A stretch of 64,000 nucleotides of DNA from Pelagibius marinus (lineage in GTDB: Bacteria > Pseudomonadota > Alphaproteobacteria > Kiloniellales > Kiloniellaceae): contig NZ_JACSDK010000019.1 in NCBI RefSeq assembly GCF_014925385.1, positions 62,001-126,000 of the forward strand, given 5' to 3'. The notes beneath the pieces are model-generated. The model did no database searches. It was not told the DNA's origin and worked only from the letters and a program-made list of their open reading frames with translations. The position numbers and the translations under genes were made by a program. This document shows, one piece after another, positions 1 through 64,000 of this stretch. The number at the start of each line of letters is the position of its first letter. Positions within the stretch are counted from its first letter, which is position 1.

Positions 1-635
1 CCGAGGAAGGTGCCCACCAAGGCGCCGCCGATCAGCTTGCCCAGGACCTCGGGCGGCTCGGTGATCGAGCCCATGGTCTTGATGACGCCCAGCACCGCGG
101 CGACGATGCCCAGCGCCGGCATGCCGTCTGCCATGGTCTGCAGCGCGTGGGCGACTTCCAGGTGCTCGTGATGGACGACCTCGATCTCCTCGTCCATGAG
201 GGTTTCCATCTCATGGGGATCCTCGGAACCGAGGGTGAGCATGCGCAGGTAGTCGCAGAGGAAGACCACGGCGGTTTCGTTCGCCATGACGCCGGGAAAC
301 TGGGCGAAGAGTGCTGAATCTTGCGGATTTTCGATGTGCTGTTCCAGGCCCAGATTGCCCTTGGTCTTGGCGACCTTGAGAATCTGGTAGAGCAGGCTGA
401 TGAGCTCTATGTAGTTCTCTTTTTTGTACTGGGAGCCCTTGAAGACCTTGCCGACAGCGGTGCCGGTGTGCTTCACAACGGAGGCGGGGTTGCCGATGAC
501 ATAGGAGCCGATGGCGGCGCCGATGATGATCACCCCCTCAAAAGGCTGCCACAGTACCCCCAGCTTGCCGCCCATCGCGGCGTAACCGCCGAGGGTACAG
601 CCGATAACGATCAATATGCCTACAATAAGCCCCAT
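1..635 (-). CDS. motA: Flagellar motor stator protein MotA (3' end off the left edge)
   Basis: MotA forms the proton-conducting stator of the flagellar motor with MotB in the inner membrane. The reverse strand reads from an ATG at 635 as a protein starting MGLIVGILIVIG, with membrane segments at about residues 1-22 and 30-52. A cytoplasmic stretch rich in acidic and histidine residues follows, and then the conserved hydrophobic region containing GIVAAVLGVIKTMGS, near where the window ends. About 211 codons are visible of a family length near 285, so the C-terminus lies outside; motB would be expected beyond it. The upstream region carries a CtrA-type box. The family call is firm; only the truncated end is unknown. 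Confidence 0.93.
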   Translation of the reverse strand, partial: MGLIVGILIVIGCTLGGYAAMGGKLGVLWQPFEGVIIIGAAIGSYVIGNPASVVKHTGTAVGKVFKGSQYKKENYIELISLLYQILKVAKTKGNLGLEQHIENPQDSALFAQFPGVMANETAVVFLCDYLRMLTLGSEDPHEMETLMDEEIEVVHHEHLEVAHALQTMADGMPALGIVAAVLGVIKTMGSITEPPEVLGKLIGGALVGTFL

Positions 636-712
636 GGAGCCCCAATCCGCGCACAATCCGCCGTCAAGCCAACCGCCTTCCGGAGGCGGCCTTCGAAGGT
701 GGCCGATTTAAG

Positions 713-727
713 TTAAGAAGTGGTTTA
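713..727. promoter_or_regulatory. CtrA-type box upstream of motA
   Basis: The bases read TTAA, seven bases, then TTTA, one mismatch from the CtrA consensus TTAA-N7-TTAA. The box lies 78 bases upstream of the motA start in the 200-base region divergent from the flavin reductase gene. CtrA control of flagellar genes is common in alphaproteobacteria, so the placement is sensible. Binding itself is inference. Confidence 0.45.
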
Positions 728-835
728 GTTTGGCGCCTAATGGGCCGGAAATGATTGGTTTGTGGTGGCTTTTGGGCTTTCCCTGGCATTAAGATCCGGC
801 CGGCCAGCGATGCGAGCAGACGACCCGATGGTACG

Positions 836-1321
836 ATGACTTTTGATTCTTCCGCCTTCCGCCGGGCTCTGGGCAGCTTCGCGACCGGTGTGGCTGTGAT
901 CACGGCGCGCGATCCCGCCGGGCAGAACCGCGGGATCACCGTGAATTCCTTCTCCTCGGTCTCCCTGGATCCGCCCCTGATCCTCTTCTGCCTGGACAAG
1001 GCGGCGCTGAGCTTCGACACCTTCCGGCTGGCCGACAGCTTCGCGGTGAATGTCCTGGGCGAGCACCAGCACGAGCTGTCGGTGCGCTTCGCGACGGCGG
1101 CGATCGACAAGTGGGACGGCGTCGGCTACGACCTCTGGCCCGGAAACCTGCCGGTTCTGCACGACTGTCTGGCCAACCTGGCCTGCCGGCGCGAAACCCT
1201 CTACGAGGGCGGCGACCACGTCATTATTCTCGGCCGGGTCGAGCGGCTGCAGACTGCCGGGGGCGGTGATCCCCTGGTCTACTACCAGAGCGGCTACCGC
1301 TCCATCGGGCCGAACGTCTAG
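836..1321 (+). CDS. Flavin reductase-like domain protein (FMN-binding split barrel)
   Basis: The protein has 161 residues and matches the short flavin reductase family that supplies reduced FMN or FAD to partner monooxygenases. The N-terminal FRRALGSFATGVAVITA and the following GITVNSFSSVSLDPPLILF form the usual flavin-binding signature. The start is placed at 836 because the family signature begins a few residues later and the upstream in-frame part looks like leader DNA. No monooxygenase gene is adjacent, so the partner is unknown. It converges on the gamma-lyase gene with a gap of fewer than 20 bases. Confidence 0.85.
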   Translation: MTFDSSAFRRALGSFATGVAVITARDPAGQNRGITVNSFSSVSLDPPLILFCLDKAALSFDTFRLADSFAVNVLGEHQHELSVRFATAAIDKWDGVGYDLWPGNLPVLHDCLANLACRRETLYEGGDHVIILGRVERLQTAGGGDPLVYYQSGYRSIGPNV

Positions 1322-1339
1322 GCGGCGGCCCGGGTGGCC

Positions 1340-2512
1340 TCAAGCGAGGGCGTTCTGCAGGTCGGCGATGAGGTCGTCGGCGCTTTCGATTCCGACCGAG
1401 AGCCGTACCAATCCGTCACTGATGCCCAGGGCGGCCCGGTTCTCCGGGGGGATGGAGGCGTGGGTCATGATCGCCGGGTGCTCGATCAGGCTCTCGACAC
1501 CGCCCAGGCTCTCAGCCAGGGCGAAAAGCTGGACCCGCTCGAGGAAGCGCCGGGCGTCGTCCAGGCCGCCTTTCAGGATCGCCGTGACCATGCCGCCGGG
1601 GCCGTCCATCTGCTGCTCGGCCAGTGCGTGCTGCGGGTGGCTGGGCAGGCCGGGATAATAGACCTTCTCCACCTTGGGATGGCTTTCCATGAACTCGGCC
1701 ACGGCCTGGCCGTTGGTGCAGTGCCGTTCCATGCGCAGCGCCAGTGTCTTCAGCCCGCGCAGAGCGAGGAAACTGTCGAAGGGGCCCTGGACCGCACCCA
1801 CTGCGTTCTGCAGGAAGGTGAGTTGCTCGGCCAGTTCTGCGTTGTCGCCGACGACCAGCACGCCGCCGACCATGTCAGAGTGGCCGTTCAGGTACTTGGT
1901 GGCCGAGTGCATGACCACGTCGAAGCCGAGTTCCAGCGGCCGCTGAATCCAGGGTGTCGCGAAGGTGTTGTCGCAGGCCGCCAGGATGCCGTGCTTCTTG
2001 GCCAGTCGGGCGACCGCTTCCAGATCGACCAGCTTCAGCAGCGGGTTGGTCGGAGTCTCGACCCAGATCAGTTTGGTCTGCGGCCGGATCGCCGCCTCCA
2101 GCGCACCGATGTCGGTCATGTCGGCATAGGTGAAGTCGAGGCCGGCCGAGCGGCGGCGTACGCGCTCGAAGAGGCGATAGCTGCCGCCATAGAGGTCGTC
2201 CATGGCGACCACATGGGCGCCGCTGTCCAGGCAGTCGAGCAGGGTGGCGATGGCCGAGAGGCCTGAGGCGAAGGCGAAGCCCTGCTCGCCGCTTTCCAGG
2301 TCCGCAATGCAGCGCTCGTAGGCCATGCGCGTGGGGTTCTGCGAGCGGCTGTACTCGTAGCCCTTGTGGACCCCCGGGCTCTCCTGGGCGTAAGTCGAAG
2401 TGGCGTAGATCGGCTGCATCACCGCGCCGGTCGTCGGGTCGGGAGACTGGCCGGCGTGGATCACACGGGTGGCGAAGGCAGGCCGGTTGCGGCTGCGGTG
2501 CGAGTCGGGCAT
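1340..2512 (-). CDS. Cystathionine gamma-lyase / gamma-synthase family PLP enzyme
   Basis: This 390-residue protein belongs to the Cys/Met-metabolism PLP family. The PLP lysine is K206 within SATKYLNGHSDMVGG, and YEYSRSQNPTR near residue 52 is the usual substrate and PLP contact loop. The gene starts five bases after the stop of the cystathionine beta-synthase gene, so the two are almost certainly co-transcribed. That pairing favours cystathionine gamma-lyase, which cleaves cystathionine to cysteine, 2-oxobutanoate and ammonia in reverse transsulfuration. The threonine deaminase gene next door makes the same 2-oxobutanoate. Gamma-synthase cannot be excluded from sequence alone. Confidence 0.85.
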   Translation of the reverse strand: MPDSHRSRNRPAFATRVIHAGQSPDPTTGAVMQPIYATSTYAQESPGVHKGYEYSRSQNPTRMAYERCIADLESGEQGFAFASGLSAIATLLDCLDSGAHVVAMDDLYGGSYRLFERVRRRSAGLDFTYADMTDIGALEAAIRPQTKLIWVETPTNPLLKLVDLEAVARLAKKHGILAACDNTFATPWIQRPLELGFDVVMHSATKYLNGHSDMVGGVLVVGDNAELAEQLTFLQNAVGAVQGPFDSFLALRGLKTLALRMERHCTNGQAVAEFMESHPKVEKVYYPGLPSHPQHALAEQQMDGPGGMVTAILKGGLDDARRFLERVQLFALAESLGGVESLIEHPAIMTHASIPPENRAALGISDGLVRLSVGIESADDLIADLQNALA

Positions 2513-2517
2513 GGGGT

Positions 2518-3900
2518 CTATTTCATCCGTCGGCGGAGGTGATTGAGCAGATCGATCCGGGTAATGAGGCCTAGGAAAGTACCGTTTTCGATGACGATGG
2601 CCACATGGTCCTTGGCGAAGATCGGCAGCAGGGTATCGATCGGCTGGTCGGGGGAGATGGTTTCCAGCTTCGACGTCATGGCGCTGGATACCGGATCCTT
2701 GAAGCGCTCGTCGTCCTTGAAGACCTTCAGCAGGATGTCGCTTTCGTCGAGAATCCCGACGACTTTGCCGGCCTTGTCGAGCACCGGCAGCTGCGAGATG
2801 TCGTAGAGCTTCATGCGGCCATAGGCGATCAGCAGATTGTCGTCGGCGCCCGCCGTCACAGTGCCGTGCTCGTCGTGGCGCCGGCTGATCAGGTCGCGCA
2901 GGTCGCCCTTCTGCTCGCGTTCTATGAAGCCCTGGTCGATCATCCAGTAGTCGTTGAACATCTTCGAGAGATACTTATTGCCGCTGTCACAGACCAGAGT
3001 GACGACGCGCTTCGGTTCGCTCTGTTCACGGCAGTAGCGCAGGGCGGCGGAGATCAGCGTGCCCGAGGAAGAGCCGGCGAGGACGCCTTCGCGCAGCAGC
3101 AGCTCGCGGGCCGTCAGCAGGGCTTCCTTGTCCGAAATGACATAGGCCTTGCGCACCCGCGACAAGTCGGCAACGTCGGGCAGGAAGTCCTCACCGATGC
3201 CCTCGACGATCCAGCTGCCGACGTCCTCGCTGATGTTTCCGGTTTCGACGTATTCGGCCAGGATCGAGCCCTGCGGGTCGGCCAGCACCATCTCGGTCTT
3301 GTCGGAGACTGAGGCGAAGAAGCGGGATAGCCCGGTGATGGTGCCGCCGGAACCGACGCCGCAGACCATGGCGTCGACGTCGTGCCCCATCTGCTCCCAG
3401 ATCTCCGGCCCGGTGGTCGTCTCGTGAGCGAGGGGGTTGGCCGGGTTGGCGAACTGGTTGATGAAGATGGCGCCGGTTTCATCTGCGATACGCTGGGCCA
3501 TGTCCTGGTAGTATTCGGGGTGGCCCTTACCGACGTCGGAGCGGGTGAGGATCACCTCCACCCCCAGGGCGCGCAGGTGGAAGATCTTCTCCTGCGCCAT
3601 CTTGTCGGGCACCACCAGTGTCAGATGATACCCTTTTTGCGCGGCGACCAGTGCCAGGCCGAGACCGGTGTTGCCGGCCGTCGCCTCGATCAGGCGGCCG
3701 CCGGGCTTCAGGCTGCCGTCCCTTTCGGCGGCCTCGATCATCGACTTGCCGATTCTGTCCTTGATCGAGCCGCCGGGATTTTCGCTCTCGAGTTTCAGGA
3801 ACAGGCGGCAAGGACCGGTATCCAGGTGGGATACCTCCAGCATCGGCGTGTTGCCGATGCGCTCCATAACGCTGTGAAAGACGGCGCCGGACGGGGGCAT
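2518..3900 (-). CDS. Cystathionine beta-synthase with C-terminal CBS domain pair
   Basis: The 460-residue protein condenses homocysteine with serine to give cystathionine. The catalytic domain covers about residues 8-325, with PLP lysine K47 in PGGSIKDR, the TAGNTG substrate loop near 75, and the GSGGTITG phosphate loop near 185. Residues from about 335 to the end form two CBS repeats, which in related enzymes bind regulatory nucleotides such as SAM. The ATG at 3900 follows a GGAGG ribosome site. It is the first gene of a two-gene transsulfuration unit. A cysteine synthase function is less likely because of the regulatory tail and the neighbouring lyase. Confidence 0.88.
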   Translation of the reverse strand: MPPSGAVFHSVMERIGNTPMLEVSHLDTGPCRLFLKLESENPGGSIKDRIGKSMIEAAERDGSLKPGGRLIEATAGNTGLGLALVAAQKGYHLTLVVPDKMAQEKIFHLRALGVEVILTRSDVGKGHPEYYQDMAQRIADETGAIFINQFANPANPLAHETTTGPEIWEQMGHDVDAMVCGVGSGGTITGLSRFFASVSDKTEMVLADPQGSILAEYVETGNISEDVGSWIVEGIGEDFLPDVADLSRVRKAYVISDKEALLTARELLLREGVLAGSSSGTLISAALRYCREQSEPKRVVTLVCDSGNKYLSKMFNDYWMIDQGFIEREQKGDLRDLISRRHDEHGTVTAGADDNLLIAYGRMKLYDISQLPVLDKAGKVVGILDESDILLKVFKDDERFKDPVSSAMTSKLETISPDQPIDTLLPIFAKDHVAIVIENGTFLGLITRIDLLNHLRRRMK

Positions 3901-3933
3901 TCACGGTTCCTCCAGAATTGGGCGGCGACCCAG

Positions 3934-3961
3934 CCTGCTATCCCCTACGGGATCACGCAGG
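3934..3961 (-). other. Strong hairpin between ilvA and the cystathionine beta-synthase gene
   Basis: On the reverse strand the arms CCTGC and GCAGG enclose a second stem, ATCCC with GGGAT, closed by a four-base loop. It sits in the 100-base gap after the threonine deaminase gene and 34 bases before the beta-synthase start. No U-tract follows, so it is not a classic intrinsic terminator. It could be an mRNA processing or stabilising structure in the leader. The function is unknown. Confidence 0.4.
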
Positions 3962-4001
3962 CCGGCGCAACATCTGGATGATCCCGATCTGGTGAGGGCC
4001 G

Positions 4002-5228
4002 CTAGACGCCGTCCCCCGAATGGGCCGAGAGCACCCGGGTGGGAAAGCCGTTCTTCTCCAGGCTGGCGATGATCTCGTTCACGTGCTCGGAGTTGCGGGT
4101 TTCCAGGACCACGTCGATGTCGGCGCGCTTGGCCGGTACATCGTGGAACAGGCGCTGGTGATAGACCTCGATGATGTTGGCGCTGGCGCGGCCGATGATG
4201 TCGGCGATCCTTGCTAGGGTGCCGGGCTGGTCGACGATGCCGATGCGCAGGCGCACCATGCGGCCGTCGCGCACCAGGCCGCGGGTCAGGACGCCGGAGA
4301 GCAGGCGCACGTCGATGTTGCCGCCGCAGATGACGGTGACGACCTTGCGACCGGCGAAGCGCTCAGGATCGTTCAGGATCGCCGCCACGCCCGCGGCACC
4401 GGCGCCCTCGGCGACGATCTTCTGTTCCTCCACCAGGCGGTGGATGGCGATCTCGATCATGGTCTCCGGCACGATGGCGATGTCCTCGACCAGTCGGGAA
4501 ATGATCTCCTGGGTCATCTTGCCGGGGTTCTTGACCGCGATGCCGTCGGCCAGACTACTGCCGCCGGGCAGCTCGCCGCGCCCCTTGAGAGCGTTGGCCA
4601 TGGAGGGGAAAAGCTCGGTTTCGACGCCGATCATCCGGACGTCCGGCTTGGCGTCCTTCACCGCGATGGAAATGCCTGAAATGATCCCGCCGCCGCCAAT
4701 CGGGACGACGATGGTGTCCACCTCCGGCAGGTCTTCCATGATCTCCAGGCCGATCGTACCCTGGCCGGCAATGACGTCCGGGTCATCGTAGGGATGGACG
4801 AAGGTGAGGCCTTCCTCCTCGGCGATCTGACGCGCTGCCTGGGCCGAGGCGTCAAGGGTATCGCCGGTCAGCACCACGCGGGCGCCGAAGGCCCGGGTGC
4901 GCTCGACCTTGGAGAAGGGGGCGAACTCGGGCATGACGATGGTAGCCGGTATTCCCAGCCGCTGGGCGTGGTAGGCGACGCCCTGGGCGTGGTTGCCCGC
5001 CGACATGGCGATGACGCCGCGCTTGGCCTCCTCGGGGCTCAGGCTCGAGAGCCGGATGCAGGCGCCGCGATCCTTGAAGGAGCCCGTGCGCTGCAGGTTC
5101 TCCAGCTTCAGGTAGAGCTCGCAGCCCAGAACCTCGGATAGGCGGGCCGCGGGCGCCAGCGGGGTCCGGATTACCTGCCCTTTGAGGGCTTCTGCCGCCC
5201 TGCGGATGTCGTCGATGGTCGTGGTCAA
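4002..5228 (-). CDS. ilvA: Threonine ammonia-lyase with C-terminal ACT domain
   Basis: The enzyme deaminates threonine to 2-oxobutanoate, the entry step of isoleucine synthesis or of threonine breakdown. PLP lysine K52 lies in GSFKDRGA, SAGNHAQG is near residue 90, and a glycine-rich PIGGGGIISG loop follows. The last 80 residues form an ACT domain (RLRIGIVDQPGTLARIADII), the layout of the 400-residue catabolic-style enzymes. The start is set at the TTG at 5228 because it follows GGGGGAGA at good spacing. An in-frame TTG at 5276 would add 16 residues of non-family sequence and lacks a ribosome site. The penicillin-acylase gene lies 55 bases upstream on the same strand. Confidence 0.9.
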   Translation of the reverse strand: MTTTIDDIRRAAEALKGQVIRTPLAPAARLSEVLGCELYLKLENLQRTGSFKDRGACIRLSSLSPEEAKRGVIAMSAGNHAQGVAYHAQRLGIPATIVMPEFAPFSKVERTRAFGARVVLTGDTLDASAQAARQIAEEEGLTFVHPYDDPDVIAGQGTIGLEIMEDLPEVDTIVVPIGGGGIISGISIAVKDAKPDVRMIGVETELFPSMANALKGRGELPGGSSLADGIAVKNPGKMTQEIISRLVEDIAIVPETMIEIAIHRLVEEQKIVAEGAGAAGVAAILNDPERFAGRKVVTVICGGNIDVRLLSGVLTRGLVRDGRMVRLRIGIVDQPGTLARIADIIGRASANIIEVYHQRLFHDVPAKRADIDVVLETRNSEHVNEIIASLEKNGFPTRVLSAHSGDGV

Positions 5229-5283
5229 GGCCGTCTCCCCCGGGCCGCTGCGTCTGTGCGGCACCTCGTAAATCAATGGTTGG

Positions 5284-7662
5284 CTATTTTTGGGCCGGCA
5301 GCAAGGTAAGCTGTCTTGCCAGCGCCCAGGTTTCCGGAGCCAGCGACACGGTCAACCCGTCGCGCCAGCGCGGCGCCAGGTTGCCGTAGAGGTCGGAGAG
5401 CGGGTTGCCGGACTGGCCGGTGGCGATCATGAAGCGCGAGCGATCGAGGTCGCTGAGGTCATAGACCGCGCGGAAGCCGGCGCCGTGGACATCCTCGAAC
5501 AGGTGCTCGGCGCTGCCGCCCAGGCGGGGCGAGGCCCGGTTGACCGTGTCATTGCCACCGTCGGTTTCGACGCTGTAGGTAAAATAGGGGCCGATTACGG
5601 GAATGCGGCTGAGAATGGGATGGGCGAAGCGCGCCAGGTGGGCATCGCCCCAGCGCCAGGCCGACATGTCGCTGCCGAAGCGCTCTTCCAGGAGATCGAG
5701 CGCGTCTTCCAGGGCCTTCTGGATCTGGGCGTCGCAGCTCTCGGCCCCGTCGCTGCCGACGGTATCGCACCACTGGCTGTCCGCGGCGAGCATGCGTTCC
5801 AGGGCATAGGTGCCGCCGTCGAGGTACTCCAGGTAGTCGGGGCCGAGTTCGTCCTCCAGGATCGCTTTGCCCAGGGCCCAGACCCAGGCCTGCAGGATCA
5901 GCGGTTCGGGGGCGTTGCGGTGCATCTGCCGGTCCCAGGAGCGCAGCAGGGCGGTCGCCTGGCGGCCCCGCACGCTAACCGGCGTCACGCCCAGCAGGTG
6001 GGGCAGGATGCTGCCGGCGGAATTGGCGACGATGTCCTGCTGCAGCACCACGGAGTCGGTGACGCTGTGGTTGCCCGCGGCGCCGGACAGCACCGCGCCG
6101 ATACGCTCGGCGCGATAGGGCGGCGGCCAGTCGACGGCAATGAGGTGCGGGAAGCTGTCAGGCACAATCTTGTTGTTGGCGTTGACGATCACGCCGCTGC
6201 GCGGGTTGTCCCGGGACGGCAGTTCTTCGAAGGGGACGAAGCCGATCCAGTCGAATTCACCGCTCCATCCGGGCACTGGATACTGGCCGTTGCCGGCGCG
6301 GCGCACCGGCACGCGGGCCGGCGCCAGGAAGCCGATGTTGCCGGCGGTGTCGGCGTAGATGACGTTCTGCTGCGGCGCGTGGAACTGCCTGAGGGACTCG
6401 CGAAACTCGGCCCAGTCCTGGGCGTGGTTCATGCCGTAGAGCGCGTCCGGGGTGCGGTCGTCGGCGCGCAGCGCCGGCCAGGCGAGGGAGAGCACGGCGC
6501 CGGTCTCGCTCGGACCTTCCGGGATCACGTCGCTCATGACCGGACCGTGACGGGTCTCACGCACCACCAGTGTGATGGACTCGCCGCCGGTGAGACGGAT
6601 GAACTCGTCGCGGACCTTGAAGTCCTCGACACCCTCCGGGGTCAGGTACTGGTCGGGGTTGTCCGGCGAGATGCGCTCGATGAAGAAGTCCTGGGTATCG
6701 CTGTGGGTGGTGGTGAGGCCCCAGGCGACGTGCTCGTTGTGCCCCAGCAGCACGAAGGGCACACCCGGCGCCGTGGCGCCGGCAAGGGTGATCCCCGGCG
6801 CCTCCAGGCGGGCCAGAAACCAGACTCCCGGTGCCTCCAGGGGCAGGTGCGGGTCGTTGGCCAGGATCGGGCTGCCGCTGCCACTGCGCGCGCCGCTCAG
6901 GGCCCAGGCGTTCGAAGCGCCGGTCGGTGCCAGGGAGGGGGGGAGCAGGTTGGCCAGCTGGCGGGCGACGGAGACGTCGATCAGGTCGGAAAGTTGGGCG
7001 ATGGTGACCGGGGCGTCGCTGGGGTAGGCCGGCCACAGCTGGGCGATCTGCTCCGGGCTGAAGCGGCCCGCCAGGCGGGCGCGGCTCAGTTCGTCGCGCC
7101 AGTTCTCCGACAGGCGCAGAGCCATGATGCGGCCCCACAGCAGGGAGTCGACCGGGCTCCAAGGTTCGGGCTCGTAGCCCAGCACCTGGAACTCCGGGGC
7201 CAGCGGGCCGGAGCGGGTCTGAAGGTAGCCGTTCACGCCATCGGCGTAGGCTTCCAGGGCCGCCAGGGTTTCGGGTGCGAGGTGCGACAGGTTGGCTTCG
7301 GCAAGCTGGCGGAAGCCGAGGGTGCGGAAGAAGCGGTCGTGCACCAGGGTCGCCCGACCCATGACCTCTGAGAGGCGGCCCGAGCCGACGCGGCGCATGA
7401 AATCCATCTGCCACAGGCGCTCCTGGGCATGCACGAACCCCAAGGCGCGGTAGAGGTCGAACTCGGTTTCAGCCTGGATGCGGACCAGGCCGTCGTCGTT
7501 GCGCGAAACCTTCACCGGTCCGTCGAGGATTGCCAGGGGTATATCGCCCTCGGTCTGCGGCAGGGAGCCGCGCAGCCACAGGAACCCGCCCCCAGCCGTG
7601 AGGAGGGCGAGGACCACCAGACCGCCCAGCCCGTACAGGAGGATTCGCCGAATTGCTTTCAT
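5284..7662 (-). CDS. Penicillin acylase family protein (Ntn hydrolase)
   Basis: This 792-residue protein is a member of the penicillin/cephalosporin/AHL acylase family, made as a precursor that cleaves itself before a serine. An N-terminal hydrophobic segment (residues 8-30) targets it to the membrane or periplasm. The alpha-chain signature GLVRIQAETEFDLYRALGF lies near 58. S250 in APTGASNAWALSG is the expected processing site and catalytic nucleophile, followed by the NDPHL motif. The physiological substrate, possibly an acyl-homoserine lactone, a phenylacetyl amide or an aculeacin-like lipopeptide, cannot be told from sequence. GAGGGC precedes the ATG at 7662. Confidence 0.88.
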   Translation of the reverse strand: MKAIRRILLYGLGGLVVLALLTAGGGFLWLRGSLPQTEGDIPLAILDGPVKVSRNDDGLVRIQAETEFDLYRALGFVHAQERLWQMDFMRRVGSGRLSEVMGRATLVHDRFFRTLGFRQLAEANLSHLAPETLAALEAYADGVNGYLQTRSGPLAPEFQVLGYEPEPWSPVDSLLWGRIMALRLSENWRDELSRARLAGRFSPEQIAQLWPAYPSDAPVTIAQLSDLIDVSVARQLANLLPPSLAPTGASNAWALSGARSGSGSPILANDPHLPLEAPGVWFLARLEAPGITLAGATAPGVPFVLLGHNEHVAWGLTTTHSDTQDFFIERISPDNPDQYLTPEGVEDFKVRDEFIRLTGGESITLVVRETRHGPVMSDVIPEGPSETGAVLSLAWPALRADDRTPDALYGMNHAQDWAEFRESLRQFHAPQQNVIYADTAGNIGFLAPARVPVRRAGNGQYPVPGWSGEFDWIGFVPFEELPSRDNPRSGVIVNANNKIVPDSFPHLIAVDWPPPYRAERIGAVLSGAAGNHSVTDSVVLQQDIVANSAGSILPHLLGVTPVSVRGRQATALLRSWDRQMHRNAPEPLILQAWVWALGKAILEDELGPDYLEYLDGGTYALERMLAADSQWCDTVGSDGAESCDAQIQKALEDALDLLEERFGSDMSAWRWGDAHLARFAHPILSRIPVIGPYFTYSVETDGGNDTVNRASPRLGGSAEHLFEDVHGAGFRAVYDLSDLDRSRFMIATGQSGNPLSDLYGNLAPRWRDGLTVSLAPETWALARQLTLLPAQK

Positions 7663-7854
7663 GCCCTCTTATACCGCCTTTGCCCCGGCTGAGCTGTGAC
7701 TCCTTTATCAGGGTCGAACTGCGGAGAATGCCAGTTAAAATCTTGATAGATCATTTCCCTGCTTCCATCTGCCTCGGGTATGGTCGCCGGGCGCGCCGGG
7801 ACTCCCAGTTTTGGGAGATAGCTGCGCAGGGCGGAATTGTTAGGGGACGAAGGA

Positions 7855-8796
7855 ATGGCGGCTCAGGGTTCCAAGAAGGTGATCGTCGCGGCCTTGGCGG
7901 GCAATAGCCTAATTGCCGTGACCAAGTTCTCGGCCGCCGCCTTCACCGGCAGCTCGGCGATGTTCTCCGAGGGCATTCACTCGGCCGTCGATACGGGCAA
8001 CCAGGCCTTGCTGCTGTACGGGCTGAAGCGCGCCGCGCGCCCGGCCGATGCGCGCCATCCTTTCGGCTATGGGCCGGAGATCTACTTCTGGGCCTTCGTG
8101 GTCGCCATCCTCATCTTTGCGGTCGGCGCCGGCGTTTCCTTCTACGAGGGGGTTCAAAAGCTGCTGGATCCCCATCCGATCACCGACGCTTACGTGAACT
8201 ACATCGTCCTCGCCCTGGCGATGGTCTTCGAGGGGGCGGCCTGGTGGGTTGCCTACCGGGCGTTCAAGCGAGGTAAGGGGAAGCTCGGTTACCTGAAAGC
8301 GATCCAGGTCAGCAAGGATCCCTCCATCTTCACCGTGCTGCTGGAGGATACGGCGGCCATGGCGGGCCTGGTGGTGGCCTTCGCCGGGATCCTGCTGGGC
8401 CAGCTCCTGGACATCCCGGAGCTGGACGGCCTCGCGTCCATGGTCATCGGCCTCATTCTGGCTCTGGCGGCAGTTCTGCTGGCTTACGAGACCAAGGGGC
8501 TGCTGATCGGTGAGGCGGCCGACCCGGCGCTGGTCCAGCAGCTGCGCGGCATCGTGCAGGGCCACAAGGCGGTGTTCCGCATCAACGAACTGCTCACCCT
8601 GCACCAGGGCCCCCAGGACCTGCTGGTGACGGTCAGCGTCGACTTTCACCCCAACCTGACCGCCGACGAGGTGGAGGCGGCGATCACCGAGCTGGAACAA
8701 CGCATGAAGCAGACGGACGGGGCGGTTCAGAGGGTTTTTATCGAGGCCCAGTCCTGGCGGGCCCACCAGGCCGGGTTGCGAGGCGCCGGAACCTAG
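7855..8796 (+). CDS. Cation diffusion facilitator family transporter
   Basis: The protein has 313 residues and about six membrane segments. The conserved metal-site region GSSAMFSEGIHSAVDTGNQ lies near residues 27-45, and HPFGYG follows, both typical of CDF efflux proteins that exchange Zn2+, Fe2+, Co2+ or Mn2+ for protons. A cytoplasmic C-terminal domain of about 90 residues (LVTVSVDFHPNLTADEVE) completes the fold. The start at 7855 follows GGGGACGAAGGA. The gene is divergent from the acylase across 190 bases holding both promoters. The metal cannot be predicted reliably. Confidence 0.88.
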   Translation: MAAQGSKKVIVAALAGNSLIAVTKFSAAAFTGSSAMFSEGIHSAVDTGNQALLLYGLKRAARPADARHPFGYGPEIYFWAFVVAILIFAVGAGVSFYEGVQKLLDPHPITDAYVNYIVLALAMVFEGAAWWVAYRAFKRGKGKLGYLKAIQVSKDPSIFTVLLEDTAAMAGLVVAFAGILLGQLLDIPELDGLASMVIGLILALAAVLLAYETKGLLIGEAADPALVQQLRGIVQGHKAVFRINELLTLHQGPQDLLVTVSVDFHPNLTADEVEAAITELEQRMKQTDGAVQRVFIEAQSWRAHQAGLRGAGT

Positions 8797-8923
8797 GTTT
8801 AGCAAGGTGTTGCGCCCGGTTGTGCCGTCATGAGATGAATCATTCCCCTGCCGCACGCAGCCTGATATGAGCTAAGATAAACTGCTGGTTCGACTTTTTC
8901 TGCCTGATGCGCTGGAGAACCTG

Positions 8924-10780
8924 TTGAAAGACATCGCGAAGTGGTGGCCCATTCTTCTCATCGGGGCGGTGCTTTTCGCCCTGATGTTCAGCATGCGCGA
9001 TGTGGCGCCGCCGCAACCTCATCGCACGGTGCTGGCCTACAGCGAGTTCAAGCAGCTGCTGCGCAACCACCGGATCAGCGATATCCGGCTGTCGGAGGAT
9101 AAGGCGGAGGCGACGGTACGGCCCGCCGGCGGCGATCTGGGGGCCGACCAGGACGAGTACATCCAGGTGAATCTACCGAGCATCGACGATCCGGAGCTGA
9201 TGCCGCTGATCGAAACCTCCGGCGCGGTGGTGACCGTGGCGCCGAAGAAAGAGGAGGGGGGAAGCTGGCTTTTCAGCCTGCTTCCCTGGCTGATCTTCCT
9301 CGGCATCTATTTCTGGTTCTGGCACCGCATGCAGAGCAATCTCGCCGGCCGTTTCGGCGGACGCGATCCTGCTGAGTTCCTGGCCGGCTCGGCCAGCAAG
9401 GAGGTGAAGCGCAAGAAGCGTGTGACCTTCGACGACGTGGCCGGGCAGGAGGGGGCCAAGCGCGAGGTGGCGGAGCTGGTGGACTTCCTGCGCGACCCGG
9501 AACGCTATCAGCGCCTGGGCGCCGAGCCGCCGCGCGGTGTGCTGCTGATGGGGCCGCCGGGCACCGGCAAGACGCTGCTGGCGCGCGCTCTGGCCGGGGA
9601 GGCCGACGTCAATTTCTATCACACTTCCGCTTCCGAGTTCATCGAGATGTTTGTCGGCGTCGGCGCCTCGCGCGTCCGCAAGATGTTCGAGGAGGCGAAG
9701 AAGCGCGCGCCCAGCATCATCTTCATCGACGAGCTGGATGCCGTCGGGCGGGTGCGCGGCACGGGCCTGGGCGGCGGCAATGACGAGCGCGAGCAGACCC
9801 TGAACCAGATACTGGCTGAGATGGACGGCTTCAGCGGCCACGAAGCCGTCATCATTCTGGCGGCGACCAACCGGCCGGACGTGCTGGACCCGGCGCTGCT
9901 GCGGCCGGGGCGCTTTGACCGCCATGTTACGTTGGAGCTGCCCGACCGCGAGGCGCGCGAGGCAATTCTCAAGGTCCACACCAAGGACATGCCCCTGGCA
10001 CCCGACGTCGACCTGGAGATCATCGCCAGCGCTACGCCCGGCTTCTCCGGCGCCGATCTGAAGAATCTCGTCAACGAAGCGGCCATGGCGGCGGCGCGCG
10101 CCAGCCAGCGCTCCATCGAGATGCACGACTTTGAAGAGATGCGCGACAAGGTGATGATGGGAACGGTGCGCAGCCTGGCGATCCGTCCGGAGGAGAAGCA
10201 CCGCCTGGCGGTGCACGAGGCGGGCCATACGGTGGTGGCCCACTTCCTGCCGAAGGCGGACCCGATCTACAAGGTGACCATCATTCCGCGCGGGCGCGCG
10301 CTGGGCGGCACTCATATGCTGCCGGAGGAGGAGCGCCACACCCTGCCGGAGGATTACCTGAAGGACCGTCTGTCGGTGATGCTGGGCGGCCGCACGGCCG
10401 AAAAGGTGCTGCTGGGCAGCGTCAGCTCAGGTGCCGACGACGATATCAAGAACGCCACCCAGACGGCGCGCGCCATGGTGTCGCGTTGGGGCATGTCGGA
10501 GGAGATCGGGCCGGTCGACCTGCGCCAGAGCGAGGATCACCCCTTCCTCGGCCGCGAAATCGCCCAGCCGCGCCGCTTCAGCGAGACCACCGCGCACGAT
10601 GTGGACGCCGCCGTGTCCCATCTGCTGCGGGAGGCCGAAGCGCGGGCGGAGGAGATCATCACCGAAAACGCGGCGGGCATGAAAAGCCTGGTTCAGCGCC
10701 TGGAAGAGCGCGAGACGCTCAGTGCCGAGGAGGTCGATGCCTGCCTCGGGGGCGCGAAGGCGCGGGGTTCTGCGGCTTGA
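8924..10780 (+). CDS. ftsH: FtsH-type membrane AAA+ zinc metalloprotease
   Basis: FtsH degrades misfolded membrane proteins and short-lived regulators at the inner membrane. Two membrane segments (about residues 7-25 and 115-134) flank a small periplasmic domain. The AAA+ module has Walker A GPPGTGKT at 210-217, Walker B IIFIDE at 265-270 and the pore loop FVGVG at 243-247. The zinc site HEAGH is at 431-435, with the third ligand in SSGADDDI. The start is a TTG at 8924 preceded by GGAGAA. Length (618) is normal, but the usual tilS neighbour of the housekeeping alphaproteobacterial ftsH is absent. This may therefore be a second copy, which only the rest of the genome could settle. Confidence 0.9.
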
Positions 10781-10787
10781 GCGCCGT

Positions 10788-12311
10788 CTAGGCGGCCGAG
10801 CTGAAGCTGTCCTTGAAGCGGTCGCGCAGAGTGTTTTTCTGCACCTTGCCCATGGTGTTGCGCGGCAGTTCATCGACGAAGAAGACCTTCTTGGGCACCT
10901 TGAAGTTGGCCAGTTCCGCCTTGGCGGTCTCCTGGATCGCCTCGGCGGAAACTTCCGGTCCGCCGTTCTGGCGCTTGACGACGGCGACCACCGCCTCGCC
11001 GAAGTCCGGGTGCGGCAGGCCGATCACCGCTGACTCGTCGACCCCTTCGATACCGTCGATGCACAGCTCGATTTCCTTGGGATAGACGTTGAAGCCGCCG
11101 GAGATGATCAGGTCCTTGGAGCGTCCGACGATCTGTACATAGCCGCGCGCGTCGATCGTCGCCAGGTCGCCGGTGATAAAGAAGCCATCGGGGCGGAACT
11201 CCTCGGCGGTCTTTTCCGGGTTGCGCCAATAGCCCTTGAAGACGTTGGGGCCCTTGACCTCCAGGATGCCGACCTCGCCCTGGGGCAGGGGATTGCCCGC
11301 CTCGTCGGCGATGCGGGCCTCGACGCCCGGCAGGGGATGCCCGACGGTGCCGGCGATGCGCTCCCCATCCAGCGGATTGGAGGTGCTCATCGTCGTTTCG
11401 GTCATGCCATAGCGCTCGAGGATTCGGTGGCCGGTGCGGGCTTCGAACTCCTGGAAAGTATCGGCCAGCAGCGGCGCCGAGCCGGAGACGAAGAGGCGAA
11501 TGCCGGCGCAGACCTCTTTTGTAAGGCGCGGGTTCGCCAGCAGCCGCGTGTAGAAGGTCGGCACGCCCATCATCGCGGTCGCGCGGGGCAGCAGGTCGAT
11601 CACCGTGTCCGCGTCGAAGCGGTTGAGGAACAACATGCGCGCGCCGCTCAACAGCACGCAGTGGGTGGCGACGAAAAGGCCGTGGGTATGGAAAATCGGC
11701 AGGGCGTGAATCAGCACGTCGTCCGCCGTGAAGCCCCAGTAGTCACGCAGGGTCAGGGTGTTGCTGCCCAGGTTGTCGTGGCTCAGCATCGCCCCCTTGG
11801 AGCGGCCGGTGGTGCCGCTGGTGTAGAGTATTGCGGCCAGGTCGTCCGGCTCCCGCGCCACGACGCCGACCTCCGGGTCCAGGTCGCGGCTGCGCTCGAT
11901 CAGGCTGCCCGCGCCGTCGCCGCCAAGGGTCAGCACCACCTCGGTGCCGGCCTGCTTCGCCGTCTCGGTCAGGCTGTCTTCGGCCTGCGGGTCGCAGACC
12001 AGAACGCGCGGCTCCGCGTCGCCGAGGAAGTAGGCGACTTCGCCGCCCTTGTAGGCCGTGTTGAGCGGCAGGTAGACGCCGCCACAGCGCAAAACGGCAA
12101 GGTAGAGCAGAAGCGCTTCCGGTGACTTGTCGATCTGCGCCGCCACGCGATCGCCGGGTTGCACGCCGCAATCCACCAGCAGCCGCGCGATGCGCCCGGA
12201 GCCCACTTCGAAGTCGGCGTAGCTCATGGTGCGCCCCTCGGGCGTCTCCAGCACGGTTTTGCCGCGGTCGGCGGGGAAATTCTCGGTCAGTTTTGTATAG
12301 AGATTGGTCAT
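10788..12311 (-). CDS. matB: Malonyl-CoA synthetase (MatB)
   Basis: MatB activates malonate with ATP and CoA to malonyl-CoA through a malonyl-AMP intermediate. The 507-residue protein has the AMP-binding P-loop LYTSGTTGRSKG at about 162-173, the ERYGMTET motif in mid-protein, and the C-terminal catalytic lysine region RNTMGKVQK. The gene stands 27 bases downstream of the GntR regulator on the same strand. It is divergent from a TRAP transporter and malonyl-CoA decarboxylase, and this context makes malonate the natural substrate. It converges on ftsH with seven bases between stop codons. Confidence 0.93.
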   Translation of the reverse strand: MTNLYTKLTENFPADRGKTVLETPEGRTMSYADFEVGSGRIARLLVDCGVQPGDRVAAQIDKSPEALLLYLAVLRCGGVYLPLNTAYKGGEVAYFLGDAEPRVLVCDPQAEDSLTETAKQAGTEVVLTLGGDGAGSLIERSRDLDPEVGVVAREPDDLAAILYTSGTTGRSKGAMLSHDNLGSNTLTLRDYWGFTADDVLIHALPIFHTHGLFVATHCVLLSGARMLFLNRFDADTVIDLLPRATAMMGVPTFYTRLLANPRLTKEVCAGIRLFVSGSAPLLADTFQEFEARTGHRILERYGMTETTMSTSNPLDGERIAGTVGHPLPGVEARIADEAGNPLPQGEVGILEVKGPNVFKGYWRNPEKTAEEFRPDGFFITGDLATIDARGYVQIVGRSKDLIISGGFNVYPKEIELCIDGIEGVDESAVIGLPHPDFGEAVVAVVKRQNGGPEVSAEAIQETAKAELANFKVPKKVFFVDELPRNTMGKVQKNTLRDRFKDSFSSAA

Positions 12312-12338
12312 GGTCGTCTTCTGCCGCCCGGCCGTGGC

Positions 12339-13019
12339 CTAGGCGGTCATCGCATGGACGTAGGACTCCGGCAAGGCGGAGATGAGGTCGGTGAAGACGT
12401 CACCCTGGATGGTGACGTGATGGGACATCGCTTTTGCCGCGGCTTCGGCGTTGCCGTCGAGAATGGCGTCGACCACCGCACGGTGCTCCTTCCAGGACTT
12501 CATGGTCCGCCCTGGGTGGTGCAGCTGGAAGCGCCGGTAAGGCTGCAAGCGATTGCGCATGTTGCGCGTGGTCTCTTCCAGGTAGGTGTTGTGGGTGCCC
12601 GCGTAGATCACTTCGTGGAAGCAGCGGTTGGCGTCGTAGTAGGCATGGGCCTCGCCCTTCTCGGCCAGTTCCCGGCAGTCCTCGTGGACCTGGAGCAGCT
12701 GGTCGCGCTCTTCCGCGGACATGCGCCGCGCCGCCAGCTTGGCGCAGAAGGATTCCAGCTCGGCCATTACCTCGAACATGTGCAGAAGCTGGGTGACGGT
12801 AACGGTGGCGACCACCGCGCCCTGGCGCGGCCGGAGTACCACAAGGTCGGCAGCCGCCAGCTCCCTCAGCGCCTCGCGCACCGGCGTCCGCGAGACCCCG
12901 AAGTGCTGAGCCAGCTTGCTCTCGTCCAGGCGCGAACCCGGCGGGCGCTGACCGGAGAGGATTTCGCCCTCCAGGCGGTCCCGCAGTTCTCGCGCAAGCG
13001 GTGCGGCTTTGGGTTTCAT
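12339..13019 (-). CDS. matR: GntR/FadR-type regulator of malonate genes (MatR-like)
   Basis: The 226-residue protein has an N-terminal winged helix-turn-helix (residues 5-70, with SKLAQHFGVSRTPVREALREL) and a C-terminal FCD-type ligand domain with the histidines expected for metal-assisted ligand binding. The ATG at 13019 begins at the usual FadR-subfamily N-terminus; an in-frame TTG at 13055 would add 12 unrelated residues. The gene heads the matR-matB unit and shares its control region with the TRAP operon. Known MatR proteins repress malonate genes and respond to malonate or malonyl-CoA. That role here rests on context. Confidence 0.88.
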   Translation of the reverse strand: MKPKAAPLARELRDRLEGEILSGQRPPGSRLDESKLAQHFGVSRTPVREALRELAAADLVVLRPRQGAVVATVTVTQLLHMFEVMAELESFCAKLAARRMSAEERDQLLQVHEDCRELAEKGEAHAYYDANRCFHEVIYAGTHNTYLEETTRNMRNRLQPYRRFQLHHPGRTMKSWKEHRAVVDAILDGNAEAAAKAMSHHVTIQGDVFTDLISALPESYVHAMTA

Positions 13020-13073
13020 GGGGGAAGTATATCCGCATGCAAAAGACTCGAGCAAGCATGCACTTTGTAAAAT

Positions 13074-13085
13074 CTTGTATACAAG
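13074..13085. promoter_or_regulatory. Palindromic operator, probable MatR site
   Basis: CTTGTATACAAG is a perfect 12-base palindrome, midway between the matR start (13019) and the TRAP binding-protein start (13193). From memory, the MatR operator described in Rhizobium has the same TCTTGTATACA core, so the match supports binding by the adjacent regulator. A second feature, GCATGC repeated at 13035 and 13056, lies beside it and may be incidental. Confidence 0.7.
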
Positions 13086-13192
13086 GCTGGACAGCCCGGG
13101 TGGCGGGCGTTAGAGTTTTGATCAGAATAAGCGGCAAGTGCGGCGCAAAGCCGCCGTCTGCCGAGTAATAAGCAACCGGGAGGAACCGAGTG

Positions 13193-14200
13193 ATGTCCAA
13201 GACACTGCGTAGATTCATGTGCGCGGCCGCGGTGGTCGCGTCTTTTGCCGTAGCCGGCTCGGCCATGGCAGCGAACGTGACGCTGAAAGCTTCGCACCAG
13301 TGGCCAGGCGGCAAGGGTGACGCGCGCGACGAGATGGTGCAGATCATCGCCAAGGAAATCGCCGCGGCCGACGTCGGCCTGGAAGTGCAGGTCTATCCGG
13401 GCGCTTCGCTGTTCAAGCCCAAGGAACAGTGGAACGCCATGGTCAAGGGCCAGCTGGATATCTCGGCTTTCCCGCTGGACTATGCCAGCGGCCGGCACCC
13501 GCAGTTCAGCGCCACGCTGATGCCGGGCCTGGTGAAGAACCACGACCATGCGCTGCGGCTCAACAAGTCGCCCTTCATGGCCGACATCAAGAAGATCATC
13601 AATGATGCCGGCGTCATCGTGCTGTCCGACGCCTGGCTCGCCGGCGGCTTCGCCTCGACGAAGAACTGCATCCTGGGCCCCGATACCATGAAGGGGCAGG
13701 TAACCCGCGCGGCCGGTCCGGCTTTCGAGCAGATGCTGGCGGGTGCCGGCGCCTCGATCGCATCCATGCCGTCGTCGGAAATCTACACCGCGATGCAGAC
13801 CGGCGTTCTGGACGCAGCCAACACCAGCTCGGGCAGCTTCGTCTCCTATCGCATCTACGAGCAGGTGAAGTGCTTGACCGAGCCGGGCGACCACGCCCTG
13901 TGGTTCATGTACGAGCCGATCCTCATGTCCAAGCGCAGCTGGGACAAGCTGGACGATGCGCAGCAGAAGGCCCTCATGGCGGCCGGCAAGAAAGCCGAGG
14001 AGTACATGACGGAGCAGGCCAAGGGCCTGGATCAGAAGCTGGTCGACGTCTACAAGAAGAACGGTGTCGAGGTCGTCAAGATGTCCGCCGAGGATGCGGC
14101 AGCTTGGCGCGAAATCGCCAAGATGACCTCCTACAAGAGCTTCTCCGAGAACGTTCCCGGCGGTGACAAGCTGATCGAAGAGGCCCTGGCCGTCGAGTAA
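13193..14200 (+). CDS. TRAP transporter substrate-binding protein (DctP family), malonate
   Basis: The 335-residue periplasmic protein captures the substrate for the TRAP transporter. A signal peptide with an AMA cleavage motif ends at about residue 27, followed by the mature start ANVTLKASHQWPGG. The family's central region, including TRAAGPAFEQMLAGAGA with the carboxylate-binding arginine, is intact. The ATG at 13193 follows GGGAGGAAC at proper distance. It is the first gene of the operon continuing with the small and large permeases and malonyl-CoA decarboxylase. Comparable malonate TRAP systems (MatPQM) are known in Sinorhizobium. Malonate specificity is inferred from the operon. Confidence 0.9.
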   Translation: MSKTLRRFMCAAAVVASFAVAGSAMAANVTLKASHQWPGGKGDARDEMVQIIAKEIAAADVGLEVQVYPGASLFKPKEQWNAMVKGQLDISAFPLDYASGRHPQFSATLMPGLVKNHDHALRLNKSPFMADIKKIINDAGVIVLSDAWLAGGFASTKNCILGPDTMKGQVTRAAGPAFEQMLAGAGASIASMPSSEIYTAMQTGVLDAANTSSGSFVSYRIYEQVKCLTEPGDHALWFMYEPILMSKRSWDKLDDAQQKALMAAGKKAEEYMTEQAKGLDQKLVDVYKKNGVEVVKMSAEDAAAWREIAKMTSYKSFSENVPGGDKLIEEALAVE

Positions 14201-14301
14201 GCTCAGTTCGTTTCGAAGCAGGGCGCCGGGGGTCGAGGGCTGCCGGCGCCCTTGCTTTGTGAGAGACTTGTACCGCTGATTCTCAACCTGCCGAGGTTGC
14301 C

Positions 14302-14820
14302 TTGGATCTCTTCGTCACAACCGTTCGCCGACTCTCGCAGCTCTGCGGAATCGTCGCGGCCCTGACCCTGGCCGCCGCGGTTCTCGTGGTCTGCCAGATG
14401 GTGGTCCTGCGCTATTTCCTCAACGAGTCGACGGTCTGGCAGACCGAGTTCACGACCTACAGCATTGTCGGCGCCACGCTGATCGGCAGCCCCTATGTGC
14501 TGCTGCGCCGCGGCCACGTGAACGTCGACCTGCTGCCGATATACCTGCCGCATCGGGCACGCCTGATCCTGGCTTTCGTCGCTTCCGGCCTGGCGCTGGC
14601 TTTCTGTGTTGCTCTGGTCTATTCCGGGGCCGAGCTCTGGCTCGATGCCTGGCAGGGCGGCTGGACGACGGATTCGATCTGGCGGCTGCCGCTGTGGATT
14701 GCCTATGCACCGATCCCCATTGGCATCGGTCTTTTGTGCCTGCAGTACGTCGCCGACATTCTCTGCCTGATCACGGGGCGTGAGATGCCCTTCGGACTGG
14801 AACAGGGAGATCAGCCATGA
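14302..14820 (+). CDS. TRAP transporter small permease (DctQ family)
   Basis: The 172-residue protein has four membrane segments and the pattern of DctQ subunits, with VLRYFLNESTVWQTEF near residue 37, matching the family's conserved arginine, aromatic and tryptophan-glutamate positions. It pairs with the large permease in the inner membrane. Translation starts at a TTG at 14302 preceded by GAGG. The stop overlaps the next ATG in an ATGA junction, which implies translational coupling with the large subunit. Confidence 0.87.
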   Translation: MDLFVTTVRRLSQLCGIVAALTLAAAVLVVCQMVVLRYFLNESTVWQTEFTTYSIVGATLIGSPYVLLRRGHVNVDLLPIYLPHRARLILAFVASGLALAFCVALVYSGAELWLDAWQGGWTTDSIWRLPLWIAYAPIPIGIGLLCLQYVADILCLITGREMPFGLEQGDQP

Positions 14821-16145
14821 GCCCGCTGGAGATCGGCGGCGTCATCGGTGTGGTCACCATCCTGGTGCTGGCGACCGGGGTTCCCATCGCTTTCGGCCTC
14901 GGCATTGTGTCGATCGGGTTCCTCATCATTTTCGACGGCTGGGGCAGTCTCGGCATCGTCGCTGACACTTTCTTCGCCGGCATCGGGGAGTTCGCCCTGG
15001 TGTCGATTCCCATGTTCGTGCTGATGGGGGCCGCCGTGGCCTCCTCGCCGGCGGGTAAGGACCTTTACGAGGCGCTCGAGCGCTGGCTGTACAAGGTGCC
15101 CGGCGGCCTGATCATCTCCAATCTCGGGGCCTGCTCGATCTTCGCGGCGCTCTCCGGCTCCTCGCCGGCCACCTGTGCGGCCATCGGCAAGATGGGCATC
15201 CCGGAGATGCGCCAGCGCGGCTACCCCGACGGCCTGGCCACCGGCGCCATCGCCGCCGGCGGGACCCTGGGGATCCTGATCCCGCCGTCGGTCACCATGA
15301 TCGTTTACGGCATCTCCACCGAAACCTCCATCGGGCGGCTGTTCATCGCCGGCCTGCTGCCGGGCTTGATGCTGACCTGCCTCTTCATGGCCTGGTCGCT
15401 TTATGCCGCCTGGCGCGGGGGTTACCGTTTCGCCCTGACCGACGTGGGCTACAGCCTGCGGCAGAAGCTCGAGGTCCTGCCGCGCGTGCTGCCTTTCCTG
15501 CTGATCATCGCCGGGGTGCTCTACGTGCTCTACGGCGGCATTGCCACGCCCTCCGAAGCGGCGGGCGTCGGGGCGCTGTTCTGCGTGCTGCTGGTGGTCG
15601 TGATCTACGGCCTCTTCCTGCGCTCCTGGTCGCCGCTGCGCATCTGGGATATCCTCGGCGATTCCATGCGCGAATCGGTGATGATCCTGATGATCATCGG
15701 CGCCTCCGCCCTGTTCAGCTATACGCTCTCCAGCCTCTTCGTTACGCAGTCGATTGCCGAGTGGATCGCCGACCTGGATGTCAATCGCTGGGTCCTGATG
15801 GCGATGATCAACGTGTTTCTGCTGGTTTGCGGCTTTTTTCTGCCGCCGGTCGCCGTCATCCTGATGACGGCGCCGATCCTGCTGCCCATCGTGACCCTGG
15901 CGGGCTTCGACCCCTACTGGTTCGCGGTGATTTTCACGATCAACATGGAAATTGGATTGATCACGCCGCCGGTGGGCCTAAATCTTTACGTAATCAATGG
16001 TATAGCACCGGACGTGTCCTTGCCGACGATTCTCAAAGGGGCCTTGCCCTTCATGTTGGCGATGGCCCTGGGGATTGTCCTTTTGTGTGTCTTCCCGGAG
16101 ATCGCCACCTGGCTGCCGGATGCGATCATGGGGCCTGGGATCTAG
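14817..16145 (+). CDS. TRAP transporter large permease (DctM family)
   Basis: The 442-residue multi-spanning protein is the sodium-coupled transport subunit. The family signature region FAALSGSSPATCAAIGKMGIPEM lies near residues 103-125, and GTLGILIPPSVTMIVYG near 150-166. A second inverted repeat carries the EIGLITPPVGLNLYVI motif near 380. It starts within the stop of the small permease gene. The malonyl-CoA decarboxylase gene follows after 25 bases, so the transporter and the enzyme share one transcript. Confidence 0.93.
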   Translation: MSPLEIGGVIGVVTILVLATGVPIAFGLGIVSIGFLIIFDGWGSLGIVADTFFAGIGEFALVSIPMFVLMGAAVASSPAGKDLYEALERWLYKVPGGLIISNLGACSIFAALSGSSPATCAAIGKMGIPEMRQRGYPDGLATGAIAAGGTLGILIPPSVTMIVYGISTETSIGRLFIAGLLPGLMLTCLFMAWSLYAAWRGGYRFALTDVGYSLRQKLEVLPRVLPFLLIIAGVLYVLYGGIATPSEAAGVGALFCVLLVVVIYGLFLRSWSPLRIWDILGDSMRESVMILMIIGASALFSYTLSSLFVTQSIAEWIADLDVNRWVLMAMINVFLLVCGFFLPPVAVILMTAPILLPIVTLAGFDPYWFAVIFTINMEIGLITPPVGLNLYVINGIAPDVSLPTILKGALPFMLAMALGIVLLCVFPEIATWLPDAIMGPGI

Positions 16146-16170
16146 AGCCGGTACTTGGAAAGGAAACCTG

Positions 16171-17589
16171 ATGTCCGAGGTGCAACAGGAGACCTTGGTC
16201 GAGCGGACCCTGACGAATCTGGCGACGGCCTGGCGCGATATCGCCCAGTCCGCCGCGCGTACCGTCGGGCTGTCGAGGGCGCCGGCCTCGACCAAGCCGG
16301 AGTCCCTGAAACGCCTGATGCAGGATTGCCTGGAGGCGCGGGGCGGGGAGGTATCGGCGCGCATGCGCGCGGCGGCTCTTGGCCGGGTGTACCTGGAGCA
16401 GGACGCCGAGGGCCGTAAAGGCTTTCTCACCGTCCTGGCCCATGAGTTCGCGGTGCCCGGCGAAGCGGTGGAGGAGGCCATGGCCGCCTACCAGGCGGCG
16501 ATGACCGATGCCGAGCGCCTGAAGGCGGAGCGCGTGCTGCGCCAGGCGCTGCAGCCGCCGCGCCTGCGCCTGCTGACCCAGTTCAACGCCCTGCCCGAAG
16601 GGGTCAAATTCCTGGTCGACCTGCGCGCCGACCTGCTGGCCCTGCGTAGTGACGACCCCTATCTGCAGGGCCTCGACGACGATCTGCGCGAACTGTTGTT
16701 GTCTTGGTTCGACACCGGTTTCCTCGACCTGCGCGCCATCGACTGGGACTCGCCGGCATCGCTCTTGGAGAAGCTCGTCGCCTACGAGGCGGTGCACGAG
16801 ATCACCTCCTGGCAGGATCTGCGCAACCGGCTTGATTCCGACCGCCGCTGCTATGCCCTGTTTCATCCGCGCATGCCCGACGAGCCGCTGGCCTTCGTCG
16901 AGGTCGCGCTGGTCCGCGGCATGTCCGCCTCCATCCAGGCGCTGCTCGACGAGAAGGCGCCGCGAATGGACCCGACCCAGGCCGACGCCGCGATCTTCTA
17001 TTCGATTTCCAATACGCAGAAGGGGCTGAAGCAGATTTCTTTCGGGGACTACCTCATCAAGCGGGTCGTGCAGACGCTCTCCCGCGAATTCCCGAAGATT
17101 AGGATCTTTTCGACCCTGTCGCCCATTCCCGGTTTCCGGCGCTGGCTGGACAACCTCTCGGAGGGCGACCTGGCGGCGGGCTTCACGCCCGAGGACCTGG
17201 CCGTGCTGCCGGCGATCGGCAAGGAACGCGGCCTGAAGCAGATCATCGAGGAGATGCTGGGCACGCGGAACTGGCACCAGGACCCGGCGATCTCCGCGGC
17301 CCTGCAGAAGCCGCTGACGGTGCTGGCGGCGCGCTATCTGACCTCTAAGCGCAAGGACGGTCAGCCGCTCGACTCGGTCGCCCGTTTCCATCTGCGCAAC
17401 GGGGCGCGCCTGGAGCGGCTCAACTGGCTGGGCGACACCTCCGCCAACGGCATGGCCTGGTCGGCCGGCCTCATGGTCAACTACCGCTACGTGGTCGACG
17501 ACGTGGAGTCCAACCACGAAGCCTACATGAAAGACGGCCACATCGCCGTGGGCCAGGAGATGCGCAGCCTGCTCAAATCCAGCCGCTAA
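16171..17589 (+). CDS. matA: Malonyl-CoA decarboxylase (MatA)
   Basis: The enzyme converts malonyl-CoA to acetyl-CoA and CO2, completing malonate catabolism after MatB. The 472-residue protein carries the catalytic serine segment FYSISNTQKG at about 277-286 and the catalytic histidine H407 in FHLRNGARLERLNWLGD. An N-terminal helical domain of about 140 residues matches the family. The ATG at 16171 follows GGAAAGGA. It ends the TRAP operon; the decarboxylase gene at 17751 starts 160 bases later and is probably a separate unit. Confidence 0.94.
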   Translation: MSEVQQETLVERTLTNLATAWRDIAQSAARTVGLSRAPASTKPESLKRLMQDCLEARGGEVSARMRAAALGRVYLEQDAEGRKGFLTVLAHEFAVPGEAVEEAMAAYQAAMTDAERLKAERVLRQALQPPRLRLLTQFNALPEGVKFLVDLRADLLALRSDDPYLQGLDDDLRELLLSWFDTGFLDLRAIDWDSPASLLEKLVAYEAVHEITSWQDLRNRLDSDRRCYALFHPRMPDEPLAFVEVALVRGMSASIQALLDEKAPRMDPTQADAAIFYSISNTQKGLKQISFGDYLIKRVVQTLSREFPKIRIFSTLSPIPGFRRWLDNLSEGDLAAGFTPEDLAVLPAIGKERGLKQIIEEMLGTRNWHQDPAISAALQKPLTVLAARYLTSKRKDGQPLDSVARFHLRNGARLERLNWLGDTSANGMAWSAGLMVNYRYVVDDVESNHEAYMKDGHIAVGQEMRSLLKSSR

Positions 17590-17750
17590 GCGTCGGGCTT
17601 GCCCCTGCGCCTCCTGGGGTTAAGCTGACGGCCTGGTTTCCAGGGCACTCTTCTCCGGGGCTTTCTTCTTGTGGCCGCGGCGCTTGCTTCCTATAGAGGA
17701 AGCCTTCAGGGTTTCGTTTCGACATTCCTCGCGGGCATAGGTTCTTCGCT

Positions 17751-18911
17751 TTGGCGATCGACAAAGGCCAGTTCACCGACGTTACGGCAGTCGCAAAGGC
17801 GCTGCAGCCCAGCTATCCGGTCTATTGTGTGCGCCCGGAGGTGCTCGCCGGCTCGGCCAAGCGCTTCATCAGCCAGTTTCCGGGCACGGTGCTCTACGCG
17901 GTGAAGTGCAATCCTCACCCGCTGGTGCTGAACGCCCTCTACCAGGGCGGCCTGCGGCACTTCGATACCGCCTCGCTGGCGGAAATTGCGCAGATCTCCG
18001 ACGCTTACAGCGACGCCCACACCTATTTCATGCACCCGGTAAAGGGCCGCGCCGTCATCAAGTCGGCTTTCAAGGTCTATGGCGTCCGCCATTTCGTGGT
18101 CGATCACATTGACGAGCTGAACAAGGTGGTCGAGGAAGTCGGCGCCTCGGGCAACACCATCATCGTGCGGGTCAATACGCCGCCGGCCGATGACGCGCTC
18201 TATCACCTGGCGGCCAAGTTCGGCGCCGGTCCGGGGGAGGCGGCTGAACTGATGAAGGCGGCCGCCGGGCGGGGCGCTTCCGTCGGCCTGGCCTTCCACG
18301 TAGGCTCCCAGTGCCGCAGTCCCGAGGCTTACGGGACAGCCCTGGACATTCTGGGCGATGTCATCCGCAAGGCCGGCGTCGAACCGGCCTGCATCGACGT
18401 CGGTGGCGGCTTTCCGGCGGCCTACGGCGACCGGCCGGTGCCAGCCCTCGACACCTTCATGGCGGCCATCCGCGACGGTCTGAAGCGGCTGAAGCTCAGC
18501 CCCACGGTGGAGATCTTCTCCGAGCCGGGGCGGGCCCTGGTCGCCCACGGCTGCTCCCTGCTGACCCAGGTACAGCTGCGCAAGGACGATCGCCTCTACA
18601 TCAATGACGGCATCTACGGCAGCCTGTCGGAAATGTCCCAGGTGGCGATCCGCCTGCCGGCGCGCCTCATCCGCCTCGCCGGTCCGGTGTCCGACAAGCT
18701 CGGCGAGTTCGTTCTCAACGGCCCGACCTGCGATTCCCTCGATGTGCTGCCCGGCACCTTCGCCCTGCCGGAAGACGTGCGCGAGGGCGACTGGATCGAA
18801 ATCGACCAGGTCGGCGCCTATTCCAACGCCCTGGCGACGCGCTTCAACGGCTTCTATCCCGAGACTTTCGTGCAGGTCTTCGACGCGCCGCCGGCCCTGG
18901 CGGTGGCCTGA
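17751..18911 (+). CDS. Ornithine/lysine decarboxylase family, PLP fold III
   Basis: This 386-residue enzyme of the eukaryotic-type ornithine decarboxylase family probably makes putrescine or cadaverine. The PLP lysine is K52 (YAVKCNPHP). HVGSQ at 183-187, GGGFP at 218-222 and EPGRA at 258-262 bind the cofactor, and C327 in NGPTCDSLD is the catalytic cysteine. Length and motif spacing fit the short bacterial dual ornithine/lysine enzymes found in alphaproteobacteria. The start is a TTG at 17751 with a weak ribosome site. Two alpha/beta hydrolase genes follow at 6 bases and then an overlap, suggesting an operon. The specificity helix cannot be assigned by eye. Confidence 0.88.
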   Translation: MAIDKGQFTDVTAVAKALQPSYPVYCVRPEVLAGSAKRFISQFPGTVLYAVKCNPHPLVLNALYQGGLRHFDTASLAEIAQISDAYSDAHTYFMHPVKGRAVIKSAFKVYGVRHFVVDHIDELNKVVEEVGASGNTIIVRVNTPPADDALYHLAAKFGAGPGEAAELMKAAAGRGASVGLAFHVGSQCRSPEAYGTALDILGDVIRKAGVEPACIDVGGGFPAAYGDRPVPALDTFMAAIRDGLKRLKLSPTVEIFSEPGRALVAHGCSLLTQVQLRKDDRLYINDGIYGSLSEMSQVAIRLPARLIRLAGPVSDKLGEFVLNGPTCDSLDVLPGTFALPEDVREGDWIEIDQVGAYSNALATRFNGFYPETFVQVFDAPPALAVA

Positions 18912-18917
18912 TCCGGC

Positions 18918-19769
18918 ATGGGCGCGGTGCGCGAAGACAGCCTGCGGTGTCTCTCCAGGAGCGGCTTTCACGAACTGGCCTACCGGGAATCGGGGCCGGA
19001 CCATCCGGTGCCCGTCCTCTGCCTGCACGGGCTGGCGCGCAACGCCCGCGACTTCGACACCCTGGCGGCGGACCTGGCGGCGGCGGGCCGGCGGGTCGTC
19101 TGCGCCGATGTGGTCGGGCGCGGCGACAGCGGCTGGCTGCGCGATCCCCTGGACTACGGCTACCCGCAGTACCTGGCCGACACGGCGGCGCTCATCGCCC
19201 GCCTGGGCAGCCGCCAGGTCGACATCGTCGGAACTTCCATGGGCGGTCTGATCGGCATGATGCTGGCCGCCCAGCCGGACAACCCGATTCGGCGCCTGGT
19301 CGTCAACGACGTTGGCCCCTTCATTCCAAAGGCGGCGCTGGCGCGTATTCTCGACTACTTCGGCGAGGATCCGCGGTTTGCCGGTCTGGCCGAGGCGGAG
19401 GCCTATCATCGGCGGATCTACCGCAGCTTCGGCGACCTCAGTGATGCCCAATGGCGCCACCTGACGGAGACCTCGCTGCGCCGCGACGGCGATCAGTGGC
19501 GTCTCCACTACGACCCCCGGATCGCCGAACCGATGCGCGCGGTGGAGATGGCCGATGTCGATCTCTGGCCGCTGTGGGATGCGGTGAGTTGTCCGGTGTT
19601 GGTGCTGCGCGGAGCCGAGTCAGACCTGCTGCTGCCGCAAACGGCGGCGGAGATGAAAGAACGCGGCCCGCGCGCGGAGCTCATCGAATTTCCCGGCTGC
19701 GGTCACGCGCCGGCCCTGCTCGATCCCGCGCAGATCGCGCCGCTGCGGGACTGGCTCGCGGGCGAATGA
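18918..19769 (+). CDS. Alpha/beta hydrolase
   Basis: The 283-residue protein has the canonical alpha/beta hydrolase layout. LCLHGLARNARDFDTLA near residue 34 carries the oxyanion HG motif, nucleophile S107 lies in GTSMGG, an Asp follows RGAESDLL near 235, and the catalytic His is in GCGHAP near 262. It starts six bases after the decarboxylase stop, and its own stop overlaps the next ATG. The substrate is unknown; the operon hints at an ester or amide linked to polyamine metabolism, but that is speculation. Confidence 0.85.
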   Translation: MGAVREDSLRCLSRSGFHELAYRESGPDHPVPVLCLHGLARNARDFDTLAADLAAAGRRVVCADVVGRGDSGWLRDPLDYGYPQYLADTAALIARLGSRQVDIVGTSMGGLIGMMLAAQPDNPIRRLVVNDVGPFIPKAALARILDYFGEDPRFAGLAEAEAYHRRIYRSFGDLSDAQWRHLTETSLRRDGDQWRLHYDPRIAEPMRAVEMADVDLWPLWDAVSCPVLVLRGAESDLLLPQTAAEMKERGPRAELIEFPGCGHAPALLDPAQIAPLRDWLAGE

Positions 19770-20773
19770 CCTCCGCATCGACGGAGGAGCCGCTGGACGC
19801 CGGCGCCTTCCGGCCGCGCTTTCCCTGGTTCGGCGGCGACCTCCAGACCCTGCGCAACTTCCTGCTGCGCCCCCGGCACGACCTCGACCCCTGGCCGGCG
19901 GAGCGCCTGGAGCTGCCCATGCGCGACGGCAGCGGCGACCGCCTGGTGGCCAGCCTGCACCGCGCGGGCGCGGCCGGCGCCCCGCTGGTGGTGCTGATCC
20001 ATGGCCTGACCGGCTGCGAGGACAGCCTCTACCTGCGCGCCTCGGCGGCTTTCTGGCTGGCGCGGGGCCGCGACGTGATCCGCCTCAACCTGCGCGGCGC
20101 CGGGCCGTCGCGCCCGCTCTGCGGCGAACAGTACCATGCCGGGCGCAGCGGCGACCTGCGCGACGCCCTGCTGGCCCTTGCGGCGCAGCCGGGCCTGGAC
20201 CTTGAGGTCGGCCTCCACCTGGTCGGCTATTCCCTGGGCGCCAACATGCTGCTGCGCTTCCTGGCGGAGGAGGCCGAGGCCTTCCCGGTCGTGGGCGCGG
20301 TCAGCGTCTCGGCGCCCATCGATCTGAAGGCCACCCAGCTTCGCCTCATGCGGCCGCGCAACTGGGCCTATCACCGCTACCTGCTGAACAACATGCGCCA
20401 GGAGGCCCTTTCGGCGCCGCGCGGGCTCTCGGCGGAGCAGGAGGCGGCGATCCGCAGCGCCGACAGCGTCTTTGCCTACGACGAACTGGTGATCGCCCCG
20501 CGCAACGGCTTCGCCGGCGCCGACGACTACTACCGGCAATGCTCGGGCCTGCGCTTCCTGCCGGCGATCAAGACGCCGACGCTGCTGGTCCAGGCCAAGG
20601 ACGATCCCTGGATTCCCTCGGCGGCCTACGAGACCTTCGACTGGGAGTCGCATCCGGCCCTCTGGCCGCTGCTGAGCCCGGCCGGGGGGCATGTCGGTTT
20701 CCACGGCCGCGGTGCGCGCGAGGCCTGGCACGACCTGGCGGCGGAAGCCTTCTTCGCCCGCCTGCAGGATTGA
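19766..20773 (+). CDS. Alpha/beta hydrolase, YheT/ABHD1-3 type
   Basis: The 335-residue protein starts in an ATGA overlap with the preceding hydrolase gene, so the two are translationally coupled. It shows the YheT-family pattern: FPWFGGDLQTLRNFL near the N-terminus, IHGLTGCEDSLYLR near 78, nucleophile S156 in GYSLGAN, and a C-terminal HVGF motif with the catalytic histidine. Members act on esters or lipids, with poorly known substrates. A strong terminator closes the unit 20 bases downstream. Confidence 0.85.
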   Translation: MTSASTEEPLDAGAFRPRFPWFGGDLQTLRNFLLRPRHDLDPWPAERLELPMRDGSGDRLVASLHRAGAAGAPLVVLIHGLTGCEDSLYLRASAAFWLARGRDVIRLNLRGAGPSRPLCGEQYHAGRSGDLRDALLALAAQPGLDLEVGLHLVGYSLGANMLLRFLAEEAEAFPVVGAVSVSAPIDLKATQLRLMRPRNWAYHRYLLNNMRQEALSAPRGLSAEQEAAIRSADSVFAYDELVIAPRNGFAGADDYYRQCSGLRFLPAIKTPTLLVQAKDDPWIPSAAYETFDWESHPALWPLLSPAGGHVGFHGRGAREAWHDLAAEAFFARLQD

Positions 20774-20793
20774 GCGAGGGAACTTAACGGCAA

Positions 20794-20829
20794 AGGCCGG
20801 CACCCATCTGGCTCCCGGCCTCTTTTTTT
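20794..20829 (+). terminator. Intrinsic terminator after the hydrolase genes
   Basis: The arms AGGCCGG and CCGGCCT enclose a 14-base loop, followed by CTTTTTTT. It lies between convergent genes and would end the decarboxylase-hydrolase transcript on the plus strand. Confidence 0.8.
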
Positions 20830-20846
20830 GTGCCTTGCGACCGCGG

Positions 20847-21509
20847 TCAGGCGGCGGGCTGCTTCACCACCCGAAGGTAAGGCTTCTGCTCGTCCCAGCC
20901 GTCCGGGAACATCTTCTTGGCATCGTCGTTGTTCACGGCGGGCACGATGATGCAGTCCTCGCCCTGCTTCCAGTTCACCGGCGTGGCGACCTTGTGCTTG
21001 GCGGTCAGCTGCAGGGAGTCGATGACCCGCAGCACCTCGTCGAAGTTGCGCCCGGTGCTCATGGGGTAGGTGATCATCAGCTTGATCTGCTTGTCGGGGC
21101 CGATGACATAAACGTTGCGCACCGTCGCGTTGTCGGCGGCCGTGCGCCCCTTGGCGGCGTCGCCGGCGTCGGCCGGCAGCATGCCGTAGAGCTTGGCGAC
21201 CTTCAGTTCGGAGTCGCCGATCATCGGATAGTTGGGGGCGACGCCCTGCGTGTCTTCGATGTCCTTGGCCCAGCGATTGTGGTCCTCGACCGAGTCGACG
21301 CTGAGGCCGATCACCTTCACGTTTCGCTTATCGAACTCGGGCTTCATCTTGGCGACGTAGCCGAGTTCTGTGGTGCAGACAGGCGTGAAGTCCTTGGGAT
21401 GGGAGAACAGCACGGCCCAGCTGTCACCGATCCAGTCGTGGAACTTGATCTGGCCTTCGGTGGTGTCCGCGGTGAAATCGGGAGCGGTGCTGCCTATCTG
21501 TAACGCCAT
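20847..21509 (-). CDS. 1-Cys peroxiredoxin (Prx6 type)
   Basis: The 220-residue protein reduces peroxides. The peroxidatic cysteine is C45 in FTPVCTTELG, and the long C-terminal part (ITYPMSTGRNFDEVLRVIDS and the following tail) is that of Prx6 enzymes. No resolving cysteine is seen, consistent with the 1-Cys mechanism. The ATG at 21509 follows AGGAGG at ideal spacing. A perfect 12-base palindrome lies 30 bases upstream and may be an operator. Confidence 0.93.
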   Translation of the reverse strand: MALQIGSTAPDFTADTTEGQIKFHDWIGDSWAVLFSHPKDFTPVCTTELGYVAKMKPEFDKRNVKVIGLSVDSVEDHNRWAKDIEDTQGVAPNYPMIGDSELKVAKLYGMLPADAGDAAKGRTAADNATVRNVYVIGPDKQIKLMITYPMSTGRNFDEVLRVIDSLQLTAKHKVATPVNWKQGEDCIIVPAVNNDDAKKMFPDGWDEQKPYLRVVKQPAA

Positions 21510-21538
21510 TGTCGTATCCTCCTCGATTGCTTGTTTAT

Positions 21539-21550
21539 TGTCTTAAGACA
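21539..21550. promoter_or_regulatory. Perfect palindrome upstream of the peroxiredoxin gene
   Basis: TGTCTTAAGACA is fully self-complementary and lies 30 bases upstream of the peroxiredoxin start, in the leader or promoter of that gene. Such a dyad could be an operator for a dimeric regulator, possibly one responding to peroxide. No regulator gene is adjacent, so the assignment is tentative. Confidence 0.4.
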
Positions 21551-21622
21551 TGGAGTTTCCGACGGCCGCTGCAAGGGTGGCCGAAGGAGACTACGGAAAA
21601 GCGCCGTCGGGTCGGGCGCGCC

Positions 21623-22696
21623 TCAGCCGGCCTTGAGCAGCTTGGCGGTTTCGACGGCGGTATAGGTCAGTACGGCGTCGGCGCCGGCCCGCTTGAAGGC
21701 CATGAGGCTTTCCATCACCGCCCGGTCGTTGTCGAGCCAGCCGTTGCGCGCGGCGGCCTTCAGCATGGCGTACTCGCCGCTCACCTGGTAGGCGAGGGTG
21801 GGGACGGCGAAGGCGTCCTTCACCCGCCGAACGATGTCGAGATAGGGCAGGCCCGGCTTGACCATCACCATGTCGGCGCCTTCCTGAAGGTCGAGCGCGA
21901 CCTCGCGCAGCGCCTCGTCGCTGTTGGCCGGATCCATCTGGTAGGTCTTCTTGTCGCCGATCAGGGCGCCGCCCGAGCCCACCGCTTCGCGGAAGGGGCC
22001 GTAGAAGCAGCTCGCGTACTTGGCGGCATAGGCGATGATCTGCACCTCCTGCAGGCCGCTGCCGTCCAGGGCCTCTCGAATGGCGCCGATGCGGCCGTCC
22101 ATCATGTCGGAGGGCGCGACCACGTCGCAGCCCGCCTGGGCCTGGACCAGGGCCTGCTGGCACAGCACCTCGACAGTCTCGTCGTTGAGGATCTTCCCGT
22201 CGCGCACCAGGCCGTCGTGGCCGTCGCTGTTGTAGGGATCCAGGGCGACGTCGCAGATGATGCCGACCTCGGGAAAGGCCCGCTTCACTTCACGCACCGC
22301 ACGGCACACCAGGTTGTCCGGGTTCAGCGCCTCGCGCGCGTCCGGGGTCTTCAGCGCCTCGTCGGTGTAGGGGAAGAGGGCGAGGGCCGAAATGCCCAAC
22401 TCGGCGGCGGCCCCGACGGACTCGACCAGGCAGTCCAGCCCCAGGCGGTCGACGCCCGGCATGGCCTCGATCGGCTGCTTTCCGCTGCCGCCGTGCACGA
22501 AGATCGGCCAGATCAGGTCCTCGGTGCCCAGGCGATTCTCGGCCACCATGCGGCGCACCCAGGCGGCGCTGCGGTTGCGGCGCATGCGGATCTGCGGATA
22601 GGCGCCCAGGGCCTCCGGGCGCTCGGCGGCGCTCTCGCCGGCTTCCTGCGGCACCGGCCGCAGGCTCGCCCCGCCTTTTCGAATAAACTCGGTCAT
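21623..22696 (-). CDS. hemB: Delta-aminolevulinic acid dehydratase (porphobilinogen synthase)
   Basis: HemB joins two 5-aminolevulinate molecules to porphobilinogen in heme and vitamin B12 synthesis. The 357-residue protein has the active-site regions AYAAKYASCFYGPFREA near 235 and MVMVKPGLPYLDIV near 285. The metal region reads DVALDPYNSDGHDG (about 149-162), with aspartates where zinc enzymes carry cysteines. It is therefore the zinc-independent, magnesium-responsive type seen in many alphaproteobacteria and Pseudomonas. The ATG at 22696 is chosen because the longer upstream frame runs over the neighbouring gene. It lies 70 bases downstream of the isochorismatase-like gene. Confidence 0.93.
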   Translation of the reverse strand: MTEFIRKGGASLRPVPQEAGESAAERPEALGAYPQIRMRRNRSAAWVRRMVAENRLGTEDLIWPIFVHGGSGKQPIEAMPGVDRLGLDCLVESVGAAAELGISALALFPYTDEALKTPDAREALNPDNLVCRAVREVKRAFPEVGIICDVALDPYNSDGHDGLVRDGKILNDETVEVLCQQALVQAQAGCDVVAPSDMMDGRIGAIREALDGSGLQEVQIIAYAAKYASCFYGPFREAVGSGGALIGDKKTYQMDPANSDEALREVALDLQEGADMVMVKPGLPYLDIVRRVKDAFAVPTLAYQVSGEYAMLKAAARNGWLDNDRAVMESLMAFKRAGADAVLTYTAVETAKLLKAG

Positions 22697-22766
22697 GCTT
22701 TCATCCGATTCCCGGGCCAGCCGGCCCGTTGTCCGCTGCGATGAGCAGAGTTTAGTCACCCTGTGA

Positions 22767-23348
22767 TCAGGGCACAACCAGCGCCCCCACCGCCGCCAGC
22801 ACCCCCTCGGTCGAGGCGACCACCGCGTATTCGCCGCTGAGATGCGCCAGACTGAGCGCATGAACCTCCTCGGCCGCCCAGTGCCGGCCCTCCAAATCCA
22901 CCACGTCGACGCTGGCCGAGGCGTCGGCGACGACCCAGGTATCGAAGCCCAGGTTGCTCGCCATGCGCACCGTGGCGTCGACGGAGTTGTGCAGCAGCAC
23001 GCCGGCGACCACCACCGCCTCGACGCCACGGTCCCTCAGCGAGGCCTCCAGGCCGGTGTCGATGAAGGCGTTGTGGGTGCGCTTCTGCACCAGGATCTCT
23101 CCGGCGTCGGGCCCCAGCGCGTCCTTGAAGTCGCAGCCCGGCTGTCCCGGGCGGTAGGGCGAGTCGGCCTCGCGCGAGAGGTGCTGCACATGCACCACGG
23201 GCCGTCCCCGTTCACGCCAGGCGGCCAGCAGTCGCGCTGTGCAGGCTTCGGCGCCGGGGTTGTTGCGGCGGCCCCACTTGGGATCGTCGATAGCCTTCTG
23301 GAAATCGACGATCACCAGGGCCGCGTTGTTCGCGAGCCTCTTGGTCAT
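22767..23348 (-). CDS. Isochorismatase-fold hydrolase with Ser at the nucleophile position
   Basis: The 193-residue protein has the cysteine hydrolase (isochorismatase-like) fold. Two of the three catalytic residues are visible: D15 in ALVIVDFQ and K89 in LVQKRTHNAF. The nucleophile loop reads GVLLHNSVDATVR, with S122 where catalytic members have Cys (as in TNVCVEAT). True isochorismatases also lack that Cys, whereas nicotinamidase and related amidases need it. It may therefore be a non-amidase hydrolase or an inactive relative. It lies between metY and hemB on the same strand, with no clear pathway link. Confidence 0.75.
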   Translation of the reverse strand: MTKRLANNAALVIVDFQKAIDDPKWGRRNNPGAEACTARLLAAWRERGRPVVHVQHLSREADSPYRPGQPGCDFKDALGPDAGEILVQKRTHNAFIDTGLEASLRDRGVEAVVVAGVLLHNSVDATVRMASNLGFDTWVVADASASVDVVDLEGRHWAAEEVHALSLAHLSGEYAVVASTEGVLAAVGALVVP

Positions 23349-23414
23349 GATCTGGTATCGCCGCGGAAGAGGGGGGCGCCTGCAAGCGTCCCCCTCACGC
23401 CGTGGCCGCTTGCC

Positions 23415-24737
<1,323 letters not shown>

Positions 24738-24741
24738 GGGA

Positions 24742-24793
24742 TGGGCCCTTTCAATCAGACAAGTTGACGTTTCTGTTTCCCCGAGGGGCCCCA
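24742..24793 (-). promoter_or_regulatory. Shine-Dalgarno sequestration element of the metY leader
   Basis: On the reverse strand TGGGGCCCCT (24793-24784) can pair with AAGGGCCCA (24750-24742), which contains the metY Shine-Dalgarno bases. Pairing would hide the ribosome site. The element starts about 10 bases after the second SAM aptamer, so aptamer folding could decide whether it forms. The complementarity is visible; the switching is inference. Confidence 0.5.
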
Positions 24794-24802
24794 CCAGGGA
24801 CT

Positions 24803-24853
24803 GGTTTTTAGCTTTTGTTGACGCGGAGCAAGCTACCCCTCAAATCACCGCGG
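24803..24853 (-). promoter_or_regulatory. Second SAM-II-type riboswitch aptamer, proximal to metY
   Basis: The reverse strand carries the SAM-II layout. P1 is CGCGG (24852-24848) with CCGCG (24826-24822). The core GATTTG follows the 5' arm, GCTTGC lies in the loop, and AAAAGCTAAAAA follows the 3' arm. The pseudoknot pairs TAGCTT (24835-24830) with AAGCTA (24814-24809), and GG of the loop with CC after the A-run. The structurally characterised SAM-II aptamer has CC with GG at the same place, a compensatory swap. SAM-V, a close relative, is an alternative name. It lies 65 bases before the metY start, upstream of the ribosome-site sequestration element. Confidence 0.88.
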
Positions 24854-24885
24854 ACCCGTTCGACGGTGGGTCAGGCCTAAGCAAC

Positions 24886-24916
24886 AAAAAAACCGCCACG
24901 GCGCGCCGGGCGGTTT
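24886..24916 (-). terminator. Intrinsic terminator inside the metY leader
   Basis: On the reverse strand AAACCGCC... reads as arms AAACCGCC and GGCGGTTT with an 11-base GC-rich loop, followed by a run of seven T. It sits between the two SAM aptamers with no complete gene upstream on this strand, so it must act on the leader RNA itself. The pseudoknot strand of aptamer 1 contains GCGG, complementary to CCGC in the terminator arm, which offers a simple antiterminator. Confidence 0.88.
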
Positions 24917-24922
24917 CCACCA

Positions 24923-24973
24923 CTCGTTTAGCCGCATTTTTAAAGCGCCCGCAAGCTGAGAACAAATCGGCGC
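24923..24973 (-). promoter_or_regulatory. First SAM-II riboswitch aptamer, upstream of the leader terminator
   Basis: P1 is GCGCC (24973-24969) with GGCGC (24949-24945). GATTTG follows the 5' arm, GCTTGC is in the loop, then TTTAAAAATGCGGCTAAA after the 3' arm, all matching the SAM-II core. The pseudoknot pairs AGCT (24957-24954) with GGCT (24933-24930), and CTC (24960-24958) with GAG (24925-24923). These stems differ in sequence from aptamer 2 yet stay complementary. A terminator begins seven bases later, so this copy probably acts on transcription. Confidence 0.88.
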
Positions 24974-24982
24974 AAGGCCGCG

Positions 24983-25012
24983 ATCAAAGCGCCGAACGGC
25001 CGCTGTTGTCAA
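24983..25012 (-). promoter_or_regulatory. metY: Promoter of the metY leader
   Basis: On the reverse strand TTGACA (25012-25007) is followed after 18 bases by TTTGAT (24988-24983), a reasonable sigma-70 pair. The predicted start, about 24976, falls just before the first aptamer at 24973, which fits a riboswitch transcript closely. Confidence 0.6.
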
Positions 25013-25179
25013 GATTGTTCTGACAGCTGATTAAGTCCGCGGCTCTGCAATCTAAAGGCGGATTCCGATATTGACCTGGAGAGCGTTTTGGCGGACAACT
25101 AAGGCGATTTTGGTCCTAAAAGTATTTCTAGTATTACGGGATTCTTCACAGAGCGTTTTGTACCGGGGATTGGTATTCA

Positions 25180-25713
25180 ATGTCCCAGACGGGCAATTTT
25201 GCCGAGCTTTGCCTCTATAGGTTTGGTGACGGTGTGTTCCGCAATGAGGCCGGCCGGGCGCTTCAGGACTGCCCGGAAGTGCTCGCCGATCTGCACGGTT
25301 ACTGGCGGTCGCGCTGCCGGGGGCAGCCCTTTCCGGCGCGTGCCGATATCGACCCCGTCGACATTCCCGCTCTGCTCGAGCACCTGGTCCTCCTGGACGT
25401 TCTGCGCGACCCGCTGGATTTCCGTTACCGCCTCGTCGGCGGGCACGTCGTCGCGCATTCCCGCCGCAATGTGCAGGGCCAGACGGTGCGCAGCCTGATG
25501 GCGGACGGCGGACCGCGCGCGCAGGCGCTTCAGGAAAAAGCGCTGATCGTCGGCGAGGCGCTGGCGACCTCCCAGGCGCCGCTTTTCATCGACCTTAGTT
25601 ATGGTGCGCCCGACGGGAGGTCCCGCAAGCGGCTGCAGGGCCTCTTGCTGCCTCTGGGCGAGCCGGGCAAGGCCATCAACATGGTGCTCGGCGGGCTGCA
25701 CTACCTGGCCTAA
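25180..25713 (+). CDS. PAS_5-family domain protein
   Basis: The 177-residue protein is a single-domain PAS_5-type protein, common in Rhodospirillales. The recognisable features are [32 protein letters not shown] (about 40-71) and [22 protein letters not shown] (about 81-102). It has no output domain, helix-turn-helix or signal peptide, so it is a cytoplasmic sensor or adaptor of unknown ligand. It is divergent from the metY leader; the 160 bases before it are AT-richer and should hold its promoter. Confidence 0.8.
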
Positions 25714-25834
25714 CCGTGTCGCGGCCGGCACTGTCCGGGTCCGGCGGCGGCGCTCATTGACAGTCGCAAGGGGCGGACTATCATCGCGGCTCGCCGATGC
25801 ACCCGCAACCATGAGTCCGCCCGGACGTTTCCTG

Positions 25835-26974
25835 ATGAACTTTGAACTGAACGATGAACAGCGCGCCTTCCAGGACATGGCGCGGCAGTTTGCCGGCGAG
25901 GAAATGGCCCCCTACGCCGCGCAGTGGGACGAAGAGACCGAGTTCCCTGTGGAAACGCTGCGCCGGGCGGCCTCCCTGGGCCTGGCCGGCATCTACGTGC
26001 GCGAGGGCTCGGGCGGCAGCGGCCTGACGCGCCTGGACGCGGCGGTGATCTTCGAGGAACTGGCCGCCGCCTGCACCTCGACCGCCGCCTACATCTCGAT
26101 CCACAACATGGTCGCCTGGATGATCGACAGCTTCGGCAGCGACGCCCAGCGCGAGGCCTTTCTGCCCCGGCTGCTGACCATGCAGCATTTCGCCAGCTAC
26201 TGCCTGACGGAGCCCGGCGCGGGCTCCGACGCGGCCTCGCTGCAGACCAAGGCGCTGCGCGACGGCGATGACTACGTGCTGAACGGCTCCAAGGCCTTCA
26301 TCTCCGGCGGTGGCGCCAGCGACGTCTACCTGGTCATGTGCCGCACCGGCGGCCCGGGCGCGGAGGGCGTCTCGGCGCTGATCGTGCCCAAGGACACGCC
26401 GGGCCTCTCCTTCGGCAAGAAGGAGAAGAAACTGGGCTGGAACAGCCAGCCGACCGCGGCGGTGATCTTCGAGGACGCGCGCGTGCCTGTCGCCAACCGC
26501 CTGGGTGAAGAGGGCGAAGGCTTCAAGTTCGCCATGATGGGGCTCGACGGCGGCCGCGTGAATATCGCCGCCTGTTCGCTGGGCGGCGCCCGCGCCTGCC
26601 TGGAGGCGGCCAAGACGCACCTGCAGGAGCGCAAGCAGTTCGGCAAGCCGCTGGCCAGCTTCCAGGCCCTCCAGTTCAAGCTGGCCGATATGGCGACCGA
26701 GCTGGAGGCGGCGCGCCTCATGACCTGGCGCGGAGCGATGGCCATCGACGGCAACGCGCCCGACAAGACGCAACGCTGTGCCATGGCCAAGCGCTTCGCC
26801 ACCGATGTCGGCTTCAAGGTCTGCAACGAGGCGCTGCAGCTCCACGGCGGCTACGGCTATATCCGTGAATACCCCGTCGAACGCTACTTCCGTGACGTGC
26901 GCGTGCACCAGATCCTGGAAGGCACCAACGAGATCATGCGCGTGATCATCGCCCGCAAGCTGCTGGCCGAGTGA
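25835..26974 (+). CDS. Isobutyryl-CoA dehydrogenase-like acyl-CoA dehydrogenase
   Basis: The 379-residue flavoenzyme oxidises a short acyl-CoA, probably isobutyryl-CoA from valine. The FAD and substrate signatures [11 protein letters not shown] near 125 and [12 protein letters not shown] near 265 are present. The catalytic base is E362 in [10 protein letters not shown]. The start at 25835 ([12 protein letters not shown]) is the family N-terminus; an in-frame ATG at 25811 would add eight residues. The two genes that follow encode the later valine steps, which is the main reason for preferring isobutyryl-CoA over butyryl-CoA. Confidence 0.88.
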
Positions 26975-27020
26975 ACGCTGCTTCTTTTTCCATCCCATGA
27001 TGTCCTGCGAGTGAGAGCCC

Positions 27021-28085
27021 ATGAGTGAGGAACAGGAAATCCTGTTTGATGTGAAACACGGCGCCGGCTTCATCACCCTGAACCGGCCCAAGGCGCTCAA
27101 TGCCCTCACGCTGGCGATGATCCACGAGATGAACCTGCAGCTCGCCGCCTGGCAGGAGGACGCCAGCGTCAAGGCGGTGGTGATCCAAGGGGCGGGGGAG
27201 CGCGCCTTCTGCGCCGGCGGCGACGTTCGCGCCGTGTGGGAGGCGGGCCGCCAGGGCGACCCGCTGACCGAGGAGTTCTTCCGCGAGGAGTACCGGCTCA
27301 ACCGCAAGATCCACGTCTTCGCCAAGCCCTACGTCGCCCTGATCGACGGCATCACCATGGGCGGCGGCGTCGGCCTCTCGGTGCACGGCAGCCACCGGGT
27401 CGCCGGTGACAGGACCATGGTGGCCATGCCGGAGGTCGGGATCGGGCTGTTCCCCGACGTCGGCGGCACCTATTTCCTGCCGCGCCTGCCGGGGCGGATC
27501 GGTCTCTTCCTGGCGCTTACCGGCTGGCGGCTCAGCGCCGCCGATGCCGTCTACTGCGGCGTCGCGACCGACTACGTGCCCAGCGAGCGCCGGGACGAGC
27601 TGGTGGCGGCCTTTGCCGGGCTGGACTGGACCGCGGCGCAGCCGGACACGCTGGTCGACGGCCTCATCGAACGCTTCAAGGCCGATCCCGGTGCTTCGGT
27701 CCTGGCCGAACATCAGCAGCTCATCGACCACTGCTTCTCGGCCCGCTCGGTGGAATCGATCCTGGCGGAACTGGACAAGGCCGGAGACGACTGGGCGGCG
27801 AAGATTGCCGCCATCATCCGCAAGCAGTCGCCGACCAGTCTGAAGGTAACCTTTGCCCAGCTGGAAAAGGGGGCAGAGCTGGAATTCGACCAGGCGATGA
27901 TCCAGGAGTACCGGATGAGCCAGGCCTTCATGGCCGGCAGGGATTTCTACGAAGGCATCCGCGCGCTGCTGGTGGACAAGGACCAGCAGCCCAAGTGGGC
28001 GCCGGACGACCTGTCGGAGGTCTCGGCGGAGCTGGTCGAGGCGCACTTCCGATCCCTTGGGGAGCGTGATCTCACTTTCCCCTGA
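27021..28085 (+). CDS. 3-hydroxyisobutyryl-CoA hydrolase
   Basis: This crotonase-fold enzyme of 354 residues releases CoA from 3-hydroxyisobutyryl-CoA in valine catabolism. The oxyanion region GITMGGGVGLSVHG near 110-123 and AMPEVGIGLFPDVGGTYFLPRL (about 134-155) keep the glutamate and aspartate used by the hydrolase rather than by enoyl-CoA hydratases. The C-terminal extension of about 100 residues also fits. It begins 46 bases after the acyl-CoA dehydrogenase with GAGAG before the ATG. The next gene is the matching dehydrogenase. Confidence 0.9.
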   Translation: MSEEQEILFDVKHGAGFITLNRPKALNALTLAMIHEMNLQLAAWQEDASVKAVVIQGAGERAFCAGGDVRAVWEAGRQGDPLTEEFFREEYRLNRKIHVFAKPYVALIDGITMGGGVGLSVHGSHRVAGDRTMVAMPEVGIGLFPDVGGTYFLPRLPGRIGLFLALTGWRLSAADAVYCGVATDYVPSERRDELVAAFAGLDWTAAQPDTLVDGLIERFKADPGASVLAEHQQLIDHCFSARSVESILAELDKAGDDWAAKIAAIIRKQSPTSLKVTFAQLEKGAELEFDQAMIQEYRMSQAFMAGRDFYEGIRALLVDKDQQPKWAPDDLSEVSAELVEAHFRSLGERDLTFP

Positions 28086-28188
28086 GTGCCCTCTGGCACC
28101 CGGGGCGCCGCTGGCGCAAGATTGACGAGTTCCCGAGGGAGCGGACAAGGCCCGCAGAGGGCGGATCATTTGATACGGGGAGGAAAGA

Positions 28189-29082
28189 ATGGCGCGCATC
28201 GGATTTCTGGGCTTGGGCAACATGGGTCTGCCCATGGCCAAGAATCTGGCAAAGGATGGCCACGAGGTCGTCGGCTTCGACCTTTCGAAGGCCGCCTGCA
28301 AGGCGGCGGGCGAGGCCGGCATCACCGTTGCCGGGGCAGCCGCGGGCGTCGTCGAGGGCGCCGAGGCAGTGGTGACCATGCTGCCGGCCGGCCAGCACGT
28401 GCGCGCTGTCTACCTGGGCGACGAGGGCCTGCTGGCCAAGGCCGCCACGGGAACTCTCTTCATCGACTGCTCCACCATCGACGTGGCGACCTCTCGCGAT
28501 GTGCATGCGGCGGCGGCCGGGGCCGGGCACCCCATGCTCGACGCGCCGGTCTCCGGCGGCGTGGCCGGCGCCGAGTCCGGCATGCTGACCTTCATGGTCG
28601 GCGGCTCGGAGGAGGCCTTCGCCAAGGGCAAGCCGCTGTTCGAGATCATGGGGCGCAACATCGTCCACGCCGGCGGGGCCGGAAACGGCCAGGCGGCAAA
28701 GATCTGCAACAACATGATTCTCGGCATCTCGATGATCGCCGTCTCGGAGGCCTTCAGCCTGGGCGAGAAGCTGGGCCTCGACCCCAAGACCCTGTTCAAG
28801 ATCAGCTCTAACGCTTCCGGCTCCTGCTGGGCCATGATCAACCACAATCCCGTGCCGGGCATCGTCGAGACCTCGGCGGCCAACCGCGACTACCAGCCCG
28901 GTTTCGCGGCGGCGATGATGCACAAGGACCTGAAGCTGTCGCAGGCGGCGGCAGACCATGTGGGCGCTGCCACCCCGCTGGGTGCCGAGGCGGCGGCGCT
29001 CTACACGCTCTTCGTCAATGCGGGCAACGGCGGCCTCGACTATTCGGCCATCATCAAGCTGATCGGCGGCGCCAAGGACTGA
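28189..29082 (+). CDS. mmsB: 3-hydroxyisobutyrate dehydrogenase
   Basis: The 297-residue enzyme oxidises 3-hydroxyisobutyrate to methylmalonate semialdehyde with NAD. IGFLGLGNMGLPMAKNL at 4-20 is the Rossmann and family signature, DAPVSGGVAGAESG near 118-131 binds substrate, and K171 in GNGQAAKICNNM is the catalytic lysine. GGGGAGGAAAGA precedes the ATG. It completes the three-gene valine run with the acyl-CoA dehydrogenase and the hydrolase; methylmalonate-semialdehyde dehydrogenase must be elsewhere. Confidence 0.92.
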   Translation: MARIGFLGLGNMGLPMAKNLAKDGHEVVGFDLSKAACKAAGEAGITVAGAAAGVVEGAEAVVTMLPAGQHVRAVYLGDEGLLAKAATGTLFIDCSTIDVATSRDVHAAAAGAGHPMLDAPVSGGVAGAESGMLTFMVGGSEEAFAKGKPLFEIMGRNIVHAGGAGNGQAAKICNNMILGISMIAVSEAFSLGEKLGLDPKTLFKISSNASGSCWAMINHNPVPGIVETSAANRDYQPGFAAAMMHKDLKLSQAAADHVGAATPLGAEAAALYTLFVNAGNGGLDYSAIIKLIGGAKD

Positions 29083-29229
29083 CCGGCGGGCCTCCGGGGC
29101 AGGGGCGCGGCCCTCCGGAGGTTGATTCCAGGGGCCGCTGACGTGTTGCGATAGCTGAGAGTTGCCTGTGACATTCGCCGGTTTTCCGAAAAAATATCAA
29201 TGGAATCAATTGGATAATTCGAGAACCTG

Positions 29230-29245
29230 TTAAGTAAAGTTTAAC
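29230..29245. promoter_or_regulatory. Perfect CtrA box upstream of the MarR/LdtR-like gene
   Basis: The bases read TTAA, seven bases, then TTAAC, an exact match to the full CtrA site. It lies 66 bases upstream of the GTG start of the regulator, within an AT-rich 228-base intergenic region. No other gene starts nearby, so the regulator is the likely target. Confidence 0.65.
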
Positions 29246-29310
29246 GGGCTTCCCGGTAATCTTTGCAATAAAGCCATCGGTTTTATGAACTGAGAATATG
29301 CGAGGGTTCC

Positions 29311-29781
29311 GTGAAGGCTAAGTATCTCGAACTGATCGGGCTGATCGAGCGACTGCACCGCCAGTGCCTTGAAGTCATCAAGGCCGATCTCGATCGCCAG
29401 GGCATCCGCGACCTGAACAACGTTCAGGCGCTCATCCTGTTCAACATTGGCGAGGAAGAGCTCTCCATCGGCGAGCTGACCCAGCGCGGTTACTACCTCG
29501 GCTCCAACGTCTCCTACAACGTGAAGAAGATGGTCGAGAACGGCTATCTGATCCAGGAGCGTTCGCCGCACGACCGCCGCTCGTTCCACGTGCGCGCAGC
29601 CGACAAGGGCGTCGAAGTCTTCCGCAGCCTCTCCGCGCTGTTCGACCAGCATTCGACCCAGCTGGACGACATTCAGATTTCCGAAGAGGCCCTGGACTCG
29701 GCCAACCACGCGCTGCGCCGTGTCCAGCAGTTCTGGTCGACCCCGGCCAGCATGGCCCGGAACCTGAGCCCGGCTGCGTAA
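29311..29781 (+). CDS. MarR-family winged-helix regulator, LdtR-like
   Basis: The 156-residue protein has the MarR dimerisation helix at the N-terminus (MKAKYLELIGLIERLHRQCLE), a winged helix at about 35-100 (LSIGELTQRGYYLGSNVSYNVKKMVENGYL) and the wing motif SPHDRRSFHV. It resembles the alphaproteobacterial LdtR group, known for control of L,D-transpeptidase genes, stress tolerance and motility. The start is a GTG at 29311 after GAGGG. An exact CtrA box upstream suggests cell-cycle or motility-linked expression. The LdtR label is inferred from overall resemblance. Confidence 0.8.
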   Translation: MKAKYLELIGLIERLHRQCLEVIKADLDRQGIRDLNNVQALILFNIGEEELSIGELTQRGYYLGSNVSYNVKKMVENGYLIQERSPHDRRSFHVRAADKGVEVFRSLSALFDQHSTQLDDIQISEEALDSANHALRRVQQFWSTPASMARNLSPAA

Positions 29782-29796
29782 CAGAGTTTCCCCCCA

Positions 29797-29880
29797 CGCG
29801 CCCACCGGGTTGCTCGGGCGCGTGTTCTGCACGCATCCCTCGCACCTTAGCGATTGCCCCGGCCATCCGGCCGGGGCTTT
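29797..29880 (+). terminator. Two consecutive stem-loops after the MarR-like gene
   Basis: The first stem pairs ACGCGCCC (29797-29804) with GGGCGCGT (29817-29824). The second pairs GCCCCGGCC (29856-29864) with GGCCGGGGC (29869-29877) and is followed by TTT. They lie between convergent genes and probably end transcription from one or both sides, although the T-run is short. Confidence 0.6.
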
Positions 29881-29921
29881 CCGCATTCTTGGGCGGCGGG
29901 ACGCTCTCCCGATAGGACGAC

Positions 29922-31151
29922 TTAGAAGAAGGCCTGGATGCCGGTCTGGGCGCGGCCCAGGATCAGGGCGTGGACGTCGTGGGTGCCCTCGTAGGTGTTC
30001 ACCGCCTCCAGGTTCATGACGTGGCGGATGACGTGGTACTCGTCGGACACGCCGTTGCCGCCGTGCATGTCACGGGCGGTGCGGGCGATGTCCAGCGCCT
30101 TGCCGCAGGAATTGCGCTTGGCCAGCGAGATGGCCTCCGGCGCGCCCTTGCCGGCATCCAGCAGGCGGCCGAGCTGCAGACAGGCCTGGAGTCCGATGGT
30201 GACTTCGGTCTGCATGTCGGCGAGCTTTTTCTGGATCAGCTGGTTGGCGGCCAAGGGGCGGCCGAACTGCTTGCGCTCCAGGGTATAGCTGCGCGCGGCG
30301 TGCCAGCAGAACTCGGCGGCGCCCAGCGCGCCCCAGGAGATCCCGTAGCGCGCCTTGTTGAGGCAGCCGAAGGGCCCCTTCAGGCCCTCGACGTTCGGCA
30401 GCAGGTTCTCTTCCGGCACGAAGACGTCGTCCATGACGATCTCGCCGGTGATCGAGGCGCGCAGCGAGAACTTGCCCTCGATCTTGGGGGTGGAGAGCCC
30501 CTCCATGCCCCTTTCCAGGATGAAGCCGCGGATGGTGTCACTGTCGTCCTTGGCCCAGACGATGAAGACATCGGCGATGGGGGAGTTGGTGATCCACATC
30601 TTGGCGCCCTTCAGGCGGTAGCCGCCCTCGACCTTTCTGGCGCGGGTCTTCATGCCGCCGGGGTCGGAGCCGTGGTCCGGCTCGGTCAGGCCGAAGCAGC
30701 CGACCAGTTCGCCGGTCGCCAGACGCGGCAGGTACTTCTGGCGCTGGTCCTCGGTGCCGTAGCTGTAGATCGGGTGCATGACCAGGCTGGACTGCACCGA
30801 CATGGCCGAGCGGTAGCCGCTGTCGACCCGCTCCACCTCGCGGGCGATGAGGCCATAGCAGACGTGGTTGACCCCGGCGCAGCCGTAGTCCTCGGGGATG
30901 GTCGAGCCGAGGAAGCCCAGGGCGCCCATTTCGGTGAAGATGGCCCGATCGAAGATCTCATGGCGGTTGGCCTCCAGTATCCGCGGCATGAGCTGGTCCT
31001 GGCAATAGGCCCGGGCCGCGTCGCGCACCATGCGCTCCTCCTCGCTGAGCTGCTCTTCCAGCAGCAGCGGGTCCTCCCAGACGAACTTGGCCTTGCCCGG
31101 GGCGGGGCTGGCGGGGGTGCTGGAGCCGGTGGCGGCGGTGGCCTGCGACAT
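29922..31151 (-). CDS. gcdH: Glutaryl-CoA dehydrogenase-like acyl-CoA dehydrogenase
   Basis: The 409-residue flavoenzyme fits glutaryl-CoA dehydrogenase, which oxidises and decarboxylates glutaryl-CoA to crotonyl-CoA in lysine and tryptophan breakdown. [17 protein letters not shown] near 150 is typical of that subgroup, and the catalytic base is E388 in [20 protein letters not shown]. The start at 31151 follows AAGGA with nine bases between; an upstream ATG at 31160 is too close to that site. Neighbours give no pathway context. It is divergent from the small DUF6898 gene. Confidence 0.9.
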
Positions 31152-31351
31152 GGATTTCATTCCTTGTAAGGGGTGTCTGCCCAAATGAGCGTGTTTTAGG
31201 TCGGCGCTCTTGGCCCAGATATAGCGCAATTTCCGCGGCGCCTAAAGCCGTGTGCGGTGGGGCCAGGGACGCAAAAGCGGCCCCGCGCGAGGCTGTCATC
31301 CAGCTGCCTTAATTCCGCAACATCAGGCTGTTAAGGATTTGTTTGCCATAG

Positions 31352-31579
31352 ATGATTGAAAATGAAGCCATGCCTCAAGCACGTGAAATAATCTTCGAAT
31401 TCCAGCGGGTCGGCGGATACGTCAAGGTTTCCGCCGTGGACACCCTGACCTCCGCCGAGGTCAGCATCGTCGGGCCGCCCTCGGCCGGGCAGGTGCAACT
31501 GGAGCGCCTCGCCGCCCAGAAGCTGGAATACGTCCTGGCCAAGCGCGCCGCCGGACAGCGCGGCGGGATGCTCGTCTAA
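31352..31579 (+). CDS. Small conserved protein, DUF6898-like
   Basis: This 75-residue cytoplasmic protein resembles a short alphaproteobacterial family often listed as DUF6898, with REIIFEFQRVGGYVKVSAVDTLTSAEVSIVGP as its recognisable core. No signal peptide, membrane segment or catalytic motif is visible. A second in-frame ATG at 31370 is equally plausible because neither has a strong ribosome site. A stem-loop (GAGGCGG with CCGCCTC, 31598-31615) follows. Its function is unknown. Confidence 0.65.
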   Translation: MIENEAMPQAREIIFEFQRVGGYVKVSAVDTLTSAEVSIVGPPSAGQVQLERLAAQKLEYVLAKRAAGQRGGMLV

Positions 31580-31732
31580 CCCCGGAGCACGGCTTCGGAG
31601 GCGGATTGCCGCCTCTGCGACAAATGATGCCGCTCCTGAGGTGCCGCGAGACCTTGTGGCGCCTTTTCATGAGATTGCGACATATGGTAGGGTCCGCCGG
31701 TTTTTCCGAGACAGGCAGGCGTTCCCCCGACC

Positions 31733-32170
31733 ATGGCATTCAAGTCGATCGCAATCGGCTCCGATCACGCTGGCTACGACCTCAAGGCGAAGCTGGTCGA
31801 GGAGTTGCGTTCCTCCGGATATGAGGTGCTGGACTGCGGCACCGGCGACGCGACCAACTCGGTCGACTACCCCGATTTCGGCAAAGCGGTGGCCGAGGCC
31901 GTGACGTCGGGCAAGGTCGACGGCGGGGTCGTCGTCTGCGGCACCGGCATCGGCATCTCCATAGCCGCCAACCGCCATCCCGGCATCCGCGCCGCGCTGT
32001 GCCACGACATCACCACGGCGCGCCTTTGCCGCGAACACAACGACGCCAACGTGCTGGCCCTGGGGGCCCGCCTGGTCGGCGAGGTGGTCGCCAAGGACTG
32101 TCTGGACGCCTTCCTGACCACTGAGTTTGCGGGCGATCGCCACGTCCGCCGTGTCGAGAAACTGGGTTGA
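31733..32170 (+). CDS. rpiB: Ribose-5-phosphate isomerase B
   Basis: The 145-residue enzyme interconverts ribose 5-phosphate and ribulose 5-phosphate in the pentose phosphate pathway. IGSDHAGYDLK at 8-18 and VVCGTGIGISIAANRHPGIRAALCHD carry the phosphate and active-site residues, with C69 as the expected catalytic cysteine and N/D residues in REHNDANVLALG. The glyA gene follows after 41 bases, an arrangement seen in many alphaproteobacteria. Confidence 0.93.
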   Translation: MAFKSIAIGSDHAGYDLKAKLVEELRSSGYEVLDCGTGDATNSVDYPDFGKAVAEAVTSGKVDGGVVVCGTGIGISIAANRHPGIRAALCHDITTARLCREHNDANVLALGARLVGEVVAKDCLDAFLTTEFAGDRHVRRVEKLG

Positions 32171-32211
32171 AACCGGGGCCGGCCGGCCCCTTCGAGGAGT
32201 AGCAAGCGACG

Positions 32212-33528
32212 ATGACCGCAGCGAATGCCGCCAAGACCCTGCCAATGCAGAACGGCTTCTTTTCCGCGCACCTGAGCGAAACCGACCCGGAACTGGCCGA
32301 GGCCATCCGTGGTGAACTGCGCCGCCAGCAGGACCAGATCGAGCTGATCGCCTCGGAGAATATCGTCTCCCTGGCGGTGCTGGAGGCCCAGGGCTCGGTC
32401 CTGACCAACAAGTACGCCGAGGGCTATCCGCACCGTCGCTACTACGGCGGCTGCGAATACGTCGACGTGGCCGAGGAACTGGCCATCAAGCGCGCCAAGC
32501 AGCTCTTCGGCTGCGAGTTCGTCAACGTCCAGCCGCACTCCGGCGCCCAGGCCAACCAGTGCGTCGCTCTGGCCCTGCTGCAGCCGGGTGACACCATCAT
32601 GGGCCTGGCGCTCTCGGCCGGCGGCCACCTGACCCACGGCGCCAAGCCGAACCTCTCGGGCAAGTGGTTCAACGCGGTGCAGTACGGCGTGCGCAAGGAA
32701 GACGGCCTGATCGACTTTGACGAGGTCGAGAAGCTGGCCCAGGAGCACAAGCCGAAGCTGATCATCGCCGGCGGCTCGGCCTATCCGCGCTTCATCGACT
32801 TCCCGCGCTTCCGCGAGATCGCCGACAAGATCGGCGCCTACTTCATGGTCGATATGGCCCACTTCGCCGGCCTGGTGGCGGCCGGGGTGCACCCCAGCCC
32901 GCTGCCGCACGCCCATGTGGTGACCACCACGACCCATAAGACCCTGCGCGCCGGGCGCGGCGGCATGGTGCTGTCGAACGACGTGGAACTGGGCAAGAAG
33001 ATCAACTCCGCGGCCTTTCCGGGCCTGCAGGGCGGCCCGCTGATGCACGCCATCGCCTCCAAGGCGGCGGCCTTCGGCGAGGCCCTGAAGCCGGAGTTCA
33101 AGGTCTACGCCCAGAACGTCGTGGACAACGCCAAGACCCTGGCCCAGGCCATGATCGACGAGGGCTTCGATATCGTCTCCGGCGGCACCGACACCCACCT
33201 GATGCTGGTCGACCTGCGGCCCAAGAAGCTGACCGGCAACATCGCCGAGGAGGCCCTGGACCGCGCCGGCATCACCTGCAACAAGAACGGCGTGCCCTTC
33301 GATCCGGAAAAGCCGACGGTAACCTCGGGCATCCGCCTCGGCACCCCGGCGGCGACGACCCGCGGTTTCGGCACCGCCGAGTTCAAGCAGGTCGGCGCCT
33401 TCATCGGGCAGGTGCTGGACGGCCTGGCGCAGAACCCGGAAGGCAACGCCAAGCTGGAGGAAGAAGTGCGCGCCGAGGTGAAGGCGCTGTGCCACCGCTT
33501 TCCGATCTATCCGGACCTGGATATCTGA
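32212..33528 (+). CDS. glyA: Serine hydroxymethyltransferase
   Basis: GlyA converts serine and tetrahydrofolate to glycine and methylene-tetrahydrofolate, a main source of one-carbon units. The 438-residue protein has [11 protein letters not shown] near 43-53, [12 protein letters not shown] at 71-82 and PLP lysine K243 in [20 protein letters not shown] precedes the ATG. It sits between rpiB and nrdR. No glycine riboswitch is visible in the short upstream gap. Confidence 0.96.
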
Positions 33529-33608
33529 GCACGAGTGAGGGGCCGGAAGGCCCTGCGGGCGCCGTGCAGGGCGGCGCCGAACGACTGGGAGCAAGAAGAG
33601 GGGGATAA

Positions 33609-34067
33609 ATGCGCTGTCCGTTTTGCGGTAACGAGGACACGCAGGTCAAAGACTCGCGGCCGACCGAAGACAATTCGGCCATCCGGCGGCGCCGCCAGTG
33701 CCCGAACTGCGGCGCGCGTTTCACGACCTTCGAGCGAGTGCAGCTGCGCGAGCTGACGGTGGTGAAATCCACCGGCAAGCGCGAGCCTTTCGACCGGGAC
33801 AAGCTGCTGCGCTCCATGACCACGGCGTTGCAGAAGCGTCAGGTCGACCCGGAGCGTATCGAGCGGGTGGTGAACGGCATCGTGCGCCGCCTGGAATCCT
33901 CCGGAGAGTCGGAGATCCCGACCAAGCTGATCGGGGAGCTGGTCATGGACGCTTTGGCGACCCTGGATCAGGTGGCCTATGTGCGCTTCGCATCGGTCTA
34001 CCGCAACTTCCGCGAGGCCCGCGATTTCGAAGAGTTCATCGGCAAGCTCGGTGACGGAGACGACTGA
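33609..34067 (+). CDS. nrdR: Transcriptional repressor NrdR
   Basis: NrdR represses ribonucleotide reductase genes, sensing ATP and dATP through its ATP-cone. The 152-residue protein has the zinc ribbon with C3, C6, C31 and C34, then the ATP-cone beginning near [27 protein letters not shown] precedes the ATG. The 3' end overlaps the start of ribD by 17 bases, the common alphaproteobacterial order. Confidence 0.96.
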
Positions 34068-35157
34068 CCTCCAACTCATGCGCGCCGCCCTGACGCTGGC
34101 GGCGCGCGGGCTGGGCCGGGTGGCGCCCAACCCGGCCGTGGGCTGCATCATCGTCAAGGACGGCCGTGTCGTCGGCCGCGGCTGGACCCAGCCGGGCGGC
34201 CGCCCCCATGCGGAAACCGAGGCCCTGCGCCAGGCCGGGTCGGCGGCTGCTGGCGCCACCGTCTATGTGACGCTGGAGCCCTGTGCCCACCACGGCGAGA
34301 CGCCGCCCTGTGCCGAGGCCCTGGTGTCCGCCGGCGTGGCCCGCGTCGTCGCCGCCCTGGAAGACCCGGACAGCCGTGTGGCCGGGCAGGGTCTGAAGAA
34401 GCTGCGCGAGGCCGGCATCGCCGTGGAGGTCGGGGTCTGCCGCGCCCAGGCCGAGCGCCTCAACGCCGGCTTCCTGAAGCGCGTCATCAAGGGCCGTCCC
34501 CTGGTGGTGCTGAAGCTGGCCACCTCCCTGGACGGACGCATCGCCACCCACAGCGGCCACAGCCAGTGGATCACCGGCCCGCTGGCCCGGCGCCGCGCCC
34601 ATCTGCTGCGCGCCCGCGCCGACGCCGTGCTGGTGGGCAGCGGCACCGCGGTTTCCGACAACCCGCGCCTCGACGTGCGCCTGGAGGGCATGGAAGGCCG
34701 CCATCCCCTGCGGGTGGTGGTCGACGGCCGCCTGCGCCTGCCGCTGACCCACGACCTGGTGGCGCGGGCGGGCGAGGTGCCGACCCTGCTGGTGACCCAC
34801 GACGGCAACCCGCACGAGCGCCTGCGGGCCTACGAGGACGCGGGGGTCGAGGTGATCCAGGTCGAAACCGACGCCGACGGCCACGTCTCCCCGGCCGCGA
34901 CGCTCGACCACCTGGGCGGGCGCGGGGTCACACGCCTGTTGGTGGAGGGTGGCGGCCATTTGGCGGCCTCGCTGCTGCGCGGCGGGCTGGTCGACCGCCT
35001 GGCCTGGTTCCAGGCGCCGCTGGTCATCGGCGGCGACGGGCTGGCCGCAGTCTCCGGTTTCGGGGTTGATCGTCTGGAGCAGGCGCCTAAGTTCCTCCAG
35101 GCCGCGATGACCCAGCTCGGCCACGACCGCATCGACATCTACAGCGCGGAAACCTGA
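34051..35157 (+). CDS. ribD: Riboflavin biosynthesis deaminase/reductase RibD
   Basis: RibD carries out deamination and side-chain reduction in riboflavin synthesis. The N-terminal deaminase has the zinc site H53, E55 (PHAETEA), C78 and C87 ([11 protein letters not shown]). The reductase domain starts near 150 with [16 protein letters not shown] and ends with the [15 protein letters not shown] motif. The GTG at 34051 is chosen because it gives the normal nine residues before the [11 protein letters not shown] helix; an ATG at 34078 is possible. The length of 368 residues is normal. It opens the ribD-ribE-ribBA-ribH run. Confidence 0.93.
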
Positions 35158-35166
35158 AGGTTCCCT

Positions 35167-35778
35167 ATGTTCACCGGCATCATTACAGACCTCGGCGCGG
35201 TCAAGGCGATCGAGAGCCCCGGGACAGCCGCCGGCGGGGCCGGCGGCGACAGCCGCTTCGTCTTCGTGACCGGCTACGACACCGCCGGGATCACCGAGGG
35301 CGCCTCCATCGCCTGTTCCGGGGTCTGCCTGACGCTGGTCGACAAGGGGCCGGGCTGGTTCGCCGCCGACGTCTCGGGCGAGACCCTGTCGCGCAGCACC
35401 CTGGGCGACTGGGCGCCGGGCACGCCGGTGAACTTCGAGCGCGCCATGAAACTGGGCGACGAGCTGGGCGGCCACATCGTCTCCGGCCACGTCGACGGCA
35501 TCGCCGTGGTCACCGGGCGGCGGGCCGAGCAGGGTTCGATCCGCTTCACCTTCGAGGCGCCGGCGGAGCTGGCGAAGTTTATTGCCTCCAAGGGGTCGGT
35601 GGCGCTAGACGGTGTCTCGCTGACGGTCAACGAGGTCGACGGCCGCCGTTTCGGCGTCAACATCATCCCCCACACGGCGGAGGCCACCACCTTGGGCGGC
35701 AAGCAGCCGGGCGACCGGGTTAACCTGGAAATCGACATGCTCGCGCGCTACGTTCAGCGTCTCCTGGCGGCCTCCTGA
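35167..35778 (+). CDS. ribE: Riboflavin synthase, alpha subunit
   Basis: The enzyme dismutates two 6,7-dimethyl-8-ribityllumazine molecules into riboflavin. The 203-residue protein starts with the invariant MFTGII and consists of two lumazine-binding repeats, the second beginning near residue 98 (GDELGGHIVSGHVDGIA). AAGG precedes the ATG, nine bases after the ribD stop. The gene order matches the operon logic with ribH downstream supplying the lumazine. Confidence 0.94.
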   Translation: MFTGIITDLGAVKAIESPGTAAGGAGGDSRFVFVTGYDTAGITEGASIACSGVCLTLVDKGPGWFAADVSGETLSRSTLGDWAPGTPVNFERAMKLGDELGGHIVSGHVDGIAVVTGRRAEQGSIRFTFEAPAELAKFIASKGSVALDGVSLTVNEVDGRRFGVNIIPHTAEATTLGGKQPGDRVNLEIDMLARYVQRLLAAS

Positions 35779-35807
35779 GGGCCGACGAAAATGGATTGAG
35801 TTTCTAG

Positions 35808-36956
35808 ATGAACAAGTCCGAGGAACCCTGGCGGCTCACCTTCAGCGAGATGGTCTCCCCCATCGAGGAGGTCATCGAGGAGGCGCGCAACGGCCGCATG
35901 TTCATTCTGGTCGATGACGAGTCGCGCGAAAACGAGGGCGACCTGGTCATCCCGGCCCAGATGGCGACGCCGGACGCGATCAACTTCATGGCGCGCTACG
36001 GCCGCGGCCTGATCTGCCTGGCCCTGACCCGCGAGCGCATCGAGGAGCTGGGCCTGCCGCTGATGGCGAGCAAGAACGAGTCCCGCCATCAGACCGCCTT
36101 CACGGTTTCCATCGAGGCGCGCGAGGGCATCACCACCGGCATCTCCGCGCCGGACCGCGCGCGCACCGTGGCCACGGCCATCGACCCCAGCAAGGACCAC
36201 GAGGACATCACCACGCCGGGCCACGTCTTCCCGCTGATGGCGCGCGACGGCGGTGTGCTGGTGCGCACCGGCCATACCGAGGCCGCGGTCGACCTGGCCC
36301 GCCTGGCGGGGCTCAACCCCTCCGGCGTGATCTGCGAGATCATGAACGACGACGGCACCATGGCGCGGCGCGACGACCTCATCGCCTTCGCCCAGCGCCA
36401 CGGCCTCAAGGTCGCCACCATCGCCGACCTGATTTCCTACCGACGGCGCCATGACCACTTTGTCGAGCGTCGCCTGAACAGCCGCTTCTCCAGCCGCTAC
36501 GGCGGCGAGTTCAACCTGGCGCTCTACGTCAACACGCTGAACTACGCCGAGCACGTGGCGCTGTGGAAGGGCGATATCAAAGGCGAGGAGCCGGTGCTGG
36601 TGCGCATGCATGCCATGAACGTGTTGGACGATGTACTCGGCGACAGCGCCAGCGGGAAGGCCGGCGATCTGCAGCAGGCCATGCGCATGATCGGGGAGGC
36701 CGAGCGCGGTGTCGTGGTGCTGATCCGCGAGCCTTCCGCCGATGCGCTTTCCAGCTCTCTGGAATCGCGCCTGGGGGGCGAGCCCAAGGGCGGCGCGCAG
36801 CTGCGCGACTACGGCGTCGGCGCGCAGATCCTGCTCGACCTCGGGGTGCGCGACATGATCCTGCTGTCCAACACCAAGCGCACCATCGTCGGCCTGGAAG
36901 GCTATGGCCTGAAAGTTGTCGGGCAGCGCGCCATCGAGCCGCTCGGCAAGGCGTGA
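35808..36956 (+). CDS. ribB: DHBP synthase with degenerate GTP cyclohydrolase II domain
   Basis: Residues 15-215 are a complete 3,4-dihydroxy-2-butanone 4-phosphate synthase, with [20 protein letters not shown], the [12 protein letters not shown] segment and [12 protein letters not shown]. Residues from about 225 follow the GTP cyclohydrolase II fold but lack its chemistry. The zinc motif HSECLTGD...RCDCG is replaced by HAMNVLDD...SGKAGD with no cysteine, and the RQEGRGIGL loop reads REPSADALS. Only the DHBP branch is therefore expected to work, as in RibBX-type proteins. GTP cyclohydrolase II must be supplied from elsewhere in the genome. Confidence 0.9.
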
Positions 36957-36966
36957 GAGGCGGGGC

Positions 36967-37443
36967 ATGAGCGACGGCAATCACGTGAACCCGCACATCC
37001 TGGTGGTGGAGGCGCGCTTCTACGAAGACATCGCCGACGCCCTCTACGAGGGCGCCAGCACGACGCTGGACGAAGCCGGCGTGACCCACGAGCGGGTCAC
37101 CGTGCCGGGGGTCTTCGAGATTCCGGCAGTGATCCGCATGGCGGTGCGCTCCATGGATTTCTTCGCCGGGCGGCGGCGCTTCGACGGCTATGTCACCCTC
37201 GGTTGCGTGATCCGCGGCGAGACCACGCATTACGACTATGTCTGCAGCGAAAGCGCCCGCAAGCTGCAAGATCTCGCCTGCGACCACACCTTGGCGCTTG
37301 GCTACGGCATCCTCACCTGCGAGAACATGGAGCAGGCCTGGGTGCGCGCTGCCGTCGATCAGAAGAACAAGGGCAGGGACGCCGCCGAGGCCTGCCTTGC
37401 GATGCTCGATGTGAAGCGCCGCTTTCATCTTTTCCCCCGCTGA
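36967..37443 (+). CDS. ribH: 6,7-dimethyl-8-ribityllumazine synthase
   Basis: RibH condenses the pyrimidine and butanone phosphate intermediates to the lumazine. The 158-residue protein carries VPGVFEIPAVIRMAV near 45-60, GCVIRGETTHYDYVCSE near 80-96 with the catalytic histidine, and GILTCENMEQAWVRA. The ATG at 36967 follows GAGGCGGGG. nusB follows closely, as is usual. Confidence 0.95.
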   Translation: MSDGNHVNPHILVVEARFYEDIADALYEGASTTLDEAGVTHERVTVPGVFEIPAVIRMAVRSMDFFAGRRRFDGYVTLGCVIRGETTHYDYVCSESARKLQDLACDHTLALGYGILTCENMEQAWVRAAVDQKNKGRDAAEACLAMLDVKRRFHLFPR

Positions 37444-37459
37444 CATCAGGTCGGCTCTT

Positions 37460-37999
37460 TTGGACCCGCGATACGTGACCGATACGCCAAATCCGAAGCC
37501 GGCCTCCGGCGGCAAGCGCAAACGCCCCTCGGGCCTCAGCGCCGCGCGCCTGCTGGCGGTGCAGGCTCTCTACCAGGTGGTCGTGGGTGACCAGAGCGCC
37601 GGGGAGGTGCTGCGAGAGTTCCTGCAGCACCGCATCGACGAGGATATCGAGGGGCTGAAGCACGCCTCGGTGAACCGTGAACTCCTCACTGAACTGGTGG
37701 AAGGCGTCGCCAAGACGGGCGACGAGCTGGACGACATGATTGCCGCCGTGCTGGACGAGGACTGGAGCCTCGATCGGCTGGAGATCCTGCTGCACGCCCT
37801 GCTGCGCGCGGCGACCTTCGAACTGGCCGAGCGCCTGGAGGTGCCGGCGCGGGTCGTCATCTCGGAGTACGTCGATCTCGCCAACGCCTTCTTCGACGGC
37901 CGCGAGACCGCCTTCGTGAACGGCCTGCTGGACCGCCTGGCCCACGTGTTGCGGGCCGAGGAGTTCGGCGGCGAGGCGGACCTCTCCAAGCTGCGCTGA
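37460..37999 (+). CDS. nusB: Transcription antitermination factor NusB
   Basis: NusB joins NusE (S10) on boxA RNA and supports rRNA transcription. The 179-residue protein has a basic N-terminal extension, then SAARLLAVQALYQVVVG and the C-terminal VVISEYVDLANAFFDGRETAFVNGLLDRLA typical of the family. The start is taken as the TTG at 37460 with AGG upstream; a GTG at 37475 is an alternative. It lies between ribH and thiL, the common order. Confidence 0.92.
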   Translation: MDPRYVTDTPNPKPASGGKRKRPSGLSAARLLAVQALYQVVVGDQSAGEVLREFLQHRIDEDIEGLKHASVNRELLTELVEGVAKTGDELDDMIAAVLDEDWSLDRLEILLHALLRAATFELAERLEVPARVVISEYVDLANAFFDGRETAFVNGLLDRLAHVLRAEEFGGEADLSKLR

Positions 38000-38009
38000 G
38001 GGCGCGGCG

Positions 38010-39008
38010 ATGGCGACCAAGGACCGCAAGCGCGCCGGCGAGTTCGAACTGATCGAGCGCTACTTCGCGCCGCTGGCGGCACAGGCGGAGGGCACCTTCG
38101 GCCTGCACAACGACGCCGCCGTGCTGCCGGTCTCCCGCGGTGAGCGGCTGGTCACCACCGTCGATACCATGATCCAGGGGCGGCACTTCCTCGACTGCCC
38201 GCCGGACCTGGTCGCCAAGAAGCTGCTGCGGGTCAATCTTTCCGATCTGGCGGCTATGGGCGCGACGCCTTTCGGGTACCTGCTGGCTTCGGCCTGGCCC
38301 CTCGACATCCAGGAGACCTGGATCGCCCGCTTCGCCGAGGGCCTGGCGGCGGATCAGAAGATCTTCGGCGTGACGCTCTTCGGCGGCGACACCACGGGCA
38401 CGCCAGGCCCCATGACTTTGAGCCTCACCGCGTTCGGCAAGGTCGCCGGGGAGACCGTGCTTGACCGGGGCTCGGTCAAGGCTGACGATGACTTTTATGT
38501 CACCGGGTCGCTGGGCGAGGGCTATCTGGGCCTCTGTGCGCTGCGCGGCGAGCTCGACGGCCTGGACGCCGCCACACGAGAGGCACTGGTCGCGCGCTAC
38601 CGTTTGCCGCAGCCTCGCCTCGCGGTCGGCCGCGCGCTGCTCGAGGAAGGGCTGGCCCGCTCGGCCCTCGACGTTTCCGACGGCCTCGCCGCCGACCTCG
38701 GCCACCTGCTGGAAGCCTCGGGCGTGGGGGCGGAGATCGACCTGCCGTCGGTACCCTTCAGCGCGGCGGCGCAGGCGGGTCTGGCGGCCCTGGGGGCGCC
38801 GGCCCAGCGCCTGCTGGCCGGCGGCGACGACTACGAGCTGCTCTTCGCGGCGGCGCCGGCGCAGAAGGATGCGATTGCCGCGCTGGCCGAGCGCTGCGGC
38901 GTGCCGATTACCCGGATCGGCCGGGCGCGGCCGCAACCGGGGCTGGCGGTGCGCGGCGCCGATGGCGCCGAGGTGGCTCTGGAGGCCACCGGCTGGAGCC
39001 ATTTCTAG
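38010..39008 (+). CDS. thiL: Thiamine-monophosphate kinase
   Basis: ThiL phosphorylates thiamine monophosphate to the active diphosphate. The 332-residue protein shows GEFELIERYFAPLA at the start, DAAVLPVSRGERLVTTVDTMIQGRHF near 32-57, LSDLAAMGATPFGYLL and FGGDTTGTPGPMTLSLTAFG, all ATP and magnesium signatures of the family. GAGGGCG precedes the ATG 10 bases after nusB. It ends the rib-nus-thi run. Confidence 0.94.
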   Translation: MATKDRKRAGEFELIERYFAPLAAQAEGTFGLHNDAAVLPVSRGERLVTTVDTMIQGRHFLDCPPDLVAKKLLRVNLSDLAAMGATPFGYLLASAWPLDIQETWIARFAEGLAADQKIFGVTLFGGDTTGTPGPMTLSLTAFGKVAGETVLDRGSVKADDDFYVTGSLGEGYLGLCALRGELDGLDAATREALVARYRLPQPRLAVGRALLEEGLARSALDVSDGLAADLGHLLEASGVGAEIDLPSVPFSAAAQAGLAALGAPAQRLLAGGDDYELLFAAAPAQKDAIAALAERCGVPITRIGRARPQPGLAVRGADGAEVALEATGWSHF

Positions 39009-39031
39009 AAGTCTTTTCAGAATCTTAACCC

Positions 39032-39046
39032 TTAACGCCATCTTTA
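39032..39046. promoter_or_regulatory. CtrA-type box upstream of the FliL-like gene
   Basis: TTAA, seven bases, then TTTA, one mismatch from the CtrA consensus. It lies 58 bases upstream of the FliL-like start in the only promoter-sized gap between thiL and that gene. The match resembles the one before motA. Confidence 0.45.
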
Positions 39047-39103
39047 CCGCAAAGGCTTATCACGAAGCTTCGGATTTCCGGGTTTTCGGGTGGGTTTCGC
39101 GCC

Positions 39104-39562
39104 TTGCGCAACATTGTTCTCATTGGTGTGGCTTTGATCCTGCTGCTCGGCGGCGGCGGGGCGGCGTGGTGGTTCCTCATGGGACCGGGCGCCGAACGCA
39201 CCAATGAGCTGATCGCCGAGATCAACAAGCCGGAGCCGGTCTACATTCCGATGGACACGCCTTTGGTGATTTCCCTGATCCAGGAGGCCGAGGTCACCCA
39301 TCACGTGTCCATGGACATCACCCTGCTGCTGGCCGACAACTACGACGCCGGCATGACCCAGCAAAACAAGGCGCGCCTGCGCCACGCCTTTCTGACCGAG
39401 CTGCACAGCCTCTTTGCCCTGCGGGTCGTCCGCAACGCGGGCTTCGAGTCCGACCTTGTGAAGCAGCGGCTCATGGGAGTCTGTGACCGCCTGCTGGGCA
39501 AGGGGGTCGTCTCCGAGATTATCCTGCGCGAACTGGAACGTCGTCAGCCGCGCAAGGTCTGA
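39104..39562 (+). CDS. FliL-like membrane-anchored flagellar protein
   Basis: This 152-residue protein has one N-terminal membrane segment (residues 3-26) and a periplasmic domain starting with PVYIPMDTPLVISLI, which resembles FliL, a protein that interacts with the motor stator. The C-terminal part (VVRNAGFESDLVKQRLMGVCDRLLG) also fits. The start is a TTG at 39104 preceded by a GGGTGGG stretch. No other flagellar gene is adjacent, so it is an orphan FliL-like gene. The CtrA-type box upstream supports a flagellar role. Confidence 0.7.
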   Translation: MRNIVLIGVALILLLGGGGAAWWFLMGPGAERTNELIAEINKPEPVYIPMDTPLVISLIQEAEVTHHVSMDITLLLADNYDAGMTQQNKARLRHAFLTELHSLFALRVVRNAGFESDLVKQRLMGVCDRLLGKGVVSEIILRELERRQPRKV

Positions 39563-39662
39563 CCGCCGCAACGGCTTCCACAGCCGCCAGCCCTACGCAT
39601 AGCTGCCTTGCGCGCCAAGATTGCAGACTGCCTTTCGCGCCGCGATGGGCTAGCTTGGCGCC

Positions 39663-40850
39663 ATGGAATCGGTAGCACACGAGCGGTCCAACATGCCCAG
39701 CGTGGCGATCCTGGCGGTCTGCCAGGCGCTGGGCATGAGTTGCTTGGCGCTTTCCATCACCATCACGGCCCTGGTCGGCAGCTCCCTGGCGCCGACGCCG
39801 GCTCTGGCGACCCTGCCGCTGGCCCTGCAGTTCGTGGCCACCGCCGCGATGACCATCCCGGCCTCCCTCCTGATGGGCCGCTATGGACGGCGGGCCGGCT
39901 TCACCCTGGGCAGCCTGCTGGGCATTGCCGGCGGCGTGGTGTCCTGCCTGGCGGTCTTCAAAGCCGACTATTGGCTGTTCTGCCTCGGTGCCGCTTTCCT
40001 CGGCGGTTTCGCGACCCACGTGGCACTCTACCGCTTCGCCGCGGCCGATGTGGCCGGGGCCGGGCACCGCAGCAAGGCGATCTCCTACGTGATGGTCGGC
40101 GGCGTGGTCGCGGCGATCCTGGGCCCCGAGCTGGCCAAGTGGAGCAAGGAGCTCTTCGCCCCTGTGCTCTTCGCCGGCGGCTACGCGGCGGTGTCGGTGC
40201 TGGCCTTCGGCACCCTGGTGCTGGTCCAGTTCGTCGCGCTGCCGGCGCCGCTTTCGCTGCACGAGCGCGGCAAGGGCCGGCCGCTGAGGGAGATTATCCG
40301 CCAGCCGCCCCTGATCGTCGCGGTGCTCTGCGCCATGGTCGCCTACGGGGCCATGAACCTGGTCATGGTCTCGACCCCGCTGGCCATGGTGGCCTGCGCC
40401 CATCCCTTTGAAACCGCGGCCTTTGTCATCCAATGGCACGTGGTCGGCATGTACGCGCCGTCCTTTTTCACCGGGCACATCATCCACCGGGTGGGGGCGG
40501 AGCGGGTCATTGCCGTCGGCGGCGCTCTGGTGCTGGGCTGCGCCGCGATCAACCTGACGGGCGTCGAGGTGCTGCAGTTCTGGGGCGCCCTGGTCCTGCT
40601 GGGGATCGGCTGGAACTTCATGTTCGTCGGCGGCACCGCGCTCCTCACCGAGACCTACCGCGTCGAGGAGCAGTCCCGGGTGCAGGCCTTCAACGAGTTC
40701 ATGGTCTTCGGTACCACCGCGGTCACCGCGCTCGCCTCCGGTGCGATTTTCAGCGGTTTCGGCTGGCAGGCGGTCAATATCGGCATCATCGCGCCAGTCC
40801 TGGTCGCCACCCTGGCGCCCCTGTGGCTGCACCGCCGCCAGACGGCCTAG
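39663..40850 (+). CDS. MFS transporter
   Basis: The 395-residue protein has 12 predicted membrane segments and the MFS loop motif GRYGRRAGF between segments 2 and 3 (about residues 76-84). The C-terminal half shows the same six-helix pattern. Neither neighbours nor motifs give a substrate. An in-frame ATG at 39693 is an alternative start, because the first 10 residues are hydrophilic and the ribosome site is weak. Confidence 0.85.
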   Translation: MESVAHERSNMPSVAILAVCQALGMSCLALSITITALVGSSLAPTPALATLPLALQFVATAAMTIPASLLMGRYGRRAGFTLGSLLGIAGGVVSCLAVFKADYWLFCLGAAFLGGFATHVALYRFAAADVAGAGHRSKAISYVMVGGVVAAILGPELAKWSKELFAPVLFAGGYAAVSVLAFGTLVLVQFVALPAPLSLHERGKGRPLREIIRQPPLIVAVLCAMVAYGAMNLVMVSTPLAMVACAHPFETAAFVIQWHVVGMYAPSFFTGHIIHRVGAERVIAVGGALVLGCAAINLTGVEVLQFWGALVLLGIGWNFMFVGGTALLTETYRVEEQSRVQAFNEFMVFGTTAVTALASGAIFSGFGWQAVNIGIIAPVLVATLAPLWLHRRQTA

Positions 40851-41013
40851 TCATAACGTTGAGGTCCCGCCGCCCGGCGGCGCGCAAACGGTTGCTATCG
40901 CAGACCGGTTCTGGCATTTTCCGCGCGATTCTGGGGCGCTCCGATGGGGCAGCGAATCTGGCGCCCGGCCTGCGAAATGCAGGTTGGACTAATTTATCTT
41001 GAGGGAACTCCAT

Positions 41014-43116
<2,103 letters not shown>

Positions 43117-43170
43117 GGTGCTCTGCTCTTCCCTTTCCCCACGATGGGGGAAGGGAAGGGCGCAATGAGA

Positions 43171-43208
43171 AAGGCCCTGGAAGCAGCGCGCTTCCAGGGC
43201 CTTTTCTT
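43171..43208 (+). terminator. Intrinsic terminator after hppA
   Basis: A 14-base perfect stem, starting AAGGCCCTGGAAGC at 43171 and closing at 43203 with a five-base loop, overlaps a CTTTTCTT run. It lies between convergent hppA and bamE and could serve both directions, because the 5' arm starts with AA and a purine-rich stretch. Confidence 0.85.
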
Positions 43209-43242
43209 GTGTTCTGTCGCTCCGGGCCTCAGCGGGCCTGCG

Positions 43243-43716
43243 TTAAAGCGGGCTGGAGAATCTGCCGATGTTGCCGAACAGCTGCTGCAGCAGGGTCAGG
43301 TCGCGCCCTTCGGTCGGCGTCTCGCGGTCGACCGGATCGACGTCCTGCGCATCGGCCATGGTGTAGTTCCTGGTGCTCTCCACCAGCCCGGATTCGTCGA
43401 AGGTGATGACGAGCACCTTGCGGTCGATCACCGTCGGCTTCATGAAGGCGATCTCCTCGGTCTTCTGCCCGATGTAGTACCACTTGCGGTCCTGGAAGGT
43501 GGACACGGTGGAGGGCGAGCCGAGCAGATCGATGATGTCCTGGCGGCTTTGCACGCCCGGCTGGATCGCGGCGACGTCCTCAGGGTCCGGCGTGTTGCCG
43601 CGCAGCTGGACAGTGTTGCCGCAGGCCGACAGCCCGACGGTGGCACAGGCCAGCACCAGGCAAACGCCCAGACCCGGCAGGTTCTTGCCGAGGCGGCCTC
43701 GCTTCGTCGCTTTCAC
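43243..43716 (-). CDS. bamE: Outer membrane assembly lipoprotein BamE (SmpA/OmlA)
   Basis: BamE is a lipoprotein of the BAM complex that inserts outer membrane proteins. The 157-residue precursor has a lipoprotein signal with lipobox LSAC and acylated C32. The SmpA/OmlA domain follows: IQPGVQSRQDIIDLLGSPSTVSTFQDRKWYYIGQK. The GTG at 43716 follows GAGAGG. It is divergent from the cytochrome chaperone gene, the usual alphaproteobacterial arrangement. Confidence 0.92.
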   Translation of the reverse strand: MKATKRGRLGKNLPGLGVCLVLACATVGLSACGNTVQLRGNTPDPEDVAAIQPGVQSRQDIIDLLGSPSTVSTFQDRKWYYIGQKTEEIAFMKPTVIDRKVLVITFDESGLVESTRNYTMADAQDVDPVDRETPTEGRDLTLLQQLFGNIGRFSSPL

Positions 43717-43852
43717 GTCATACCTCTCATTTGACCCCGAATAGCTTGATTAAACCCGCGGGTGGTGCCATTTCAAGACCTTAATTGGAGTTAGTCCCCG
43801 GCCGTCGCGGCCCGGACGCCGCCCTTTACCCAGCCTTCGTGACCCTAGACCG

Positions 43853-44428
43853 ATGATTTGGAAGCGCCTCTTCGACCCTCAGCCGCGCAGCGAGCAGGCT
43901 TGGCCCCTGTACGAGATAATCGTGGCGCAGGCCCGCAACCCCGTTCTGTACCGGGATTACGGGGTGCCGGACAGCGTGGACGGCCGATTCGAGGCCATCG
44001 TGCTGCATCTGGTCCTGGTGCTGCGCCGCCTGAAGCGGGATTTCCCGGACGGTCTCGACCTGGCCCAGGCCCTGCAGGAGGTCTTCTTCACCGATATGGA
44101 CCGCTCTCTCAGGGAAATGGGGGCGGGCGACCTGGGGGTCGGCAAGCGGGTGAGAAGGATGGCCGAGGGCTTCATGGGGCGGCTGAGCGCCTACGAGGCG
44201 GCCCTGGACGCGATTGCTCCGCGCGGAACCGGGGAACTGGAGACCGTGCTGCGGCGCAATGCTTTCGGCACCCTGCCGGCGGAGGCCGGCGATACCGCCG
44301 CCCTGGCCGCCTACATCCTGGCGCAGACGGCGGCCCTGGAGGCCCAGGAAGGTGTTGAACTGCGCCAGGGCCGACTGACCTTCGCGGCGCCCCCCGCGGC
44401 GGTCCCGGAGGCCTCGGCGAAGGGTTGA
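43853..44428 (+). CDS. Ubiquinol-cytochrome c chaperone family protein
   Basis: The 191-residue protein belongs to the Cbp3/UQCC1 chaperone family that helps assemble cytochrome b of the bc1 complex. Signs are LYEIIVAQARNPVLYRDYGVPDSVDGRFEAIVLHLVLVLRRL (about 20-61) and the helical VFFTDMDRSLREMGAGDLGVGKRVRRM. It is cytoplasmic or membrane-associated without a signal peptide. The neighbours, bamE divergent and a YceD protein downstream, match other alphaproteobacteria. Confidence 0.88.
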   Translation: MIWKRLFDPQPRSEQAWPLYEIIVAQARNPVLYRDYGVPDSVDGRFEAIVLHLVLVLRRLKRDFPDGLDLAQALQEVFFTDMDRSLREMGAGDLGVGKRVRRMAEGFMGRLSAYEAALDAIAPRGTGELETVLRRNAFGTLPAEAGDTAALAAYILAQTAALEAQEGVELRQGRLTFAAPPAAVPEASAKG

Positions 44429-44545
44429 AAAAGCGCAGATTTCCGGCGCTCGGCGGCTTGTGGCGGGGGGCCGGGAAGGGGATTGACCCAGCCCCGCGCA
44501 ACCCCTATGGTGCGCCGCTTTTCGGGCCGGAAGCGGAGGATCGCC

Positions 44546-45094
44546 ATGTCGGGTTCAGCCGCAGAGGCAACCAACGAGTTTTCGCGGATCGTGGCGCCGG
44601 ACCGCCTGGGCGGCCCTGCGGTATCAGAGTCGATCGAGGCCACGGCCGACGAGCGTGACGCGGTGGCCCGGCGACTGGGTTTGTTGAGCGTCGAGCGGCT
44701 GACGGCACAGGCAACGGTGAAGTCTGTCGGCGGCCGACTGTTCCGGGTCCAGGGGCATTGGGAGGCGGAGGTACAGCAGGGCTGCGTGGTCACGCTGGAG
44801 CCTGTTCCTCAGAGCCTCGCCGGTGATCTCGAGGCGGCTTTTGAGCCCGGCGACGGGCGCGCGGCGGCCCCGGACGACGACGTTCTGATCGACCCGGAAG
44901 CGGCCGATCCCGCCGAGGTCCTGCCGGAGGAGGGCATCGATCTGGGCGAACTGGTGGTTCAGGAACTGTCGGTTGCATTGGATCCCTACCCCCGGGCGCC
45001 GGGGGCGGAGATCCCAGTGCAGTACCGGCCACCGGAGGTGGAAGAGAAAGAGGGACCTTTTGCGGCGCTAAAGGTGCTGAAAGGTGACAAATAG
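44546..45094 (+). CDS. YceD/DUF177 family protein
   Basis: The 182-residue protein is of the YceD family, which almost always precedes rpmF and is implicated in 23S rRNA maturation in plants and some bacteria. The signature is EGIDLGELVVQELSVALDPYPRAPGA near 128-153. Plain GGAGG stands before the ATG at 44546, which decides the start over upstream in-frame codons. rpmF follows after 110 bases containing a likely promoter. Confidence 0.87.
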   Translation: MSGSAAEATNEFSRIVAPDRLGGPAVSESIEATADERDAVARRLGLLSVERLTAQATVKSVGGRLFRVQGHWEAEVQQGCVVTLEPVPQSLAGDLEAAFEPGDGRAAAPDDDVLIDPEAADPAEVLPEEGIDLGELVVQELSVALDPYPRAPGAEIPVQYRPPEVEEKEGPFAALKVLKGDK

Positions 45095-45204
45095 GTTAAG
45101 ATTTATCTGCGACGTTACCCCGGCTTTGCTTGCTGCACGGGCCTAGATTGGCTAATTAGGCGCTTGAGATGTCGGCTGTCGCTTGACGATGAAAGACGAA
45201 AATC

Positions 45205-45387
45205 ATGGCTGTTCCTAAGAGTAAAATTTCCAAATCGCGTCGTAATCAGCGCCGGGCCCACGATGCCCTGGCCGCCGGGAGCTACCACGAGTGCTCCAAC
45301 TGCGGCGAGCTGAAGCGCCCCCACCATGTCTGCCCGGCCTGCGGTCACTACGACGGCCGGGAAGTCACGGAATCCGAGGGTCTCTAG
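45205..45387 (+). CDS. rpmF: 50S ribosomal protein L32
   Basis: This 60-residue large-subunit protein starts [19 protein letters not shown], the standard N-terminus of L32. Four cysteines (C30, C33, C43, C46) form a zinc ribbon, so this is the zinc-containing form. plsX follows after 62 bases, the conserved rpmF-plsX-fabH order that ties ribosome and fatty acid synthesis. Confidence 0.97.
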
Positions 45388-45449
45388 GTAGTCGCCCGCC
45401 GGGTGGCCGATACGGCCGCCGCATCGGCGGGCCTGCCTTATGAGGAAAC

Positions 45450-46496
45450 ATGGGCAAGGCGCTCACAATCGCATTGGATGCCATGGGCGGCGACGCTGCC
45501 CCTAAGATGGTGGTGCGTGGCGCTTCTATTGCGCTGGAACGCTTTCCCGAGGTCCGCTTCATCATGTTCGGGCGGGAGCGCGAAGTCGCGCCTCTGCTGA
45601 AGAGCAAGGGCCGCCTGCAGGAAGTCACCACCCTGCGTCACACCGATGACGTGGTGAGCAGCGACGCCAAGCCCTCGGTGGCTTTGCGCGGCGGCCGCCA
45701 GTCCAGCATGCGCCTGGCGATCGATGCGGTGCAGGCGGGTGAGGCCGATTGCGTCGTCTCCGCCGGCAACACCGGCGCGCTCATGGCCATGGCCAAGTTC
45801 GTGCTGAAGACCCTGCCGGGCATCAACCGGCCGGCCATCGCTTCCTTCTTTCCCACCCTGCGCGGCGAATCGGTCATGCTCGACCTGGGCGCCAATGTTC
45901 AGTGCGACGCTCAGAACCTGGTCGACTTCGCGGTCATGGGGAACGCCTTCGCGCGCTCGGTGCTGGGCCTGCAGGCGCCGAGCTACGCCCTGCTGAACGT
46001 CGGCTCCGAAGAGATCAAGGGGCACGAGTCGCTGCAGGAAGCCAGCGCCATCCTGCGCGCCAGCGGCCTGCCCGGGAAGTTCCTGGGCTTCGTCGAGGGC
46101 GACGACATCGCCAAGGGCACGGCCGACGTGATCGTCACCGACGGTTTCACCGGCAACGTGGCGTTGAAGACGGCCGAGGGCACGGCAAAGCTGATCAACG
46201 AATACATGCGCCATACCTTCCGCTCGTCGGTGCTGGCCGGCCTCGGCTACCTGCTGGCACGCCCGGCCATGCGCAAGCTGCGCAAGCGCGTCGATCCGCG
46301 CGGCTACAACGGCGCAATGTTCCTCGGTCTGAACGGCATTGCCGTGAAGAGCCACGGCGGCACCGACGCTCTGGGCTTCGCCAACGCCATCGGCGTTGCG
46401 GTGGACATGCATCGCCATGATATCATCGAGAAGATTCGCTCCGACCTCACCCTTCTGGACCGTAGTCCCGGTAACGCTCAGGCGGCAGTCGTATAA
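45450..46496 (+). CDS. plsX: Phosphate acyltransferase PlsX
   Basis: PlsX makes acyl-phosphate from acyl-ACP for glycerophospholipid synthesis. The 348-residue protein starts with [19 protein letters not shown] and includes [14 protein letters not shown] near 100-115, [20 protein letters not shown] and [14 protein letters not shown], all family signatures. GAGGA precedes the ATG. fabH begins two bases after the stop, so the two are translationally linked. Confidence 0.96.
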
Positions 46497-46498
46497 AT

Positions 46499-47470
46499 AT
46501 GCATCGTTCCATCGTCACGGGCTGCGGAGCCTATCTGCCCGCCCAGATCGTCACCAACGAAGACCTCGCGAAAAAGGTTGATACCACCGACGAGTGGATC
46601 CGCCAGCGCACCGGCATCCGCCAGCGCCATATCGCTGCCGAAGGGGAGATGACCTCCGACCTCGGCACCGCCGCGGCCAAGGAAGCCATGGCCCAGGCCG
46701 GCATCTCACCGGCCGACGTCGATCTGATCATCTGCGCGACGTCGACGCCGGACGAGACCTTTCCGGCGACCGCGACGCGCATTCAGGAGCACCTGGGCGT
46801 CACCCAGGGCGCGGCCTTCGACGTGCAGGCGGTGTGCAGCGGATTCGTCTATGGCCTCTCGGTGGCCGACAACTTCCTGCGCGTCGGCCAGGCCAAGACG
46901 GCCCTGGTGATCGGCGCTGAGACCTTCTCGCGCATCCTCGACTGGGAGGATCGCACCACCTGCGTGCTGTTTGGCGACGGCGCCGGCGCGGTGGTGCTGC
47001 AGGCCACCAACGGGGCGGGGGCGGCCAGCGCCCGGGGCGTGCTGTCGACCCACCTTTATTCCGACGGCCGCCACCATGACGCTCTCTACGTCGACGGCGG
47101 GCCGTCCTCCACCGGCAAGGTCGGCCACCTGCGCATGGAGGGCAAGGAGGTCTACCGCCACGCCGTGGTGCGCATGGCCGAGGCCATCGACGCGGCCCTG
47201 GACGCCAACGGCCTGACGCCCGGCGATATCGACTGGCTGGTGCCGCACCAGGCCAACATCCGCATCATCGAATCCATGGGCCGGCGCCTCAACCTGCCCA
47301 GCGACCGGGTGGTGGTGACCGTGGACCGCCACGCCAACACCTCGGCCGCCTCCATCCCCCTGGCGCTGACCGAGGCCGTAAACGACGGCCGCATCCAGGG
47401 TGGCGACCTGATCTGCATGGAGGCCATGGGCGGCGGATTCACTTGGGGTTCGGCCCTGGTCCGCTGGTAG
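46499..47470 (+). CDS. fabH: Beta-ketoacyl-ACP synthase III
   Basis: FabH starts fatty acid synthesis by condensing acetyl-CoA with malonyl-ACP. The 323-residue protein has the full Cys-His-Asn triad: C113 in AVCSGF, H250 in VPHQANIRI and N280 in HANTSAAS. It follows plsX by two bases. ihfA lies 150 bases downstream behind its own leader. Confidence 0.96.
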
Positions 47471-47617
47471 CGCGGCCCCTCTGATCGGGGGGGTAAAGGG
47501 CAGCCTTCCGAATTTGCGTCAAAAATTAGCCGCATCCCACGGTATTCCCTAGATAATTGACCCCCAAATTCGGGTGCGTTAAGCTTCGCTGTTGGTCGAA
47601 CGCAATAGGAGGGGGGA

Positions 47618-47950
47618 ATGGCCGGTGGGACGATAACCCGGGCGGACCTGAGCGAGGCCGTTTATCAGGAGGTTGGACTGTCGCGGAACGAGTCCGCGGA
47701 ACTGGTCGAATCGGTCCTGAATGAGATATCTGACGCCCTGGTGCGTGGCGAGATGGTGAAGCTGTCGTCCTTTGGCAGCTTCTCGGTGCGCGAGAAGGGC
47801 GAGCGTATTGGCCGTAATCCGAAGACCGGCGAAGAGGTGCCGATTTTGCCGCGTCGGGTGTTGGTCTTCCGGGCCTCGCACGTGCTGAAGAACCGCATCA
47901 ACAATGCGCTCAGCAGCCCGGCCCCGGCCCAGAATGAAGTTGAAGCTTAG
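47618..47950 (+). CDS. ihfA: Integration host factor subunit alpha
   Basis: IhfA pairs with IhfB to bend DNA in replication, recombination and transcription control. The 110-residue protein has the HU/IHF fold, with [31 protein letters not shown] and the DNA-arm region [33 protein letters not shown] precedes the ATG. The MerR-type gene follows after 34 bases, a conserved pair in alphaproteobacteria. Confidence 0.94.
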
Positions 47951-47984
47951 CGTCTTCGGATAGCTGGACAAAACAAAGGTCAGC

Positions 47985-48383
47985 ATGCCAGCAAGTCGAC
48001 CCGCCGGAAAATCAGCAGCAGCTTTTCGGACGATCAGCGAGGTCAGCGACGAACTCGACGTCCCGCAGCACGTTCTCCGGTTTTGGGAAGGCAAGTTCAG
48101 CCAGGTGCGGCCGCTGAAGCGGGGCGGGGGGCGCCGCTATTATCGGCCGGAAGACATCAGCCTGCTGCGGCGTATCCGGGATCTGCTCTACAGCGAGGGC
48201 TACACCATCAAGGGTGTCCAGCGCCTGCTGCGCGAGGGCCGCGGCAAGGACGGCGGCGAGGAGCCGGCGGCCGCGCCGGTGGCCACGGGGAGCGGCGATC
48301 GGACCAAGGAGATCCAGGCCGCCATCGACGAGCTGAGCGAGCTGAGAGACATGCTGAAGGCGGCCGGCAAGGGGGCTTCCTGA
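47985..48383 (+). CDS. MerR-family regulator
   Basis: The 132-residue protein has an N-terminal MerR-type winged helix: [51 protein letters not shown] at about residues 10-60. A short coiled C-terminus ([19 protein letters not shown]) follows. No metal-binding cysteines are present. It belongs to the group invariably found next to ihfA in alphaproteobacteria, whose targets are not well defined. Confidence 0.87.
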
Positions 48384-48520
48384 GGGGGAGCCCGGCCTGC
48401 CGGCGGCTGGCGCCGGGGGCCGAGAGGAATCGTTGCCTTCCCCCAAGAGCCCGGCTATACAGGGCCGCGAAGGGCGCCGTGCCGTTTTTGCGGCCCTGGT
48501 TCCGGCGGTCCCGGTTTTTG

Positions 48521-48597
48521 CGGAGCGTAGCGCAGCCTGGTAGCGCACCACACTGGGGGTGTGGGGGTCGTGGGTTCAAATCCCGCCGCTCCGACCA
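48521..48597 (+). tRNA. tRNA-Pro (anticodon GGG)
   Basis: The 77-base gene folds as a full cloverleaf. The acceptor arms are CGGAGCG and CGCTCCG, the D arm is GCGC...GCGC, the anticodon stem CCACA/TGTGG has loop CTGGGGG with anticodon GGG, and the T arm is GTGGG/CCCGC with TTCAAAT. The discriminator is A and CCA is encoded. It reads CCC and CCU proline codons. A terminator follows directly. Confidence 0.97.
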
Positions 48598-48607
48598 TTC
48601 TTCAAGA

Positions 48608-48641
48608 AAGCCGTTCCGGTCCTCGCCGGAGCGGCTTTTTT
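48608..48641 (+). terminator. Intrinsic terminator after tRNA-Pro
   Basis: AAGCCGTTCCGG pairs with CCGGAGCGGCTT across a six-base loop with one wobble, followed by T residues to 48641. It starts 11 bases after the tRNA CCA end. Confidence 0.85.
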
Positions 48642-48676
48642 GTATGCACGTGCCGCTGAAAGGCTGAGGAAAGTCA

Positions 48677-49489
48677 ATGGCTACCGCCTTCTTCTTCCTA
48701 TCAAAGGTCGGCTGGTTTCTGGTGAAGCCGCTAAACAGCCTGCTGTTTTGTCTCCTGGCCTGGCTGGGCTGCCGACGCTTTGGCTGGCACCGCGGCGCGC
48801 GTTTCTTCGGCGCCGTGCTACTGCTCTACGGCGGCGCCATCGTGCTGACCCCGCTGCCGGAGCTTGCCCTGCGCAGCCTGGAGAACCGCTTTCCCGCTCC
48901 CCAGGTAGACTCCGGCGCCCTTGCCGGCATCATCGTCCTGGGCGGCGCGACGGACAGCGGCGCTGTCGCGGCAACCCGCGGCCAGGTGGCGCTGAATGAC
49001 AGCGCCGAGCGCCTGACCACCGTGGTGGCCCTGCACCGGGCCATGCCGGCGCTGCCGATCGTCGTCTCGGGTTTTTCCGGGCGCCTGCGGCTGCGGGGCT
49101 GGAACGAGGCCGAGATCACTCAGCGCCTCTTCGAGCAACTGGGCGTCGACATGTCGAAGGTGCGCTTCGAGGCGGAATCCCGCAACACGGCGGAGAACGC
49201 GCGCCTCACGATGGGACTGCTCGGTGATGAGGGGGATACGGCGGGGGGCCCCTGGCTGCTGGTCACCTCGGCCGCGCACATGCCGCGTGCCGTCGCCAGC
49301 TTCCGGTCCGCCGGCCTGCCGCTGCTGCCCTATCCGGTCGACTACAAGACCGAGCCGGACAACCTCCTCTGGCCGCGTGATATCGGCGGTTCGTTCGGCC
49401 TGGCCGGCGCGGCTCTGCACGAGTGGCTCGGACTGGCGGTCTACTACGTCACCGGACGCAGCGCCGAGCTGTTTCCGGGACCGCGGTGA
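48677..49489 (+). CDS. YdcF/ElyC family membrane protein (DUF218)
   Basis: The 270-residue protein has two membrane segments at about 6-30 and 40-58, then a DUF218 domain: GIIVLGGATDSG near 85, NTAENARLTMGLL near 175 and WLLVTSAAHMPRAVASF near 193. Relatives such as ElyC and SanA act in envelope integrity and peptidoglycan or lipid-carrier metabolism. GAGGAAAG precedes the ATG. The neighbouring SPOR protein on the other strand is also an envelope protein. Confidence 0.85.
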   Translation: MATAFFFLSKVGWFLVKPLNSLLFCLLAWLGCRRFGWHRGARFFGAVLLLYGGAIVLTPLPELALRSLENRFPAPQVDSGALAGIIVLGGATDSGAVAATRGQVALNDSAERLTTVVALHRAMPALPIVVSGFSGRLRLRGWNEAEITQRLFEQLGVDMSKVRFEAESRNTAENARLTMGLLGDEGDTAGGPWLLVTSAAHMPRAVASFRSAGLPLLPYPVDYKTEPDNLLWPRDIGGSFGLAGAALHEWLGLAVYYVTGRSAELFPGPR

Positions 49490-49521
49490 CCACTACCCTA
49501 TAGGCCTGGGGCGCTGGGGGC

Positions 49522-50457
49522 TCAGGAAGGGGATTTCTGTGCCGGCGGCGACGGCAGGACGCGGCAATACTGTTTGACGTTGCGGGCCTTGACCTCGGCG
49601 CAGACCTCCCGGGCGGCGGTGCGCGAGGGCAGGGGGCCGGCCAGGACCCGGTAGAAGGTGCCCTTGTCGCCCAGCTCGGTGCGGCGGATCTCCGCCTCCA
49701 TCCCGCTGAGCGCCACCGGGAAATCACGCTTCAGGTTGCTCCACTCCCGCTTGGCCGCTTCCTCGCTGCGCAAGGAAGAGAGGTGCAGCACCATGGCGTG
49801 GGCGTTGTCCGTCTTGGCCGTCTGCACGGGCTCCTGGGACGGTGTCTCCGCGGGCTCCTTCGAAGGTTCCTTCGACGATGCCTTGGATTCTTTCTCCGGG
49901 GCCACTGCAGCTATCTGGGGCTTCCGCTTTGGCAGGGGCGGCATGGCGGCCTTTGCCGACTTGCCCTGGGCCTTCTGCGGCTTCTTGCCGTCGTTCTTCG
50001 CGATGGCGTCTTTGCTGGTTCCGCCGGTCTTCTTGCCGTCCTTTGCGGCCGTTTCGGTTGTCTCGGCCTTGGCCTTGGGTGCCGGGACAAGCAGGCCGCT
50101 GGCCGCGTCGGCGACCGCGCCCTCCGGCTCCGCCGACGAGGCCGGCCTGGCCATTTGGCTGGCCACGGCCTGGGGTGGCACGGCGGCTGGCGGCTGCTTC
50201 GGGGGCATGGCCGCCCGGGGCGCGCGCGGCGTCTCGACCACCTCCGGCGTATAGTGCTCAGCTTCCTGGGCGTCGGGTTCCTCGTCCAACTCGTGGGCGG
50301 TCTCCAGGATGGAAGCCTCCAGGCGGTTGGCCCAGCCCTTGGTATCGTCATAGATCGCGTCGCAGCCGCCGAGCAGCGCCGGCAGCGTCCACAGCAAGAG
50401 GGCGGCCCCGGCGCGGCCGGGGGCGGTCTTGGCTGAGGGGCCCTGGATCTTGGACAT
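49522..50457 (-). CDS. SPOR-domain lipoprotein
   Basis: The 311-residue protein has a signal segment ending in a lipobox-like LGGC (C32), a long low-complexity middle rich in Ala, Pro, Lys and Glu (about 55-225), and a C-terminal SPOR domain at about 230-311 (AMVLHLSSLRSEEAAKREWSNLKRDF). SPOR domains bind denuded peptidoglycan at the division site. The protein is therefore probably an outer-membrane-anchored wall-binding protein. AAAGG precedes the ATG. It is divergent from the HerA-like gene across 200 bases. Confidence 0.85.
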   Translation of the reverse strand: MSKIQGPSAKTAPGRAGAALLLWTLPALLGGCDAIYDDTKGWANRLEASILETAHELDEEPDAQEAEHYTPEVVETPRAPRAAMPPKQPPAAVPPQAVASQMARPASSAEPEGAVADAASGLLVPAPKAKAETTETAAKDGKKTGGTSKDAIAKNDGKKPQKAQGKSAKAAMPPLPKRKPQIAAVAPEKESKASSKEPSKEPAETPSQEPVQTAKTDNAHAMVLHLSSLRSEEAAKREWSNLKRDFPVALSGMEAEIRRTELGDKGTFYRVLAGPLPSRTAAREVCAEVKARNVKQYCRVLPSPPAQKSPS

Positions 50458-50658
50458 CTGGCGGCCTTTCGCGGCGGTGCACGGCCGGTTTCCCCGCGAA
50501 ACCGGCCATCAACCTGCCAGCCTAGGTGCTCTATGGTTTAAAATCCTTAAATGACCGAGACTTAGAGACTTTTCCTAAGCTTTGGTTCTTTCGCTATTGC
50601 TTAACGTCTCGCTGCAATGATTCCGGGCGAAATCCAACAGATCGGATGCAGGCAGCAG

Positions 50659-52311
50659 ATGCAGAACGTTCAGCAAATGGACCTGCCGAAGGCGGCGGCT
50701 TCGGGCTTCAAGGTCGGCCACATCATTTCCGTGACGGGCGCCAAGGTGACCGCGAGCCTGGTCTCCACCGGGCCGGGCCCCGAGGCGGCGCAGCAGCTCA
50801 ACGAATCGGTACAGATCGGCGCCCTGGTGAAGATGCCGACCACCGGCTCCACGGCCTTCGGCATCGTCTCCAGCCTTGCCACCGGCAACCCGTCGCCCTC
50901 GCCGGAGTTCGGCGAGCAGTGGGTCATGGAAATCGACCTCTTCGGCGAATGCCTGACGCCGGAAGGGGTCGATCCCGGAGAGTTCGACCTGCTGCGCGGC
51001 GTCTCGCTCTACCCGGGCCTGGGCGAAGCGGTTTACGCCACGTCCATGGTCGAGCTGCAGCAGATTTACAAGCGCCCCAAGGGATCGAACGTCAAGATCG
51101 GCAGCCTGCACCAGAACGACGCTCTGCCGGCCTATCTGGTCACCGATGACCTTTTGGGGAAGCACTTCGCCATCCTTGGCACCACCGGCTCGGGCAAGTC
51201 CTGCGCGCTGGCCACGGTGTTGCACGCCATCCTTGGCGCTCATCCCTTCGGCCATGTCGTGCTGCTGGATCCGCACAACGAATATACCCGCGCCTTCGAC
51301 GGATTGGCCGAGATCGTCACGCCGGAGAACCTGCAGCTGCCCTATTGGTTGCTGAACTTCGAAGAGATGGTCGAGGTGATGTGCAGCCGCGACGAGATCA
51401 GCCGCTCTTCCGAGTCCTTCATCCTGAAGGACGCCATCCAGCTGGCGCGTCGCGGGTCGGCGGAAAACGAGGAGGAGGGGCGCTACATCACGGTGGACAC
51501 GCCGACGCCCTATCCCTTGAGCGCCCTGCTGCACAACATCGAAGCGGCGATGGGCCAGCTGCAGAAGGCGGAGCAGGCCAAGCCTTATCTGCGCCTGCGT
51601 TCGCGCATCGAGGCGCTGCGCAGCGACCGCCGTTACGCCTTCATGTTCTCCAGCCTGTCGGTGCGGGACTCGCTGCCCGACGTGCTGGCCCGCCTGATCC
51701 GCGTGCCGGTCGAGGGCAAGCCGCTGACCATCTTCGATCTCTCGGGCGTGCCGTCGGAGATTGTCGACGTCGTCGTCTCACTGCTGTGCCGCACGCTCTT
51801 CGACTTCGTGGTGTGGAGCGAGCGAGAGTCCGCGGTGCCGGTGCTGCTGGTCTGCGAGGAAGCGCATCGCTACATCCCCAATGACCAGAGCAAGGGCTTC
51901 GAGCCGACGCGCCGCATGATCGCCCGTATCGCCAAGGAGGGGCGCAAGTACGGTCTCTCCCTCGGCCTCGTGTCGCAGCGTCCTTCGGAGTTGTCGGAGA
52001 CCATCCTGTCCCAGTGCAGCACGCTCTTCGCGTTGCGCATGGGTAATCAGAAGGACCAGGACTTCGTACGCCAGGCCCTGCCGGAAAGCGCCGAGGGCAT
52101 GCTGAATTCGCTGCCGTCCCTGCGCAACCAGCAGGCCGTGGTGGTGGGTGAAGGTGTGGTGCTGCCGATGCGCATCCGCTTCGACCATCTGCCCGAGGAG
52201 AAGCGCCCGCACAGCGACACGGCATCCTTTGCCAGCGAGTGGCAGAAGGAAGACGCGCCCGACGGCTTTGTCGCGCGCACCATCGAACGCTGGCGCAAGC
52301 AGATTCGCTGA
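50659..52311 (+). CDS. HerA-like ATPase (DUF87)
   Basis: The 550-residue protein has an N-terminal HAS-barrel (GFKVGHIISVTGAKVTASLV), Walker A GTTGSGKS at 174-181, and a Walker B-like VLLVCEEAHRYIP that also provides the catalytic glutamate. The sensor region SQRPSELSETILSQCSTLFALRM follows. HerA ATPases are hexameric DNA translocases. The archaeal partner nuclease NurA is not encoded nearby, so this is the bacterial stand-alone type, whose role is not settled. The start at 50659 has an AGG nearby; an ATG at 50617 would add 14 residues. Confidence 0.86.
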   Translation: MQNVQQMDLPKAAASGFKVGHIISVTGAKVTASLVSTGPGPEAAQQLNESVQIGALVKMPTTGSTAFGIVSSLATGNPSPSPEFGEQWVMEIDLFGECLTPEGVDPGEFDLLRGVSLYPGLGEAVYATSMVELQQIYKRPKGSNVKIGSLHQNDALPAYLVTDDLLGKHFAILGTTGSGKSCALATVLHAILGAHPFGHVVLLDPHNEYTRAFDGLAEIVTPENLQLPYWLLNFEEMVEVMCSRDEISRSSESFILKDAIQLARRGSAENEEEGRYITVDTPTPYPLSALLHNIEAAMGQLQKAEQAKPYLRLRSRIEALRSDRRYAFMFSSLSVRDSLPDVLARLIRVPVEGKPLTIFDLSGVPSEIVDVVVSLLCRTLFDFVVWSERESAVPVLLVCEEAHRYIPNDQSKGFEPTRRMIARIAKEGRKYGLSLGLVSQRPSELSETILSQCSTLFALRMGNQKDQDFVRQALPESAEGMLNSLPSLRNQQAVVVGEGVVLPMRIRFDHLPEEKRPHSDTASFASEWQKEDAPDGFVARTIERWRKQIR

Positions 52312-52324
52312 AGGCCGCCGCCGC

Positions 52325-52705
52325 TCAGGCGAAGAGGTCGTCTACCAGATCCCGGATCTTCGCTTCCCGCGGCTCGTCGTCCGCCGCCTCGGCCAGGGCC
52401 TCGCCGGCCTCGGCGATGCGGCGCCCTTCCTCGGTCAGGCGGCAGACCAGCCAGTCCGGCTTGATCGGGTTCTTGAACCAAGGCTCGGCCCAGCCCTGCT
52501 CGATGCAGCTGCGGATCGTGCGCTGGTCATAGCGTTGTCCGTAGTGATCGAACAGCGGCAGCTTGGCGCCGGCCTGCTCCAGCCCACGGCTGAGCCATGC
52601 CAGCTGCGTGACCGTGGGGCGATGCTTGCGCCCCGGACCGGCCGTCGCGGTGCTGCCGTGCCTCTCTGTGCCGAGCGTCTGGGCCGTGGGGGACAATCGG
52701 TCCAT
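52325..52705 (-). CDS. Conserved hypothetical protein, possible winged-helix fold
   Basis: The 126-residue cytoplasmic protein has no catalytic motif that I recognise. Residues 30-110 (QLAWLSRGLEQAGAKLPLFD, then RTIRSCIEQGWAEPW and CRLTEEGRRIAEAGEAL) read like helices followed by a wing, as in small winged-helix proteins. The ATG at 52705 follows GGGAGAGAG, which decides it over an upstream in-frame ATG. It converges on the HerA-like gene and is divergent from cutA. Confidence 0.6.
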   Translation of the reverse strand: MDRLSPTAQTLGTERHGSTATAGPGRKHRPTVTQLAWLSRGLEQAGAKLPLFDHYGQRYDQRTIRSCIEQGWAEPWFKNPIKPDWLVCRLTEEGRRIAEAGEALAEAADDEPREAKIRDLVDDLFA

Positions 52706-52779
52706 GCTCTCTCTCCCTGCTTTCAGGGCCATGCTACGATAGCTTGACGCAGAAAGCGACTCGGGAGAGCTATCCCCCC

Positions 52780-53121
52780 ATGTCCGTTAACTATTCCCAC
52801 TGCCTGGTCTACGTGACCGCGGCGGATGCCGAGGAAGCCCGGCTGATCGGGCGCGCCATGGTCGAAGCCCGCCTTGCGGCCTGCGCCAACGTATTTCCGC
52901 AGATGGTGCCGATTTTTCTCTGGGAAGGGGAGATCGGGGAAGGTTCGGAGAGCGTGGTGATCATGAAAACCACCCGCGAGCGGGCGGAGGAGTTGATCGC
53001 GGCGGTCGAGGCCATGCACAGCTACGAGTGCCCCTGCGCCGTGATCCTGCCGCTGGCCGGGGGCAGCCGGGCCTTTTTGGACTGGATCAGCCACGAAACG
53101 GTGCCGCAGGGCGACGCCTGA
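52780..53121 (+). CDS. cutA: Divalent cation tolerance protein CutA1
   Basis: The 113-residue protein is a trimeric, ferredoxin-like CutA1. Signs are CLVYVTAADAEEARLIGRAMVEARLAACANVFPQM, SVVIMKTTRERAEELIAAV and SYECPCAVILPLAGGSRAFLDWI. It is linked to copper and other metal tolerance in bacteria, though its biochemical role is still debated. The start at 52780 gives the family N-terminus. It converges on a small gene with nine bases between. Confidence 0.92.
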   Translation: MSVNYSHCLVYVTAADAEEARLIGRAMVEARLAACANVFPQMVPIFLWEGEIGEGSESVVIMKTTRERAEELIAAVEAMHSYECPCAVILPLAGGSRAFLDWISHETVPQGDA

Positions 53122-53130
53122 CGGCAGGAA

Positions 53131-53304
53131 CTAGGAGCCGCGCCTGATCAGGTGGCGCATGGCCTTGCGGTACTCCGGATCCCAGACCAGGCGTTCCAGA
53201 TCCAGCTCCGGCGCCGGGCCGCCGTTTTCCGGGCCCGGGAGGCCGGCCTCCGGACCCCTGGCCCCGAGGTCTTCGGGGCTGACTCGAAGAGAACTGCCGT
53301 CCAT
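53131..53304 (-). CDS. Small hypothetical protein (57 aa)
   Basis: This short gene is supported by an ideal AAGGAG eight bases before the ATG at 53304. The protein is rich in Gly and Pro in its first half and ends in a basic helix-like tail, LDLERLVWDPEYRKAMRHLIRRGS. No signal peptide or cysteine is present. I recognise no family, but the conserved-looking C-terminus argues for a real protein rather than chance. Confidence 0.55.
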   Translation of the reverse strand: MDGSSLRVSPEDLGARGPEAGLPGPENGGPAPELDLERLVWDPEYRKAMRHLIRRGS

Positions 53305-53599
53305 GGGTTTGGCTCCTTGACCTGTTGATTTTTTGCTTCGCATCCAGGGTCCAGGATGTCTGGGGATTTGGGCCAGGCCGGGACCGGAAAGGGGCTGCCG
53401 GGTGATTATTTTGAGGCGAAATCGGGGCAGGGCAAATCCACCTGAGAACAACCGTCGGGCTCCGCCGTCGCGCCGGGCCAGGCGTCCCGGTAAACACCCC
53501 GTTTGGGCTGTATCTTCAGTTTCTCTATGCGTTTCGCCATCTTGTCCCTAGGGCCGTTAGCGTATACTTGGGAGGGGGAAGAGACTGGGGAAGACAGCC

Positions 53600-54799
53600 A
53601 TGAAGGCTCCATCGGCGCGTCTGGCGCTGGCGTTCTCGTGCTTAGGCCATGCCTATATGCACCTCTTCACCGCGTTCTATTTCGTTATCGCGCTGTCCCT
53701 GGAAACCGAGTGGAGCCTGCCGAACCATGAGCTGGTGAAGCTCTGGGCGGTAGGGTCGCTGCTGGTCGGGCTTGCCGCTCTGCCCGCCGGCTGGCTGGGG
53801 GACCGCTGGTCGGCTTCCGGCATGATGGCGGTCTTCTTCGTCGGCCTCGGCCTCGCCGGCATCGTCTGCGGACTGGTCTCGTCGCCCACCGCGCTGATGC
53901 TGGGCCTGGCGGCGGTGGGCCTGTTCAGCGCCATCTACCATCCCGTCGGCGTCGCCTGGGTGGTGAAGAGCGCGCGGGCGCGCGGCATGGCCCTGGCGGT
54001 CAACGGCATCTTCGGATCCCTCGGCATTGCCTGCGCGGGCCTGGTCGCCGGCGTCCTCATCGATGCCATCTCCTGGCGCGCCGCCTTCATCGTGCCGGGG
54101 GCGGTCTGCCTGGCCACCGGCTTGGCCTTGATCCTCTGCCTGCGGCTCGGCTGGGTCCGCGAGAGCGGGAGTGACCAGGCTCCGGAAGCGCCGCCCTCGC
54201 GCAACGACATGGTTCGCGTCTACGCGGTCCTGCTGCTGACCATGATGGTCATGGGGCTGATGTTCCACGCCACCCAGGCGTCGCTGCCGAAGATCTTCGA
54301 TCTGCGCCTGCGCGACCTGGCGGGCGAGGGCGCGCTCGGCATCGGGGTGCTGGTGGCTCTTGTCTATACCGCGGGCGGTTTCATGCAGCTGGTTGGCGGC
54401 TGGCTGGCCGACCGCTTCCCCCTGAAGCCCATCTACCTGAGCGCCTTCCTCTTCCAGGTGCCTGTACTGCTGCTGCTCGCCTCGGCCGCGTCGGGGCCGC
54501 TGATGGCGCTGGCGGTGATGACGGTGGTGCTGAGCGCGGTCGCCCTTCCGGCGGAGAACATGCTGCTGGCCCGCTATACGCCGCAGCGCCACCGCGGCCT
54601 GGCCTTCGGTGTGAAGTTCGTGCTGGCCTTCGCGATCGCCAACCCGGCGATCCTGCTGGCCTCCTGGGTCGAGGGCCGCAGCGGGGAGTTCACCGAGCTC
54701 TACTTCGTCCTGGCCGCGATCGCCGCGACGGCTGCGGCCGTCGCTTTCTTCCTGCCGAATCCTAAAACGGCCGTGCCAGTAACGGCACCGGCCGAGTAA
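53600..54799 (+). CDS. MFS transporter
   Basis: The 399-residue protein has 12 predicted membrane segments. The loop-2 signature reads PAGWLGDRWSASGM near residues 56-69, and a matching LVGGWLADRFPLKP occurs in the second half near 264-277. The ATG at 53600 follows GGGGAAG. The substrate is unknown; its sequence is not close to the other MFS protein of this window. The VOC gene follows after 30 bases and may be co-transcribed. Confidence 0.85.
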   Translation: MKAPSARLALAFSCLGHAYMHLFTAFYFVIALSLETEWSLPNHELVKLWAVGSLLVGLAALPAGWLGDRWSASGMMAVFFVGLGLAGIVCGLVSSPTALMLGLAAVGLFSAIYHPVGVAWVVKSARARGMALAVNGIFGSLGIACAGLVAGVLIDAISWRAAFIVPGAVCLATGLALILCLRLGWVRESGSDQAPEAPPSRNDMVRVYAVLLLTMMVMGLMFHATQASLPKIFDLRLRDLAGEGALGIGVLVALVYTAGGFMQLVGGWLADRFPLKPIYLSAFLFQVPVLLLLASAASGPLMALAVMTVVLSAVALPAENMLLARYTPQRHRGLAFGVKFVLAFAIANPAILLASWVEGRSGEFTELYFVLAAIAATAAAVAFFLPNPKTAVPVTAPAE

Positions 54800-54829
54800 C
54801 GTCACGACAAGAGGTCCGATAGTTTCACA

Positions 54830-55225
54830 ATGAGCAACCTGTCCGTCGAGCTGGATCGCCTGGATCATTTCGCGCTGACCGTGCGCGATGTCGATCAGAC
54901 CTGTGCCTTCTACGAAAAGGTGCTCGGTATGGCGCGGGAGCCCTTTGGTGAAGGACGCGTCGCCCTGCGCTTCGGCCGCCACAGGATCAACATCAATCCC
55001 AATCCGAACGAGCTGTCGCGCAAGGCGGCGGTGCCGATCCCGGGTTCAGCGGAGTTCTGCGTGGTGGCTGCAACGCCGCTGACCGACTTTGTCGCCCACC
55101 TGCGCGCCTGCGGCGTCGATTTGGAGCACGGACCGGCCGAAACCGACGGTGCGGAAGGTCTGCTGCGCTCGATCTGGTTCCGCGACCCCGACGGCAACCT
55201 GGTGAAGGTAGCCTCCTACGAGTGA
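54830..55225 (+). CDS. VOC family protein (glyoxalase/dioxygenase fold)
   Basis: The 131-residue protein has the vicinal oxygen chelate fold, beginning LDHFALTVRDVDQTCAFYEKVLGM with the first metal histidine at 13 and ending WFRDPDGNLVKVASYE with the metal glutamate. Relatives include GLOD5-like proteins and fosfomycin-modifying enzymes, but the substrate cannot be named. It follows the MFS transporter on the same strand. Confidence 0.85.
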   Translation: MSNLSVELDRLDHFALTVRDVDQTCAFYEKVLGMAREPFGEGRVALRFGRHRININPNPNELSRKAAVPIPGSAEFCVVAATPLTDFVAHLRACGVDLEHGPAETDGAEGLLRSIWFRDPDGNLVKVASYE

Positions 55226-55255
55226 TCCGCCGTAAAGGCGCGGCACCGGGCACGG

Positions 55256-57277
55256 TTACGAGATGTTATGGCGCTGCGCCGGGTCGTTCCGTGATTCGGT
55301 CCGGGCCCGGTCCTGAACGCCGGCTTTGTGCAGCCCTTCGTGGAGATGCGCGTTGCTTTCGGGCTTGAGATAGGGTGCCCAGCCGGAACGTCTCTCCACA
55401 AAGCCGGGATGGACTTCTTCGCACTTCGCCAAGGCGACGCCCGCACTCTCCTTGTCTTCCAAGTGTCCGAGGGCGGCCGCCAGGATGTAGTAGGCGTGAG
55501 GATAATCGGGTTGGCGTTGGATCGCCTCCCGCGCGGTCTCCGTCGCTTTTTCGTACTGGTGGATGTTGAGATAGGCGCGGGCGAGGAAGGTCAACTGCAT
55601 GTTCCTTTGCGGGTGCAGCGGGCTGAGCATCAGGGCGCGTTCCATCATGGGGATGCCGTCCGGATCGCCCGCCAGGTCGATCTTGTTGCCAAGCGCATGA
55701 AGGGCGTCTGCGCTCATGGGATTCAGCTCTACCGCCTGGCGGCCTTCGGCAATGGCGAGTTCGTGCTCGTTACGCCAGAGATAAGCTGTGCTGAGGCGGT
55801 AGTGGGCGAGGGAAGAGCTGTCGTCGAGCTCCACCGCGCGCTTGGCCGCCGCGTGCATCCGCTCGATGGAGTGTTCCCTGTCCTCCGACCACTCCATCAG
55901 CAGGTCGCGGGAGTGGGTCCAGGCAAGATCGGCGAAAGCCTCGCTGTAGCCCGGATCGAGCTCGACGGCTTTTTCGAACATCCGCCGGGCCATGACCGTA
56001 TCGTTTTCGGTCCAACTGCGCAGGTAGGCCTTGCCCCGCAGGCAGAAGTCCCAGGCGTCCAGATTGACCGGATGTTCTCTACGCGACCGGTTCAGCTCGA
56101 CGTTTCCCATGGCCGGTTCCAGGGTCGCCGCAATCCGGCCGGCAATCTCGTCCTGCAGGGAAAATACATCCTCCAAGTGGCGGTTGAACTTCTCGACCCA
56201 GACGTGATGGCCGGAAGCGGTGTCGATCAGCTGTGCGGTTACACGTACCTCGGTACCGCTTTTGCGGATGCTTCCCTCGAGCACATACCTTGCGTCCAGG
56301 TCACGGCCGACCTGCTTCACGTCGACCGCACGTCCTTTGAAGGCGAAGCTTGAGCTGCTCGAGATGACAGGGAAGGAGCGCCAGAGAGCCAGCGCCGCGA
56401 TGATCTCCTCGGTGACGCCGTCGGAAAAATACTCTTGCAGCGGATCGCCGCTCAAGTTCAGGAAGGGCAGCACGGCGATCTTCGGCTTCTCCCAGGCCGT
56501 CAGGAACGGCTTGTCCAGCTGGCCCTCGTCTGTGCCGCCGTCGGGAGCCTGGGATTGCTTGGCCTCCTCAAAGGCGGCTTGGGTCTCGGCGCTCGGGTCG
56601 AGGTCCAGTTCCCGGCGCAGAACGTCGCAACATTCCCGATACTGGCGGGCAGCGAGGCCGATCTCGCCTCTCTGGGCGAGGTGCCAGATCAGATAACGGT
56701 GAGCGGCTTCCTGGAGGGGATCCAGCTCAAGAAGCGCCTTGGCCAGCTTGGCACCCTCCGCACCTGCCGGCTCACTGCGTTGTGTTTCGAGAAGGCGCGT
56801 ACAGGCACTCACGACCAGGTCGTGGATGCGCGTCCCTTCATCGCGCAGGAAGGCGTCGAAGGCCGGATCGCGCACGCGCAGCCCTTCCAGCAGGCGACCG
56901 CGATAGAGGCCGGTTGCCGAGCGCAGCGAGGAGACCGAGTTCTCCGCCACCAGCCTCTCGATGTCGCCAACGTCCGTTTCGATCTGGTCCTTGTTCAGGC
57001 AGAGAGAAGCGCTCGTCACGACGAGCGGCGAGGAAGCGGAGTCGCCGAGCGCGCGGCGCAGAGCCCAGATCGCTTGGCGCAGGCTGGCGCGAGCCTGCTC
57101 TTCGGCGCGGTCGCTCCACAGCAGATTGATCAATTTGTCGCGGGAGTGATCCTGGCCGGGGCGCAATGCAAGGTATGCGAGCAGCAGTGCGACCTTCGTG
57201 CCTGATATGGCGATTTCAGTACCGGCCGTGTCCCGGACCTGGAAACCGCCGAGCAGCGTGAAGCGCAACGGTTTCAC
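55256..57277 (-). CDS. BTAD / TolB-like / TPR transcriptional regulator
   Basis: The 673-residue protein combines an N-terminal winged DNA-binding domain of OmpR/SARP type (about 1-90), a BTAD helical domain (about 95-245, with LLELDPLQEAAHRYLIWHLAQRGE), a TolB-like/FlgO-type domain (about 268-390, KIAVLPFLNLSGDPLQEYFSDGVTEEII), and TPR repeats to about residue 640. This layout is frequent in alphaproteobacteria next to adenylate-cyclase-like systems, but no cyclase domain is present here. The start is a GTG at 57277 after GAGAGG. Its target is unknown; the divergent DUF6647 gene is a candidate. Confidence 0.82.
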   Translation of the reverse strand: MKPLRFTLLGGFQVRDTAGTEIAISGTKVALLLAYLALRPGQDHSRDKLINLLWSDRAEEQARASLRQAIWALRRALGDSASSPLVVTSASLCLNKDQIETDVGDIERLVAENSVSSLRSATGLYRGRLLEGLRVRDPAFDAFLRDEGTRIHDLVVSACTRLLETQRSEPAGAEGAKLAKALLELDPLQEAAHRYLIWHLAQRGEIGLAARQYRECCDVLRRELDLDPSAETQAAFEEAKQSQAPDGGTDEGQLDKPFLTAWEKPKIAVLPFLNLSGDPLQEYFSDGVTEEIIAALALWRSFPVISSSSSFAFKGRAVDVKQVGRDLDARYVLEGSIRKSGTEVRVTAQLIDTASGHHVWVEKFNRHLEDVFSLQDEIAGRIAATLEPAMGNVELNRSRREHPVNLDAWDFCLRGKAYLRSWTENDTVMARRMFEKAVELDPGYSEAFADLAWTHSRDLLMEWSEDREHSIERMHAAAKRAVELDDSSSLAHYRLSTAYLWRNEHELAIAEGRQAVELNPMSADALHALGNKIDLAGDPDGIPMMERALMLSPLHPQRNMQLTFLARAYLNIHQYEKATETAREAIQRQPDYPHAYYILAAALGHLEDKESAGVALAKCEEVHPGFVERRSGWAPYLKPESNAHLHEGLHKAGVQDRARTESRNDPAQRHNIS

Positions 57278-57488
57278 CCGGCCACCTCTCGATCAATTTC
57301 GGTCCCGATAGTGAGCACGCATTCAATTTAACGCCGATTTGACGCCTCTCGCAACGTCACCCGCCGCTTCCGCAACGCTCCGATAACGCCTGAAGAACGC
57401 TCGATTCCTAGAGTTCAACCAGAGCTACACGGCTGCGAAGAGACCCGCGGCCGTCTGGCCGGACGACAGGCACCGGGACGGCTACGAA

Positions 57489-57911
57489 ATGGAGCTGCTG
57501 CTTACAACCATCGCAACTTGGCTTTCGCTGAATTTCAGTCTGCCGGTGAGCTATGAGCTTCCGGCAGTCGAAATGGCGCCCACGGTTCGCATTGCCGAGA
57601 TGCGCTACGGGGCCAGCCATTCAGTGGACCCGTCCGACGTCATCGCGGTCTATGTCGATTCCGAGCAGACGATCTTCCTGCCTGAGGGCTGGGAGGGAAG
57701 GACACCCTTGGAAGTCTCGATCCTGGTCCACGAGCTGGTTCACCACCTTCAGAATGTCGGCGGGCTGACCTATACCTGTCCGGCAGAGCGCGAGCAGCTC
57801 GCTTATGCCGCTCAGGATGCTTGGCTCGGACTGTTCGGCAAGGAACTGCAGACCGAGTTTCGGTTCGATCCCCTGACGTTCAAGCTTCTGACGCATTGCC
57901 TGCCGTACTGA
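57489..57911 (+). CDS. DUF6647-like protein with HELVHH motif
   Basis: The 140-residue protein carries HELVHH at 81-86, the HExxH zinc-metalloprotease-like pattern, within VSILVHELVHHLQNVGG. It resembles small alphaproteobacterial proteins labelled DUF6647. Two cysteines (C97 and C138) could pair. The hydrophobic N-terminus could be a weak signal segment. It lies 210 bases from the divergent BTAD regulator, which may control it. Catalysis is not proven, because the third zinc ligand is not obvious. Confidence 0.7.
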   Translation: MELLLTTIATWLSLNFSLPVSYELPAVEMAPTVRIAEMRYGASHSVDPSDVIAVYVDSEQTIFLPEGWEGRTPLEVSILVHELVHHLQNVGGLTYTCPAEREQLAYAAQDAWLGLFGKELQTEFRFDPLTFKLLTHCLPY

Positions 57912-57944
57912 GGAGGCGCCCGGACCCCGGAAGTCCTGCTTGCG

Positions 57945-59252
57945 TTAAGCCGTCGCCGCCAGGGCCAACTCCAGGTCGGCGATGATGTCCTCCACCGTCT
58001 CCAGGCCGATCGAGAGGCGCACCACCTCCGGGCCGGCGCCGGCCGCGGCCTGCTGCTCTTCGGACAGCTGGCGGTGCGTGGTCGATGCCGGGTGCAGGAT
58101 CAGCGAGCGCACGTCGCCGATGTTGGCCAGATGGGAGAACAGCTCGCAGCCCTCCACCATCTTCACGCCCGCCTCGTAGCCACCTTTCAGGCCAAGGGTG
58201 AAGACCGAGCCGGCGCCACGCGGCAGGTACTTCTCGGCCAGTGCCCGGTAGGGGCTGGAGGCCAGGGCAGCGCAGGAGACCCAGGCGACCGCCGGATGGC
58301 CTTCCAGGAACTCGGCGACCTGCTTGGCGTTGGCGCAGTGCCGCTCCATGCGCAGGCTCAGCGTCTCCGTGCCCAGCAGGGTCTGGAAGGCGTGCATCGG
58401 CGCCATGGTCGCACCCAGGTCGCGCAGGCCCACCGCATGGGCCTGCATGGTGAAGGCCATGTCGCCGAAGGTCTCGTGGAAGTTCAGGCCGTGGTAAGCC
58501 GGCTCCGGCGCCGCCAGTCCGGGGAACTTACCGCTGGCGGTCCAGTCGAAGTTTCCGGAATCGATCACCGCGCCGCCGACCGAGGTGCCGTTGCCCGAGA
58601 GGAACTTGGTGGTCGAGTGAACGATGAGGTCGGCACCCCAGTCGAAGGGCTGACAGAGATAAGGCGTGGCCATGGTGTTGTCGACGATCAGCGGGATCTC
58701 CGCCTCGCGGGCGATGGCGGCCAGCGCCTCCAGGTCGCTGACCACGCCGCCGGGGTTGGCCAGGCTCTCGACGAAGATGGCCTTGGTCTTCGGCGTCAGC
58801 GCGCGGCGCACCGCCTCGGGGTCGTCGACGTCGACGAAGTCGACCTGCCAGTCGAACTTCTTGAAGGTCTTGCCGAACTGGGTGATCGAGCCGCCGTAGA
58901 GCCGCGTCGAGGCGATGAAGTGGTCGCCCGGCTCCATGAGGGCGAAGAAGGCGAGGATCTGCGAAGCGTGGCCGGAAGCGCAGCAGGTGCCGCCGCGCCC
59001 GCCCTCCAGGTTCGCCAGGCGCTCTTCCAGCGCCGCCACCGTGGGATTGGTCAGGCGCGAGTAGATGAAGCCGAAGGTCTGCAGATTGAACAGCGAGGCC
59101 GCGTGGTCGGCGTCGTGGAAGACGTAGGAGGTGTTCTGGAAGATCGGCGTCTGCCGCGCGCCGGTCACCGGCTCCGGCTGGGTGCCCGCGTGGATCATGC
59201 GGGTCTCGAAGCCGTATTCACGCGACTTGCCCATGCTCTTCTTGTCGCTCAT
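57945..59252 (-). CDS. O-acetylhomoserine aminocarboxypropyltransferase, second copy
   Basis: The 435-residue protein is another MetY-type PLP enzyme with K216 in HSTTKFLSGNGTSVGG, YSRLTNPTVAALEERLANLEGG near 64-85, and the insertion NFDWTASGKFPGLAAPEPAYHG typical of sulfhydrylases. It differs clearly from the copy at 23415. The ATG at 59252 overlaps the stop of the CoA-binding protein gene in an ATGA junction, so it is translationally coupled and shares that promoter. No SAM aptamer is seen upstream. Its real substrate may be another sulfur or selenium donor. Confidence 0.88.
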   Translation of the reverse strand: MSDKKSMGKSREYGFETRMIHAGTQPEPVTGARQTPIFQNTSYVFHDADHAASLFNLQTFGFIYSRLTNPTVAALEERLANLEGGRGGTCCASGHASQILAFFALMEPGDHFIASTRLYGGSITQFGKTFKKFDWQVDFVDVDDPEAVRRALTPKTKAIFVESLANPGGVVSDLEALAAIAREAEIPLIVDNTMATPYLCQPFDWGADLIVHSTTKFLSGNGTSVGGAVIDSGNFDWTASGKFPGLAAPEPAYHGLNFHETFGDMAFTMQAHAVGLRDLGATMAPMHAFQTLLGTETLSLRMERHCANAKQVAEFLEGHPAVAWVSCAALASSPYRALAEKYLPRGAGSVFTLGLKGGYEAGVKMVEGCELFSHLANIGDVRSLILHPASTTHRQLSEEQQAAAGAGPEVVRLSIGLETVEDIIADLELALAATA

Positions 59253-59752
59253 GACAGCCTCACGCGGCGGCGTTTGGAGGTAATGATCCGCGAGTTGAAA
59301 CCTCCCCAGGAGAGCTCGGCATTCAGGCGGCCGAACTCGATCTTGGGGCAGCGGTCCATGACCACGGTCAGCCCGGCGGCGCGCGCTTTCTCCGCGGCGG
59401 CCTCGTTTATGACGCCGAGCTGCATCCACACTACCTTGATGCCCTTGTCCTTGGCCACGGCGATGGCCTCGTCGGTGACCGGGCCGGCGGCTTCGGAGTT
59501 GCGGAAGATGTCGACCATCTCGAACTTGCCGGGGATCTCCGCCAACGAGGCATAGACCGTCTCTCCCAGGATTTCCTTGCCCGCGTGGCCCGGGTTCACT
59601 GGGATGACGCGGTAGCCTTTCTCCTGCAGGTACTTCATCGCAAAGTAGCTCGGCCGGTTCCACTTCGGCGAGGCCCCGACCATGGCGATGGTCCGGGTAT
59701 CGCGCAGGATCGCCAGCAGCTCGTTGTTGGAGTAGGTGAGGGGGCTGCTCAT
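59249..59752 (-). CDS. CoA-binding protein (YccU-like)
   Basis: The 167-residue protein has the succinyl-CoA-synthetase-type CoA-binding Rossmann fold: TIAMVGASPKWNRPSYFAMKYLQEKGYRVIPVNPG at about 21-55, then VWMQLGVINEAAAEKARAAGLTVVMDRCPKIE near the C-terminus. These stand-alone domains are often coupled to sulfhydrylase genes in alphaproteobacteria, as here by a four-base overlap. The biochemical role is unknown; CoA or acyl-CoA sensing for the partner enzyme is a guess. Confidence 0.85.
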   Translation of the reverse strand: MSSPLTYSNNELLAILRDTRTIAMVGASPKWNRPSYFAMKYLQEKGYRVIPVNPGHAGKEILGETVYASLAEIPGKFEMVDIFRNSEAAGPVTDEAIAVAKDKGIKVVWMQLGVINEAAAEKARAAGLTVVMDRCPKIEFGRLNAELSWGGFNSRIITSKRRRVRLS

Positions 59753-59767
59753 CTTCGCCGGCCTGTC

Positions 59768-60937
59768 CTATTCGTTCCTGGCGTCTTGCGTGCCGCCGCC
59801 CTGGCGCTCGCCGGGCGGGACGAAGGCTTCCGGCCGGTCGTCGGGCAGCGATTCCACATAGAGCGATTGGCTCGGGAAGGCGAAGCTGCTGCCGGCCTTC
59901 TGCACCACATCCATGATGTGATAGGCCAGCTTTTCCTTGATCTCCAGCCACTCGCCCCAATTGGTGGTCTTGGTGAAGCAGTAGAGCATGATGTCGATCG
60001 AGGAATCGTTGAAGCTGTCGACGCGTACAAAGGTCGACACCTCGTCGGGCTGCGCGAAGTCCTCGTTGCCGATGATGTAGCTCTCGATGCCGTTACGGAT
60101 CTCGCGCAGCTGATCCACCGTGGTGCGGTACTCGACGCCGATCATCCAGTAGATTCGCCGATGGGTCATGGCGCTGAAGTTGGTGACCGCGTTGTCGGAC
60201 AGCTTGGCATTGGGTACGAAGACCGGCGCCTTGTCGAAGCGGCGCACGCGGGTGGAGCGGAAGCCGATGGTTTCCACCGTGCCCTCGACCACGCCGTCGA
60301 CGCGCACCCAGTCGCCGGGGTGGAAGCGCTTTTCGGCGATCACCAGGATGCCGGCGATGAGGTTCTTGAAGAGATCCTGCGCGCCCAGTGCCACGGCGAC
60401 GCCCAGCAGGCCGGCGCCGGCCAGGATCGGGCCCACCTCGATGCCCCAGAGCTCCAGGATGATGGCGCCGCCGATGAAGGCGATGCCGATCTTGGTGGCC
60501 TTGACGAGCCATTCGACCATGGGCCGCGTGAAGATCCTCTCCAACTTGCCGAAGACGAAGGAGAAGGGCGCCACCGCGGCGAAGAGGCACCAGAAGAGGG
60601 TGAAGACCACCAGGGATCGCAGCACGTTGTCGGCGACCTGCCCCACACCGTCGCGGAAGTCCAGGTAGCCGACCGCGACGAAGATGCCGATCACCAGCGG
60701 GATGAAGCGGATTGGCGGCGCCAGGGCTTCGATGGCCTCGTCATCCAGCGTGCTCTCCGTCTTCTCCGCCCAGCGGTGCAGGCGCGCCATGACAAAGCGC
60801 GTGAAGAAGTGTCGGATGATCAGGAAGGCGACGATGATGCCGAGGGCGGACAGCAAACGCCCGACGTCGACACCGAGGAATCCGTAGTGCCAGACTTCGG
60901 CCACCAGGTTCCAGAGGTCCTGCAAATCGTTGTTCAA
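59768..60937 (-). CDS. MscS-family mechanosensitive channel
   Basis: The 389-residue inner-membrane protein has about four membrane segments, followed by the MscS pore helix and beta domain: GAGLLGVAVALGAQDLFKNLIAGILVIAEKRFHPGDWV is the signature near 175-212. The C-terminal cytoplasmic cage ends with a short hydrophilic tail. Such channels relieve osmotic downshock. Translation starts at a TTG at 60937. The CoA-binding gene begins 15 bases after its stop, so it may be the first gene of that operon. Confidence 0.88.
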   Translation of the reverse strand: MNNDLQDLWNLVAEVWHYGFLGVDVGRLLSALGIIVAFLIIRHFFTRFVMARLHRWAEKTESTLDDEAIEALAPPIRFIPLVIGIFVAVGYLDFRDGVGQVADNVLRSLVVFTLFWCLFAAVAPFSFVFGKLERIFTRPMVEWLVKATKIGIAFIGGAIILELWGIEVGPILAGAGLLGVAVALGAQDLFKNLIAGILVIAEKRFHPGDWVRVDGVVEGTVETIGFRSTRVRRFDKAPVFVPNAKLSDNAVTNFSAMTHRRIYWMIGVEYRTTVDQLREIRNGIESYIIGNEDFAQPDEVSTFVRVDSFNDSSIDIMLYCFTKTTNWGEWLEIKEKLAYHIMDVVQKAGSSFAFPSQSLYVESLPDDRPEAFVPPGERQGGGTQDARNE

Positions 60938-60975
60938 GGAAACGGCTCTCTTACTGTCCCAAGGGTGCGGTCAGC

Positions 60976-61782
60976 CTAGCGGCCTTCCCATTGGGGCTTG
61001 CGCTTTTCGATGAAGGCGTCGATGCCTTCCTCGGCATCGCGGGCCAGCATGTTGGTGGTCATGACCTGAGCCGTGTAGGCGTAGGCTTCCACCAGCCCGT
61101 ACTCGATCTGCCGGTAGAAGGCTTCCTTACCGATCTTCAGGGTCAGGGGCGACTTGCTGACCACCTTGCGGGTCAGCTCGAGGGTCGCCTCTTCCAGGGT
61201 CTCGGCGGGGACGGCGCGGTTGATGAGGCCCAGGTTGACAGCCTCTGCCGCCGCGATCGTGTCGCCGGTCAGCAGCATCTCCATGGCCTGCTTGCGCGGC
61301 ACCGCCCGCGACAGAGCGACCATGGGCGTCGAGCAGAAGAGGCCGATGTTGACGCCGGGGGTGCCGAAGTGGGCGGCATCGTCGGCCACCGCCAGGTCGC
61401 AGGTGGCGACCAGCTGGCAGCCCGCCGCCGTGGCGATGCCGTGCACCTTGGCGATGACCGGCTGGGGCAGGCCGGTGATGGAGACCATCAATTGGCTGCA
61501 CTGCCTGAAGATTGCCTGATAGAACTCGCGGTCGCCGCTGCGCCCGCGCAGCTCCTTCAGGTCGTGCCCGGCGCAAAAACCCCGCCCGGCGCCTTCGATG
61601 ATCACGGCGCGCACCTGGTTGTCCTCGGCGATCTCGTCCAGGGCGGCCTGCAGCGCGCTCATCAGGTCGGCGGAGAGGGCGTTGTACTGCCGCGGCCGGT
61701 TGAGGGTCAGGCGCGCGATCCCCTCGCTGTCTTCGCGCAGCAGGATTGGGGCGTCACTGGAAAGGGCGGCTTCGGCAGGCAT
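60976..61782 (-). CDS. Enoyl-CoA hydratase/isomerase family protein (ECHDC3-like)
   Basis: The 268-residue crotonase-fold protein keeps the oxyanion segments FCAGHDLKELR near 69-79 and HGIATAAGCQLVATCDLA. At the positions of the two catalytic glutamates of true hydratases it reads FGTPGVNIGLFCSTP, with no glutamate. It therefore groups with ECHDC3-like proteins, and its reaction is uncertain. GAGGATATC precedes the ATG. It lies 38 bases upstream of the MscS gene on the same strand and is divergent from a thioesterase. Confidence 0.83.
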   Translation of the reverse strand: MPAEAALSSDAPILLREDSEGIARLTLNRPRQYNALSADLMSALQAALDEIAEDNQVRAVIIEGAGRGFCAGHDLKELRGRSGDREFYQAIFRQCSQLMVSITGLPQPVIAKVHGIATAAGCQLVATCDLAVADDAAHFGTPGVNIGLFCSTPMVALSRAVPRKQAMEMLLTGDTIAAAEAVNLGLINRAVPAETLEEATLELTRKVVSKSPLTLKIGKEAFYRQIEYGLVEAYAYTAQVMTTNMLARDAEEGIDAFIEKRKPQWEGR

Positions 61783-61911
61783 GATATCCTCGGTGAACTA
61801 CCTTATCTTATTCGGAGGTAGAGGGACTTTGGCGCTTCCACTGGTGGGAGTTCAAGGATTAATAAGGTCCCGCACAACAAGAAGCCACCCTTGCCGGAGG
61901 CCTGGGCCTGT

Positions 61912-62352
61912 ATGGAACAGATGAACGTAAAGTCCCCTCAGATCACCATCGATGCCTTCAATCGGCTGCTGGCCGAGAGCGCGCCCTTCCAGCGCATCTA
62001 CGGCTTTGTGACCGAGGACATCGGTCACGGCACCGCCCGCGTGCGGTTGCCGGCCGGCGAGGCGCATATACGCCCCGGCGGCACGCTCAGCGGCCCGGCT
62101 CAGATGGCCCTGGCCGATTTCACCATGTACGCCGCACTGCTGGGCGCGATCGGGGAGGTGCCCCTGGCGGTGACCACCAGCCTGAACATGAATTTCCTCC
62201 AGCGCCCGCAACCCGGGGATCTGCGGGCCTCCTGCCGCCTGTTGAAGCTGGGCAAGCGCCTGGCCGTCGGCGACATCATGGTCTATTCGGAGGGCCTGGA
62301 GGCGCCGGTTTCCCACGCCACGGCGACCTATTCGATCCCGCCGCGTGAGTGA
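61912..62352 (+). CDS. PaaI-type hotdog-fold thioesterase
   Basis: The 146-residue protein has the hotdog-fold signature HIRPGGTLSGPAQMALADFTMYAALLGAIG at about 45-74, with the catalytic aspartate in the ADF segment, and VTTSLNMNFLQRPQPGDLRA. It probably hydrolyses an acyl-CoA. GGAGG lies 11 bases before the ATG at 61912; an ATG at 61921 and a TTG at 61891 are alternatives. It is divergent from the enoyl-CoA hydratase relative, hinting at a shared acyl-CoA context. Confidence 0.83.
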   Translation: MEQMNVKSPQITIDAFNRLLAESAPFQRIYGFVTEDIGHGTARVRLPAGEAHIRPGGTLSGPAQMALADFTMYAALLGAIGEVPLAVTTSLNMNFLQRPQPGDLRASCRLLKLGKRLAVGDIMVYSEGLEAPVSHATATYSIPPRE

Positions 62353-62407
62353 AGCCCGGCGGGCAAGCTGGAAGCGGGTCCGCAAGTGGCCGTAAAATAT
62401 CGCTTTT

Positions 62408-62510
62408 TTGAGAGGGGGTTAGGTATAGGGTATTATAATACCGTATGCCTAAGATAATTGAAAAGGCGGCGCTTTTTCGGATTGACAGTCCACCTCCATC
62501 CCCCTAGAAA
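62408..62510 (+). promoter_or_regulatory. Two candidate promoters of the rplM-rpsI operon
   Basis: The first has TTGAGA (62408-62413), 17 bases, then TATTAT (62431-62436) in a strongly AT-rich stretch. The second has TTGACA (62482-62487), 17 bases, then TAGAAA (62505-62510). They leave mRNA leaders of about 160 and 90 bases before rplM. The 250-base gap holds no other gene that I can support. Confidence 0.55.
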
Positions 62511-62604
62511 TCGCCGCTCCGGAGCGCTGGTCCCGGCACGCCTCAGGGCGTTGCCCCTTGGCTGGCGGCTCCATCCCGAATTCAGCGACGAGTGGTTGGC
62601 AGAA

Positions 62605-63069
62605 ATGAAGACCTTTACCGCCACCCCGTCGGACATCGAGAAGAAATGGATCCTGATCGATGCCGATGGTGTTGTCCTTGGCCGCCTGGCTTCCCAGGTC
62701 GCCAAGATCCTGCGCGGCAAGCATAAGCCGAGCTTCACGCCGCACATGGACTGCGGCGACAACGTGATCGTCATCAATGCCGAGAAGGTCAAGCTGACCG
62801 GCAAGAAGACGAGCGACAAGGTGTACTACTGGCACACCGGCCACCCCGGCGGCATCAAGGAGCGCACGGCGGGGCAGATCCTGGGCGGCGAGTTTCCGGA
62901 GCGGGTGATCGAGAAGGCGGTGGAGCGCATGATCACGCGCAACCGTCTGGGGCGCCAGCAGTTGAAGAACCTGCGCGTCTATGCCGGCACCGAGCACCCC
63001 CACGAGGCTCAGCAGCCCGAGGTCCTGGACCTGCAGGCGATGAATCCGAAGAACAAGAGGAGCCTGTAA
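62605..63069 (+). CDS. rplM: 50S ribosomal protein L13
   Basis: The 154-residue protein starts [22 protein letters not shown] and contains [19 protein letters not shown] and the C-terminal [21 protein letters not shown], all typical of L13. Its start is fixed by homology; the ribosome site is weak. rpsI follows two bases after the stop, the universal rplM-rpsI pair. Confidence 0.97.
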
Positions 63070-63071
63070 GC

Positions 63072-63563
63072 ATGGCCGACGAGACTCAAACCCTGAGCGA
63101 TCTGGGCGAGCTGGCCGAGGCCACGGGCGTGACGCCGGAGGCCGCGGTCGAGACTGCGGAACCGCAGCGCGACGCTCACGGGCGCTCCTACGCCACCGGC
63201 AAGCGCAAGGACGCGGTGGCCCGCGTCTGGATCAAGCCGGGCAGCGGCAAGATCACTGTCAACGGCAAGGACCAGACCGTCTACTTCGCGCGTCCGGTGC
63301 TGCGCATGATCCTGGCCCAGCCTTTCCTGGTGGCCGACCGGACCGATCAGTTCGACGTGATCTGCACGGTCAAGGGCGGCGGCCTGTCCGGCCAGGCTGG
63401 TGCGGTGCGCCACGGCATCTCCAAGGCGCTGACGCTCTACGAGCCGTCTCTGCGGCCGGTGCTCAAGCACGGCGGCTTCCTCACCCGCGACTCCCGCGTG
63501 GTCGAGCGTAAGAAGTACGGCCGGGCGAAGGCGCGCCGGAGCTTCCAGTTCTCGAAGCGTTAA
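63072..63563 (+). CDS. rpsI: 30S ribosomal protein S9
   Basis: The 163-residue protein ends in [14 protein letters not shown], the basic tail that reaches the ribosomal P site. The core begins near residue 36 with [21 protein letters not shown]. The N-terminal extension of about 35 residues is normal for alphaproteobacterial S9. The stop codon lies inside the first unit of a 15-base tandem repeat, which is unusual. Confidence 0.97.
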
Positions 63564-63602
63564 GTTTTGGGGCGTTAAGTTTTGGGGCGTTAAGCCTTGG
63601 GG
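63558..63602 (+). repeat. Three tandem 15-base repeats at the rpsI stop codon
   Basis: The unit CGTTAAGTTTTGGGG occurs twice exactly and a third time with TT changed to CC. The first copy contains the last base-pairs of rpsI and its TAA stop, so every unit repeats an in-frame TAA (the spacing is a multiple of three). This looks like local slippage expansion. Confidence 0.9.
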
Positions 63603-63631
63603 CGCTGAGCGCCAGGCGAACACGGCAAAAG

Positions 63632-63665
63632 AAAACGGGCTGCAGTCTCTGCAGCCCGTTTTTTT
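63632..63665. terminator. Bidirectional terminator after rpsI
   Basis: AAAACGGGCTGCAG pairs perfectly with CTGCAGCCCGTTTT across a three-base loop and is followed by further T residues, seven in all on the plus strand. The A-run on the left gives U residues for the opposite direction, so it can also end the convergent gene. Confidence 0.92.
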
Positions 63666-63685
63666 GTCTTAATTGACCGACGGGG

Positions 63686-64000
63686 CTAGCGCTCGATGCA
63701 TTCGCCCGAGCTGCAGTCGTATTTGGCCCGCAAGTAATCCAGCACCTTGTCCTTGTCGCTGAGCACACTTTCCGCAGCCGTGCGGACCCTGCCGCAGACA
63801 CCGCCGCGGATGTCGTCATAGGCGGCCCAGGCCTGCATGCCGATCTTTCCATAGGGGCTGAGCGATGCCAGCTCCCGCATTTCCGCATGCATCCCGTACA
63901 TTCGGCAGACGTTCAAGGCGCCCGCGATGTCGCCGAGATAGTATTCGAACTTCTGCATCTCGTTCCAGGAATCGGAAGGGCCGCCGCCTGCACCTGCCGC
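63686..64000 (-). CDS. Small cysteine-containing protein, 5' end off the right edge
   Basis: An open frame of 104 residues enters from the right edge and ends at 63686. The visible part is a helical domain (EMQKFEYYLGDIAGALNVCRMYGM, then LSPYGKIGMQAWAAYDDIRGGVCGRVRTAAESVLSD) with four cysteines, the last two in the C-terminal CSSGECIER. An Ala/Gly-rich stretch at the visible N-terminus may be the end of a signal peptide, so a periplasmic protein is likely. An internal ATG at 63958 could be mistaken for the start. I do not recognise the family. Confidence 0.6.
   Translation of the reverse strand, partial: AAGAGGGPSDSWNEMQKFEYYLGDIAGALNVCRMYGMHAEMRELASLSPYGKIGMQAWAAYDDIRGGVCGRVRTAAESVLSDKDKVLDYLRAKYDCSSGECIER

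Follow-up and report, generated by a model that had tools for sequence, protein, structure and literature searches.

SAM-II riboswitches (Rfam RF00521, SAM_alpha; the metA element) are associated with met genes of Alphaproteobacteria and combine a P1 stem and a core bearing the motifs GATTTG, GCTTGC and GCTAAA with a pseudoknot, P2, in which a strand of loop L1 pairs with a strand lying directly past GCUAAA. The available text of two papers describes SAM binding as blocking the ribosome site or terminating transcription (PMC10907184; PMC9373788), with termination in the presence of SAM predicted for the metZ SAM-II of S. meliloti (PMC9373788), and the text of the metA element paper reports terminators after many SAM-II aptamers (PMC1273637). 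Tandem arrangements are also known: as far as its available text goes, one survey lists 44 tandem SAM-II examples, some with a terminator first and ribosome-site control second, together with 149 SAM-II/SAM-V tandems (PMC9481103, 2022). The SAM-II/SAM-V tandem of Ca. Pelagibacter likewise has a transcriptional stage followed by a translational one. SAM-II long loops (RF01726) is a further variant of the SAM-II core, and its consensus has no hairpin past GCUAAA. A hairpin inserted into SAM-II is not described in the text consulted of PMC4239095, PMC9373788, PMC2864571, PMC2258182 and PMC1273637, nor in that of PMC3764141, PMC11508383, PMC10907184 and PMC8632094.

The window considered here is a stretch of 64,000 nucleotides from Pelagibius marinus, and the locus of interest, pointed out by a previous sequence-only reading of this DNA, is the leader of metY (23415..24737, minus strand), which encodes an O-acetylhomoserine sulfhydrylase (TIGR01326, 609.9 bits, cut-off 495.1) and starts at 24737. 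Along the minus strand, the leader presents a CTTGACA box, a SAM-II core, a terminator with its U-tract, a second core, AAAGGG (24751-24746) and the ATG. The three core motifs, said to be kept in both copies, are indeed each found twice on this strand, at 24968-24963, 24956-24951 and 24932-24927 in copy 1 and at 24846-24841, 24833-24828 and 24812-24807 in copy 2, and the core positions that we take to form the SAM-II pocket are unchanged in both. The promoter proposed for this leader is only partly borne out: its -35 box (CTTGACA, 25007..25013, minus strand), followed by a weak -10, is kept in all 7 genus leaders compared, but a consensus scan of 24600-25100 gave no sigma-70 promoter. The order of elements is that of the published tandem SAM-II/SAM-II, with, ahead of a single gene, aptamer 1 before an intrinsic terminator and aptamer 2 near the ribosome site; the text available on the published tandem mentions neither an inserted hairpin nor an opposite sign (PMC9481103). 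A double SAM-II with one transcriptional and one translational stage, which had been put forward as a notable variant, is therefore already in print there. The only match above the Rfam gathering thresholds in the whole window is a tRNA, so a threshold-based annotation would report neither SAM-II copy. A third, weak RF00521 match is present elsewhere in the genome (G000:C10:195546-195630, L003; 17.2 bits, E 0.49).

Copy 1 (24923..24974, minus strand) has the canonical SAM-II layout, with P1 (24973-24969 / 24949-24945), the conserved core and a P2 strand directly past GCUAAA: CUC at 24960-24958 pairs with GAG at 24925-24923, one base beyond this motif, which agrees with the CTC/GAG pseudoknot proposed from the letters of the sequence. 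RF00521 matches it from 24983 to 24907 with 35.9 bits (E 1.5e-6), missing the gathering score of 36 by 0.1 bit, and its identification as a SAM-II aptamer can stand; similar elements occur in the genus and the order, and RF00521 scores above its cut-off in 26 of 58 relative genomes. The intrinsic terminator expected between the copies was recovered as a hairpin and U-tract, AAACCGCC...GGCGGUUU UUUU (24885..24916, minus strand), with a predicted fold of -18.9 kcal/mol, a value with a z of only -1.33 that 23 of 200 shuffles equal. ACCGCC...GGCGGUUU lies 3' of copy 1 in six of the seven genus leaders, the remaining one (L041) having GGCGGCUUU instead. By homology, copy 1 would be an OFF switch acting on transcription, the SAM-bound aptamer letting the terminator at 24916-24885 form so that transcription stops. 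A candidate GCGG/CCGC antiterminator, seen by eye, would join 24935-24932 to the 5' arm of the terminator stem. Some first copies in other genomes have a changed core, with GCTAAG for GCTAAA in L069 (copies 1 and 3), L078 and L081 (copy 1), accompanied by GATTTC in L069 and GATTTA in L081, and by an unchanged GATTTG in L078; these copies stand before genes that look by eye like cysG or cysH, and are then followed by a terminator-like stretch. They could possibly have an altered ligand or be diverged SAM-II.

Copy 2 (24783..24852, minus strand) keeps the SAM-II core motifs and P1 (24852-24848 / 24826-24822), and its L1 strand occupies the same register as in SAM-II, but it is not the plain form. 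It has no P2 3' strand directly past GCUAAA; a hairpin, P3 (ACCAG-UCC-CUGGU, 24793..24805), is inserted there, and the 3' strand (GCCCCUC, 24783..24789), displaced 18 nt beyond GCUAAA, pairs with GAGGGGU in L1 (24835..24841), an L1 strand that is purine-rich, unlike that of SAM-II. Since the P2 3' strand lies past the inserted hairpin, copy 2 extends to about 24783, and not to 24803 as first delimited. The GG/CC pseudoknot that had wrongly been assigned to it beside GCTAAA is possible as two base pairs but is not kept in relatives, which conserve the strand past P3 instead. The window also offers an alternative pairing of six base pairs, wobbles included, to GUCCCU at +6, which was rejected in the same way, as it is not kept in relatives. 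The Infernal comparison with SAM-II and SAM-V suggested by the sequence-only reading leaves both copies under the RF00521 threshold, copy 2 with 21.8 bits against 36 (E 0.011, 24861-24784), and RF01726 gives copy 2 17.0 bits against 44.

In its order, a terminator-linked SAM-II followed by an element linked to the ribosome site, the leader resembles the marine SAM-II/SAM-V tandem, and copy 2 might on this ground be a SAM-V aptamer; the SAM-V model (RF01826), though, has no match in the leader, nor in the whole genome at E<=10, which refutes the idea at the level of sequence models and leaves it with almost no credence. The second element of this leader thus differs from that of Ca. Pelagibacter, and the core motifs, the RF00521 matches and the missing RF01826 match uphold the claim of two SAM-II-type aptamers flanking a terminator. 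Copy 2 is recognized by R1, a covariance model that has P1 and the four outermost pairs of P3 but no P2, and that was trained on 14 sequences (set A3), all from outside the genus. In the genome of the window, copy 2 is the sole R1 match at E<=1 (41.2 bits, E 6.6e-7), and because a model built without this genus finds copy 2 alone, the element is more than a chance resemblance. Copy 2 is best described as a relative of SAM-II with an inserted hairpin, and not as the plain form. Across this form, the best P2 strand after GCUAAA lies at +17 to +19 in most of the metY group and mostly at +16 to +38 elsewhere, as against +1 to +5 in copy-1 elements in which the script detected one; for several copy-1-type elements (e.g. 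L047, L050, L051), it gave no clear adjacent P2. P2 and P3 probably form a three-way junction in the hairpin-insert form.

The displaced pseudoknot and the inserted hairpin were assessed in alignment A5, which holds 90 aligned R1 matches (88 distinct) from 87 of the 100 sources of A4, at a stricter E-value. Matches with long or odd P3 inserts and near-repeats were dropped (L058, L071, L096, L100, L101, L112, L135, L175, L192, L203, L213, L221, L222), and as these omissions were chosen, the counts of pairs apply to the regular members of the hairpin-insert family. A5 was made with R1, which has no P2, so the counts for P2 are not fitted to P2. With P1, displaced P2 and P3 taken together, 92.7% of cells are paired, against 88.1 +/- 0.4 after shuffling, and, in controls that retain sequence relatedness, double-sided changes occur in 12 of 16 pairs against 5.4 +/- 1.2, with a covariation score of 0.179 against 0.107 +/- 0.005 that none of 500 shuffles reached. 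Sliding the partners lowered this score to 0.09 or less. Double changes affect four of the five P2 pairs and five of the six P3 pairs, and P2 is the weakest helix, its 79.3% of paired cells lying below P1 and P3. The L1 loops are also coupled to their own P2 strands: among the 98 loci left once repeats had been removed from the best 104 of 119 A4 rows, 78 have a P2 score of at least 9, against 64.0 +/- 2.5 with loops permuted (maximum 71 in 500 permutations, a control that again retains sequence relatedness), the pair types including GGGC/GCCC, GAGC/GCUC, GGGAGC/GUUCCC and GATGGAGC/GCUCCGUC.

These data bear on the possibility of copy 2 being a relic, or else a constitutive structure of the mRNA with no response to SAM. 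Its low RF00521 score would fit such an origin, as would a P3 that departs from the consensus CCAC/GUGG and a copy-2 leader whose free fold is no more stable than its shuffles (z 0.06). Yet all three core motifs are intact in seven of the eight genus genomes, P1, P2 and P3 covary across the hairpin-insert subfamily, and P3, which reads CCAC...GUGG in other members of the genus, shows compensatory changes in its family, the change from CCAC/GUGG to CCAG/CUGG in the closest relatives of the window preserving the stem. A relic is therefore improbable. From sequence comparison, the tandem leader is real, conserved and functional-looking, and it very probably represents a two-stage SAM-II architecture with a hairpin insert in its second aptamer.

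The hairpin-insert form is widely distributed. R1 has matches at E<=0.01 in 102 of 386 Alphaproteobacteria, the weakest of which may be canonical SAM-II or noise, and at E<=0.001 in 36 of 58 near relatives, including seven of the eight genus genomes. The eighth (G003) has neither element, and as its best metY-like proteins are only 48% and 47% identical to that of the window, it is uninformative about loss of the tandem. Genomes with the copy-2 core pattern, found in 43 stretches of named genomes, include those of Pelagibius, Tistlia, Thalassobaculum, Dongia, Ferrovibrio and Micavibrio. In a count based on 74 RF00521 matches, which omits weak ones and contigs with no R1 hit, 31 of 55 R1 hits, in 30 of the 58 near genomes, are preceded by an RF00521 match at a distance of 60-260 nt. 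No such match was counted for the remaining 24, although some of these have a diverged upstream copy (e.g. L069, L078 and L081, with their GCTAAG cores) and one (G045:C96:2342-2421, 35.2 bits) probably represents copy 1 in its canonical form. Since the hairpin-insert form is widespread and often occurs alone, the tandem is better read as two old subfamilies that were joined than as a local duplication. Rfam thresholds catch two (L154, L176) of the 21 R1 elements in 20 chosen loci, and among near relatives, hairpin-insert elements in G053:C73 (42.5 bits) and G046:C61 (39.1) also pass. L069 contains two consecutive double SAM-II leaders about 1.1 kb apart, the genes behind them looking by eye like cysH in one case and cysG in the other.

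How copy 2 might act on translation can be approached through the Shine-Dalgarno region, AAAGGGCCC (24743..24751, minus strand). In the minimum-free-energy fold of the window leader, GGGCCC (24748-24743) can pair with GGGCCC at 24791-24786, part of P2, and relatives show a partner pattern of this kind. Folding was done with RNAfold, which disregards pseudoknots, SAM and kinetics, on 70 of the 98 loci, the other 28 being excluded for want of a start codon within 110 nt or of a usable P3 or P2, or for spacing; start codons and leader peptides were called heuristically, and a truncated cysG accounts for at least one 'leader' (L030). The Shine-Dalgarno makes 6.1 expected pairs with the P3/P2 strand, compared with 3.5 +/- 0.27 when leaders are swapped between loci, and its accessibility in the free fold is 0.282 against 0.364 +/- 0.017; once P3 is imposed and pairing of the P2 strand is masked, native and swapped leaders are equally accessible (0.485). 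Relative to their own shuffles, 55 of the 70 loci lie above the mean for this pairing and 15 do not, and in 27 the native value is matched by no more than 10% of the shuffles. For the window alone, the pairing is no better than chance, 75% of shuffles reaching the native value, and the ribosome site shows no loss of accessibility relative to shuffles (0.25 vs 0.16). A terminator-like hairpin with a U-tract within 330 nt was found in just 3 of the 98 loci, one of which (L166) is the Shine-Dalgarno hairpin itself, and the idea that the hairpin-insert form works through termination was rejected. In the cysG group, the 5' extension (GGACCCGCGG) looks by eye as if it could form an anti-aptamer helix with the P3/P2 strand (CCGUGGGCCC), an idea dropped because the 5' ends of Cys-leader loci look non-complementary by eye.

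In the proposed second stage, P3, inserted between GCUAAA and the P2 3' strand, would supply together with that strand an anti-Shine-Dalgarno sequence. If this strand is shared, the aptamer fold and the hairpin hiding the Shine-Dalgarno would be mutually exclusive and translation would respond to SAM; control of translation by such a competition seems rather probable. Taken literally, binding of SAM to copy 2 would free the ribosome site, and the simplest reading of the folding of the relatives is accordingly an ON stage in which aptamer folding releases the Shine-Dalgarno. The genes behind the element (metY, metX, metZ, metF, cysG and a sulfate-binding protein, all but the metY of the window named by eye) are the usual SAM-repressed set, which conflicts with such a stage, and the SAM riboswitches known to us upstream of genes for methionine or cysteine are all OFF switches. 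With this gene set, the known OFF behaviour of SAM-II and the chance-level result for the window, the ON sign can be considered evenly balanced at best, with OFF as its chief competitor.

The same gene set speaks for a coherent repressor with two mechanisms, in which high SAM would lead to termination of transcription through copy 1 and to a blocked ribosome site through copy 2, an arrangement published as a prediction for tandem SAM-II and SAM-II/SAM-V in the text available (PMC9481103). The folds divide on this point. In many cysG-like and metZ-like loci, the Shine-Dalgarno pairs mainly with the P3 3' strand, and P2 could then persist while the ribosome site is hidden, but in most metY-group loci, including the window, and in most short-ORF loci, the main partner is the P2 strand itself, so that hiding the ribosome site would break the pseudoknot. 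Direct occlusion as in classical SAM-II also misfits copy 2, because its P2 3' strand consists largely of pyrimidines and stops 31 nt short of the Shine-Dalgarno of the window. Repression at both steps is conceivable but somewhat doubtful. Two-stage SAM-II control with competition between the copy-2 aptamer and the Shine-Dalgarno, taken as a whole, has in our estimation about an equal chance of being right or wrong. Were the ON sign true, the metY tandem would act as a SAM band-pass, an output whose benefit is hard to name.

In other Alphaproteobacteria, some copies of the hairpin-insert SAM-II are immediately followed by a short ORF whose Cys codons gather close to the stop codon, as in endings such as MTTCCP, ...SCCC and ...CCCR. 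By eye, at least two Cys fall within the last dozen residues in 17 of 31 short-ORF loci (L127, L168 at 1842-1922, L172, L173, L176, L178, L179, L184, L188, L195, L198, L199, L201, L204, L206, L212 and L221), and there are further cases such as L196. At E<=0.01, R1 has seven matches in genome G427, of which six lie on contig C116 within about 25 kb; several of those at about 73-97 kb (L168, L173, L175, L180, L200) precede short Cys-containing ORFs, and the cluster may mark a sulfur gene cluster. From the sequences, it looks as though a SAM switch at these loci gates a leader peptide for attenuation by cysteine, a pairing for which our literature search found no precedent. A broader proposal, which is tentative and on the unlikely side, would have copy 2 belong to an unrecognised, widespread SAM-II subfamily with P3 in its pseudoknot, in which an L1 segment mimicking the Shine-Dalgarno captures the anti-Shine-Dalgarno strand on folding and SAM thereby switches translation ON; behind the SAM-OFF terminator of metY leaders, this would give a SAM band-pass, and in other Alphaproteobacteria the switching on of a Cys-codon leader peptide would make a SAM-and-cysteine gate on sulfur genes.

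As far as our literature search reached, the hairpin-insert form of the second aptamer is new; the double SAM-II is not. This form is common in Alphaproteobacteria and mostly missed by Rfam thresholds, and its existence suggests that a hairpin can be accommodated within the 3' strand of P2 in the SAM-II pseudoknot. It also makes testable the idea that a single aptamer core can serve two steps in the same leader with opposite signs, and it may connect cysteine leader peptides with a SAM switch.
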